From a virus, in the IMG/VR virus record IMGVR_UViG_3300034682_000058, positions 1-33,422 of that record: a stretch of 33,422 nt of DNA, one strand, 5' to 3'. Positions 1 to 33,422 of the stretch are shown here, one piece after another (within the stretch, counting starts at the first letter, position 1; every line of letters starts with the position of its first letter). The notes beneath the pieces are model-generated. The model was not told the origin of the DNA. It searched no databases and was given only the letters and a program-made list of their open reading frames with translations. Made by a program: the position numbers and the translations under genes.

Positions 1-193
1 GTTTGTCCTGATCGGCGCGGACCTGGGCGGCGGCGGCATTGCTGATGGCGGACAAGTCATCCTTGTGCAGGCCTGCCTGCTCGGCCAACTGCTTGCCGTA
101 GCGCCAGTCCTGCACCTTCCACACTCCACCGGCCACGCCCAGCACCAGCGCCAGCACACCAGCCAGTGCGGCTTTCAGCGCTACCGGGCTCAC
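1..193 (-). CDS. Rz-like i-spanin, N-terminal part (cut by window edge)
   Basis: Only the first 64 codons are inside the window. The start is a GTG at 193 that overlaps the endolysin stop, a common arrangement in lysis cassettes. The peptide begins with a short polar stretch, then one hydrophobic segment (about residues 7-25, rich in Ala, Leu, Val and Gly) and a polar helical part (KVQDWRYGKQLAEQAGLHKD), which is the layout of an inner-membrane i-spanin. In the Rz family this protein links to an outer-membrane partner and disrupts the outer membrane after endolysin action. The family call rests on topology and its place after the endolysin; the remainder, and any embedded Rz1, lie outside the window. 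Confidence 0.75.
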   Translation of the reverse strand, partial: MSPVALKAALAGVLALVLGVAGGVWKVQDWRYGKQLAEQAGLHKDDLSAISNAAAAQVRADQDK

Positions 194-723
194 GCAAGCA
201 CCGCCGTCGCCTTGCTCCAAAGCTTCAGCCGATCCGCCTGGCCATTGAGCCCGCCATTGATCCTGCGCGTGATGGCTTCGAACTTGTCGGCATCGGCCAG
301 GGTGTTCAGCCCATTGGTTGCCCAGAACCACGCGGCTGACAGGCAGGCGTTCTTCGGCTGCTCCAACAGCTCTGGCTGGTTGATCAGGTCAAGGCCGAGG
401 GCTTCGCCGCACGCCGCATAGTTCGCCCGGCCGGTGATCTGGATCAGGCCACGCCCGCGGTATTTGAGGCCGTCGCCCGGGACGGTGTTGCCCAGGTCCT
501 TGCGGCCTTCGTATTTCGCCTGGGCGGGAGTCGGACCCCAGATCTCACGCACGTAGACCAACTGGCCGGACTCATGGCCGATCTGGGCGACGAACGCGGC
601 CACTCGCTTGGCGCCGACAATCTGATACCGGAGCATGGCCGTATTCAGCACGGGTACAAAAACGCCGGCTTTGGCGCCGGCGTTCGGAAGGATTTGCAGC
701 AGCTGCTGCGCGGTGATCGGCAT
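190..723 (-). CDS. GH19 (chitinase-like) phage endolysin
   Basis: A 178-residue protein beginning MPITAQQLLQILPNAG. It contains the GH19 lysozyme/chitinase hallmarks: AAFVAQIGHESGQ with the probable catalytic Glu near residue 50, then KYRGRGLIQITGRANY and a C-terminal ITRRINGG motif. Members of this family cut the glycan strands of peptidoglycan at lysis. The open frame extends upstream to 858, but the internal ATG at 723 is preferred because AGGAG lies 6 bases before it and family homology starts there. It overlaps the Rz-like gene by 4 bases. It is separated from the structural genes by several terminators, so late expression probably depends on antitermination. Confidence 0.92.
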   Translation of the reverse strand: MPITAQQLLQILPNAGAKAGVFVPVLNTAMLRYQIVGAKRVAAFVAQIGHESGQLVYVREIWGPTPAQAKYEGRKDLGNTVPGDGLKYRGRGLIQITGRANYAACGEALGLDLINQPELLEQPKNACLSAAWFWATNGLNTLADADKFEAITRRINGGLNGQADRLKLWSKATAVLA

Positions 724-737
724 GCTTTTCTCCTGGC

Positions 738-762
738 AAAAAGAAACCCGCGCAGGGCGGGC
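738..762 (-). terminator. Hairpin plus U-tract directly before the endolysin RBS
   Basis: On the - strand CCCGC pairs with GCGGG around a 5-base loop, followed by TTTCTTTTT and then at once the AGGAG ribosome binding site of the endolysin. It looks like a weak intrinsic terminator and has the same architecture as the hairpins before DUF1353, the tape measure and chaperone G. Confidence 0.6.
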
Positions 763-866
763 TGGATATTCGGAGTTTGTAATCGATAGCTCGGGTGATT
801 CATTGCGTCGGTGCTGGTAGTATTGGCGCCACGCTCTTCGTCTTAAAGGGGACAGCAAGAGAATAG

Positions 867-898
867 AAACCCCGGCGAACAGCGAACCGCCGGGGTTT
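867..898. terminator. Strong 11-bp stem, probably bidirectional terminator
   Basis: An 11-bp perfect stem (AAACCCCGGCG at 867-877 with its complement at 888-898) and a 10-base loop. On the + strand it is followed by TTTTGCTTTTTT; on the - strand by TTTCTATTCT. It sits alone between DUF1353 and the endolysin. The interval 763-961 otherwise shows no convincing gene. Confidence 0.75.
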
Positions 899-961
899 TG
901 CTTTTTTCACCACGCTGATAGCATTGGGTCAAGTTCTCGATATGCCCCATCTGAGAAAACA

Positions 962-995
962 GAAGCCCCTGAAATGGCCAACATTCAGGGGCTTC
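962..995 (-). terminator. Intrinsic terminator after DUF1353 gene
   Basis: A 12-bp perfect stem (GAAGCCCCTGAA paired with TTCAGGGGCTTC) with a 10-base loop, starting 7 bases after the DUF1353 stop and followed on the - strand by TGTTTTCTC. It should end transcripts of the tail-fibre block. The + strand side ends in GTCTTTT, so it may also work in that direction. Confidence 0.8.
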
Positions 996-1001
996 GTCTT
1001 T

Positions 1002-1406
1002 TCAATCCCCAGACGAAGAAAACCCCGAACGGGTCGGGGTCTTGGTGTAGTGCTTGGCGCCGCCTAATCGGACGCCGGCCCAGAACAGCCAGGCGCGCCA
1101 ACGGGCGACGCCCTCAGCCCGCAAAGCCCGATACAGCACCGCGTCTGCTTCCTTGCGACTGACCTGGCCGCCGAAGTACAACCAATCATGCACCGTCGCG
1201 GCGTAGTTGCCGTACCCCGACACCAGCGCGAACAGTACAAACAGGAAAGCGTTGTGCAGCACCTTGATGCTGGCAAAGTCTGTGACGAAGCCAGCCGGCA
1301 CGATGATCGTGCGCTGGTCATCGTCGGCCAGCACCAAGTCATCGAGCAGCTTGTAGGAGCGGCGGTCGGTCTGGTCGGTTCTCAGCGTGGTCACGAAGTA
1401 GCTCAT
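1002..1406 (-). CDS. DUF1353 family phage protein
   Basis: A 134-residue protein beginning MSYFVTTLRTDQ. The segment IIVPAGFVTDFASIKVLHNAF followed later by YGNYAATVHDWLYFGG matches the DUF1353 signature (GFxTDxAS and HDWLY). The family is small, common near tail or lysis genes of phages, and has no established function. It has a hydrophobic segment after the GFVTDFAS motif (about residues 51-65) and another near WRAWLFWAGV. The start at 1406 is chosen for the GGGGAG ribosome site 5 bases upstream, itself preceded by a terminator-like hairpin; the frame opens further upstream without a good ribosome site. Confidence 0.8.
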   Translation of the reverse strand: MSYFVTTLRTDQTDRRSYKLLDDLVLADDDQRTIIVPAGFVTDFASIKVLHNAFLFVLFALVSGYGNYAATVHDWLYFGGQVSRKEADAVLYRALRAEGVARWRAWLFWAGVRLGGAKHYTKTPTRSGFSSSGD

Positions 1407-1418
1407 AGTTTTCTCCCC

Positions 1419-1442
1419 AAAAAAAGACCGCAAAGGCGGTCT
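1419..1442 (-). terminator. Terminator-like hairpin before DUF1353 RBS
   Basis: AGACCGC and GCGGTCT form a 7-bp stem with a 4-base loop, followed on the - strand by seven T and then GGGGAGAAAACT-ATG. It lies between the AT-rich gene and DUF1353 and probably reduces read-through into DUF1353. Confidence 0.7.
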
Positions 1443-1504
1443 GATTATGATGTTTATCGTTTCAGAAGTGATTGAGAAAGAGAGGTTCCCGTGAGCTCTC
1501 ACCA

Positions 1505-1987
1505 TCACCACTTATGAGGTATAAGTTCACCCAGTCTAACCAACACATCTCTGGAGTCGTCACGACGGGTACTCATTCCAACTAGATACTTAACAACTCC
1601 ATCTTCGATTTCTACAGCTTTTACTACATGCGGATAGTCCCAACCTTGCAAGGTCACGACCTGCCCTATTAATGGCGGCCAAATTAGACTCTCATTCTCG
1701 GATCGATTCACCACCTCAAAAATATGATCCAAGATTTCTGAGATTGAATCCAATGACTTATTAACGACATTTAAACCGACGTCATCTGTCTTAGGTTCAG
1801 ACTCAGGCTTGTCAGGAAAATGATCTGAAAGGGCTTGCTGAAAATCAAAAAACTCGCCTTTTACAACAGTATCAACGTTATCAATTTGACTGGCTAAGGA
1901 TCGAATTTCCGATTTTATATCGTCAATTTCTCGGCTTAAATTTAGATTTGCCAACAGCCAGTAGACGTCATCCGCGTTGTAATGCAT
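1505..1987 (-). CDS. Hypothetical AT-rich cargo protein in the tail-fibre/lysis interval
   Basis: A 160-residue acidic protein (MHYNADDVYWLL...) that I do not recognise. Residues about 13-90 are polar and probably helical or coiled (LSREIDDIKSEIRSLASQIDNVD), with a charged PESEPKTDD linker; the last 60 residues look like a small beta domain (PLIGQVVTLQGWDYPHVVKAVEIEDG). The gene is visibly richer in A+T than its neighbours and differs in codon use, suggesting recent acquisition. The ATG at 1987 is preferred, with GGGAG 8 bases upstream; a TTG at 2002 is an alternative. It is flanked by an inverted repeat upstream and a terminator-like hairpin downstream. Confidence 0.72.
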   Translation of the reverse strand: MHYNADDVYWLLANLNLSREIDDIKSEIRSLASQIDNVDTVVKGEFFDFQQALSDHFPDKPESEPKTDDVGLNVVNKSLDSISEILDHIFEVVNRSENESLIWPPLIGQVVTLQGWDYPHVVKAVEIEDGVVKYLVGMSTRRDDSRDVLVRLGELIPHKW

Positions 1988-2037
1988 GAGCGCATCTCCC
2001 AAAGCGCCCCACTTTATCTGAGGGCCCTCCAGTTAAT

Positions 2038-2067
2038 CCATAGTGAGGAGAACGATCTTCACTATGG
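2038..2067. repeat. 9-bp inverted repeat at the end of the DUF4376 gene
   Basis: CCATAGTGA (2038-2046) and TCACTATGG (2059-2067) form a perfect 9-bp stem with a 12-base loop. It overlaps the last codons of the DUF4376 gene. There is no clear T-tract after it on the - strand (ATTAAC), so it may be a 3' stabiliser or a Rho-assisted terminator rather than a classical one. Confidence 0.5.
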
Positions 2068-2670
2068 CCACCCCTCTTCCAGCATCTCGGCAGTGATCGA
2101 GCCATCGGCCACGAAGCCCAACAGTTCCGCCTCACGGTTGAAACAGCCCTGGACGAACGCGCGCACCTCGGAGGCCAGGCCGATCACTTGGGCCGCACTC
2201 AGCTCGACAAAACCGCTAGCCGCCTTCCATTTGATCTGGTAGGCCGGATCGAGCGAGGCGGCAAAGGCCGCGCCGGTCAACAACGCGTGGCTGTCGCGCT
2301 CGGTGTTGACCGGGATGCCTTGCACGGTGACCCCGCCGGTTTCCGCCTGGAAGCGCCGCGCGGCAATCCGCACGCGCCAGTCCGCAGCAATCAGCGCATC
2401 GCGCTCCGCCTTCTCGGCCACCGTCATGGCCACCTGCTTGCGGGCAACCTTCACGACCTTGCGCTCACTGTCGAGGGTGAATACCTCCGCGCCCCACTTC
2501 TTATTAACGCCTAGTTCGCCTTCGGCGTTTTCCTCTGGCCACCATGCAACGTCCTGCACACCGAGTGCCGGATCAGTCCACGACAGATCCGCAAGCGATT
2601 CAGGCAGCAAGCCTTGGAGGAATTGGGGAAGTGCTTCCCGTGTTGCGATACCGTTTTCAACTTTGATCAT
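2062..2670 (-). CDS. DUF4376 protein, probable tail-fibre assembly protein
   Basis: A 202-residue protein. The C-terminal half (from about residue 90, AERDALIAADWRVRIAARRF and GIPVNTERDSHALLTGAAF) is typical of DUF4376, seen at the end of phage tail-fibre modules. Its N-terminal half (MIKVENGIATREALP, then DLSWTDPALGVQDVAWWPEE) resembles the start of fibre-assembly chaperones. The start codon overlaps the fibre stop by one base (TAATG), so translation is likely coupled. The role in fibre folding or attachment is inferred from position; the family itself has no proven function. Confidence 0.8.
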   Translation of the reverse strand: MIKVENGIATREALPQFLQGLLPESLADLSWTDPALGVQDVAWWPEENAEGELGVNKKWGAEVFTLDSERKVVKVARKQVAMTVAEKAERDALIAADWRVRIAARRFQAETGGVTVQGIPVNTERDSHALLTGAAFAASLDPAYQIKWKAASGFVELSAAQVIGLASEVRAFVQGCFNREAELLGFVADGSITAEMLEEGWP

Positions 2671-3827
2671 TATGAAACCCTCACGAATGCCGATTTATCA
2701 GGGTCCAGAGCCTGCACCGCGGGGATGTTGAAGCTTGCTGGCGGTAGAAGACTCGCGCGGGCCGCTAAGTTTGAAGAGCCGCTCGACAAGACAACCATAT
2801 AGCCGCCACCTACCGCCGCAGATTGGTTGTAGGAGTTGGCGGGGAGGTTGAAAATCCCGCCTAGGGAGTGCCCAGGGTAATACAGCCGGGAAACAGCCAC
2901 TCCGGACCCCGGCATAAGAAAGAAAACACCGTAACCAAAAACGGCCAATAAATGTGCGGAAGAAACCGTACCGGCTATCCATGTTAGGCCATCCCAGGAA
3001 TACTGTTGCGGTCCAGAAACGCTAGACACAGCAACAAAAAAACCATTTCCGTAAGTCAACCCCGTTATACGGCGAGCAGACGTTAACGCCGATGTTGTCC
3101 AAGTTATGCCATCTGCTGTTGATGCAACCACCGTTCCGTTGGTTACCGAATCGCCCACAACAAATCGTCCGGAGCCATATGCCATTCGTGCTGAGTTACT
3201 GCCTAGGCCGGTCAGGTTATCACTGGCGACCCAAGAAATTCCATCCAGAGACCAGCTTCCGCTAGTGCCGCCGAAAGCTACAAACCGGCCGTTTCCGTAG
3301 GCTACAGAAGACCAGTTCGCTACTAACGGTAGAGTTCTTTGTGTCCAATTGACCCCGTCCGGAGAGGACGCGGCGATAGTTGTCCCTGAGCCTCCGGTAA
3401 TAGCAACGGCAACGAACATGCCGTCTCCGTAGGCAACGCAGGCCCATGTTATGGAAGAACCTGGCAGTGCTCCCCCGGCCTGCCAGGTTGCGCCGAAATC
3501 GGATGAGATCGCGCTCAAGCCGGTAGAGCTAATTGCAATAAACAAACCGTTGCCGTACGTAACACTGACCCATGTCGTTGTCGCTGGAAGCGTGGGAGTT
3601 GTGAACCCATTCTGCGTAACAGCCTGCGTATACGCATCTCCAATCGCGTTATAAAGTGAATTGTAGTTCGCCTTGAGCAGGCTGCGCCCATCGGCAGGCA
3701 GCTCGTTGGCGGCTGCGATCCCCCCATGCGCAACGACAGTACCCACGGCTGACACAGAACTCGGAGCATTGCGCTGAATCCCCAGAGGGTTGCCTAGTGG
3801 ATTTCCCAAAGGGTTGCCGTAAGCCAT
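2670..3827 (-). CDS. Tail fibre / receptor-binding protein with probable seven-bladed beta-propeller
   Basis: A 385-residue protein. Residues 1-16 hold a tandem GNPL repeat. Residues about 27-75 resemble a short tail-collar domain (GGIAAANELPADGRSLL...YNAIGDAY). From residue 85 on, a motif of the form W-x-x-V-x-YGNGxFVAV recurs seven times, with YG-like positions near 91, 133, 177, 217, 259, 299 and 340, a spacing of 40-44 residues, usually followed by an S-x-DG-x-x-W turn. This spacing fits a seven-bladed propeller. The ATG at 3827 (AAGGA upstream, TAATG overlap with the previous gene) is preferred over an in-frame start at 3842. Host receptor binding is inferred. Confidence 0.78.
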   Translation of the reverse strand: MAYGNPLGNPLGNPLGIQRNAPSSVSAVGTVVAHGGIAAANELPADGRSLLKANYNSLYNAIGDAYTQAVTQNGFTTPTLPATTTWVSVTYGNGLFIAISSTGLSAISSDFGATWQAGGALPGSSITWACVAYGDGMFVAVAITGGSGTTIAASSPDGVNWTQRTLPLVANWSSVAYGNGRFVAFGGTSGSWSLDGISWVASDNLTGLGSNSARMAYGSGRFVVGDSVTNGTVVASTADGITWTTSALTSARRITGLTYGNGFFVAVSSVSGPQQYSWDGLTWIAGTVSSAHLLAVFGYGVFFLMPGSGVAVSRLYYPGHSLGGIFNLPANSYNQSAAVGGGYMVVLSSGSSNLAARASLLPPASFNIPAVQALDPDKSAFVRVS

Positions 3828-4207
3828 TAGTAATCCTTCCAAGTAGCGGAGAATGTTACGCCGCCCGCTTGCGAGACAAGCAACGAGACATCTAGGGTTT
3901 CATTTGCGCCAAGTTCAATGGGCGCAGCCGGAGTAATGTCGAACACTACTTGGGGCAATCTCGCCGTTAATGCCGTGGTGTAGGCAGGAAGCGTTTCTGA
4001 GCGCAGGACTTTGCCCGCCTTATTCACGTTGATGCCGCTTGCGGTGACCGTGCCCTTCGGCGTTGCTCGAATGCTCGTAACGACGCACCCGTTCGCACCG
4101 GCAGTAACTAAAACCGTCCCGACAGCCCCCACAGCAGTAGCCGCTGTGAGGTCTACGGCATTGGTCTTTGGCGTTTGAGCAAAAGGAGCAGTGAATATGT
4201 TGGCCAT
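3827..4207 (-). CDS. Small structural protein upstream of the tail fibre
   Basis: A 126-residue protein (MANIFTAPFAQTPKTNAVDL...) that is small, rich in Ala, Thr and Val, and probably all beta. Proteins like this are common beside fibre genes of Pseudomonas phages, but I know no defined function. It lies 9 bases after the Ala-rich protein and overlaps the fibre start by one base, so it belongs to the fibre operon. A capsid-decoration, head-fibre or fibre-connector role is possible; none is shown by sequence. Confidence 0.65.
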   Translation of the reverse strand: MANIFTAPFAQTPKTNAVDLTAATAVGAVGTVLVTAGANGCVVTSIRATPKGTVTASGINVNKAGKVLRSETLPAYTTALTARLPQVVFDITPAAPIELGANETLDVSLLVSQAGGVTFSATWKDY

Positions 4208-4216
4208 GATGATTCC

Positions 4217-4642
4217 TTAGAAAGATAGGGATACGGCTTGAATGAAGGAGAGGTTTCCGTAAGCCCCACCCGCCGCTTCGGCAGCGGCGGCAGAGTTGGC
4301 GGCGTTGACGGCAGAGTTGGCGGCGTTGACGGCTTGCGCTGCTGCCAAAGTCACCTGCGCCGCGCCATTGTTGGTAGCATCGATGGCCGACTGGGCAGCG
4401 GCATTCTTCGAGGCGTTCGCGGCGGTCGCTGAGTTGGCAGCAGCCAACGCAGAAGCAGCGGCAGCAGCAGCCTGGGCTTGCGCCTCGGTCAATTGCCCGG
4501 CCATCCATTGGGTGGCGATGTTGATCTGCACTACCATCGGCTGCAGCGCACCGATCATTGCGTCCGCTTTCGGAGTGAAGTCTGCCGGGCCATCGCTGCG
4601 GCTTGGCGCCGGCGGCAGGTTCGAAATAACAGGTACGGCCAT
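4217..4642 (-). CDS. Ala-rich helical/coiled-coil fibre stalk protein
   Basis: A 141-residue protein. After a 50-residue N-terminal head (MAVPVISNLPPAPSRSDGPA) the middle, about residues 53-125, is almost all Ala, Asn, Ser and Gln, with repeats such as AANSAVNAANSA. This low-complexity pattern is typical of trimeric coiled stalks in tail fibres. The last residues (AYGNLSFIQAVSLSF) may form a small foot. It overlaps the previous gene's stop by one base. Probably a short fibre or fibre adaptor; inference only. Confidence 0.68.
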   Translation of the reverse strand: MAVPVISNLPPAPSRSDGPADFTPKADAMIGALQPMVVQINIATQWMAGQLTEAQAQAAAAAASALAAANSATAANASKNAAAQSAIDATNNGAAQVTLAAAQAVNAANSAVNAANSAAAAEAAGGAYGNLSFIQAVSLSF

Positions 4643-5544
4643 CAGATAACCCCTTCAACAGTGATGGAACAGTCGGAAACAGTCGGGCCGGAAAACACGA
4701 TCTGAAAGTCCTTATAAAATCCAAACAGGATGGTGGCCTCGTACGACTCTTCGCCGATCCACACAACCGGCGTGGCGCGCAGATCAGCCAGAAGGCGCCG
4801 AACGCGAGTCACCTCAGATGTGTCCAGCGCGATGTCGAAATCAGCTCGGTTGGAGAACGAACGCTGAATAACGACGGTGTTGCCGAAATCGTCGGTGGAT
4901 TTGCGGCTGTAGTCGTTGATGCCGACCGAACTGCCATACAGAGCAGTACCGATTTGCTTCACAGCACCGATCACCACATGACCAATCGCTGCCACCTCGG
5001 CTCCGGCATCGATGGTCAGTACGATATTGGCCGAGCCGTAAGCCGGCATATCAAGCACCACAACGTCAGTGCGAATGCCGATTGGCTCGAAAAACCAGTC
5101 GTACCAGTTAGTCACTCCAGCATCGACCAAGCTGATCTCTTTGCGGTACACCTCCCCTTCCAGTGCATCGACCATCGAGACGGTGACCGACTTGCCCTTG
5201 AGGTTGAACAAGGCCAGGGAATTGACCACCGCCCCCGGTTTGATCGTGACTTCGATCGTGCCGGGGTTGGTAGTGAGCGACTCCACCTTGTTGTCGAACA
5301 TCCGCCAGCGGTTGGTAGAGCCCAGATCTAGCCACTTGGCAGGATGATCCTTGTCGATCACCTCTTCGCCCGGCTTAACTCCCGCCGGGACGGCGGCCAG
5401 CGCTTGGTAAATGTGGTGATTCCAAATCACCTTGGTATCGATGTCGTAGGCAGTGGTCGAAACCCATGCCGCGAAGTCCGTTTCAGGAACGTTGCTGCTG
5501 ACCAACTTGGCCGGTGTTATTTCAACCGGCTTGATGAGTCTCAT
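4642..5544 (-). CDS. Tail-tip/baseplate protein with carbohydrate-binding-like N-terminus
   Basis: A 300-residue protein beginning MRLIKPVEITPAKL. Residues about 22-75 (AWVSTTAYDIDTKVIWNHHI then KWLDLG) resemble a CBM5/12-type module found in phage tail-tip proteins, with spaced aromatic residues. The rest (NRWRMFDNKVESLTTNPG, and a C-terminal part VVWIGEESYEATILFGFYK) looks like a beta-rich baseplate protein. It follows the tape measure gene with an ATGA overlap, which fixes the start at 5544 and places it in the distal-tail position. Exact equivalence to Dit or Tal cannot be shown. Confidence 0.68.
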   Translation of the reverse strand: MRLIKPVEITPAKLVSSNVPETDFAAWVSTTAYDIDTKVIWNHHIYQALAAVPAGVKPGEEVIDKDHPAKWLDLGSTNRWRMFDNKVESLTTNPGTIEVTIKPGAVVNSLALFNLKGKSVTVSMVDALEGEVYRKEISLVDAGVTNWYDWFFEPIGIRTDVVVLDMPAYGSANIVLTIDAGAEVAAIGHVVIGAVKQIGTALYGSSVGINDYSRKSTDDFGNTVVIQRSFSNRADFDIALDTSEVTRVRRLLADLRATPVVWIGEESYEATILFGFYKDFQIVFSGPTVSDCSITVEGVI

Positions 5545-8500
5545 AGGGCGTAGTCCCTTTCTTTGGGCGTGCCTTCGCTGTTCCACTGAGTCATGATCTG
5601 CTCGATCTTCTGGGTCAGTTTCACGATCTGGAACTGCGCTTGACGATTCTCGGTACGAAGCTGGCGAACCTCAGCGATCAGCTCGCCGTTGCCGCCACCA
5701 CCGTTGAGCATCGACGCCGTCTGATTGGCATTGAAGATCCGGCTCGGGCCCGTGACTTCCAGCTGAGGCCCGGTTTCGCCAATACCGCCGCCCATGGCGA
5801 ACGCTGGCAACTGCCCAGCATTCATCTGATCGAGCAGACCCGTACCGAACATGCTTACTGCGGACGCCCGCATGACGTACTCGCCATTCGAGAGCCGGGC
5901 AAAAATGCTGTCACTGGTGCCCGTTCCTGGGCCAGAAATAAGGCCGCCCGTTGCATAACCTGCCTTGACAGCTTGGTTTTTCTCCTTCGCCGCATTGGCG
6001 ATCGCCTGAGCTAGCTGGTCATAGCTGATCGCACCGCTCGCCAACTGGCCCTGCCAGTAAGCCTTGCCAGCTGCATCGGCGTCCCGACCAAGCACGGTTT
6101 TGTACACCGAATCGATCAGCGTGCCGTTGTTGGTTGAGGTTCCATCGGAGGCTTTACCGGTGATGCCTGCAAGCGCCGCCACGACTGCGAGGTTCATCGC
6201 ATTGATGGCCGCAGTGACCCCCATGACCGAGTTGTCGACGCCGTTCAACGCATCCATCTGCGCCTGGGCGAACGCCAACTGCGAATCGAACTGAGCCATC
6301 TGAGCGTCATACGCCGCCTTGGCTAGCTCGATTTGCGTCTCCAACCCTTTCAGCGACTTCTCGGCAGTGGTGAGCTGCTTGCCATTGATGCCGTTCAGCT
6401 CGGCCACGACGTTGGCGGTACGACCTTGATCCCGGGCGAAATCCTCCATGGAGCCGTACAGGTCGGTGTTGTTGGTACTGACCGTATCCAGCGCATCGCT
6501 CAAACCGGTGAAGCCCGACAGCGACCCACCGGAACGTGCCGTGGCTAGCGCGCTTTTCAGCGTGGCTTGTGCCTGGGCTCGCAGCATCTTTACGGCGTCA
6601 TCCGAATCGCCACGCAGAGCCTTGAGTGCATCGCCCAGATCGTTGCCGACTGAAGTCAGGCCGCTGACGTTTTCTGTCGCGGTGCTGACCATGTCATTAA
6701 GCGAGGTGATTCGAGCGTTATAAGCCTCGGTCGTCGCTTTCTGCTGGGCCGAGATTGCGCGCTGCAGAGCGCTTTGAGCGTTGCCTGCAACACCGATTAG
6801 CTGCTCGGACATCGCTTGCACGGCGGCTGCGGCAGCGTCCGCGCGCTGCTCGAGGATCGAATAGGCTTGAGCCGCATTTCCGGACAGGCTGGTAAGCGTG
6901 ACGTACATCTGCCGACCCGACTCGGTTGTCCGATCCAGCGCTTCGACCATGTCCCGATAAGCATCACGTGTACCCGGCAGCTTCACGCCCATCGCTTCGA
7001 ACTGCTTGTTCACTGTCGACAGCGCGTAGTCGGCCTTTTCCGTGTCCGTGTAGAAGTTCTCGAAAAAGGAACTTTCTCCGGCTTTCAGGGCTTCCAGCCC
7101 GCCCGCCATGGAAATCAACTGCTCAGCCATAAAGCCCGTGCTGACCGACACGTCGTACAGCTTCAGACCCAGCATGTCGAATGAGTCGTTGACGCTGTAC
7201 AGGTCGTTGACGAACGTGGTCAGCGCCTCGAAGTTGTAATTCTCCAGGCCGGAGTTGGTCGCCGCATTGATTGCCGAAACGGCCGAATCACCCAAGCCAG
7301 AGAACCACTTGTCCAGCTCCTCCTGGATCGCTTCAGGCGTCTTGCCCTGCGTGCTGATCTTGGTGGCCGCCACGTTCAGGCCATCGAATACCGACTCGCT
7401 GAGCTGAACGCCGAGTGCCGAAAACAGCCCCATGGAATTGAGCAGCTTGTCGTTATAGGCGGCGCCGAGCGCGCTTTCAGTCTCTGCGTCAAGATCGCTA
7501 TATCGCGTACGTTTCTTGCTGCTGGAAAACAAGCCCCCTTTTTTCTTTTGGTAAATGTACTGCTGCGGATCGAACTCGCCGTTTTCGACGCCGAGCGAGA
7601 TGCCGCCGTCCTTGGTCTCCCACGCGCCCCCGAACAGCTTCTTGCCCACTGCACCCCAAACCGCCTGGTGCAAGGTCGAGCCGCTGATGATTGCAGCCAG
7701 CTTGCCACCCACCAGCTTGCTGTTGATCTTGTCCTGGATCTCCATGATCCCGGACTGAATCGCCAGCGGCGCCATGGTGGCCTTGCCCGCTGCGGTGTGG
7801 CCACCGGTTTCGAGCATATCGCTTGCGCTAGGGCGCACCCCGGCGTCGTATAGCTTGCCGGACTGATACATGCCCATCACGATTGCGAGCGGCCACATTG
7901 CAGCGGCGCTGCTGAGCGCAGCCGAAACGCTTGCGGCAAGGCCAGAAGAGGCAGCAGCAGTTGTAGCGCCTGCCACGCCAATGCTTGTACCTACAGAGGC
8001 AGCTCCTTCCGCCACCGCACCGCTCAGCATTGCAGCGGTAATACCCTCGGCACCAACTGTTGCAGCGGTGCTTGCGGCCACTTCGGCGGTAACTCCAGTC
8101 AGCGCGGCAGTGGTTGCTGCTGAGGCGGCAGCAGTCGCGCCAGTGATGGCAATGTTTCCGCCAATCAGACTGGTGAACCCGCTGGATAGCGTGCTGGCAA
8201 TGCCGTTGAGCATGTTGCCGTAATACCCTGCGCCGCCTGAGATCGCGCCACCGATACCGCCCGATGCGTAGCCAGAAGCCACGGACGAGCCAACGCCGGT
8301 GATGGTGTTCCAGGCTGAAAGCAGGTTTTGCCCGATACCGGCCAGCCCGCTGAACAGCCCGCCGCCAGATGTGCCGCCCGAGGATCCGCCAGCGCCGCCG
8401 AGCAACTTGCCCCACACCGAGGACAGACCCTGACCGTTGTCAGTACCGGTCAGCCAGTTGCTGATCGATGCCAGCAGCGGCTTAGTGGTGAGCATGTGAG

Positions 8501-11500
8501 CGATTTCGCCAAAGGCCTGCTTAGCGCCCTTGACGAGGTTGTCCCACAAGCTATCCGCCCCACTCCCGATGTTCGACCAAGCATCGGCGAACACGCCGTC
8601 GATGCGATCTACAGCGCCTTCGGTCATCTGCCCCCAGATCGTGGCCTTGCTGCGGTTGACCTCGTACTCGTTGCCGAGCTTGACCAGAGCATCTTGGTAA
8701 AGGGCGGTATCACCGACGCCCGAGGCTATTGCCGCGTTGAGAGCCTCCTGCTCGGCAGTGAAATCCTTGAGTAGCTTGATCTGAGGGTTCAGCCGGTCAA
8801 CGACCCCTTCAACCTTGCCGGCCTGCTCCAGAGCCTTGTTGGCCGCCAGTTGAGCTTTGGTTTGCTCAAGCAACTGCTCGTATTCTTTGGAACCGATATC
8901 GATCTTCTTGCCCGAGAGCGCAATAGACATCGACTTCTGGATGTTAAACGTTTCGAGAGCGTCCGCGCCTTGCAGTGTTGCCGTGGCCTGGGCAAGCGTA
9001 TTGGTTGTTTCCGTGCGCATGCTGGCAATTGACTGATCAATGTCCAGACGATCTTTGGCGTCGGCCTCACGATTGACTGCGGCAGTTACTGCATCCCGCG
9101 CACCGACACCAGTCTTCAGCAACTCCTCTTCGATCTTCTGCTGGATCGCCAGCTCACGCACGCTGTCCGCGCCGGCCAGGTAGGCGTCAGCCATGTCATT
9201 TGAGGACTTGGTCGATATGGCGGATTGCGCCTCGAAATCCTTGAGCGCCTTGGCCTGATTCTCGATCGCCTTGGCGGCTGCGTTAGCAGCCTTGTCCGTT
9301 TTCTTGTTGGCCTCGGTGCCTTCGTTGATGAGCTTGATCGCGCGATCAACACGCTCAAGCGCGGTTTCTTTGACTTCCGGCACAATGGCAGGCGCCGTAC
9401 CGCCATTGGTGATCAGGCTGTAGCCGGTTACGACTGGGTTTTGTGCCGATGCGCCAAAGGCCATCCGCGCAGCCGAAGCTATGGCGAAGTTAGCAGCCTG
9501 CTCGATGGCGGTGATCTGGCGCTTGGCGCTGCTCTCGGCAGCCGTTGCAGTATCTGCATAGGCTTGCTTTTGCGTGGCTGCCGCCTGAGTCGCAGCCTCC
9601 TCGGCAGTGTAAAGGCCAAGCAGCTTGGTTTTTAGGGCTGCCTGCTCGACCTTATTGCCGTCCTTGACCGCTTCCTGATACGCCTTGAGGACTACAGTCT
9701 GCTCACCGATGAGCTTGGCTTGGGCGACCTGTTGCGCGTTCGCGCCCATTTTTGCAGCGTTGTACTCAGCCTCGGCCGCAGCGTTCGCCCCAAGCAGATC
9801 CCGAGTCTCGGTCAGCTTGGCAATGTACTTGTCCCACTCGCCCGCTTTCGCCCCGCTTGATTCGGCGGCGGACCTCTGGGCCGCTGCCAGCTTTTCTGTC
9901 TCGGAAGCAGCGGACGTGGTAACGCCACTCGACTGAGCAAGCAACTTGCCGTACTTGTCGGCCCTCTCGCCGCTGACCGCGTAAGCGGCAGCAGTCTGTT
10001 CAAGCATCGACTTGAACGCCGGCATGATCTGATTATTCTTCGATACCCATTCAGTCACGCTATCCAGCGATCTGGTGCCGGCTTCGACCTCTGCGACCAT
10101 CTTATTGAATGCTTCAGCGCTTTCCACGCCGCTCATGCCAAGAGAATTAAAGGCCTGGCTGCCTCGGGAAGCATATTCGCCGAGAGCGCTTGCGGCGGAA
10201 TTCAGCGCACTTTCTTGCGCCTCAGCCCACTTCGAGGACTGGAAGCGCTGCTGCTCTGCCGACAGTTCTTTGAACTTTTGAATCGAGTCGTCGAGAGTGC
10301 CGTTCTGATCGATAAGTGCGGCGGTGGCGTCATTAGCGCCATCACGAAACATGAAGTAGCTTGCGGCTACAGCACCAACGGTGAACACCAGACCGAGAGG
10401 CCCGCCCAGGAGGCCGAGTACAGCTCTGCCAGCACCAGCAAAAGTGCTAGCCGCAGCAGTAGCACGGTCGGATGCGGCGACAGCAGCGTTCACTACGGCT
10501 GTAGTCTCGCCCACGCCAACCTTGGCGGCTGTTACCTTCGCATAGGCCGCCTGCACTTGAGCTGAGCTTGCAACTGTAGTAGCAGCAAGAGCTCGCTCAC
10601 TGGCTTCGACTTGCTTATTTATAAGAACTTGAGCGCCGCGAATCTCAACCATGCGAGCCACGGTTGCGGCCCGGCCAGTCTCTGAGATTTGGGACTTCAT
10701 GCGCTCCTGCTCGAGCGCAAGCTCGGAGACTAAAGCGGACTGAACCATCTTGATTCGACTGACTTCTGAGGCCATTACCACTCGGTCAGATGCAACCTTG
10801 CTTTCTGCCGCGCTCAACTCGAGCGTCATTAGATCAAGCGTTGCTTTTGCATCTACTTTCTTGGCCTGCGCAGACAAAACATCTTGCTTTGCGGAAGCGG
10901 CAGCAGCATTGAGCGCAACGCGACTGGCGTTAGCGGCATAAAGCGCCGCCGCGCCCTGCTGGGCAAAACCCCCGGCGACCCGGCCGGCTGCAATAGTCAT
11001 CGCAGTGCCGACGGCGGTAATCGATGTAGATAGCGCTTCAGACCCTTCTGTGAACTTGTCGATAAACTTCGACGCGTCAATGATCCCGCCTGCAAGCGCG
11101 GTGGTGGCGCCGCTAGCCTGATCGAGTTCACCCACAAGGCGAGTCAGCGTGTTTCCGGCTACTTGCAGCGCCCCGCCAATGGTGTTGGCGATCTTGCTGA
11201 ACTTATCGTCTACCGCGTCGGCCTGATCTTGAAGGGCTTTAACGACAGCCTCTGCCGTGAGCTTCCCTTCCGCGCCCAGCGAGCGGAGCTGACCAATGGT
11301 GACGCCCATCCCGGCTGCAATCGCTTGGCTCAGCGCCGGCGCTTGCTCCATGACGGAGTTCAGCTCTTCGCCGCGCAGCGTGCCAGATGCGAATGCCTGG
11401 CCGAGCTGGATCAATGCAGCATTTGCAGATGCCGCTGAAGCGCCGCTGATCGCCAGCGACTTGCTGATCGTATCGGTGATGCTTGCAACATCTTTGCCGG

Positions 11501-11831
11501 ATAGATTCAGCGCCTTTTGGTTGGCTGCGATTCGCTGGTATAGCTCAGCAGTGGCAGCGAGCGGTTGGCGGGCTGTTTGAGCACTCTGGAATACTGCATC
11601 TTGTGCAGCTCGAAGTTCTACGGCACTTTCGGTAACCAGGCGCATGCGGTTAGCAATTGAGGCATAAGCCTCTGTTGCCTGATAAAGCTCGCGCACGCCG
11701 AAAGCTGCCGCCACGCCCTTAACGGCAGTGGCTACGGTAGAGGATGTTCTTCCGAGCGAGTTGAGCGCGGAGTCAGCCTGGCCAACCTGCCTGCTATCTA
11801 CCGCAATGACTAGACGAGCTGACTCGGTCAT
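5541..11831 (-). CDS. Tape measure protein
   Basis: A 2096-residue protein that determines tail length and probably helps DNA delivery. Residues about 55-245 form the classic tape-measure domain (MRLVTESAVELRAAQDAVFQ, GTLRGEELNSVMEQAPALSQ, ALQVAGNTLTRLVGELD). Long Ala-rich coiled regions follow, then a Gly/Ala hydrophobic zone near residues 1170-1330. Near the C terminus VYKTVLGRDADAAGKAYWQG is a DUF4214-type motif, followed by GYATGGLISGPGTGTSDSI and NGEYVMRASAV, which are common in tape measures. Start at 11831, with TGGAG 6 bases upstream and a terminator-like hairpin before it; the frame extends 10 codons further without a better start. A 1 kb tail protein gene overlaps its end by ATGA. 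Confidence 0.95.
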   Translation of the reverse strand: MTESARLVIAVDSRQVGQADSALNSLGRTSSTVATAVKGVAAAFGVRELYQATEAYASIANRMRLVTESAVELRAAQDAVFQSAQTARQPLAATAELYQRIAANQKALNLSGKDVASITDTISKSLAISGASAASANAALIQLGQAFASGTLRGEELNSVMEQAPALSQAIAAGMGVTIGQLRSLGAEGKLTAEAVVKALQDQADAVDDKFSKIANTIGGALQVAGNTLTRLVGELDQASGATTALAGGIIDASKFIDKFTEGSEALSTSITAVGTAMTIAAGRVAGGFAQQGAAALYAANASRVALNAAAASAKQDVLSAQAKKVDAKATLDLMTLELSAAESKVASDRVVMASEVSRIKMVQSALVSELALEQERMKSQISETGRAATVARMVEIRGAQVLINKQVEASERALAATTVASSAQVQAAYAKVTAAKVGVGETTAVVNAAVAASDRATAAASTFAGAGRAVLGLLGGPLGLVFTVGAVAASYFMFRDGANDATAALIDQNGTLDDSIQKFKELSAEQQRFQSSKWAEAQESALNSAASALGEYASRGSQAFNSLGMSGVESAEAFNKMVAEVEAGTRSLDSVTEWVSKNNQIMPAFKSMLEQTAAAYAVSGERADKYGKLLAQSSGVTTSAASETEKLAAAQRSAAESSGAKAGEWDKYIAKLTETRDLLGANAAAEAEYNAAKMGANAQQVAQAKLIGEQTVVLKAYQEAVKDGNKVEQAALKTKLLGLYTAEEAATQAAATQKQAYADTATAAESSAKRQITAIEQAANFAIASAARMAFGASAQNPVVTGYSLITNGGTAPAIVPEVKETALERVDRAIKLINEGTEANKKTDKAANAAAKAIENQAKALKDFEAQSAISTKSSNDMADAYLAGADSVRELAIQQKIEEELLKTGVGARDAVTAAVNREADAKDRLDIDQSIASMRTETTNTLAQATATLQGADALETFNIQKSMSIALSGKKIDIGSKEYEQLLEQTKAQLAANKALEQAGKVEGVVDRLNPQIKLLKDFTAEQEALNAAIASGVGDTALYQDALVKLGNEYEVNRSKATIWGQMTEGAVDRIDGVFADAWSNIGSGADSLWDNLVKGAKQAFGEIAHMLTTKPLLASISNWLTGTDNGQGLSSVWGKLLGGAGGSSGGTSGGGLFSGLAGIGQNLLSAWNTITGVGSSVASGYASGGIGGAISGGAGYYGNMLNGIASTLSSGFTSLIGGNIAITGATAAASAATTAALTGVTAEVAASTAATVGAEGITAAMLSGAVAEGAASVGTSIGVAGATTAAASSGLAASVSAALSSAAAMWPLAIVMGMYQSGKLYDAGVRPSASDMLETGGHTAAGKATMAPLAIQSGIMEIQDKINSKLVGGKLAAIISGSTLHQAVWGAVGKKLFGGAWETKDGGISLGVENGEFDPQQYIYQKKKGGLFSSSKKRTRYSDLDAETESALGAAYNDKLLNSMGLFSALGVQLSESVFDGLNVAATKISTQGKTPEAIQEELDKWFSGLGDSAVSAINAATNSGLENYNFEALTTFVNDLYSVNDSFDMLGLKLYDVSVSTGFMAEQLISMAGGLEALKAGESSFFENFYTDTEKADYALSTVNKQFEAMGVKLPGTRDAYRDMVEALDRTTESGRQMYVTLTSLSGNAAQAYSILEQRADAAAAAVQAMSEQLIGVAGNAQSALQRAISAQQKATTEAYNARITSLNDMVSTATENVSGLTSVGNDLGDALKALRGDSDDAVKMLRAQAQATLKSALATARSGGSLSGFTGLSDALDTVSTNNTDLYGSMEDFARDQGRTANVVAELNGINGKQLTTAEKSLKGLETQIELAKAAYDAQMAQFDSQLAFAQAQMDALNGVDNSVMGVTAAINAMNLAVVAALAGITGKASDGTSTNNGTLIDSVYKTVLGRDADAAGKAYWQGQLASGAISYDQLAQAIANAAKEKNQAVKAGYATGGLISGPGTGTSDSIFARLSNGEYVMRASAVSMFGTGLLDQMNAGQLPAFAMGGGIGETGPQLEVTGPSRIFNANQTASMLNGGGGNGELIAEVRQLRTENRQAQFQIVKLTQKIEQIMTQWNSEGTPKERDYAL

Positions 11832-11847
11832 ACTTTTCTCCAGGCGT

Positions 11848-11870
11848 AAAAAAGCCCGCACTTGGCGGGC
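11848..11870 (-). terminator. Terminator between the moron and the tape measure gene
   Basis: GCCCGC and GCGGGC form a 6-bp stem with a 5-base loop, followed on the - strand by TTTTTT and then the tape measure RBS. It would end transcripts of the lipoprotein/membrane pair and attenuate late read-through into the tape measure gene. Confidence 0.75.
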
Positions 11871-11886
11871 CTATGAAATTGTTACT

Positions 11887-12144
11887 TCAAGATCGTTTTC
11901 TGGAATCTTCCATGTACTTGCGGTTTAGCTCCTTGTTGCGCTCCCGCATTGTGTCGCCAAGCGTTTTTGGCTTGCGAACAAATAGCATCGCTATACCCAC
12001 CACCGCTATGACGCCTACGGCGATCATAAGGACGACGCCGTATGCTGATACAAATGCTACAAGAATCACAAAAGCAGGAGCCAGAAGCCAGGGCGCCATG
12101 ATCACGGCGATCAGAATCAGCACGCACAATATTGCTTTTTGCAT
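11887..12144 (-). CDS. Small two-helix membrane protein (moron partner)
   Basis: An 85-residue protein with two long hydrophobic segments, about residues 3-30 and 33-57, and a strongly basic cytoplasmic-type tail (KPKTLGDTMRERNKELNRKY). I know no specific family. It follows the lipoprotein gene by about 50 bases and is followed by a terminator, so the two form a unit inserted between the tail chaperones and the tape measure, where most phages have no gene. A role in superinfection exclusion or envelope change is conceivable because both products are envelope proteins; no sequence feature proves it. Confidence 0.7.
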   Translation of the reverse strand: MQKAILCVLILIAVIMAPWLLAPAFVILVAFVSAYGVVLMIAVGVIAVVGIAMLFVRKPKTLGDTMRERNKELNRKYMEDSRKRS

Positions 12145-12195
12145 TAGGTATCCCTCCCATTAAAGCGGCAGCGCAACAAAGCAGAGCCTGCGGCC

Positions 12196-12720
12196 CTACT
12201 TAGCGCCATCACAAATACTCATCGACGAGAGTCGCAGCTTTGGATCAGTGATCCTCAGCACGCGAGCCATACAGCTATCGTATGTCTCAACTGGGCGAGC
12301 GGCGTTCGTGGCCGCGGCAGCAATTGCCCCGCCGTAGACGGTCCCGCCATTAGCGACACAGTCGAACGATTCTGGATGCTTGAGTCGAGCCGCATAGCCC
12401 CACACTTGAGGCCTGGCCCATGCGAAGAAGCCAATTTTCATGTGCTGATGCTTGTCGCCGACGATGTCCGCGCCGGAAGCGCGCGCTACATCAGCCAGAG
12501 CCTGATTCACTTTTGCATAGCCGCCGTACCATTGCTGGTTGGCAACTGCGCGACCAAGAAACACCGAATCGACACTCTTAGGTAGTGGAGTCGGGAGCAG
12601 GCAAACCGGCCCTGCGTAGGGAGGCAGAGCGGGCTGAGAGCCCTCCCACTTTTGGACAACTGACTTAGTCCCGCAGCCTGTGAGCGCAACAACCAGACAC
12701 AATCCGAAAATTCCCTTCAT
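12196..12720 (-). CDS. Phage-encoded lipoprotein (moron)
   Basis: A 174-residue protein with a signal peptide and lipobox: MKGIFGLCLVVALTGC, acylated Cys at residue 16, then GTKS. Position +2 is Gly, with no Asp retention signal, so outer-membrane sorting is likely. The mature part holds several Cys (CLLP, SFDCVANGG, DSCMAR, SICDGAK) that could form disulfides in the periplasm. I do not recognise the family. It lies between the tail chaperones and the tape measure, preceded by a promoter-like sequence and followed by the membrane protein and a terminator. Phage lipoproteins of this kind often block superinfection; that is inference here. Confidence 0.75.
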   Translation of the reverse strand: MKGIFGLCLVVALTGCGTKSVVQKWEGSQPALPPYAGPVCLLPTPLPKSVDSVFLGRAVANQQWYGGYAKVNQALADVARASGADIVGDKHQHMKIGFFAWARPQVWGYAARLKHPESFDCVANGGTVYGGAIAAAATNAARPVETYDSCMARVLRITDPKLRLSSMSICDGAK

Positions 12721-12736
12721 TTGGCACTTCCTCTTA

Positions 12737-12764
12737 TAGATAGCGGCAATCTACCACTATTGAA
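12737..12764 (-). promoter_or_regulatory. Possible promoter of the lipoprotein moron
   Basis: On the - strand a weak -35 (TTCAAT, 12759-12764) is 16 bases from TATCTA (12737-12742), about 17 bases before the lipoprotein start with an AGAGGAAG ribosome site between. The interval 12721-12813 holds no gene. Matches to the consensus are partial. Confidence 0.3.
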
Positions 12765-12782
12765 GGGATGGACCAAAGTGCC

Positions 12783-12818
12783 GAGGCTGCTGAGCCTGCT
12801 GAGCCTGCTGAGCCTACT
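12783..12818. repeat. Four-copy 9-bp tandem repeat
   Basis: Four consecutive 9-mers: GAGGCTGCT, GAGCCTGCT twice, and GAGCCTACT. The last one contains the stop codon of the GT reading frame. If the stop were lost the frame would read (Ala-Gln-Gln)n. The repeat looks like a slippage-prone boundary between the chaperone gene and the moron. Confidence 0.7.
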
Positions 12819-13649
12819 TGGACCGCTTGCCCGCCGCCCGTAACGCCGCCCGTAGCCTGTCTTTGGTCAGCGTCTTGTTCGCTGCCGCCGTCTCGGCCTC
12901 GGTAAGCGGAGTCTGCGAGACCCTGAGCCGAATCCCTTCCATCTGCATCAGAGCCCGCTTCTCTTCGAACTCAAGCTCGCGCTCGCTCATGCGCAGCCAG
13001 GATTCCAGTTCGGCCCAGGTGAGCGACTCACTGGAAAGTTTGCACTCCCAGAAAAGGCCCACCAGGTACTCCATGCCGAACGGGATGGCCTCGTAGTCCA
13101 GCTGGGCCGGTTTCTTGCCGGTACGTTCAAACTCTCTAATCAGTATTTCCCTGATCGAGATATCCGCACCATCAGGCACCCGGCGAAGCTTTAGGTCGGC
13201 CTCGAAGCTACTTAGGAGGCTGGCGAGTCTTTCGCGAAAAAACGGGTACGGTCACTCGCCAGCTTCTCAACTTCGAGAGACAGGCCGGGGTTATTCAGCA
13301 GGAGCTCAGTGACGGCTTCCTTGGTGTAAGGGACCGGGAAGCTCCAGTCGAAGGCCAGCACGGATCGGTAATGGAGGTTGGCGCGCTGGACGAGCTCAGC
13401 CTCGGCGTCGACAGACATCTTCTCCTTGTCTTCGTCACGCAACATGCGGGTCGCTTCCAGCAGGGCCTTTCGAGCAGCGGGAGCATCAGAGCCCATCACC
13501 ATCAGGTAATGTTCGGTTTCAGTACCATCCGGCAGGGTCAGCGGCAGCTTTTTGCCCTTTTCAAGGGCGCCCAGAGTATAGAAATCAGCCATGGAAAACG
13601 GTTTTTCAGCGACTGCTTCGATAGCTGCTTTTTCGGCTTTGGTGGTCAT
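12814..13649 (-). CDS. Tail assembly chaperone GT fusion made by -1 frameshift
   Basis: The 13212-13649 frame codes protein G. Its codons read CGT TTT TTC near the end, giving the heptamer T TTT TTC at 13242-13236. A -1 slip there enters the frame that runs without a stop to 12814, through RERLASLLSSFEAD and VPDGADISIREIL. The fusion would be about 278 residues: 138 from G and 140 from T. The T frame has no good ribosome site of its own; its first usable start is a GTG at 13179. G/GT frameshifting upstream of the tape measure gene is conserved in long-tailed phages, where both products chaperone the tape measure. Confidence 0.82.
13212..13649 (-). CDS. Tail assembly chaperone G
   Basis: A 145-residue protein beginning MTTKAEKAAIEAVAEKPFSM. 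It carries features of the G-type chaperones: an N-terminal helix, a KKLPLTLPDGTETEHYLMV beta segment and a helical MLRDEDKEKMSVDAEAELV core. It lies after the major tail protein and before the tape measure gene, the expected place. Its last seven residues (AKDSPAS) follow the slippery sequence and appear only in the unshifted product. GGAG stands 9 bases before the start. A terminator-like hairpin separates it from the major tail protein gene, which would lower its output relative to that protein. Confidence 0.85.
   Translation of the reverse strand: MTTKAEKAAIEAVAEKPFSMADFYTLGALEKGKKLPLTLPDGTETEHYLMVMGSDAPAARKALLEATRMLRDEDKEKMSVDAEAELVQRANLHYRSVLAFDWSFPVPYTKEAVTELLLNNPGLSLEVEKLASDRTRFFAKDSPAS
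13236..13242 (-). promoter_or_regulatory. -1 ribosomal slippery heptamer (T TTT TTC)
   Basis: On the - strand the zero-frame codons are cgT TTT TTC, matching X XXY YYZ. Shifting back one base re-pairs both tRNAs on TTT TTT and opens the T frame. No stop occurs between the slip site and the T frame body, and the zero-frame stop comes 7 codons later. Confidence 0.82.
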
Positions 13650-13666
13650 TCAGTGAATCTCCAGAC

Positions 13667-13692
13667 AAAAAGAAGCCCGCACAGTGGCGGGC
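13667..13692 (-). terminator. Attenuating hairpin between major tail protein and chaperone G
   Basis: GCCCGC (13675-13680) and GCGGGC (13687-13692) form a 6-bp stem with a 6-base loop, followed on the - strand by TTCTTTTT. It sits between the highly expressed major tail protein gene and the chaperone gene. Confidence 0.7.
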
Positions 13693-13708
13693 AGTAAAAG
13701 GGGTTGGT

Positions 13709-14167
13709 TTACGGCGTTACAACTGGCTCGACTTCCAGTACTTCGCTGTTGATCGCGATCGAGACGTTCGCCTTCACGATGTCAGCGGCGCCACCAGTCG
13801 CGATACGGCGGGACATCACCTTGCCGGCGAAGTAAAAGATGTCGCCATCTTCCAACTCAACCTTGAAGTTGTAGTCACCACTCGACTCATCCTTGAGCGC
13901 AACGTTCAGCGCATCCTGACCTTCATCGCCAGAGTCGAAGCCGAGCGCCAGGGTCATGTCGCCGGCATCGTAGGTGCCCTTGAACTTTCGCACTCGCCGA
14001 TCTGCCAGCGCGGTGAAGGTGGCGGACGAGACTTGATCGCCGAACTCACCGAGGTTTTCGACCTCGGCCACTTCGACCCAGGTGTCTGCGGCGTAAGCGA
14101 CGGCGGTTGCCATCGGGGTTTTGGTGCCGATGCTGAATCGTGCGCCGGCTGCGGTATTAACGGGCAT
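13709..14167 (-). CDS. Major tail tube protein
   Basis: A 152-residue protein (MPVNTAAGARFSIGTKTPMA...). Its pattern matches small phage tail-tube proteins: an N-terminal SIGTKTP strand, WVEVAEVENLGEFGDQVSSA, a polar FTALADRRVRKFKGTYDAGD segment and a closing beta region. It lies between the tail terminator and the chaperones, the expected place for the tube protein. The ATG at 14167 has GGAGG 7 bases upstream; an in-frame start at 14203 has no ribosome site. Confidence 0.85.
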   Translation of the reverse strand: MPVNTAAGARFSIGTKTPMATAVAYAADTWVEVAEVENLGEFGDQVSSATFTALADRRVRKFKGTYDAGDMTLALGFDSGDEGQDALNVALKDESSGDYNFKVELEDGDIFYFAGKVMSRRIATGGAADIVKANVSIAINSEVLEVEPVVTP

Positions 14168-14223
14168 GGGTAGTCCTCCAAAGGACATTGGATGTAGCCG
14201 CAAGGCGGCGAGGGGTTGCAGAA

Positions 14224-14640
14224 TTAGGGTTGGACGATGTTTGCCCAGTAGTAGACGTCAACGGACACTGTCTGCCAGATGTCCTCGACGCTGATCGCGC
14301 GGCGCTGTACGCGGCGGATCTTGACCTTCTGGCCTTCGTAGATGAGCGCCTTGGGCGGATCAAACAGGCGCATGAGCGTGTCTGCGTCAGCGAGCATCGG
14401 GCCGGTTCCGACCCCTTTTGGGTAGCGCAGGTCGATCTGCAGAATGCCGCCGACCTCGCTGGAGTCGCCCGACGCCATGCCGACCTTTTCGCGGTAGGAG
14501 ATGAGGTTTGTCAGTCTTGCCCAGGTCTGCCCGGCTATGGGCTCAAAGGTCACACCCTCGAACGCCGTGCGGCCTTGCGGGATTATCCCGGTGGCGAGGT
14601 AGGCCGATACAAGCGCGGCATTTACTTTCAGCTCGCTCAT
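14224..14640 (-). CDS. Tail terminator-like protein (DUF4128 type)
   Basis: A 138-residue protein (MSELKVNAALVSAYLATGII...). Size, the RLTNLISYREKVGMASGD and EVGGILQIDLRYPKGVGTG segments, and its location after the gp10-like protein and before the tube protein match the tail terminators that cap the tube and join it to the head. Its start overlaps the stop of the preceding gene by 4 bases, indicating coupled translation. The function comes from synteny and general resemblance, not from a diagnostic motif. Confidence 0.75.
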   Translation of the reverse strand: MSELKVNAALVSAYLATGIIPQGRTAFEGVTFEPIAGQTWARLTNLISYREKVGMASGDSSEVGGILQIDLRYPKGVGTGPMLADADTLMRLFDPPKALIYEGQKVKIRRVQRRAISVEDIWQTVSVDVYYWANIVQP

Positions 14641-15038
14641 ACCTTGTTCTTCCTGGCCTGCTCATCGATCAGTCGCTGGAATCGGTCAACGTTACGGCGG
14701 ACCATGCCCTGCGGCGCTTTAATCTTGGACCAGCCTTCGTACTCGATTTTGTACGCGTAGGGCATGTTGTTGGTGAGGTAGGTTTCTTGGCCGGCGCCGG
14801 GGGGCGTGTTCGCTGTGACTTCTGCACTGGTGGCAGATCCAACTTTATCGACACGATCGTTCTCGCCAGACGCAGGCTGGCCAACAGAGGTTTGCCAGTC
14901 TCCGCGAAGGCGTCCGTCCAGTACCGGCGTATCCATAATCACCGCGTTAAACAGTGCGATGGTCGTGCCGCGAGTGATCTCATCGTGTGCCTTGGTGGTC
15001 TTGGCCGAGAACCGCTTGATGTCATCTGAAAAGCTCAT
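14637..15038 (-). CDS. HK97 gp10-like tail completion/connector protein
   Basis: A 133-residue protein starting MSFSDDIKRFSAKTTKAHDE. It contains the hallmark of gp10-like proteins: an N-terminal helix, ALFNAVIMDTPVLDGRLRGD (the DTPVxxGxLRxxW pattern, here with GDW) and NNMPYAYKIEYEG. Family members act at head-tail joining. The start codon overlaps the previous stop (TGATG), which fixes it at 15038 although the frame is open further upstream. Confidence 0.85.
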   Translation of the reverse strand: MSFSDDIKRFSAKTTKAHDEITRGTTIALFNAVIMDTPVLDGRLRGDWQTSVGQPASGENDRVDKVGSATSAEVTANTPPGAGQETYLTNNMPYAYKIEYEGWSKIKAPQGMVRRNVDRFQRLIDEQARKNKV

Positions 15039-15418
15039 CAGCGCCTCCCGTGAAGCTCGTAGACCAGCGGCGTACCGGCTGGATTGGTGGATTTGATGTT
15101 GATGATCGTCCACGTCAGGCCGTCAGCAAGAACAGTGGTCGTCATCGTCGGAGGCCACTCCAGGCCTTTGGCGGCGAGCATGATCTTCTTGTCGCCCTGC
15201 TGAACGAGCGAGCCAGCGGCATTGATGATGCCAGCCTCCTGCGCCGTGTAGTCCAGCAGGATCAGTTGGCCGGTTTGGGTGAGTGTTGCCCCGCCCGTCT
15301 CGACGCCCGTGACAGGGTCGTACTCGCCGGGCGTAACTTCGCTCAATGTGGCAGTCAAGCCGAAGCGCTCAATCAGCCGCAAAGCAGTGGCGGCCATGCG
15401 GTCGTAGAACGCGCTCAT
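15038..15418 (-). CDS. Head closure / head-tail joining protein
   Basis: A 126-residue protein (MSAFYDRMAATALRLIERFG...). It shows an N-terminal helix and then a compact beta barrel (ATLSEVTPGEYDPVTGVETG, TWTIINIKSTNPAGTPLVYE), as in the small head-closure proteins between connector and tail completion protein. The arrangement connector - closure - gp10-like - terminator here matches the order in HK97/SPP1-type phages. It starts 3 bases after the previous stop. Confidence 0.7.
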   Translation of the reverse strand: MSAFYDRMAATALRLIERFGLTATLSEVTPGEYDPVTGVETGGATLTQTGQLILLDYTAQEAGIINAAGSLVQQGDKKIMLAAKGLEWPPTMTTTVLADGLTWTIINIKSTNPAGTPLVYELHGRR

Positions 15419-15420
15419 GC

Positions 15421-15921
15421 TCAGGCCCTTATGGCGAATAGCCCTCGGCGGGCAAGGTAATCGGCGAACTGGGTCGCGCTTGGGCGATCAGGTGCTGCGG
15501 GGAGCAGATAGCCGCTGTTGCTGCTGACTTCTGCGTACTGCACTTCAACAGCGCCCTCTACGCGTTCTTTGACGACCGCGCCGGTACGCTGTGATGGTGG
15601 GTCGATGTCGTCTGCGTAGATCTCAACCGCCAACGCCATCTGTCCGTATTCGATGCGGGCCGGGATGTAGGTCGGCGAAAGGATCTCACCGTCTACCTGG
15701 GCGCCGCGCCGAGGCCAAGACAATCCCTGTCTCGGATTCGACTTGCTGCCTTTCCACGTCAACGCCATCATCTGGACGGCTGCACGGCGCAGCAGGGCCT
15801 CTTGCTCCGGCTCGGTCGCTGGGATGGTGCGGCCGAACTTGACCGCGTACATCGCCAGGCTTTCGGCCGTTGCGAAACTCTCGGCGTCTTCCAGGCCCTG
15901 GCCGTCTTCGATGATGAGCAT
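15421..15921 (-). CDS. Head-tail connector (DnaT-like family)
   Basis: A 166-residue protein starting MLIIEDGQGLEDAESFATAE. This belongs to a family often labelled DnaT-like ssDNA-binding protein, but its position right after the capsid gene and its helical core (LLRRAAVQMMALTWKG...PRRGAQVDGEI) fit a gp6-type head-tail adaptor better. The DNA-replication label is therefore probably misleading. It is followed directly by head closure, and its start lies 3 bases after the stop of the 55-residue gene. Confidence 0.75.
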   Translation of the reverse strand: MLIIEDGQGLEDAESFATAESLAMYAVKFGRTIPATEPEQEALLRRAAVQMMALTWKGSKSNPRQGLSWPRRGAQVDGEILSPTYIPARIEYGQMALAVEIYADDIDPPSQRTGAVVKERVEGAVEVQYAEVSSNSGYLLPAAPDRPSATQFADYLARRGLFAIRA

Positions 15922-15924
15922 TTG

Positions 15925-16092
15925 TTACTCCTTGGTCTTGCTGGTGCCGCCGCCGTTTTTGCGCGGCTCTTTCTCGTCGGTCTTCGAGGCGATCAGCTCG
16001 CTCTCATCGACGGCCTCGGTGGTCAGCTCAACCTGGCCACCGGTTTCTTTCAGGCCAGTGTATTGGCGCTTCTGTACGTAGTTGTCAGCCAT
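15925..16092 (-). CDS. Small 55-residue protein between capsid and connector
   Basis: A complete short frame, MADNYVQKRQYTGLKETGGQ to KNGGGTSKTKE, with GGAG 6 bases before the ATG. It is highly charged, with a Lys/Gly-rich tail and no hydrophobic core, so it may be disordered or bind another head protein. It lies 41 bases after the capsid gene and 3 bases before the connector gene. Small proteins are common here in phages with DUF4055 portals; the function is unknown. Confidence 0.72.
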   Translation of the reverse strand: MADNYVQKRQYTGLKETGGQVELTTEAVDESELIASKTDEKEPRKNGGGTSKTKE

Positions 16093-16133
16093 GATGCTCT
16101 CCTGTGCCGGGCGGTGTTACCCGCCCGAGCCAT

Positions 16134-17168
16134 TTAGGCAGGGATGCCGGTTACGAGGAACGCGATAGGCACATGCTTGCGAGGCATGACGCGGTTCCAG
16201 TTGGTCGCCAGGGTCAGGTCCTGCCACGACGCGGAGCGTGGAACGGTCTCGGTGCCGTTGCCGGTGATGGTTGCGGACAGGAAGCTGTAACCCAGCGGAT
16301 GCATCAGCCAGGTCTTGCGACTCCACAGCACTTCCACACCGCCACCGTTGCCGCGGGCCTCGGAACGTTCGTAGGCAGTAGGATGCTCTGGGGCGCCTTC
16401 GCCGTAACCAATCGCGCCGCCGTTGAACAGCACGTTGACGAACTTGCGAGCAGCACCGGTGCCGATCACGGTCATCTCGTCATCTTGCACGATACGGCGA
16501 GCACCGTAGTAGGCCACGCGCTTGGTACCTTCGCTGTCCTGGATGTAATCGATCAGGTTCGCTTTACGCAGCTGGCCGAACACGAAGCTGTGCATGGCGA
16601 TAACGCCGCCTTCCACTGCCGCATCACCCATGGTCTGCTCAGCGTCGATGAACGCGTTTGCATCGAAGCCGCCGGCGGCCGAAACGTCAATCACCATGTC
16701 GTTCTGCACATGGAAGGCGTCAGTAGCGCCGATGTTGTCGTTGTAGATGCCCAGAGTGGTCGCCAGCAGGCGGCGCTGAGCCTGACGCTGCCAGAAGTTG
16801 TCCAGGCGGCCTGCGATGGATTCCAGCGGGTTCTTGCTGGTCAGCTCGACGGTGAGGTCAGCCTGGCCGAAACCTTCGTTGAGGTAGGCCACACGAACCA
16901 GCATGTCACCCGTGTCGATGTTGCGCGGCGTGGCGATATCTTCGTACACATCGTTCGAGTAGTTCGGCTCGATGGATGCGTCGATAGACTTCCAGTATGG
17001 AATGTTCGCGATGTTCGACGGGCCGCGGGCGATCTCGCCTGCGTACGGCGTCGGAGTGAGGATGCCGGACTCGAAGAACGCGGTCTTCTCAACCGGGTCC
17101 TGGGTCATGTAGGACGTCAAAACCGGGATGTTGCCGGTGATGATGTTGCCAATGGTGGTAATTGCCAT
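16134..17168 (-). CDS. Major capsid protein
   Basis: A 344-residue protein. Features of an HK97-fold coat protein are the long N-arm (MAITTIGNIITGNIPVLTSY), an E-loop-like segment (YWKSIDASIEPNYSND), the helix LDNFWQRQAQRRLLATTLGI and the C-terminal beta strands near VLWSRKTWLMHPLGYSF. It directly follows the scaffold gene (6-base gap), the normal order. The sequence suggests the Gp13-like coat family, which I could not confirm without a search. The start has the ATTCC-less spacer TAACACCCC upstream and a GGAAT site, moderate in strength, but family length supports 17168. Confidence 0.88.
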   Translation of the reverse strand: MAITTIGNIITGNIPVLTSYMTQDPVEKTAFFESGILTPTPYAGEIARGPSNIANIPYWKSIDASIEPNYSNDVYEDIATPRNIDTGDMLVRVAYLNEGFGQADLTVELTSKNPLESIAGRLDNFWQRQAQRRLLATTLGIYNDNIGATDAFHVQNDMVIDVSAAGGFDANAFIDAEQTMGDAAVEGGVIAMHSFVFGQLRKANLIDYIQDSEGTKRVAYYGARRIVQDDEMTVIGTGAARKFVNVLFNGGAIGYGEGAPEHPTAYERSEARGNGGGVEVLWSRKTWLMHPLGYSFLSATITGNGTETVPRSASWQDLTLATNWNRVMPRKHVPIAFLVTGIPA

Positions 17169-17174
17169 GGGGTG

Positions 17175-17900
17175 TTATTCCTTGTTTCGAGCCTGTTCAA
17201 CCAGCTTGGCGAACATCGTCGGGTTTTCAGTGGCGAGCGTTTTCCGTTCGGATTCGCTCAGGTCGGATAGTCGTTTTGCGCCCCCAGGGCCTTTACCACC
17301 GGGAGCCCCGCCCCCAGTTGCTCTGCTTGCTGCGATCAACGGCGCCAATGCGGCATCGTTGAAAAGTTGATCTTTGAATTCGTCCACGGTCAGCGCGGTC
17401 GGCCGGCGATCAGCGTCCAGCACGACAACGATTGGCTTGCCGTCGCGAATCTCCATGCTCAGGCAAGGCTCGATGAGCTTTTGCAGGACAGCGGAGGAGC
17501 CTTGCACGGCCAGTTCACCGGCCAGGCGAGCAGCAGTTGCGCCGACGGTCAGTGCGTGGACTTGCTGCTGAAGTGCAGACAGGGCGGTTTCTTTCTCGCC
17601 CAGTGCCCTCGTGTGCTTTTCGGTCCAGCTGCGATCCAGCGCTTCGGTGTCGCCGGACTTGCGCGCCAGATCTTCAGCGGCGAGACGGGCGGCCTCTTCA
17701 GCATCGCGGGCCTTCGTCTTGTTGGCTCGAAGCTCGGCCAAAAGCTCGTCGTTCTTGGCCTTGAGCCCGGTCACGTCTTCGTTCTGCGGCTCGGGCAAGC
17801 CTTCAATGGCGAGCACGTAGTCTTCACCCTGCGCCTTGTAAAACGCTTGCAGGGATGGCTCCAAAGCGTCGAATGCGGCCTTGTCGATTTTGTACTTCAT
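17175..17900 (-). CDS. Capsid scaffold protein
   Basis: A 241-residue protein with a classic scaffold layout: N-terminal MKYKIDKAAFDALEPSLQAF, a coiled-coil from about residue 45 to 115 (LKAKNDELLAELRANKTKAR...), then a GGGAPGGKGPGGAKR linker near residue 205 and a basic C-terminal helix (LSESERKTLATENPTMFAKL) of the kind that binds the capsid. It lies between the Mu F-like protein and the capsid gene. The sequence does not show a protease, so head maturation here may not involve one. Confidence 0.85.
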   Translation of the reverse strand: MKYKIDKAAFDALEPSLQAFYKAQGEDYVLAIEGLPEPQNEDVTGLKAKNDELLAELRANKTKARDAEEAARLAAEDLARKSGDTEALDRSWTEKHTRALGEKETALSALQQQVHALTVGATAARLAGELAVQGSSAVLQKLIEPCLSMEIRDGKPIVVVLDADRRPTALTVDEFKDQLFNDAALAPLIAASRATGGGAPGGKGPGGAKRLSDLSESERKTLATENPTMFAKLVEQARNKE

Positions 17901-17939
17901 GCGGTGTGTCCCCCTGGGACTGTTTGCAGGCTCAGCCCG

Positions 17940-19010
17940 CTATTGAATGCCTGCCCGCTCAAACGCCAAGGGCTCGATGGCCTTCAGTTGTTCAAGGGTC
18001 AGAGGTTTGAATCTTCGATCCAGTTGCAACGCAGAGAAGCGGTCAACTGAGAGGCCGCCATCGCGGAACAGCTTGCCGCGCGCCTTGCCAATGGCTTGGT
18101 CCTGGAACGATGCAGGCTGTTTTGCCAGCCAGTCGTAATAGGTTTCGCCGGCATCGACATAGCCATCCTTGCTGGACCGCGTAGCGCCTTTCTTGAGGAA
18201 GTCGAAACGGCTATCCAGCTCAGCGGCAGTCGTTGACCGGCAACGGATGTGAGCGGGTGGCATCGGCCCATTGCCCATGCTGAACACGCGGCCATCGAGT
18301 GAGCGGCAAACCTGCGTTGTGCGGCTGTCCAGCGTGCTAACCCAGCGGTAACCGGTAACCACATCGCTGTTGGCGCTCCAAGTCTCGAAGCGCGCCACGT
18401 TCGATACGTGCTGAACAGCGGTTCGAACGATTGCGTCAGCATTCCTGGAGCTTATCGCCAGAATGCCGTCGCTGTAGTTCGCCGCTTTCGTTCCGCGTAG
18501 CGATTGAATGATCTGAAAGTTCGTCAGTCCTTGCGTGAAGCCCAGCCGGACTGCGTTGATGACGCGAGAGCGCTCCGTGCTGGTCCAGTCCTCAATGAAC
18601 GAGTCGAGCAGTTTGCCACCACCCGCGCCCGACACCTGCAATGGCCTCGCCTTGATCGCCGCACGCAACGCGGGGAGCGTCGGCACCGCAACTGCAAAGT
18701 CGGTCATCAGGGCGTTGAGGCTGCGCGACTCGAATGCCGCCTCATACTCGGCAATATCCACCAGATCGGCGTTCAGCTGCCTGGAATACCGCGAGTAGAT
18801 GGCAAGGATCTGCCCGTCTACCTCGGCGAGCATCTTTTCCAGCCGGTCCCGCCCCCATCCCGTCAAGTCGTCGCGGGTCAGCCGATCGCGCAGCACCTTG
18901 TCGATTTCTCTCAGGTACTTGGCGATCTTCTCGACTTCGCCCGTCTTGAGCTGTTCGAGCATGACCTGATGTCGAATGGTTGCCTCAATCAGTGCCGGTG
19001 CCGTCGCCAT
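17940..19010 (-). CDS. Mu F-like minor head (morphogenesis) protein
   Basis: A 356-residue protein. The C-terminal half has the Phage_Mu_F signature: NADAIVRTAVQHVSNVARFE, then GYRWVSTLDSRTTQVCRSLD and PPAHIRCRSTT. The N-terminal half is helical. In the family this is a minor component needed for head assembly. It overlaps the portal gene by 26 bases, with its start inside the portal's end, which suggests coupled translation; this overlap is also seen in related phages. Confidence 0.9.
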   Translation of the reverse strand: MATAPALIEATIRHQVMLEQLKTGEVEKIAKYLREIDKVLRDRLTRDDLTGWGRDRLEKMLAEVDGQILAIYSRYSRQLNADLVDIAEYEAAFESRSLNALMTDFAVAVPTLPALRAAIKARPLQVSGAGGGKLLDSFIEDWTSTERSRVINAVRLGFTQGLTNFQIIQSLRGTKAANYSDGILAISSRNADAIVRTAVQHVSNVARFETWSANSDVVTGYRWVSTLDSRTTQVCRSLDGRVFSMGNGPMPPAHIRCRSTTAAELDSRFDFLKKGATRSSKDGYVDAGETYYDWLAKQPASFQDQAIGKARGKLFRDGGLSVDRFSALQLDRRFKPLTLEQLKAIEPLAFERAGIQ

Positions 19011-20436
19011 TTCCGTCTACCTTGTCGAGGTCCAGGCCATCGCCGGAGGTTTCCAGTTCGTCGCGGAGCATGTCGTCCGTCTTCTCTGGGTTGATCACGC
19101 CGCGGTCGCGCAGGTACTGCCAGAAGTCGGACGCAGGCAAGCGTCCGCCCTGCACGGCATTGAACAAACCGGCGAGGATGGTTGCGTCCAGGCTGATCTG
19201 AGTGAAGTCCTGATTCATCTTGTAGAGCGGCTCGCCTGCCACGTTGGCAAACAGGGCCATCCATTTGAGGCACTGCGTGTATGCCTCGCTGGCATTGCTC
19301 ACGACCAAGGACAAGATGCTGTGCTCTGCCGCGCTGTCATTGTCGGCTTGGGTCGCAGTCTTCACCGCTCCACCGCGCTCGATCAACCGCGCACCCAGGG
19401 ACACCATCTGCGACTCTTTGGCGTCCATGGCTTCTTTGACGAGCGTGTTGGGCTCAGGCTGGGCAAACCCGCACGAACCGTTCTGCGGCAGCGTCAGCGG
19501 CGCCCTGGAGCCGACATAGATGCCGTTCTTCTCCAGATGGTCGCGCCATTGCTCATCGAGGCCGGCGATCCAGAACTGAGGCTGGCCAGCGAAGAACGCC
19601 GAGTCCTCATAGTCCGCGCTGTTTCGGTAATGCCCCACGTTGATCTCGGCCATGTCGTACAGCGGGGATTCATCAATGCTGCTGTCATTGTTCTCGCTGC
19701 CGACGAACGTGAACGGGATCAGCTTCCAAGGCTTGCCTGAGCCGTCCAGAGGCACTCGCTGCTCCGTGGCTTCCCACGACCCACCTGCCGCCGTCCAAAG
19801 CTCCTGCTCGTACTGCCCGGCCTCGTTGATCCGCAGAACACGGTACTGCTTCTTCTCTTCGACGCCGAAACCGTCTTCGGTCTCTTCATCCACCAGTTCG
19901 CGCAGCACGACCAAGCTCAGCAGGTGTTGCCCCCCGACCTTGCGTGTCTTCCAGTTGATAATGGACTCAGCGGTGTAGCTCATGATTGTTGGGTGAATGC
20001 CCCTCGCCAAGCTTTGGGCGCGACTCACGCCACCCGATTCAACTTGCGGATAATCGACCAGCAAGCCGTGACGACCGACTTCGAGCAGATGCCCGATGAC
20101 CGCCTGGCTCTGCTGATAGATGGACACCCCTTGCCCGTCCACGTCCTTTGCGACGTATTCCAGCGCTTGCGGCACGGTCAGCGTTGGCCAGGTGCGATAC
20201 ACGGCACCGACCAAACTGTTACGGGTGCGTCCGGTCGCGTTGTAGAAGACGGCACGGGCCAGGTAGCTGACGAATCGAGCCTTGTTGTCGTCGCTTTCAT
20301 CGGTCGGATTCGGCCGAGGAAGGTAGGCGTCGCCCTCGCGCTTGATGGTCTCGGAGCCTTTGCAGACGTCACGCACCAACTTCCAGCGGGATTGCGCCGC
20401 GTCATAGTCTGGGCGGGTGAATTCGACGTCGGCCAT
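18985..20436 (-). CDS. Portal protein (DUF4055 family)
   Basis: A 483-residue protein that forms the dodecameric DNA entry ring. It matches the DUF4055 portals: an N-terminal DAAQSRWKLVRDVCKGSETI, YLARAVFYNATGRTRNSLVG, then YEDSAFFAGQPQFWIAGLDE and a long helical part with GGAVKTATQADNDSAAEHSI. It sits between the large terminase and the F-like head protein, as expected. The ATG overlaps the terminase stop by one base. The C-terminal tail is acidic and Gly/Asp rich. Confidence 0.92.
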   Translation of the reverse strand: MADVEFTRPDYDAAQSRWKLVRDVCKGSETIKREGDAYLPRPNPTDESDDNKARFVSYLARAVFYNATGRTRNSLVGAVYRTWPTLTVPQALEYVAKDVDGQGVSIYQQSQAVIGHLLEVGRHGLLVDYPQVESGGVSRAQSLARGIHPTIMSYTAESIINWKTRKVGGQHLLSLVVLRELVDEETEDGFGVEEKKQYRVLRINEAGQYEQELWTAAGGSWEATEQRVPLDGSGKPWKLIPFTFVGSENNDSSIDESPLYDMAEINVGHYRNSADYEDSAFFAGQPQFWIAGLDEQWRDHLEKNGIYVGSRAPLTLPQNGSCGFAQPEPNTLVKEAMDAKESQMVSLGARLIERGGAVKTATQADNDSAAEHSILSLVVSNASEAYTQCLKWMALFANVAGEPLYKMNQDFTQISLDATILAGLFNAVQGGRLPASDFWQYLRDRGVINPEKTDDMLRDELETSGDGLDLDKVDGNGDGTGTD

Positions 20437-21923
20437 TAGCGGGCAAATCCTAATTTGATGTTCATTACGGGTTTTTTGGAGCTTTTCGCCACAGCGAAGT
20501 AACGGAATGCGTCAGCGGCGTGAGATGACCAGTCATGAAGCGGCCGGTCTTTCCAGCACCCCTTCTTGTCGTCCCACTCCTTGCGGTAGTTCTCGAGCGC
20601 GGTGATGCCCTCTTCGCACTTCGCCTCGTCAAAGGCGCAATGGGCGAGGATCTCCCGCGCTTGGTCGATGCCGTCATCCACGCCGATCTTCGGCACGACC
20701 TGGAACGTCATGCGGTAGTGCTGGCCGTCGATCTCGTAGCCTTCGCGCGCCATTTCCCGGCGGGTCTTGGCATCGCTGCCGAATTCCCGGTTATCGATAT
20801 CGTGCGGGCCCCAGTGCTCGGAGTAGGTGTATCCCTTGTCCTTGAGCACCTTCATGTAGTGCCGCAGGCCTTCCCCGCTGTTCTGGTAGAAGTCGATGAC
20901 GTGGTACTCGTTGCCGACCTGACGCACGAACCAGATGGCCGTGGAGTCGCCGACACCGATGTCCCAGAAGGTCATCACCGGCAGGTGGCTGTTATCTGGT
21001 AGCGTGCCGATGCGCTGAGCGGCGTAAAGCTTGGTGAACTGCTGGGCGTAGTAGGCGCCCTCGATCGACTGCTGGAAGGCTTCGGCCGGAATCGATGGGT
21101 ATTCCCGCTTCATGTCGTCGCCGAGGGTCTTCTCCTTGGCGGCGTACCAGGCGCGCTGTCCCGGGTTCGTGTCGATGCCGTGCTTGGCAAACAGTTCGTT
21201 GAAGTAGTCGGTCAGACGCTGCGGGATGATCGCTTCGGCCGGATCGAGCCAGTAGGCCTTGTTCTTCCACCAACTGAAGAAGAAGAACTTCCAGTCCAGC
21301 TTGCCGAGCGGCGCGCCGGACAGCAGCTGCTTCTCCGCGCCCTGCGAGTAGTCGAAGAAGTAGCCCGCCCGCCCCTCCGCCGTCGATTCAATCGTGACGA
21401 AGCAATCGGTGGCGACAGCCTCGAAGGCGCCGGTGACGATCTCTCTGGCCTTGTGGGGAAACTTGGCACAGATCTTCCCGAACTCGGATACGTGCAGGTA
21501 ACGCAGCGTGCCGCCCCGGAACGAGGTGCTGACGTAGAGCGAACCACCCTTGCTGAACACAAGCTCACCAGCAGCATCGTTAGAAGCAGGATTGGCGGCG
21601 CGTATCTCTTTAGGCAGGTTGTCGTAGGCGTACTTCACCTTCTCCCGGAACAAGCGCTTGGCGTCGTTCAGGGTGTGGGCGATCAGCGCGCACTTCGCCG
21701 ACTCGAACAGAGCCGCGTCCAGCTGGATGATGCAGCACTCAGTCGTGAAGCCGAGCTGGCGAGCCTTCAGGATGATGTTGCGGGTGTGCATCCCATCGAA
21801 ATATTCAATCTGCTCGTCCGTCATCCGGAAGCGGACCTTTTTGCCCTGCTTGTCCGTGATGAAGTAGAGGTTGTTCAGGCGCCAGTACTTGTCCCGGAGC
21901 AGCTTCAAGTGCTCGGGTTTCAT
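20436..21923 (-). CDS. terL: Terminase large subunit
   Basis: A 495-residue packaging ATPase/nuclease. The ATPase domain shows a variant Walker A (KARQLGFTT, residues 53-61), a Walker B-like YLHVSEFG (142-149, catalytic Glu 147) and the coupling motif TIESTAEG (177-184). The nuclease domain has a first acidic residue in MTFWDIGVGDST (Asp 321), GPHDIDN (Asp 375) and a last one in HAADAF (Asp 471). All key positions look intact. It starts 1 base after the small terminase stop and overlaps the portal gene by one base. Confidence 0.95.
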   Translation of the reverse strand: MKPEHLKLLRDKYWRLNNLYFITDKQGKKVRFRMTDEQIEYFDGMHTRNIILKARQLGFTTECCIIQLDAALFESAKCALIAHTLNDAKRLFREKVKYAYDNLPKEIRAANPASNDAAGELVFSKGGSLYVSTSFRGGTLRYLHVSEFGKICAKFPHKAREIVTGAFEAVATDCFVTIESTAEGRAGYFFDYSQGAEKQLLSGAPLGKLDWKFFFFSWWKNKAYWLDPAEAIIPQRLTDYFNELFAKHGIDTNPGQRAWYAAKEKTLGDDMKREYPSIPAEAFQQSIEGAYYAQQFTKLYAAQRIGTLPDNSHLPVMTFWDIGVGDSTAIWFVRQVGNEYHVIDFYQNSGEGLRHYMKVLKDKGYTYSEHWGPHDIDNREFGSDAKTRREMAREGYEIDGQHYRMTFQVVPKIGVDDGIDQAREILAHCAFDEAKCEEGITALENYRKEWDDKKGCWKDRPLHDWSSHAADAFRYFAVAKSSKKPVMNIKLGFAR

Positions 21924-21924
21924 A

Positions 21925-22443
21925 TCAGGCGTCCTTCGATAGTTCGTCCATCATCGCGGCCAGGGTGTCGACTGTCTTGTCGCCCTCTTCCGTGTCGAGG
22001 TTGTAGGCCTGACGCTCGCCCTTGATGACCTTGAGCTGGGCATCGACGCCGGCGTTGAGCGCCCGGGAGAAGTCGCCCAGGTTGTCTTCGTTGACGTCGA
22101 TCTCAGCCAGGGCCACGGATAGCTTGTCGGCAATGGCTCGCCAATTGGCCAGGCCAGTACGGTGAGCCAATACCAGGCCGGCGCGCTGCTCAGACTCGTC
22201 ATCGATAATTTCCGCATCGGTACGCTGCGTACTTTCGGTGCGTACCTGAGTGCGTACCAGCTTCTCTTTGGTGGCGATTCTGACCTTTTCGGTTAGATCC
22301 CTTGCCCAGCCTTCCTTTGCGGCGCGTTTGCGTATCGCACCCTCTGTGAGGCCGTGCGCATCCGCCAGCGCTCGAACTGACGGCGAACCTGCGCGATACG
22401 ATGCCTCTACCGCCTCCCAGTCAATGGACTTTCTCGCCGCCAT
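21925..22443 (-). CDS. terS: Terminase small subunit
   Basis: A 172-residue protein beginning MAARKSIDWEAVEASYRAGS. Residues about 8-45 form a helix-turn-helix (PSVRALADAHGLTEGAIRKR), followed by a basic segment and then a helical oligomerisation region (LSVALAEIDVNEDNLGDFSR), the usual plan for small terminases that recognise the packaging site. The ATG at 22443 is preferred over a TTG at 22461. It overlaps the preceding gene by 23 bases and is followed at once by the large subunit. Confidence 0.85.
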   Translation of the reverse strand: MAARKSIDWEAVEASYRAGSPSVRALADAHGLTEGAIRKRAAKEGWARDLTEKVRIATKEKLVRTQVRTESTQRTDAEIIDDESEQRAGLVLAHRTGLANWRAIADKLSVALAEIDVNEDNLGDFSRALNAGVDAQLKVIKGERQAYNLDTEEGDKTVDTLAAMMDELSKDA

Positions 22444-22972
22444 TGCCGATGTACCCTTCAATGAAGCGCATGGCCGAATCTCGGTGCGCCTCCTCAGAGC
22501 CCATGGGCACCGCGATAACGCCTGCGGATCGACACGCGTCGATTACTAGAAGCTCCTCGTCTGCCCTCCCCCAAGAGGAGAACACCAGAGCCTTGCGAAT
22601 GAGTGGAATTCCAGCTCGAGCCATACCGACCTGCACCGCGTAAGCGATGCACTGCCCAAGCCCAGACAATACATGCTGCCTGCCCTTCGCTCCGTCCTTA
22701 AGCTCGCACACCGTGATGGAGCCATCGATATGGATCAGCAGGTAGTCGACACGCCCGCGCGGAACATTGAACTCAGGAATCGCCTCGATGATCTCCGGCA
22801 CCCGCCCATCGAAAATCTTCAGATGCGCATTACTGGCCGCAAGGAGGCTGCGAAAGACGCCCGACAGGAACGCCTCGCCATTTCTATTGAGGTGGTGATA
22901 AACGACCCCAGGAATGCCAGCTTTGGCAAGCCGGCAGTAGATCGCCTCCCAGTCGGGTTGCTTGGTTGTCAT
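22421..22972 (-). CDS. Candidate PD-(D/E)XK-type nuclease beside the terminase
   Basis: A 183-residue protein (MTTKQPDWEAIYCRLAKAGI...). I do not recognise a named family. Residues 72-111 show a PD-(D/E)XK-like core: GRVDYLLIHIDG (Asp 76), SITVCELKDG (Glu 90, Lys 92), then a helix with GLGQCIAYA (Gln 107, Tyr 111). An earlier Glu (63 or 67) could serve the first helix. The spacing fits this nuclease fold, but the similarity is short. Its place directly before the small terminase, where many phages carry an HNH packaging nuclease, suggests a role in packaging, recombination or host DNA attack. It overlaps terS by 23 bases. Confidence 0.72.
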   Translation of the reverse strand: MTTKQPDWEAIYCRLAKAGIPGVVYHHLNRNGEAFLSGVFRSLLAASNAHLKIFDGRVPEIIEAIPEFNVPRGRVDYLLIHIDGSITVCELKDGAKGRQHVLSGLGQCIAYAVQVGMARAGIPLIRKALVFSSWGRADEELLVIDACRSAGVIAVPMGSEEAHRDSAMRFIEGYIGNGGEKVH

Positions 22973-22981
22973 GGGGAATCC

Positions 22982-23233
22982 TTAGTCTTCAATGTCCAGC
23001 AGCACATCAATCAGCTTCTGCTCACCCAGGCGCATGGCACCCAGGCATTGCAGGTCGTCGCACTTGGGGCCGAGCCCGAACACTGTCACCTGCCCTTTCG
23101 GGCCGATCAGGGTCAAGGCGCCTACGGTGCATTCCGGATGGACGCCTGCATCAAGGTCGTCAGCGATCTTGCGCAGGGTCTTCGCGGCATCGCGCCATCC
23201 CTCGCGCTAGAAGTCGATCAGTTTTGCAGTCAT
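22982..23233 (-). pseudogene. Small conserved phage gene interrupted by an amber codon
   Basis: From an ATG at 23233, with GGAG 6 bases upstream, the frame reads MTAKLIDF, then TAG at 23209-23207, and continues open for 74 codons (REGWRDAAKTLRKIADDLDA ... LGEQKLIDVLLDIED) to TAA at 22984. Both sides are clearly one coding frame and resemble small Pseudomonas phage proteins with WR(D/E)AAxxLRxIAD and a GALTLIGPKGQVTVFGLGP middle. One base change from TAT or TAC (Tyr) would create the stop. No in-frame ATG or GTG follows it closely. It is either a recent nonsense mutation, a sequencing error, or a site of amber readthrough. Confidence 0.75.
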
Positions 23234-23248
23234 GCCCTTCTCCAGTGT

Positions 23249-23284
23249 CGCGACACAATTTGCCGAGTCGAGAAACGTGTCGCG
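23249..23284. promoter_or_regulatory. 36-bp bipartite palindromic site, copy 1
   Basis: CGCGACAC (23249-23256), 20 bases, then GTGTCGCG (23277-23284). It almost fills the 53-base gap between the membrane gene and the amber-interrupted gene. The reverse complement of the copy at 29726-29761 matches it at the outer 13 and 12 bases and at half of the central 11. This is a probable protein-binding site; the protein is unknown. Confidence 0.7.
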
Positions 23285-23286
23285 GA

Positions 23287-23631
23287 TTACTTGCTTCGGC
23301 GCTCGATCCCGCCCGGCGCCTTGTCACAGCGCATACAGTGCTCGCAGTTCAGCGTCCGGCAGAGCCAGGCTTTCACCCGCTGCCACCAGATGACCATGAA
23401 GATATGGCGGGCGCCGGCCAGAGCCAGGGACACATGCAGCGTCAACCCGGCACTGGTCGGCCCGAAGAACAGGGTCTGGTTGCGAGCCATGACGACGAAC
23501 CCGCTGATGGCGATCGCCGAATAGATCAGCTTGCCAAATATGCCGTCCCTCACGTTGCCGCTGAGTACGCACCAGGTTGCCCATAGCGCGATCAGCCCGC
23601 AGGCGATGGAGTTGATCAGTTCGTAGTTCAT
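23287..23631 (-). CDS. Membrane protein of the holin region
   Basis: A 114-residue protein with three hydrophobic segments: about residues 6-24 (INSIACGLIALWATWCVL), 35-55 (LIYSAIAISGFVVMARN) and 64-85. A Cys-rich, basic tail follows (CRTLNCEHCMRCDK, a possible metal site). It starts inside the stop of the holin gene (ATGA), so the two are coupled. Such genes occur beside holins in Pseudomonas phages; it may be a second holin or an antiholin. The function is not proven. Confidence 0.72.
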   Translation of the reverse strand: MNYELINSIACGLIALWATWCVLSGNVRDGIFGKLIYSAIAISGFVVMARNQTLFFGPTSAGLTLHVSLALAGARHIFMVIWWQRVKAWLCRTLNCEHCMRCDKAPGGIERRSK

Positions 23632-23957
23632 GGTGGATTACCTCCGCCGAACCGCTGACGGATAAGCGCCCAGAGGTCAGCGGCTTTTATGGCCCGATTG
23701 ATGGCCGCGAGCAGCGATCCGCCGAAGGTGCCGAGCAGGAAGCCGACTCCGGCGACGATGTTGGGCTCAGTGACGCCGAGGTATGCGCTCACCATGCCGG
23801 TGAGGTACAGAGCGCAGGCCACTCCGGTAATGAGGAAGATCAGCCAGGCGCGCCAATCGGTCAGGTCGTCCTTGTGCCACCAGCTGGCGACGATCACGCC
23901 GAACAGTCCAGCGATCAACAGATCCAACCTGTCGAGCAGGCGGTGCAAATAATCCAT
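23628..23957 (-). CDS. Probable holin (LydA/phage holin 3-like)
   Basis: A 109-residue protein beginning MDYLHRLLDRLDLLIAGLFG. There are three hydrophobic segments: about residues 13-25, 35-57 and 66-86, the last Gly-rich (VGFLLGTFGGSLLAAIN), and a basic C terminus. This is the plan of a class I holin, the membrane timer that releases the endolysin. The ATG at 23957 is chosen for GGAG 8 bases upstream; another ATG at 23978 is in frame. It lies downstream of the Q-position gene and three terminators, so late antitermination probably controls it. The endolysin is far away at the left edge. Confidence 0.72.
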   Translation of the reverse strand: MDYLHRLLDRLDLLIAGLFGVIVASWWHKDDLTDWRAWLIFLITGVACALYLTGMVSAYLGVTEPNIVAGVGFLLGTFGGSLLAAINRAIKAADLWALIRQRFGGGNPP

Positions 23958-23986
23958 GCGCTCGACTCCGTGGGGCATGACTGAAT

Positions 23987-24009
23987 AAAAAAGGCCGATT
24001 GGAGCGGCC
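23987..24009 (-). terminator. Terminator 3 of the late leader
   Basis: GGCCG and CGGCC form a stem with a 7-base loop, followed on the - strand by TTTTTT, about 30 bases before the holin start. The stretch 24010-24087 holds no gene. Confidence 0.7.
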
Positions 24010-24087
24010 AAGGGAAACAGGCGCGAATGAGGCCCTCGCTGAACTTGGCGATCAGAGGTTCCGAGGGATTTGGGAAATCGCAGACGC

Positions 24088-24113
24088 AAAAAACCCCGCT
24101 CGAAAGCAGGGTT
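24088..24113 (-). terminator. Terminator 2 of the late leader (after tRNA)
   Basis: An 8-bp stem with one G-T pair (AACCCTGC with GCGGGGTT on the - strand), 6-base loop, then TTTTTT. It would give the tRNA transcript a defined 3' end about 100 bases after the tRNA. Confidence 0.75.
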
Positions 24114-24215
24114 AGAAATTGGCACCGGGCTCTTCCCCCAGTTTGCTCAAGTTGTTTCGGGCCTTCGCAAGGATTTCTCCCCAAATGAGCCGCAGACGCT
24201 TGAGGCGCCATGCCT

Positions 24216-24291
24216 TGGTGCCGTCACGAGGATTCGAACCCCGGACCATTCGCTTACAAGGCGACCGCTCTACCGCTGGAGCTATGACGGC
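24216..24291 (-). tRNA. tRNA-Thr (anticodon TGT)
   Basis: All parts of a 76-nt tRNA are present on the - strand: 7-bp acceptor stem (GCCGTCA with TGACGGC), D-arm GCTC/GAGC, anticodon loop CTTGTAA with TGT reading ACA, 5-base variable loop, T-arm CGGGG/CCTCG with loop TTCGAAT, discriminator A and an encoded CCA. The outermost anticodon-stem pair is a G-A mismatch. ACA is rare in GC-rich Pseudomonas, so a phage copy could support late protein synthesis; from memory the Pseudomonas phage D3 also carries an ACA-reading tRNA-Thr. It lies between two terminators, in the late leader. Confidence 0.95.
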
Positions 24292-24305
24292 TAATTTCAG
24301 GCAAT

Positions 24306-24331
24306 AAAAACCCGGCGCGGTGGCCGGGTTT
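24306..24331 (-). terminator. Terminator 1 of the late leader (before tRNA)
   Basis: A 9-bp perfect stem (AAACCCGGC with GCCGGGTTT) with a 6-base loop and TTTTTATT on the - strand. It lies about 40 bases downstream of the predicted late-promoter start, similar in position to lambda tR'. Confidence 0.8.
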
Positions 24332-24379
24332 AGTGTTTCGAGAGTAAGTTGCCGGAGGCAAAACTCTAACAGTGGCGAA

Positions 24380-24408
24380 ATCATGCCATGAGCCGCACGG
24401 GAACGCAA
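24380..24408 (-). promoter_or_regulatory. Candidate late promoter (pR'-like)
   Basis: TTGCGT (24403-24408) and CATGAT (24380-24385) on the - strand with a 17-base spacer, 8 bases after the stop of the Q-position gene and about 50 bases before a terminator. The placement matches the lambda pR' arrangement. The boxes match consensus at 3 and 4 of 6 positions. Confidence 0.45.
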
Positions 24409-24415
24409 TAGGCCC

Positions 24416-24997
24416 TCAAGCGGCCTCGCGCATTTCGTAAATCACGGCGGCAACCGGGCTCAAAGCGCGGCGATCCAAATCTTCGCAGCACTCGAAAATC
24501 AGCTGGATTACACCGCCCCAATCCCGCTCCCAGTTGCACGATTCCAGCCGCACCTCGAACACCTGCCACATCCACGCTCGAAACTTCTCGGCGTTGGCCA
24601 GCGGGTCCTCGTTGGACGATTGACCACCCTGGTGCATGTACCGGTACCGGCGCACGATCCCCTTCACCACGAACTCCAACTTTTCCCGCTTCGCCGCAGT
24701 CATTCGCGGCGATCGGTTTTGCACCAGCAGAAACACGACCTCCTCCGCCGCCTCGCGAATATCGTCGCTCTGCTCGGCCGCGTACATGAAGTCACCGAAC
24801 ACGCGGATCTGCGGGTGCAGGCGCGCGATCGCCGATTGGATGTGCCCAGCCAGTGCACCGTGCACCGCATGGTTTGCTGTCGGGCCGCGCTCGGTGTTTT
24901 GCACCACCACGCCGAGCTGGACGACGTCGGAGGTTTGGCCGGGTGCTGGGTTGTACGTGCAGTCATGCCAGGCTTGGCGTGCCGAGTTGATCTTCAT
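24416..24997 (-). CDS. Hypothetical protein in the position of antiterminator Q
   Basis: A 193-residue helical protein (MKINSARQAWHDCTYNPAPG...). I see no diagnostic motif; basic stretches (TAAKREKLEFVVKGIVRRYR) could bind nucleic acid. It is the last gene of the early operon, starts inside the NinG stop (ATGA), and is followed by a promoter-like sequence and three terminators before the holin. That is where lambdoid phages encode Q. It lacks an obvious zinc site, having only two adjacent Cys near residue 169. Q activity is inferred from context only. Confidence 0.7.
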   Translation of the reverse strand: MKINSARQAWHDCTYNPAPGQTSDVVQLGVVVQNTERGPTANHAVHGALAGHIQSAIARLHPQIRVFGDFMYAAEQSDDIREAAEEVVFLLVQNRSPRMTAAKREKLEFVVKGIVRRYRYMHQGGQSSNEDPLANAEKFRAWMWQVFEVRLESCNWERDWGGVIQLIFECCEDLDRRALSPVAAVIYEMREAA

Positions 24998-25635
24998 GCT
25001 GCCTGCCCCTTCTTCAGTTCGCGGGTCTTGGCCCGGTATTCGGCGGTGATCGCCTTGAGTTCGTCTACGGTGTACTTGCGCGGCTCGTGATCGGCTTCAA
25101 GCGCCTCGACCGCATCCAAGCCGATGCGGGCGATCAGCCCAGACCGAAATGCCTGCGAAACCGTCTGGCCTTTGCGGGCGTACTTGGACGAGTCGGCGTT
25201 ACAGCTCTTGCATTGGAGCCAGATATTGTTGGGAATCAATCGCAGCTCTGGGCGGGCGCCCTTGCCGAGGAAGTGACCTGCATCGAATGCACCGCCAGTC
25301 TTCCAACCCTGGGCGGCCAGGATCTCTTCTTGGCTAAGGCCGCAGCTCATACAGCCGCTGCCGATGCTCAGCTCGTAGGTGCGCCGGTAATCCCGGACAG
25401 CCTTTTCAGCCTCCTGTACGAATTCGCCGCGGCTCTTCAGCTTCTCCTTGCGGACCTTGATCTCCCGGCGCTCGATGTCCGCCAGAGCTTTGCGAGCCTT
25501 GACCTGATGCACTGGCGCCATTGCCAAGGCGCACGCCGGACTGCAAACCTTCTGCGTGGTGTTGAACGTCGGCCTGAACTCAGCCGAGCAGTGAGCGCAC
25601 TTGCGGACCTTCTTGTCCCTCACACTGGCAAGCAT
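24994..25635 (-). CDS. ninG: NinG / Rap-like recombination protein
   Basis: A 213-residue protein. The N-terminal zinc ribbon is CAHCSAEF...CSPACALA. The middle is a charged helix (KALADIERREIKVRKEKL). The C-terminal part has CMSCGLSQEE and the nuclease-like FDAGHFLGKGARPELRLIPN and NIWLQCKSCN motifs of NinG. In lambda this protein (Rap) cleaves branched recombination DNA. The ATG at 25635 has GGGGG 7 bases upstream; starts at 25641 and 25656 are possible. It overlaps the previous small gene by 16 bases and the next gene by 4. Confidence 0.92.
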   Translation of the reverse strand: MLASVRDKKVRKCAHCSAEFRPTFNTTQKVCSPACALAMAPVHQVKARKALADIERREIKVRKEKLKSRGEFVQEAEKAVRDYRRTYELSIGSGCMSCGLSQEEILAAQGWKTGGAFDAGHFLGKGARPELRLIPNNIWLQCKSCNADSSKYARKGQTVSQAFRSGLIARIGLDAVEALEADHEPRKYTVDELKAITAEYRAKTRELKKGQAA

Positions 25636-25820
25636 GGGCATTCCCCCTCTACGCAATCCACACAGCGGTTCAGGGGCTCTGGCTGGGCACGATCAACCTT
25701 GATCAGGCGATTGGCTTCAGCCTCAGACGAAACCATGAACGCCGGAGCGTCCTCACCTGGGCGGTAGACGTGCAGGGAATTGGCTGTGCTGGTGACGAGC
25801 TTGATGACGTAGCCGTTCAT
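25620..25820 (-). CDS. Small Cys-containing hypothetical protein
   Basis: A 66-residue protein (MNGYVIKLVTSTANSLHVYR...). The end carries CVDCVEGECPC, four Cys that could bind a metal. The first 40 residues look like one beta sheet with a helix. The start codon overlaps the stop of the 58-residue zinc protein by ATGA, and its own end overlaps ninG. Unknown function; its position in the nin-like cluster suggests a nonessential accessory gene. Confidence 0.72.
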   Translation of the reverse strand: MNGYVIKLVTSTANSLHVYRPGEDAPAFMVSSEAEANRLIKVDRAQPEPLNRCVDCVEGECPCLPV

Positions 25821-25993
25821 GACTGGAGCCCCTTATCCCGCGAATTGCCGAGCAGCGACTTCTGCCCCTCGTCCAGCTTCCAATCAAACTTCTCCTTGCA
25901 GCCTGTGGCGCACTGGCGAAGGTTGAGGCTTGGCATGCTGACCATCGGTTCGCCGCAATCTGGGCAGGGTTTTCCTTTCGGTGAATCAGTCAT
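25817..25993 (-). CDS. Small zinc-ribbon protein of the nin-like cluster
   Basis: A 58-residue protein starting MTDSPKGKPCPDCGEPM. Cys 10, 13, 28 and 32 (CPDC and CATGC) form a probable zinc site; a DWKLDEGQKSLLG helix follows. It overlaps its neighbours by ATGA on both sides, so translation is coupled. Similar small zinc proteins are common in the nin region of lambdoid phages. Function unknown. Confidence 0.75.
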   Translation of the reverse strand: MTDSPKGKPCPDCGEPMVSMPSLNLRQCATGCKEKFDWKLDEGQKSLLGNSRDKGLQS

Positions 25994-26106
25994 ACCCAGC
26001 CTCCCTGAAACTCAATGCACAGCTCTGGACGCTCATAGGCTTTTGCCATGAAGGTGGTGAAACGGCTTGCGGTCCGAATGAGGGCCTCTGCGAACTTACT
26101 GGTCAT
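25990..26106 (-). CDS. 38-residue small protein
   Basis: A short frame, MTSKFAEALIRTASRFTTFM to EFQGGWV, with a strong GGGGAGG ribosome site 5 bases before the ATG. It overlaps the stop of ninB by 11 bases and the next gene by ATGA. The first 25 residues form an amphipathic helix. The strong ribosome site and the double overlap make it a likely real gene; function unknown. Confidence 0.65.
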   Translation of the reverse strand: MTSKFAEALIRTASRFTTFMAKAYERPELCIEFQGGWV

Positions 26107-26500
26107 AGCGGCCTCCCCACTTGTCGGTCTCGGACCAGCGCACGCCCTTTTCCGCGCCGAACGCCTGAATCACTTCGAAAAGGTCGCTGAACCACTTGGC
26201 CGACTGCTTGCGGGTTGAGGTGGCCATGACCACGAAGCCGCCATCGAGACCTGGCTCGGCGCGCTGCTTCTCGACCGAGGCGCTGAACAGGCACTTCCAG
26301 TCCTCGTCGCTGAGCTTCTTGCCGTACCACTCGACCTGCTGCGATACGTCGCGGAGCATTGCCCACATCTTGCGATTGAGAATGTCCGGGCGTTTGTCGT
26401 CCTTGATCACCACGACCTTTGGCTTGTCGAGCGACGTGCCGTGTAGGAAGCTCATGATCCGGGTGATGTCCTGGGTTGTGCGGAGCGCAAATTCGGTCAT
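26096..26500 (-). CDS. ninB: NinB recombination protein
   Basis: A 134-residue protein of the NinB (lambda Orf) family: IMSFLHGTSLDKPKVVVIKD, RPDILNRKMWAMLRDVSQQV, the DEDWKCLFSAS segment and the end GLDGGFVVMATSTRKQS. Lambda Orf helps load RecA in RecF-type recombination by acting on SSB-coated DNA. It overlaps the membrane gene upstream by 4 bases and the 38-residue gene downstream. The length is normal for the family. Confidence 0.92.
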   Translation of the reverse strand: MTEFALRTTQDITRIMSFLHGTSLDKPKVVVIKDDKRPDILNRKMWAMLRDVSQQVEWYGKKLSDEDWKCLFSASVEKQRAEPGLDGGFVVMATSTRKQSAKWFSDLFEVIQAFGAEKGVRWSETDKWGGRYDQ

Positions 26501-26925
26501 ACCGCCACCTCCGCATCAGCAGCCTTGACCGCATCACGCACCATCGACTGAGAGAGTCGGATCATCGCCCAGGCTAGGCAGAACACGATTGCAGTCACGA
26601 CGAGCCCGGCGTACGCAGAAAGGCAAACGATGGCGATGTCTTGAGTCCAGCTCACCGCCTTGCGGAATGGCCCTTTTGTCCCTGTCTTCGCCGCTATATC
26701 GCGCAAAGCCTTGACGTATTTTTCTCGCGCCTCACCGACCTGGGCCTTCTTTGCCGCCGTGCATATACCAGCCAGCACGACCGACAGGGCAATCGTTATC
26801 AGGATGAGAAGCCACATGGCCGTCACCGCCATCGGAGCAAACCCGGTATCCGGATGAACGATGGCTGCACACAGCAGGCCGATCAGCGCCAGGTAAACCA
26901 ATTTCCCAATGATTTGCGCTTTCAT
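26497..26925 (-). CDS. Membrane protein of the early operon
   Basis: A 142-residue protein with hydrophobic segments at about residues 7-25, 32-56 and 95-123, and a basic loop between them (KKAQVGEAREKYVKALRDIA). I know no family. It starts inside the stop of the small gene upstream (ATGA) and ends inside the ninB start. Its early location and membrane topology would fit an exclusion or signalling role, but nothing in the sequence decides this. Confidence 0.7.
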   Translation of the reverse strand: MKAQIIGKLVYLALIGLLCAAIVHPDTGFAPMAVTAMWLLILITIALSVVLAGICTAAKKAQVGEAREKYVKALRDIAAKTGTKGPFRKAVSWTQDIAIVCLSAYAGLVVTAIVFCLAWAMIRLSQSMVRDAVKAADAEVAV

Positions 26926-27098
26926 GCCCGAGCCCCTTTCTTGATTTCGTTGTGATTGCCACGACGTTGGCTGCCGTCAGTACGGACCAGTCGGTGATCT
27001 GCTCCTGAACTCATGAGCACCATGTCTTTTTGGTGACGTGTGATCTGGAAGCCTTCGGCCTGTAGGGTTTGTACGGTGCTGCGTTGGAGTGGGGTCAT
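26922..27098 (-). CDS. 58-residue small basic protein
   Basis: A protein of about 58 residues (MTPLQRSTVQTLQAEGFQIT...). It looks like a short helix followed by two strands (MVLMSSGADHRLVRTDGSQR), possibly a mini domain of the phage early region. The ATG at 27098 has GGAG 8 bases upstream and is preferred over an ATG 6 bases earlier. It overlaps the end of the 50-residue gene and the start of the next gene. Function unknown. Confidence 0.65.
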   Translation of the reverse strand: MTPLQRSTVQTLQAEGFQITRHQKDMVLMSSGADHRLVRTDGSQRRGNHNEIKKGARA

Positions 27099-27247
27099 TG
27101 ACATTGCTCCATCGCGCTTTCCAGGGTCGATTTCTCGGCGACGAGCTTCACGCAGGCCAACGTGATGGTGTTGGTTGCCGAAACGACGAAGTACACGGTC
27201 AGCAGGATCGAAGCCGATATCAGTAAAACTATGAGCGCCTGTTTCAT
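27095..27247 (-). CDS. 50-residue single-pass membrane peptide
   Basis: MKQALIVLLISASILLTVYF begins this short frame: one hydrophobic helix (residues 4-24) and a polar tail ending CVKLVAEKSTLESAMEQCQ. It starts within the stop of the P-like gene (ATGA) and overlaps the next gene by 4 bases. The tight overlaps support a real gene. It may be a small exclusion or envelope peptide; unknown. Confidence 0.65.
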   Translation of the reverse strand: MKQALIVLLISASILLTVYFVVSATNTITLACVKLVAEKSTLESAMEQCQ

Positions 27248-27975
27248 TGCGCCGCCCTCTTTCCGAATTTCGCCATCAGCAGCTCACGCGCCGAGGCGCC
27301 GTCTACCGGGATTCCTTGCTGGATGATTCGCGCCCGGGCCTGCTGCTCTGCCAATTCGTCAGCCAGTTCCAGTTGCGACTTCTGGCTGTCGTGACCGATG
27401 CCGGTCAGGATCTTTCCGTCGATCGGCTGGCCTGACTGGGCGCGGCGAATCACGATCGTGTAGTTGTGATCGAAGCGCTGACGAAGCCCCTTGTCGTCCT
27501 GCTTGGCTGAACGCAGGTCGAACAGACCGGTGGCGATGGCCGCGATCTTCACGCCTTCGTGGGTGTAGGTCTCCATGAGGGCCTCCATCCATGCGTCAGA
27601 GCTCGCTGGCAGACCAAGAGCCTCAGGCCCAGGCGTGCACCAGCCTATGAACTGTCCGACGCTTGGGGCGAACGGTGAGCCGCTTTTGCGACACTGCTCG
27701 ATCCCGTAGCGAATCTGCTCCAGTGAGCGGATGCCAGCCGCCATAAATCCCATCGTCCAGTTGCGCATTGCAGCGGCCTTGGCCTTGTCGTCAGGCCACG
27801 CCTGTTTGTGGGCTGGGAATATGGCCTGGAGTTGCCGAAATAGGCGCTCAACTACCTCCCCGGTTGCGTCGTCCACAACGCCAAGCTGCGTGCCGGGCTG
27901 CGTCGGGGCCTGATAAGGCGCCGCGGTGCTCAGTGCGCGCGCGGCTCCGGGGATCATCTGAGTGACGTTCTTCAT
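27244..27975 (-). CDS. Replication protein P-like helicase loader
   Basis: A 243-residue protein of the lambda P type: FRQLQAIFPAHKQAWPDDKA, RNWTMGFMAAGIRSLEQIRY (the region conserved in the family), FAPSVGQFIGWCTPGPEALG, and a C-terminal acidic/basic tail. The family brings the host DnaB helicase to the O-bound origin. It overlaps the O-like gene by ATGA and follows it directly, the same order as O-P in lambda. Confidence 0.88.
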   Translation of the reverse strand: MKNVTQMIPGAARALSTAAPYQAPTQPGTQLGVVDDATGEVVERLFRQLQAIFPAHKQAWPDDKAKAAAMRNWTMGFMAAGIRSLEQIRYGIEQCRKSGSPFAPSVGQFIGWCTPGPEALGLPASSDAWMEALMETYTHEGVKIAAIATGLFDLRSAKQDDKGLRQRFDHNYTIVIRRAQSGQPIDGKILTGIGHDSQKSQLELADELAEQQARARIIQQGIPVDGASARELLMAKFGKRAAQ

Positions 27976-28724
27976 AGGTCATCACTCGTATCAGTGCGCC
28001 ATGACTGGTCGTAGAAGTCGGGACCGTTGCCGACAGTCCTGCCGCCGGCCGCGACCTTCTCCGGGAACAGGCCGGTCCAGCCATTGCTGATGGACTGGTT
28101 GATCACGGCATCAGGGTCGTGGTGGCCTGCCAGGGTCTTGGCTTGCTTGGCGCAGGTAGTGGCGGTCAGTGGGCGCTTAATCTCGGCGCGGTGCTGGCAC
28201 CAGTCCTGCCAGGTCTGGTCGCTTACGCTTTCAGGCTTGGCGGTCACCGGATCAAACTTCGCAGCCTTGGTGCGCGAGGGTGCTTTAGCGCCCGAAGGTT
28301 TTTCAGTCCTTGCTTGCTGTTTCAGTCCTTGCTCACCTTCAATACTTACTAGTGTCGGATTTGCCGGATACGGTTGAGCCGGAAGCGGTGCAGCCGTATA
28401 CGGTGAATCCGGAAGCGGTGACTCGGAAACGACGTAGTGGGTTTCACCTAACAAACCCGAGCCCAACCGATCCTGGCGGCGCTGCACGTAGCCGGCGGTG
28501 ATCAGCTCTTGCAGCAGACCGTAAACACCGTCACGCCCGGTAGGCTTCGACGACTTAGAGGTCTCGTTGCGCAGGTGAGTGACTGACACGGCCCAGTGGT
28601 CAGGCTTACCCAGCAGGAACACCAGCAGGCCACGCGCAGCCCAGCTAAGGCGTGCGTCCTCGCTGATCGACTTGCTGAGCATGTAGAAATTCGCCTCAGG
28701 ACGAGGCGCACGAATAATGCTCAT
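27972..28724 (-). CDS. Replication initiator, O-like (winged helix)
   Basis: A 250-residue protein starting MSIIRAPRPEANFYMLSKSI. Residues about 13-95 form a winged helix (SWAARGLLVFLLGKPDHWAV, TSKSSKPTGRDGVYGLLQEL), and a long Pro/Ala linker (PLPDSPYTAAPLPAQPYPAN) encodes the iterons. The C-terminal part (from about residue 165) would contact the P-like loader. The start at 28724 overlaps the preceding stop by ATGA. Lambda O also carries its origin inside its own gene. Confidence 0.85.
   Translation of the reverse strand: MSIIRAPRPEANFYMLSKSISEDARLSWAARGLLVFLLGKPDHWAVSVTHLRNETSKSSKPTGRDGVYGLLQELITAGYVQRRQDRLGSGLLGETHYVVSESPLPDSPYTAAPLPAQPYPANPTLVSIEGEQGLKQQARTEKPSGAKAPSRTKAAKFDPVTAKPESVSDQTWQDWCQHRAEIKRPLTATTCAKQAKTLAGHHDPDAVINQSISNGWTGLFPEKVAAGGRTVGNGPDFYDQSWRTDTSDDL
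28301..28333. repeat. 14-bp direct repeat beside the iterons
   Basis: TTTCAGTCCTTGCT occurs at 28301-28314 and again at 28320-28333. This is the more AT-rich flank of the iteron block inside the O-like gene and may belong to the origin. Confidence 0.5.
28364..28423. repeat. Four 15-bp iterons (candidate replication origin)
   Basis: Four contiguous 15-mers: CCGGATACGGTTGAG, CCGGAAGCGGTGCAG, CCGTATACGGTGAAT and CCGGAAGCGGTGACT, with a degenerate fifth (CGGAAACG) after them. The exact 15-base period equals 5 codons, so the repeat is in frame. Position inside the O-like gene matches lambda ori. Confidence 0.65.
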
Positions 28725-29029
28725 TGCAAGGTCTCCCACTGAGGCAAGCAATCGCTTCTCAGGAGCTTGTTAAAAGCCCTTTCACGAATGGAGCGAGGGT
28801 CGACACCGGTCAGGCGGCGGATCAACACCTTAGAAGCAAGAACGGCCGTCATAAGCTCGAAACGGGCGTCGTTCGTGCAGTCTTCACACTTCGATTCCTC
28901 TTCATCCAGGTAGACGCTCAGAGAGAACTCGCTTTTGTCCCAAGCCATATAGGCGAGCTGGTCATTGGTGAACTGTTCCATGTAGGCGTCGTCAATCATC
29001 GTCGCCTGGATTTTTGGTTCGTCTTTCAT
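28721..29029 (-). CDS. Hypothetical acidic protein between KilA-N and O-like gene
   Basis: A 102-residue protein (MKDEPKIQATMIDDAYMEQF...). The N-terminal half is acidic with a CEDC pair near residue 48; the C-terminal half is helical and basic (KVLIRRLTGVDPRSIRERAF). GGAG lies upstream of the ATG, and the end overlaps the O-like start by ATGA. It might be a small DNA-binding or replication accessory protein; I do not recognise it. Confidence 0.72.
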   Translation of the reverse strand: MKDEPKIQATMIDDAYMEQFTNDQLAYMAWDKSEFSLSVYLDEEESKCEDCTNDARFELMTAVLASKVLIRRLTGVDPRSIRERAFNKLLRSDCLPQWETLQ

Positions 29030-29031
29030 GG

Positions 29032-29799
29032 TCAGAACTCCAGGCGCTTAATTTCGGAAAGAAGAGCCCGGCTGTGACGCTGGATATAAATCTGGCTGAG
29101 CTTCTGCTTGCGGGATTCGAAGTCCATGCCAACGTCGATCAGGGAGGCATTGACGCGCTGAAGGTGCTCAATGCAGCGGATCTCGCAGGGCGTGAGGTGG
29201 TCGCGGATCGAATCGGTGGGGCTGATGCAGTGCGCCGCCCGGTACGCCTTGGAAGGCATGCCCAGGGCGATGCGGTTGATCAGGTCGAACTCATTGCTGA
29301 AGTGGTAGTGCTTGACGTCTTTACCTGCAGAGAGGCGCCCGTGCTTGATCGCGTCAGTTAGGGCTGGAGCCTCAAGACGAGCCCTCTCCCTGGCCTGCTT
29401 TCCTTCGACAAGCTGAATGTGGCCGATGACGACAGCGTCGAAGGTGCGGATCACTTGCAAGTGGAATTTGGCGCTCACCCACATTGCGTAGGCATAAACC
29501 AGCTCCTTCATAACGAAGGTGCCACCATTTCGGCCCTCAATCGTAACTACCGGGATTCCGGTAGTTTCCAGTTCAGCCACTAGCTCTGCTGTTTGCTGGA
29601 TCGCGAGCCAGTAACCTGGTGCGTGACGCTTCTCTTTTCCGGCAGCCTTGTGCAGGTCATTCAGGCAATAACGCCCATCGAGATCCTGCTTAATTTTCAC
29701 GCCGCCAAGAGCAAGCGAAGTGGGTCGCGACACGTTTTGCGATACGCGAAATTGTGTCGCGGATTGGTTTGAGTTGACGACTGATTGGGGAATGGGCAT
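29032..29799 (-). CDS. KilA-N domain protein (antirepressor/regulator)
   Basis: A 255-residue protein. Residues about 28-120 are the KilA-N domain: VKIKQDLDGRYCLNDLHKAA, HAPGYWLAIQQTAELVAELE, then GGTFVMKELVYAYAMWVSAK. KilA-N proteins of phages bind DNA and often act as antirepressors. The C-terminal half is helical with a Cys-containing HLTPCEIRCIEHLQ. The 36-bp bipartite palindrome copy 2 lies inside codons 13-25, so the gene may be self-regulated. GGAG stands 6 bases before the start, and a terminator lies just upstream. Confidence 0.85.
   Translation of the reverse strand: MPIPQSVVNSNQSATQFRVSQNVSRPTSLALGGVKIKQDLDGRYCLNDLHKAAGKEKRHAPGYWLAIQQTAELVAELETTGIPVVTIEGRNGGTFVMKELVYAYAMWVSAKFHLQVIRTFDAVVIGHIQLVEGKQARERARLEAPALTDAIKHGRLSAGKDVKHYHFSNEFDLINRIALGMPSKAYRAAHCISPTDSIRDHLTPCEIRCIEHLQRVNASLIDVGMDFESRKQKLSQIYIQRHSRALLSEIKRLEF
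29726..29761. promoter_or_regulatory. 36-bp bipartite palindromic site, copy 2
   Basis: CGCGACAC (29726-29733), 20 bases, GTGTCGCG (29754-29761), inside the 5' end of the KilA-N gene and the opposite orientation of the copy at 23249-23284. Spacer length is identical (20). It is a candidate operator near the start of the KilA-N transcript. Confidence 0.7.
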
Positions 29800-29834
29800 T
29801 ATTCGCTCCAGAACTTATTTGTATGTGCTGCACG

Positions 29835-29863
29835 AAAAGCCACCATTGCCCGGTGGCTTTTTT
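29835..29863. terminator. Bidirectional terminator before the KilA-N gene (tR1-like)
   Basis: A 10-bp stem (AAAAGCCACC with GGTGGCTTTT), 7-base loop, T-tracts on both strands. It lies between the two RHH genes and KilA-N, so it could attenuate the early transcript, as tR1 does in lambda. The interval 29864-29926 holds another 5-bp hairpin but no gene. Confidence 0.78.
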
Positions 29864-29926
29864 GTGCGTCCGATTTACTGCTTGGTTGTTTCACTGGCAG
29901 TTCCTCAATAGTCCCTGAGGGGCTTA

Positions 29927-30115
29927 TCAGCCCTTCCGTCCTATGGAAGCGACGTTGCTCCGGCTCTTTGGTGGTCGGGTCATTCGATCCAGCGCCCGGT
30001 TCATGATTGTTGCGGCCATCTCTTCTGGCGTTACCCCGTTGCGTCTGGCTAATAGCTCCAGATCAGCGAGTCCCTGCCAGTCGAGCTGGATTTCCAGCGG
30101 TTTTCTTTCAGGCAC
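29927..30115 (-). CDS. Ribbon-helix-helix-like small regulator 2
   Basis: A 62-residue protein. The N-terminal strand PLEIQLDWQGLADLELLARR and the helix VTPEEMAATIMNRALDRM fit a ribbon-helix-helix fold, followed by a basic tail. The start is a GTG at 30115 with GAGGAGG 4 bases upstream, a strong ribosome site. It lies 18 bases after the other RHH gene; the two may be paralogous regulators of the early region. Confidence 0.7.
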   Translation of the reverse strand: MPERKPLEIQLDWQGLADLELLARRNGVTPEEMAATIMNRALDRMTRPPKSRSNVASIGRKG

Positions 30116-30133
30116 AGGGCCTCCTCGGCTACT

Positions 30134-30325
30134 TCAGGCCACGTCAGTCTTTGCGTTAAGCTCTTCCATCATCTGGTTCAGTCCGCGCTCAAGAATTTCC
30201 CGAGCAAGAACGGCTTTCTGGGTCCGCTGGAAGCGAGCCATCGCCGTCAGCAGATCATCAGCCACCTCATCCAGGCGAACCTTGGTTGGCTTGTCGTGGA
30301 GGTGGTCAGGTGCGAAGTACGACAT
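30134..30325 (-). CDS. Ribbon-helix-helix-like small regulator 1
   Basis: A 63-residue protein. KPTKVRLDEVADDLLTAMAR is the ribbon and first helix; QKAVLAREILERGLNQMMEE the second helix, an Arc/CopG-type layout. AAGGA precedes the ATG. It follows the Cro-like gene by 29 bases and so belongs to the first early transcript. DNA binding is likely; the target is unknown. Confidence 0.75.
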   Translation of the reverse strand: MSYFAPDHLHDKPTKVRLDEVADDLLTAMARFQRTQKAVLAREILERGLNQMMEELNAKTDVA

Positions 30326-30354
30326 CTGTGTTTCCTTGTGTGGTTGGAATAGGT

Positions 30355-30558
30355 TTAAGCGGCTTGGAATTCGGTGTTCTTCGCGGTCTTCTCACGCTCA
30401 GCAAGCAGCAGCTCAATGGCCTTGCCGGTGCTGTAGCCGACCATCGTCCCGCTGGTGGCGCGGGAGATCGTGGCCTGCGTGGTGCCGCAGTGTTCAGCTA
30501 CTTCTGTCTGCGACAGCCCGAGCTGGAAAAGGCGATTCAACATCTCTTGAACTGTCAT
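30355..30558 (-). CDS. Cro-like repressor
   Basis: A 67-residue protein starting MTVQEMLNRLFQLGLSQTEV. The helix-turn-helix is SQTEVAEHCGTTQATISRAT (residues about 16-35), followed by TGKAIELLLAERE. It lies divergent from cI across the control region with pR directly upstream, the lambda cro position. The start at 30558 fits the family length; a longer reading to 30639 would run through the operator and lacks a ribosome site. Confidence 0.82.
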   Translation of the reverse strand: MTVQEMLNRLFQLGLSQTEVAEHCGTTQATISRATSGTMVGYSTGKAIELLLAEREKTAKNTEFQAA

Positions 30559-30589
30559 GACTGGAATCCTATGAGGTTTTGCATGACAA

Positions 30590-30618
30590 ATCATACGAAT
30601 ATGCATTGCGCCATGCAA
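30590..30618 (-). promoter_or_regulatory. Early promoter pR with operator-like sequence
   Basis: TTGCAT (30613-30618) and TATGAT (30590-30595) on the - strand, 17-base spacer. ATTCGTATG (30600-30592) covers the -10 box, the same sequence seen at pL and pRM. It drives the Cro-like gene. Confidence 0.72.
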
Positions 30619-30637
30619 TAGAATTCTCATAATCCGC

Positions 30638-30648
30638 ATTCGTATATT
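30638..30648 (+). promoter_or_regulatory. pRM -10 region and operator-like sequence
   Basis: ATTCGTATA (30638-30646) fused to the -10 box TATATT (30643-30648). The ATG of cI follows about 10 bases later, so the cI mRNA may be leaderless or nearly so, as in lambda from pRM. The -35 (TAGAAT region) is weak, consistent with an activated promoter. Confidence 0.5.
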
Positions 30649-30657
30649 TGGTGAGTA

Positions 30658-31314
30658 ATGGATATCGCTGGGCGCATACGCGCGAAAATGGCCGACGCTG
30701 ACCTAAACGAAACGCAGCTCGGCAAGAGGTCAGGCGTTCCGCAGCCAACGATCAACCGGATTTTGTCCGGGGAAAGCGCAAGCCCGCGCATGCCGACAAT
30801 TGCAAAGCTGGCCAAGGCTCTGAGGGTTTCGCCGGAATGGCTCATGTACGGCACCGGCGACGAAACCTTTGACGCGAACGTGGAGTCGGCTCCAGGGCCG
30901 AACCGGTACTACGAATACCCTGAAATAAGCTGGGTACAGGCGGGAGTTGCAGCGGAGGCAATGGACTTGTTCAGCGTGGGCGACTTTGAGGCGATGCACC
31001 CTTCTGACGCATGGGCCGGCCCGAATGGCTTTTGGCTAAAGGTGAGAGGGCCATCGATGACCTCAACCAATGGCATGAGCTTCAGCGAGGGAATGCTGAT
31101 TCTGGTGGCACCGGGTGGCGACGTGGAAAGCGGCCAGTACGTCGTGGCCAAGCTGATTGACACCAATGAGGCCACGTTCAAGCAATTCATCTGGGACTCC
31201 GGCAGGGCCTACCTGAAGCCACTTAACCCGTCCTTCCCCACTGTAGAGGTGGACGACACCTGGTCCGTTGTAGGTCGAGTGGTTGATGCGAAGTGGCCTA
31301 GATCCGTCCTATAG
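30658..31314 (+). CDS. CI-like repressor (HTH + S24 peptidase)
   Basis: A 218-residue protein. The N-terminal helix-turn-helix is NETQLGKRSGVPQPTINRIL (residues about 17-36). The C-terminal S24/LexA domain has a cleavage site VQAGVA (Ala 95-Gly 96), the catalytic Ser in VRGPSM (Ser 133) and Lys in VVAKL (Lys 165). All are intact, so RecA-triggered self-cleavage and SOS induction are expected. It is the only large + strand gene and faces the Cro-like gene. A terminator follows directly. Confidence 0.93.
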   Translation: MDIAGRIRAKMADADLNETQLGKRSGVPQPTINRILSGESASPRMPTIAKLAKALRVSPEWLMYGTGDETFDANVESAPGPNRYYEYPEISWVQAGVAAEAMDLFSVGDFEAMHPSDAWAGPNGFWLKVRGPSMTSTNGMSFSEGMLILVAPGGDVESGQYVVAKLIDTNEATFKQFIWDSGRAYLKPLNPSFPTVEVDDTWSVVGRVVDAKWPRSVL

Positions 31315-31332
31315 CTGAAAGGTAGAAGCGGA

Positions 31333-31362
31333 AAAAACGCCCGGCTATGTTCGGGCTTTTTT
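31333..31362 (+). terminator. Terminator of the cI transcript
   Basis: GCCCG (31339-31343) and CGGGC (31352-31356) with an 8-base loop, then TTTTTT. A-tract upstream makes it bidirectional. It isolates cI from pL. Confidence 0.78.
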
Positions 31363-31393
31363 ACGCCTTCGAAAAATATTATGCAAAAACGTA

Positions 31394-31422
31394 TTGACCG
31401 CCATTATGAGGATTCGTATAGT
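31394..31422 (+). promoter_or_regulatory. Strong pL-like promoter with operator-like sequence
   Basis: TTGACC (31394-31399), 17-base spacer, TATAGT (31417-31422), near consensus. ATTCGTATA (31412-31420) overlaps the -10, as at pR and pRM. It points right, away from cI, and starts the leader at about 31429. Confidence 0.82.
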
Positions 31423-31423
31423 T

Positions 31424-31819
31424 CACTCCATCGAGTCACCCAACAGGGACTCGCCAGGGCCTCACAGCCCGACCCGCTCTTTAAAAATTCAGAAGACGAT
31501 CCCGCTGCGGAAATAACAGCGGGGCCGCCTGTCCGGCAAGGACAGGGAGGGCCGATGCAAAGGCTCTGTCAAAACCAAACTATTAAGCCGCTACGCCTCT
31601 ACTGGGGACCGGCGATCTGATCTGACCTACCGCCTGGGGAGTGACTTGGGTGCTGGAAGGAAACGCAGGGAGAACCTGCGGCGGATCGAGGGATACCGAA
31701 CTGGCGAATGATCCAGATATGCGTAGCGAGAAGAAACAGAGATGCCGGGCCGCATATTGCAGCCCGGATGCTCTCCAGGTGGCCCTATCTCAGGACCACG
31801 CGGAAAGCAGGAGAAGCAG
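31424..31819 (+). other. Structured pL leader, no convincing gene
   Basis: About 400 bases with several clear hairpins and no frame I trust. Beyond the boxA/boxB-like block there are CGCAGG-GAGAA-CCTGCG (31664-31680, a pentaloop like lambda boxB) and CCGGGC/GCCCGG (31745-31767). A 48-codon frame from 31719 with basic residues (MRSEKKQRCRAAY) has no ribosome site. A nut-type antitermination leader or a separate small RNA is possible; both are inference. Confidence 0.55.
31476..31546 (+). promoter_or_regulatory. nut-like element: boxA plus tandem hairpins
   Basis: GCTCTTTAAAAATT (31476-31489) closely matches bacterial boxA (TGCTCTTTAACAA). It is followed by a 7-bp hairpin (31501-31523, 9-base loop) and a 7-bp hairpin with pentaloop GGCAA (31528-31546), close to the GACAA loop I recall for P22 boxB. 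It lies about 50 bases after the predicted pL start. Confidence 0.62.
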
Positions 31820-32104
31820 ATGCAGCTTCACATTGATGTTGATGCGACAAAAACAATCGCACTAATTGAATCCATGCGAGCCGACCTAGCTGCCCTTAAA
31901 CAGATTCCCGAGTTTCCCGTCGATGAACTCCTTCGCCTTGGTGATGGCCTGCTCTCTCACCTCGCCGTAGGGGGCGGATGCGCCACAGTCGTTGCATGTG
32001 ATGGTCGACTCGTCGTTCAGGTCGTCGGGGTGCTGGAAGTCTTTGCAGCCGCACTTGCTGCACTGAAGCTCTATGTTCATGCGGTATTGCCTCAACGGTT
32101 GTAG
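31820..32104 (+). CDS. Possible small pL-transcript protein, antisense to the zinc-ribbon gene
   Basis: A 94-residue frame starting MQLHIDVDATKTIALIESMR with AGGAG 6 bases before the ATG, a strong site. The first 35 residues look natural (helical, LAALKQIPEFPVDELLRLGD). The rest overlaps almost the whole of the well-supported zinc-ribbon gene on the other strand and has the Val/Ala-rich look of antisense translation. It may be a genuine short gene whose original end was replaced, or a chance frame behind a real leader. Confidence 0.35.
   Translation: MQLHIDVDATKTIALIESMRADLAALKQIPEFPVDELLRLGDGLLSHLAVGGGCATVVACDGRLVVQVVGVLEVFAAALAALKLYVHAVLPQRL
31886..32080 (-). CDS. Small zinc-ribbon protein
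   Basis: A 64-residue protein starting MNIELQCSKCGCKDFQHPDD. Cys 7 and 10 with Cys 29 and 32 (TCNDCGA) form a zinc ribbon; a basic helix follows (EQAITKAKEFIDGKLG). GAGG stands 9 bases before the ATG. It is the first - strand gene inside the otherwise rightward pL region and may have its own promoter near 32114-32140. Such proteins are common in Pseudomonas phages; function unknown. Confidence 0.75.
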   Translation of the reverse strand: MNIELQCSKCGCKDFQHPDDLNDESTITCNDCGASAPYGEVREQAITKAKEFIDGKLGNLFKGS

Positions 32105-32113
32105 GGACTGGAG

Positions 32114-32140
32114 AGGCTAGCACGGCCCGGCGTGGGTAAA
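32114..32140 (-). promoter_or_regulatory. Possible promoter of the zinc-ribbon gene
   Basis: TTTACC (32135-32140) and TAGCCT (32114-32119) on the - strand with a 15-base spacer, shorter than ideal. It would give the zinc-ribbon gene its own leftward transcript, converging with the pL transcript. Confidence 0.3.
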
Positions 32141-32161
32141 TATCCGGGCACCTATTTACTG

Positions 32162-32184
32162 ATGCCGCTTCTATGAGGCGGCAT
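32162..32184 (+). terminator. Hairpin before the 61-residue gene
   Basis: ATGCCGC (32162-32168) and GCGGCAT (32178-32184) form a 7-bp stem with a 9-base loop. The following TGTTG is a poor T-tract, so terminator function is uncertain. Confidence 0.35.
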
Positions 32185-32209
32185 TGTTGAATTCAGTGGA
32201 GGCAAGACG

Positions 32210-32395
32210 ATGAGCAATCAATTCGATGTGAAGGTGAAGGCGACCCACGAAGCCTACGTCGTCACTTGTAAAGACGCAGGCGAACGCAACTCCGTAATCG
32301 CAGAGTGCGCTCGGGATGGTCATGAACAACAGCTTGCGACCGAAGCTGACCAATCGCTCCAGCGCGTTGATTATTTGGACTGGAATCCAGCGTAA
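32210..32395 (+). CDS. Small hypothetical protein of the pL region
   Basis: A 61-residue protein (MSNQFDVKVKATHEAYVVTC...). GGAGG lies 7 bases before the ATG, a strong ribosome site. The first half is a beta hairpin-like segment, the second an acidic helix (EADQSLQRVDYLDWNPA). It is followed by a perfect 7-bp hairpin at a convergent gene end. Function unknown. Confidence 0.7.
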   Translation: MSNQFDVKVKATHEAYVVTCKDAGERNSVIAECARDGHEQQLATEADQSLQRVDYLDWNPA

Positions 32396-32397
32396 AC

Positions 32398-32415
32398 CTT
32401 CAGCTTAGGCTGAAG
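32398..32415. terminator. Convergent-gene hairpin
   Basis: CTTCAGC-TTAG-GCTGAAG, a perfect 7-bp stem with a tetraloop, exactly between the stops of the + gene (32395) and the - gene (32416). T-tracts are weak on both sides, but the position strongly suggests a shared terminator. Confidence 0.6.
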
Positions 32416-32628
32416 CTATTTGCGATTGCGCAAAGCCCGCATTGCGCTTTCCAGCTCATCCGCTGCGCCAGCTACGTGGTCAGCAGTAACCCAGCGCCAC
32501 GATGTGTTGCCGATAAGCCCGCCAATCGCCTGCTTGTAGAGTCGGTCAATGTCGATGCCTTGCTGTTCGGCCTGCTGAAGCACCGCCAGCAAAGCCTGCT
32601 CAAGATGAAAAACCCTTTCAACAGACAT
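32416..32628 (-). CDS. Small hypothetical helical protein
   Basis: A 70-residue protein starting MSVERVFHLEQALLAVLQQA. It is nearly all helix, with a WRWVTADHVAGAADELESAM second half. GAGGG stands upstream of the chosen ATG at 32628; an in-frame start lies 5 codons earlier. It runs opposite to the pL transcript and ends at the shared hairpin. I do not recognise a family. Confidence 0.7.
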   Translation of the reverse strand: MSVERVFHLEQALLAVLQQAEQQGIDIDRLYKQAIGGLIGNTSWRWVTADHVAGAADELESAMRALRNRK

Positions 32629-32750
32629 TTGCCTAGCCCTCAAGAAATGAGCTTTAAAGTTTAGGCGGTTATTCCCTCATTTCACATAAGCGCTGATGTT
32701 AACTGTTTGAGTGCTTCTCACTGAGTAGCCGTGATGGCCATAGAGTGAGA

Positions 32751-32910
32751 CCGCATCGGAGTGTGCAATCGCAGGATGCAACCTTGGAGGCAGCGGCATT
32801 GACTAGGCGGGTTGCTCCGCTGACTAGATGCCGGCGATCAACTGATCACTGTTTCGAGAAATCCCCCTGAGGTGGCGGTTCGACTCCGCCGATTGCACAC
32901 CCCGATGCGG
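32751..32910 (+). ncRNA. Structured RNA candidate with tRNA-like T-arm
   Basis: The ends pair over 21 positions: CCGCATCGG (32751-32759) with CCGATGCGG (32902-32910), then one A/C mismatch, then GTGTGCAATCG (32761-32771) with CGATTGCACAC (32890-32900). Just inside the 3' strand is a perfect T-arm, GGCGG-TTCGACT-CCGCC (32874-32890), with the canonical T-loop. Inside, GCAACC/GGTTGC (32778-32783 with 32810-32815) and CAGCGG/CCGCTG (32791-32796 with 32817-32822) could form a pseudoknot; CGGCAT/ATGCCG is an alternative. There is no anticodon arm and no CCA. It is not a normal tRNA and too short for tmRNA. Strand is set by the T-loop. Confidence 0.6.
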
Positions 32911-32967
32911 ACGAAACTGCGGCCTATAACCGCCCACCTGCATCACCCAACCCAACCGGAGATCACC

Positions 32968-33111
32968 ATGCTCCTACTGTTCCTGATCGGCGCAGCGCTC
33001 AGCCATGCGCGGCCAGAACCGCCACCTGATGACGGCCTGCCAACCGATCCACTGCGCTTCCATCGTGAGCGCTGGCGTTCTCGACCGGGGCTATCGGCGT
33101 TCTGGCGCTGA
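32968..33111 (+). CDS. Possible 47-residue exported or membrane peptide
   Basis: MLLLFLIGAALSHARPEPPP starts this short frame: a hydrophobic N terminus like a signal peptide (residues 1-12), then a Pro/Asp-rich and finally an Arg/Trp-rich tail. GGAG stands 7 bases before the ATG. It lies just after the structured RNA. The evidence is the ribosome site and the signal-like start only. Confidence 0.45.
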   Translation: MLLLFLIGAALSHARPEPPPDDGLPTDPLRFHRERWRSRPGLSAFWR

Positions 33112-33170
33112 CGGTCCCGCCCAAAACAACCGGAATTCATTAAGCAACACCGGCAAGCTGCATCTGATCG

Positions 33171-33200
33171 AAAAGGCCCTTCCGTCCAGTTGGGCCTTTT
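33171..33200. terminator. Terminator-like hairpin in the pL region
   Basis: AAAAGGCCC (33171-33179) and GGGCCTTTT (33192-33200) form a 9-bp stem with a 12-base loop. It is symmetric, so either strand could be terminated. Confidence 0.65.
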
Positions 33201-33206
33201 CACTAC

Positions 33207-33275
33207 TCGCTCCCACAGACCAACCGCTCTATTCCGGGCGCTGGCGACACGAAAACACTTACTTCGCTCCCACAG
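33207..33275. repeat. 12-bp direct repeat pair
   Basis: TCGCTCCCACAG occurs at 33207-33218 and 33264-33275, 57 bases apart, in the gene-free stretch 33112-33378. It may be a protein-binding pair or a remnant of duplication. Confidence 0.5.
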
Positions 33276-33288
33276 CCGACACCACCCG

Positions 33289-33340
33289 AATGCACTCCCC
33301 TCCGCGCCCAACGGCAACCAGCGGAGCGGATGAGTGCATT
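33289..33340. repeat. Long imperfect hairpin before the last gene
   Basis: AATGCACTC (33289-33297) pairs with GAGTGCATT (33332-33340); inside, CTCCGC pairs with GCGGAG. On the + strand GTTTTG follows, so it may be a terminator or an RNA control element ahead of the gene at 33379. Confidence 0.55.
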
Positions 33341-33378
33341 GCGAGTTTTGTTGGATCAACCAGTCACTGGAGCCAGTC

Positions 33379-33422
33379 ATGGAAACCAAACATACGCCCG
33401 GGCCGTGGGTTGCAAAGCACCT
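33379..33422 (+). CDS. Start of a small phage early protein (cut by window edge)
   Basis: Only METKHTPGPWVAKH is visible, with GGAG 6 bases before the ATG. The HTPGPW start is common to a group of small phage proteins encoded in early operons of Pseudomonas and other phages. It shows that the pL operon continues to the right. Confidence 0.65.
   Translation, partial: METKHTPGPWVAKH

Follow-up and report, generated by a model that had tools for sequence, protein, structure and literature searches.

HK022 put consists of two short stem-loops and is present at both pL and pR. GOLLD, ROOL and the other ornate phage-associated RNAs are structured phage RNAs with kissing loops, and they are much larger than the element described here and conserved throughout. 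We compared these and other systems with a 160-letter element of the window, the whole stretch of 33,422 nucleotides from virus record IMGVR_UViG_3300034682_000058 that was analysed. Like HK022 put, the element belongs to the early transcript of its lambdoid phage, is structured and overlaps no protein gene; however, the elements of its family occur in one copy, measure about 120-170 nt and have a hypervariable interior. Copies at both early promoters were not found in the 27 genomes positive for the family pattern, which could miss diverged copies. Kissing loops, a feature of GOLLD, ROOL and similar RNAs, also occur in the family, but the element had no Rfam match. A T-arm with the consensus loop, stacked on an acceptor-like helix, is shared with tRNA (RF00005) and tRNA-like structures, and one family member (L268) passes the tRNA gathering score. 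In contrast to tRNA, the element has no CCA, its acceptor lies inside a 20-bp helix and there is no normal anticodon arm; the element of the window was missed by both ARAGORN and Rfam, and many siblings have kissing loops instead. The T-arm on an acceptor-like helix is also found in tmRNA (ssrA), and we take GGTTCGACGG of interior type L041 to recall the tmRNA D-region, but the element is far smaller, has no tag frame and received no Rfam or ARAGORN call. The element also resembles svsR, a lambdoid prophage RNA near cI that affects the host; svsR, however, is a simple 77-nt hairpin from enteric prophages that lies at the 3' end of cI, with no frame and no payload exchange reported (PMC12803456).

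The element in the window and its surroundings

The features of the element and its leader were located as follows (positions in the window, strand, feature and evidence).

31394..31422, +, probable pL promoter, sigma-70-like (TTGACC-17-TATAGT), after cI and its terminator; consensus match only
31475..31523, +, putative nut-like site, boxA-like CGCTCTTTAA and hairpin CCCGCTG..CAGCGGG; from the sequence
32699..32705, +, leader motif TTAACTG, conserved, ahead of the element; found in the majority of the family as TTAACTGCCCGA
32717..32749, +, small hairpin CTCACT..AGTGAG ahead of the element, differing between family members; CTCTC..GAGAG or CCTGG..CCAGG there in siblings
32751..32770, +, 5' strand of the closing helix, frame A, CCGCATCGGAGTGTGCAATC; pairs with 32891-32910, covariation in the family and in the distant homologue L315
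32771..32890, +, exchangeable interior (payload) of the window type; replaced by unrelated interiors in sibling phages, and its model R1 finds L315
32795..32832, +, inner hairpin GGCAT-UGA-CUAG-GCGG-GUUGCU-CCGC-UGA-CUAG-AUGCC; compensatory pair 32806/32824 (G-C to U-A) in L003
32874..32890, +, T-arm, GGCGG (32874-78), loop TTCGACT (32879-85) and CCGCC (32886-90); from the sequence, a compensatory T-stem change in L315 and T-loop enrichment
32891..32910, +, 3' strand of the closing helix, GATTGCACACCCCGATGCGG; pairs with 32751-32770, covariation in the family and in L315
32919..32933, +, small hairpin GCGG..CCGC after the element; CCGC-GAAA-GCGG or CCGC-GCAA-GCGG there in siblings
33170..33201, +, inverted repeat GAAAAGGCCC..GGGCCTTTTC resembling a terminator, after the RNA; from the sequence

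The closing helix showed 19 pairs and one A.C mismatch (A32760, C32901). A 21st position, G32771-C32890, competes with the outer pair of the T-stem. The T-arm, with a 5-bp stem and a TTCRANY loop, is stacked on the closing helix with a spacer of 0 nt. Compared with a 7-bp acceptor the helix is 13 positions longer, and it is followed on the 3' side by CACCCCGATGCGG. The element carries no CCA and no anticodon, and a free acceptor end with NCCA was not found; a tag reading frame and a match to the tmRNA model were likewise absent. ARAGORN on the window called no tRNA or tmRNA in the element, and no Rfam family among 4227 reached its gathering score there, with no tRNA up to an E value of 10. A kissing partner for the T-loop of the element was sought and none was found.

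The folding energy of the 160-letter stretch was -78.4 kcal/mol (z -6.0), and none of 200 shuffles was as low. The interior alone gave a z of about -1, which is an ordinary folding energy. The case for RNA therefore rests on comparison, because the z of -6 is due almost wholly to the closing helix and the energy of the interior is unremarkable.

In annotated phages the element is located downstream of cI on the same strand and before the left-operon genes, in a gap without annotated RNA, and the family as a whole belongs to the leader of the left operon (pL) in lambdoid phages and prophages of Pseudomonas. In the window the element lies ~1.3 kb beyond the promoter and the boxA-like site. The leader of the window contains TTAACTG and is missing CCCGA; the leader motif upstream and the hairpin downstream that accompany the frame A family are both present. 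The left operon of JBD44 is reported to rise 2 to 5 minutes after infection (PMC11898732), a result about the JBD44 operon and not about the element.

A terminator-like repeat after the element was also found in L001, L253 and others. Downstream of the RNA, 52 of 143 distinct loci (e.g. L019, L001 and L253) showed a Shine-Dalgarno sequence and then an ATG with a stop 0-3 codons after it, compared with 7 among the shuffled controls; examples are GGAGGATGACCATCATGTGA, GGAGGATTGGCAGCCATGTGA and ATGAAATAG, and this arrangement is a predicted conserved start-stop minigene. In the window the place of the minigene (32969-33112) holds a 47-codon ORF (MLLLFLIGAALS..RPEPPP..) with relatives in L078, L114 and L117. 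A second structured element, TGCACTCCCCTCCGCGCCCAACGGCAACCAGCGGAGCGGATGAGTGCA, was seen at 33289-33340, past the terminator and immediately ahead of the operon's first gene; variants of it that are also paired occur in L001, L253, L052 and others. On the minus strand the window encodes a tRNA-Thr (TGT) at 24216-24291 and a small zinc-ribbon-like protein at 31886-32095, the latter with a weak match to Lar (restriction alleviation) below the Pfam cut-off.

A constant closing helix and its exchanged interiors

The first relatives, SC_8_H2H8_2017 and MT835699, were found by blastn through a common 3' helix end and flank, and both showed the same helix as the window with an unrelated interior. A pattern made from the helix only matched at least 120 viral contigs. 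The pattern also matched 27 of 399 genomes of Pseudomonas species, with one copy each, and the reversed-pattern control matched 0; one of the 27 (L302) resembles a chance match and was left out of the analysis. Most matches outside Pseudomonas had no frame context and hence were not used. The family comprised 166 elements, 140 of them distinct, from the IMG/VR and GTDB collections, which are redundant samples. They fell into 33 interior clusters set by a k-mer threshold, some of which have a common scaffold and different payloads. At Rfam gathering scores, the element of the window and the payload loci gave a single match to the 4227 families, L268, as tRNA. Matches to Trp_leader, mir-3660 and rsmX in related loci were below gathering and lay far from the element or in other hairpins, and were rejected.

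The window has the frame A helix, GCATCGG-N-GTG..CAC-N-CCGATGC, with the paired extension. The pattern fixes part of this helix, where pairing is no evidence, and the unfixed positions (0 and 12-18) were tested. These positions were 97% paired compared with 88% in shuffles, and showed 48 changes on both sides against a shuffle mean of 10.8 and a maximum of 18. With one element per cluster the result was the same, and 0 of 1000 shuffles reached it. Two helices found without the pattern were diverged but paired, one in Aurca01 (GCATCGGTCTGCAATCTC..GAGATTGCAGATCGATGC) and one in the P. aeruginosa frame (GCTGTATCGGAGAGTGGTCTG..CAGACCACTCCCCCATACAGC).

The A.C mismatch at helix position 8 (32760/32901 in the window) was present in 45 of 106 distinct helices, and also in the P. 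aeruginosa frame. Apart from position 8, the closing helices contained 33 G.U and 8 A.C on the plus strand, and this excess of G.U favours the plus strand. The minus strand of the element folded slightly better (z -6.8), because the A.C turns into G.U on that strand. An RNA from the minus strand was rejected: T-loops occur on the plus strand only, G.U predominates there elsewhere in the helix, and plus is the strand of cI and pL. The initial annotation, which had the RNA on the plus-strand pL transcript, was right on this point.

Pattern searches found only two close relatives of the window interior, L003 and L004. The window type is rare, with three near-identical copies and one distant copy. 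L003 differed from the window by a G-C to U-A double change compatible with a CUAG/CUAG helix (32803-06/32824-27), and by one C to U change in the closing helix that is still paired as G.U. We then used a covariance model (R1) built from the window interior only, with the closing helix excluded. Among 30 genomes, R1 found the distant copy, L315, in one (E 8.9e-4); these genomes had been picked for carrying the frame, and the presence of L315 in the frame is therefore supportive but not fully independent. The hit is on contig C7, and the helix-pattern match of the same genome is on C6. L315 lies in the same frame, with the leader GACGGCCCGATG, an upstream hairpin and a paired closing helix of other sequence, none of which is in R1. 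No match was found in 119 further Pseudomonas genomes searched with R1 under stricter filters.

In L315, 6 pairs of the closing helix were changed on both sides and still paired, and the T-stem showed one change on both sides, G32874-C32890 to A-U. The closing-helix pair 32754/32907 was lost, and the inner hairpin was only partly kept in the alignment. The initial annotation had looked to compensatory changes in precisely the closing helix and the T-stem for support. Its long closing helix with one mismatch is confirmed by the 19 pairs with A32760.C32901 and by the both-side changes in the family and L315, and its canonical T-arm in the 3' part, on an acceptor-like helix, by the sequence and the L315 change. 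It was also right that the element has no anticodon arm, CCA or tag frame, in agreement with the missing ARAGORN and Rfam calls, and that no named family covers the element, for which Rfam gave no match. The two crossing inner helices that it had described as a possible pseudoknot are uncertain, as is the inner fold of the window's interior; L003 instead supports the CUAG/CUAG helix. The inner hairpin proposed at 32795..32832 comes from one such event and differs from the minimum-energy fold. Both the family and the structure have good support, and the 160-letter stretch represents a real folded RNA.

Three closing-helix frames were distinguished: A, that of the window; B, GCAGATG..CATCTGC, often a second module downstream; and P, of P. 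aeruginosa phages. The same interior was found inside all three. Payloads were 115/121 identical between L043 (A) and L255 (B), 112/114 between L111 (A) and L262 (B), 97/105 between L116 (A) and L306 (P), and 83/88 between L080 (A) and L257 (P). Phages MD8 and phi2 were identical over a 90-base stretch that leads up to the 5' helix strand and includes it, and over 26 bases of the 3' strand; their interiors differ, and the gene that follows is the same in both. Payloads are not linked to particular neighbours, since 12 interior clusters occurred on one 3' flank type and a single interior with up to 13 flank types. Comparison thus shows a long closing helix at a constant position, framing an independently folding interior that is exchanged between phages. 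In L078, L085 and L255 a second module (GCAGATG..CATCTGC, with the same kissing-loop scaffold) followed the first, as tandem RNA modules.

Interior architecture and tRNA likeness

Compensatory changes on both sides were found within the own helices of several interior types, including the T-stem of type L041. Folding energies of the interiors were ordinary (mean z -0.4). Many clusters have a hairpin, its stem 4-5 bp long, 0-2 nt from the closing helix on the 3' side, which is the T-arm position; on the 5' side another hairpin comes after the helix strand and a short linker. In the commonest scaffold types the loops of the 3' and 5' hairpins could form 5 bp with each other, and four different sets of such loops were seen (GCUGA:UCAGC, ACUGA:UCAGU, GUCGA:UCGAC and GCCAA:UUGGC). 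Non-cognate loop pairs never exceeded 4, and among random loops with this composition 0.6% reached 5. A consensus T-arm formed the 3' hairpin in 4 of 33 interior clusters, against 0.02 expected, and in no case on the minus strand; a T-loop is absent from many interiors.

L268, inside the frame, scored 29.6 bits with the Rfam tRNA model, compared with a gathering score of 29, and on this basis tRNA likeness is real in part of the family. L059 showed a T-loop one base larger and a D-arm-like GCTC-AATGGTA-GAGC adjoining the helix. An anticodon-arm-like hairpin (CCTGA-CTCGTAA-TCAGG; CCCGA-CTAGTAA-TCGGG) was observed in L061, L084 and related interiors. Comparison thus shows, in some family members, that a 3' hairpin occupies the T-arm position and stacks on the closing helix; such members can make a tRNA-like elbow, either through a T-loop or through kissing with the 5' hairpin loop. 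Since siblings form the same joint with kissing loops, a T-loop that is a mere structural elbow is a serious alternative, and the T-arm, instead of pointing to mimicry, may be one way of building an elbow that the family has in common.

Candidate functions of the element

Our preferred reading, held tentatively and at somewhat less than an even chance, is that the element is an early left-operon slot for structured RNA cargo, in which the window would carry a tRNA-like payload acting in trans as a decoy. The element would be transcribed from pL early in infection or induction, and the closing helix would clamp, release or protect the RNA, perhaps as an RNase III site. The payload would then act in trans by binding a host factor. 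For the window type the likeliest partner would be a protein that recognises the tRNA elbow or T-arm, because this type has a true T-arm and no chargeable end; candidates are a tRNA-modifying enzyme, a tRNA-cleaving enzyme or a tRNA-based defence. That the payload occupies this partner as a decoy would be the simplest guess for T-loop payloads, and payload swapping would track differences in the host factors met by the phages. We favour action in trans for three reasons: payloads pass from one frame to another, they are independent of the gene that follows, and each genome has a single copy. However, homologous recombination at the conserved helix would swap cis elements too.

A leader element that works in cis, either by modifying RNA polymerase or through control of a terminator downstream (HK022 put-like or a left-operon attenuator), is unlikely. 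In its favour, the element is situated after pL and ahead of the operon genes, the hairpins on its flanks are constant, a terminator-like repeat comes after it in the window, L001, L253 and others, and the start-stop ORFs with Shine-Dalgarno sequences stand downstream in 52/143 loci. Against it, each genome has one copy while a put-like system needs both pL and pR, the window already has a nut-like site adjoining pL, and the same flanks and downstream genes occur with interiors of no common sequence; an antiterminator as first choice was rejected on the single copy and the nut-like site. The control element of the pL transcript suggested by the initial annotation keeps its position on that transcript, but a purely cis role is weakened by the uncoupling of interiors from downstream genes and by the single copy per genome. 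The tRNA mimic or decoy that it also suggested gains from L268, which passes the tRNA threshold, and loses from the many members with a kissing-loop hairpin at the T-arm place. With a single element in view, it was correct that the RNA is real and did not recognise the helix as a frame common to many RNAs whose interiors are exchanged.

Interchangeable and numerous payloads would also suit a base-pairing small RNA, with the frame stabilising or releasing a payload that pairs with host or phage transcripts, and phage or prophage small RNAs acting on host genes are known (for example DicF, PMC5069750; svsR, PMC12803456). We consider this improbable: payload structure is conserved with changes on both sides, and the loops known as conserved pair inside the RNA itself. 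A scaffold in which the helix and compact fold block exonucleases or form an RNase III site, with the interior as filler, would agree with a helix of ~20 bp in every member and interiors variable in length and sequence, but is about as improbable, as interiors are kept, are common to distant phages and frames and carry compensatory changes that are unexpected for filler. The near-perfect inverted repeat and the recombination exchange at it could also reflect a palindrome acting in DNA as a recombination or protein-binding site with no RNA role. T-loops on one strand only, the excess of G.U on the same strand, the covariation between loops and the tRNA-model hit of L268 make this explanation very improbable indeed.

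No description of this RNA family was found in the open-access literature or in annotation, and the structural family is new to the resources searched and apparently undescribed. The proposed reading as a slot for RNA cargo is new in kind. A further proposal, that in lambdoid Pseudomonas phages a constant early pL frame holds interchangeable tRNA-shaped RNAs that would act in trans to neutralise host factors, as a nucleic-acid counterpart of the anti-defence genes that phages exchange, is doubtful. If the cargo reading is true, a large class of phage RNAs would be invisible to gene-centred annotation, and temperate phages would trade folded RNAs in a shared frame like accessory genes. The family offers dozens of natural compact RNA folds, some of them tRNA-like, in phages that can be grown (MD8, phi2, PAJU2, JBD88b and LESphi3), and the natural cassette swaps between phages such as MD8 and phi2 make the function directly testable.
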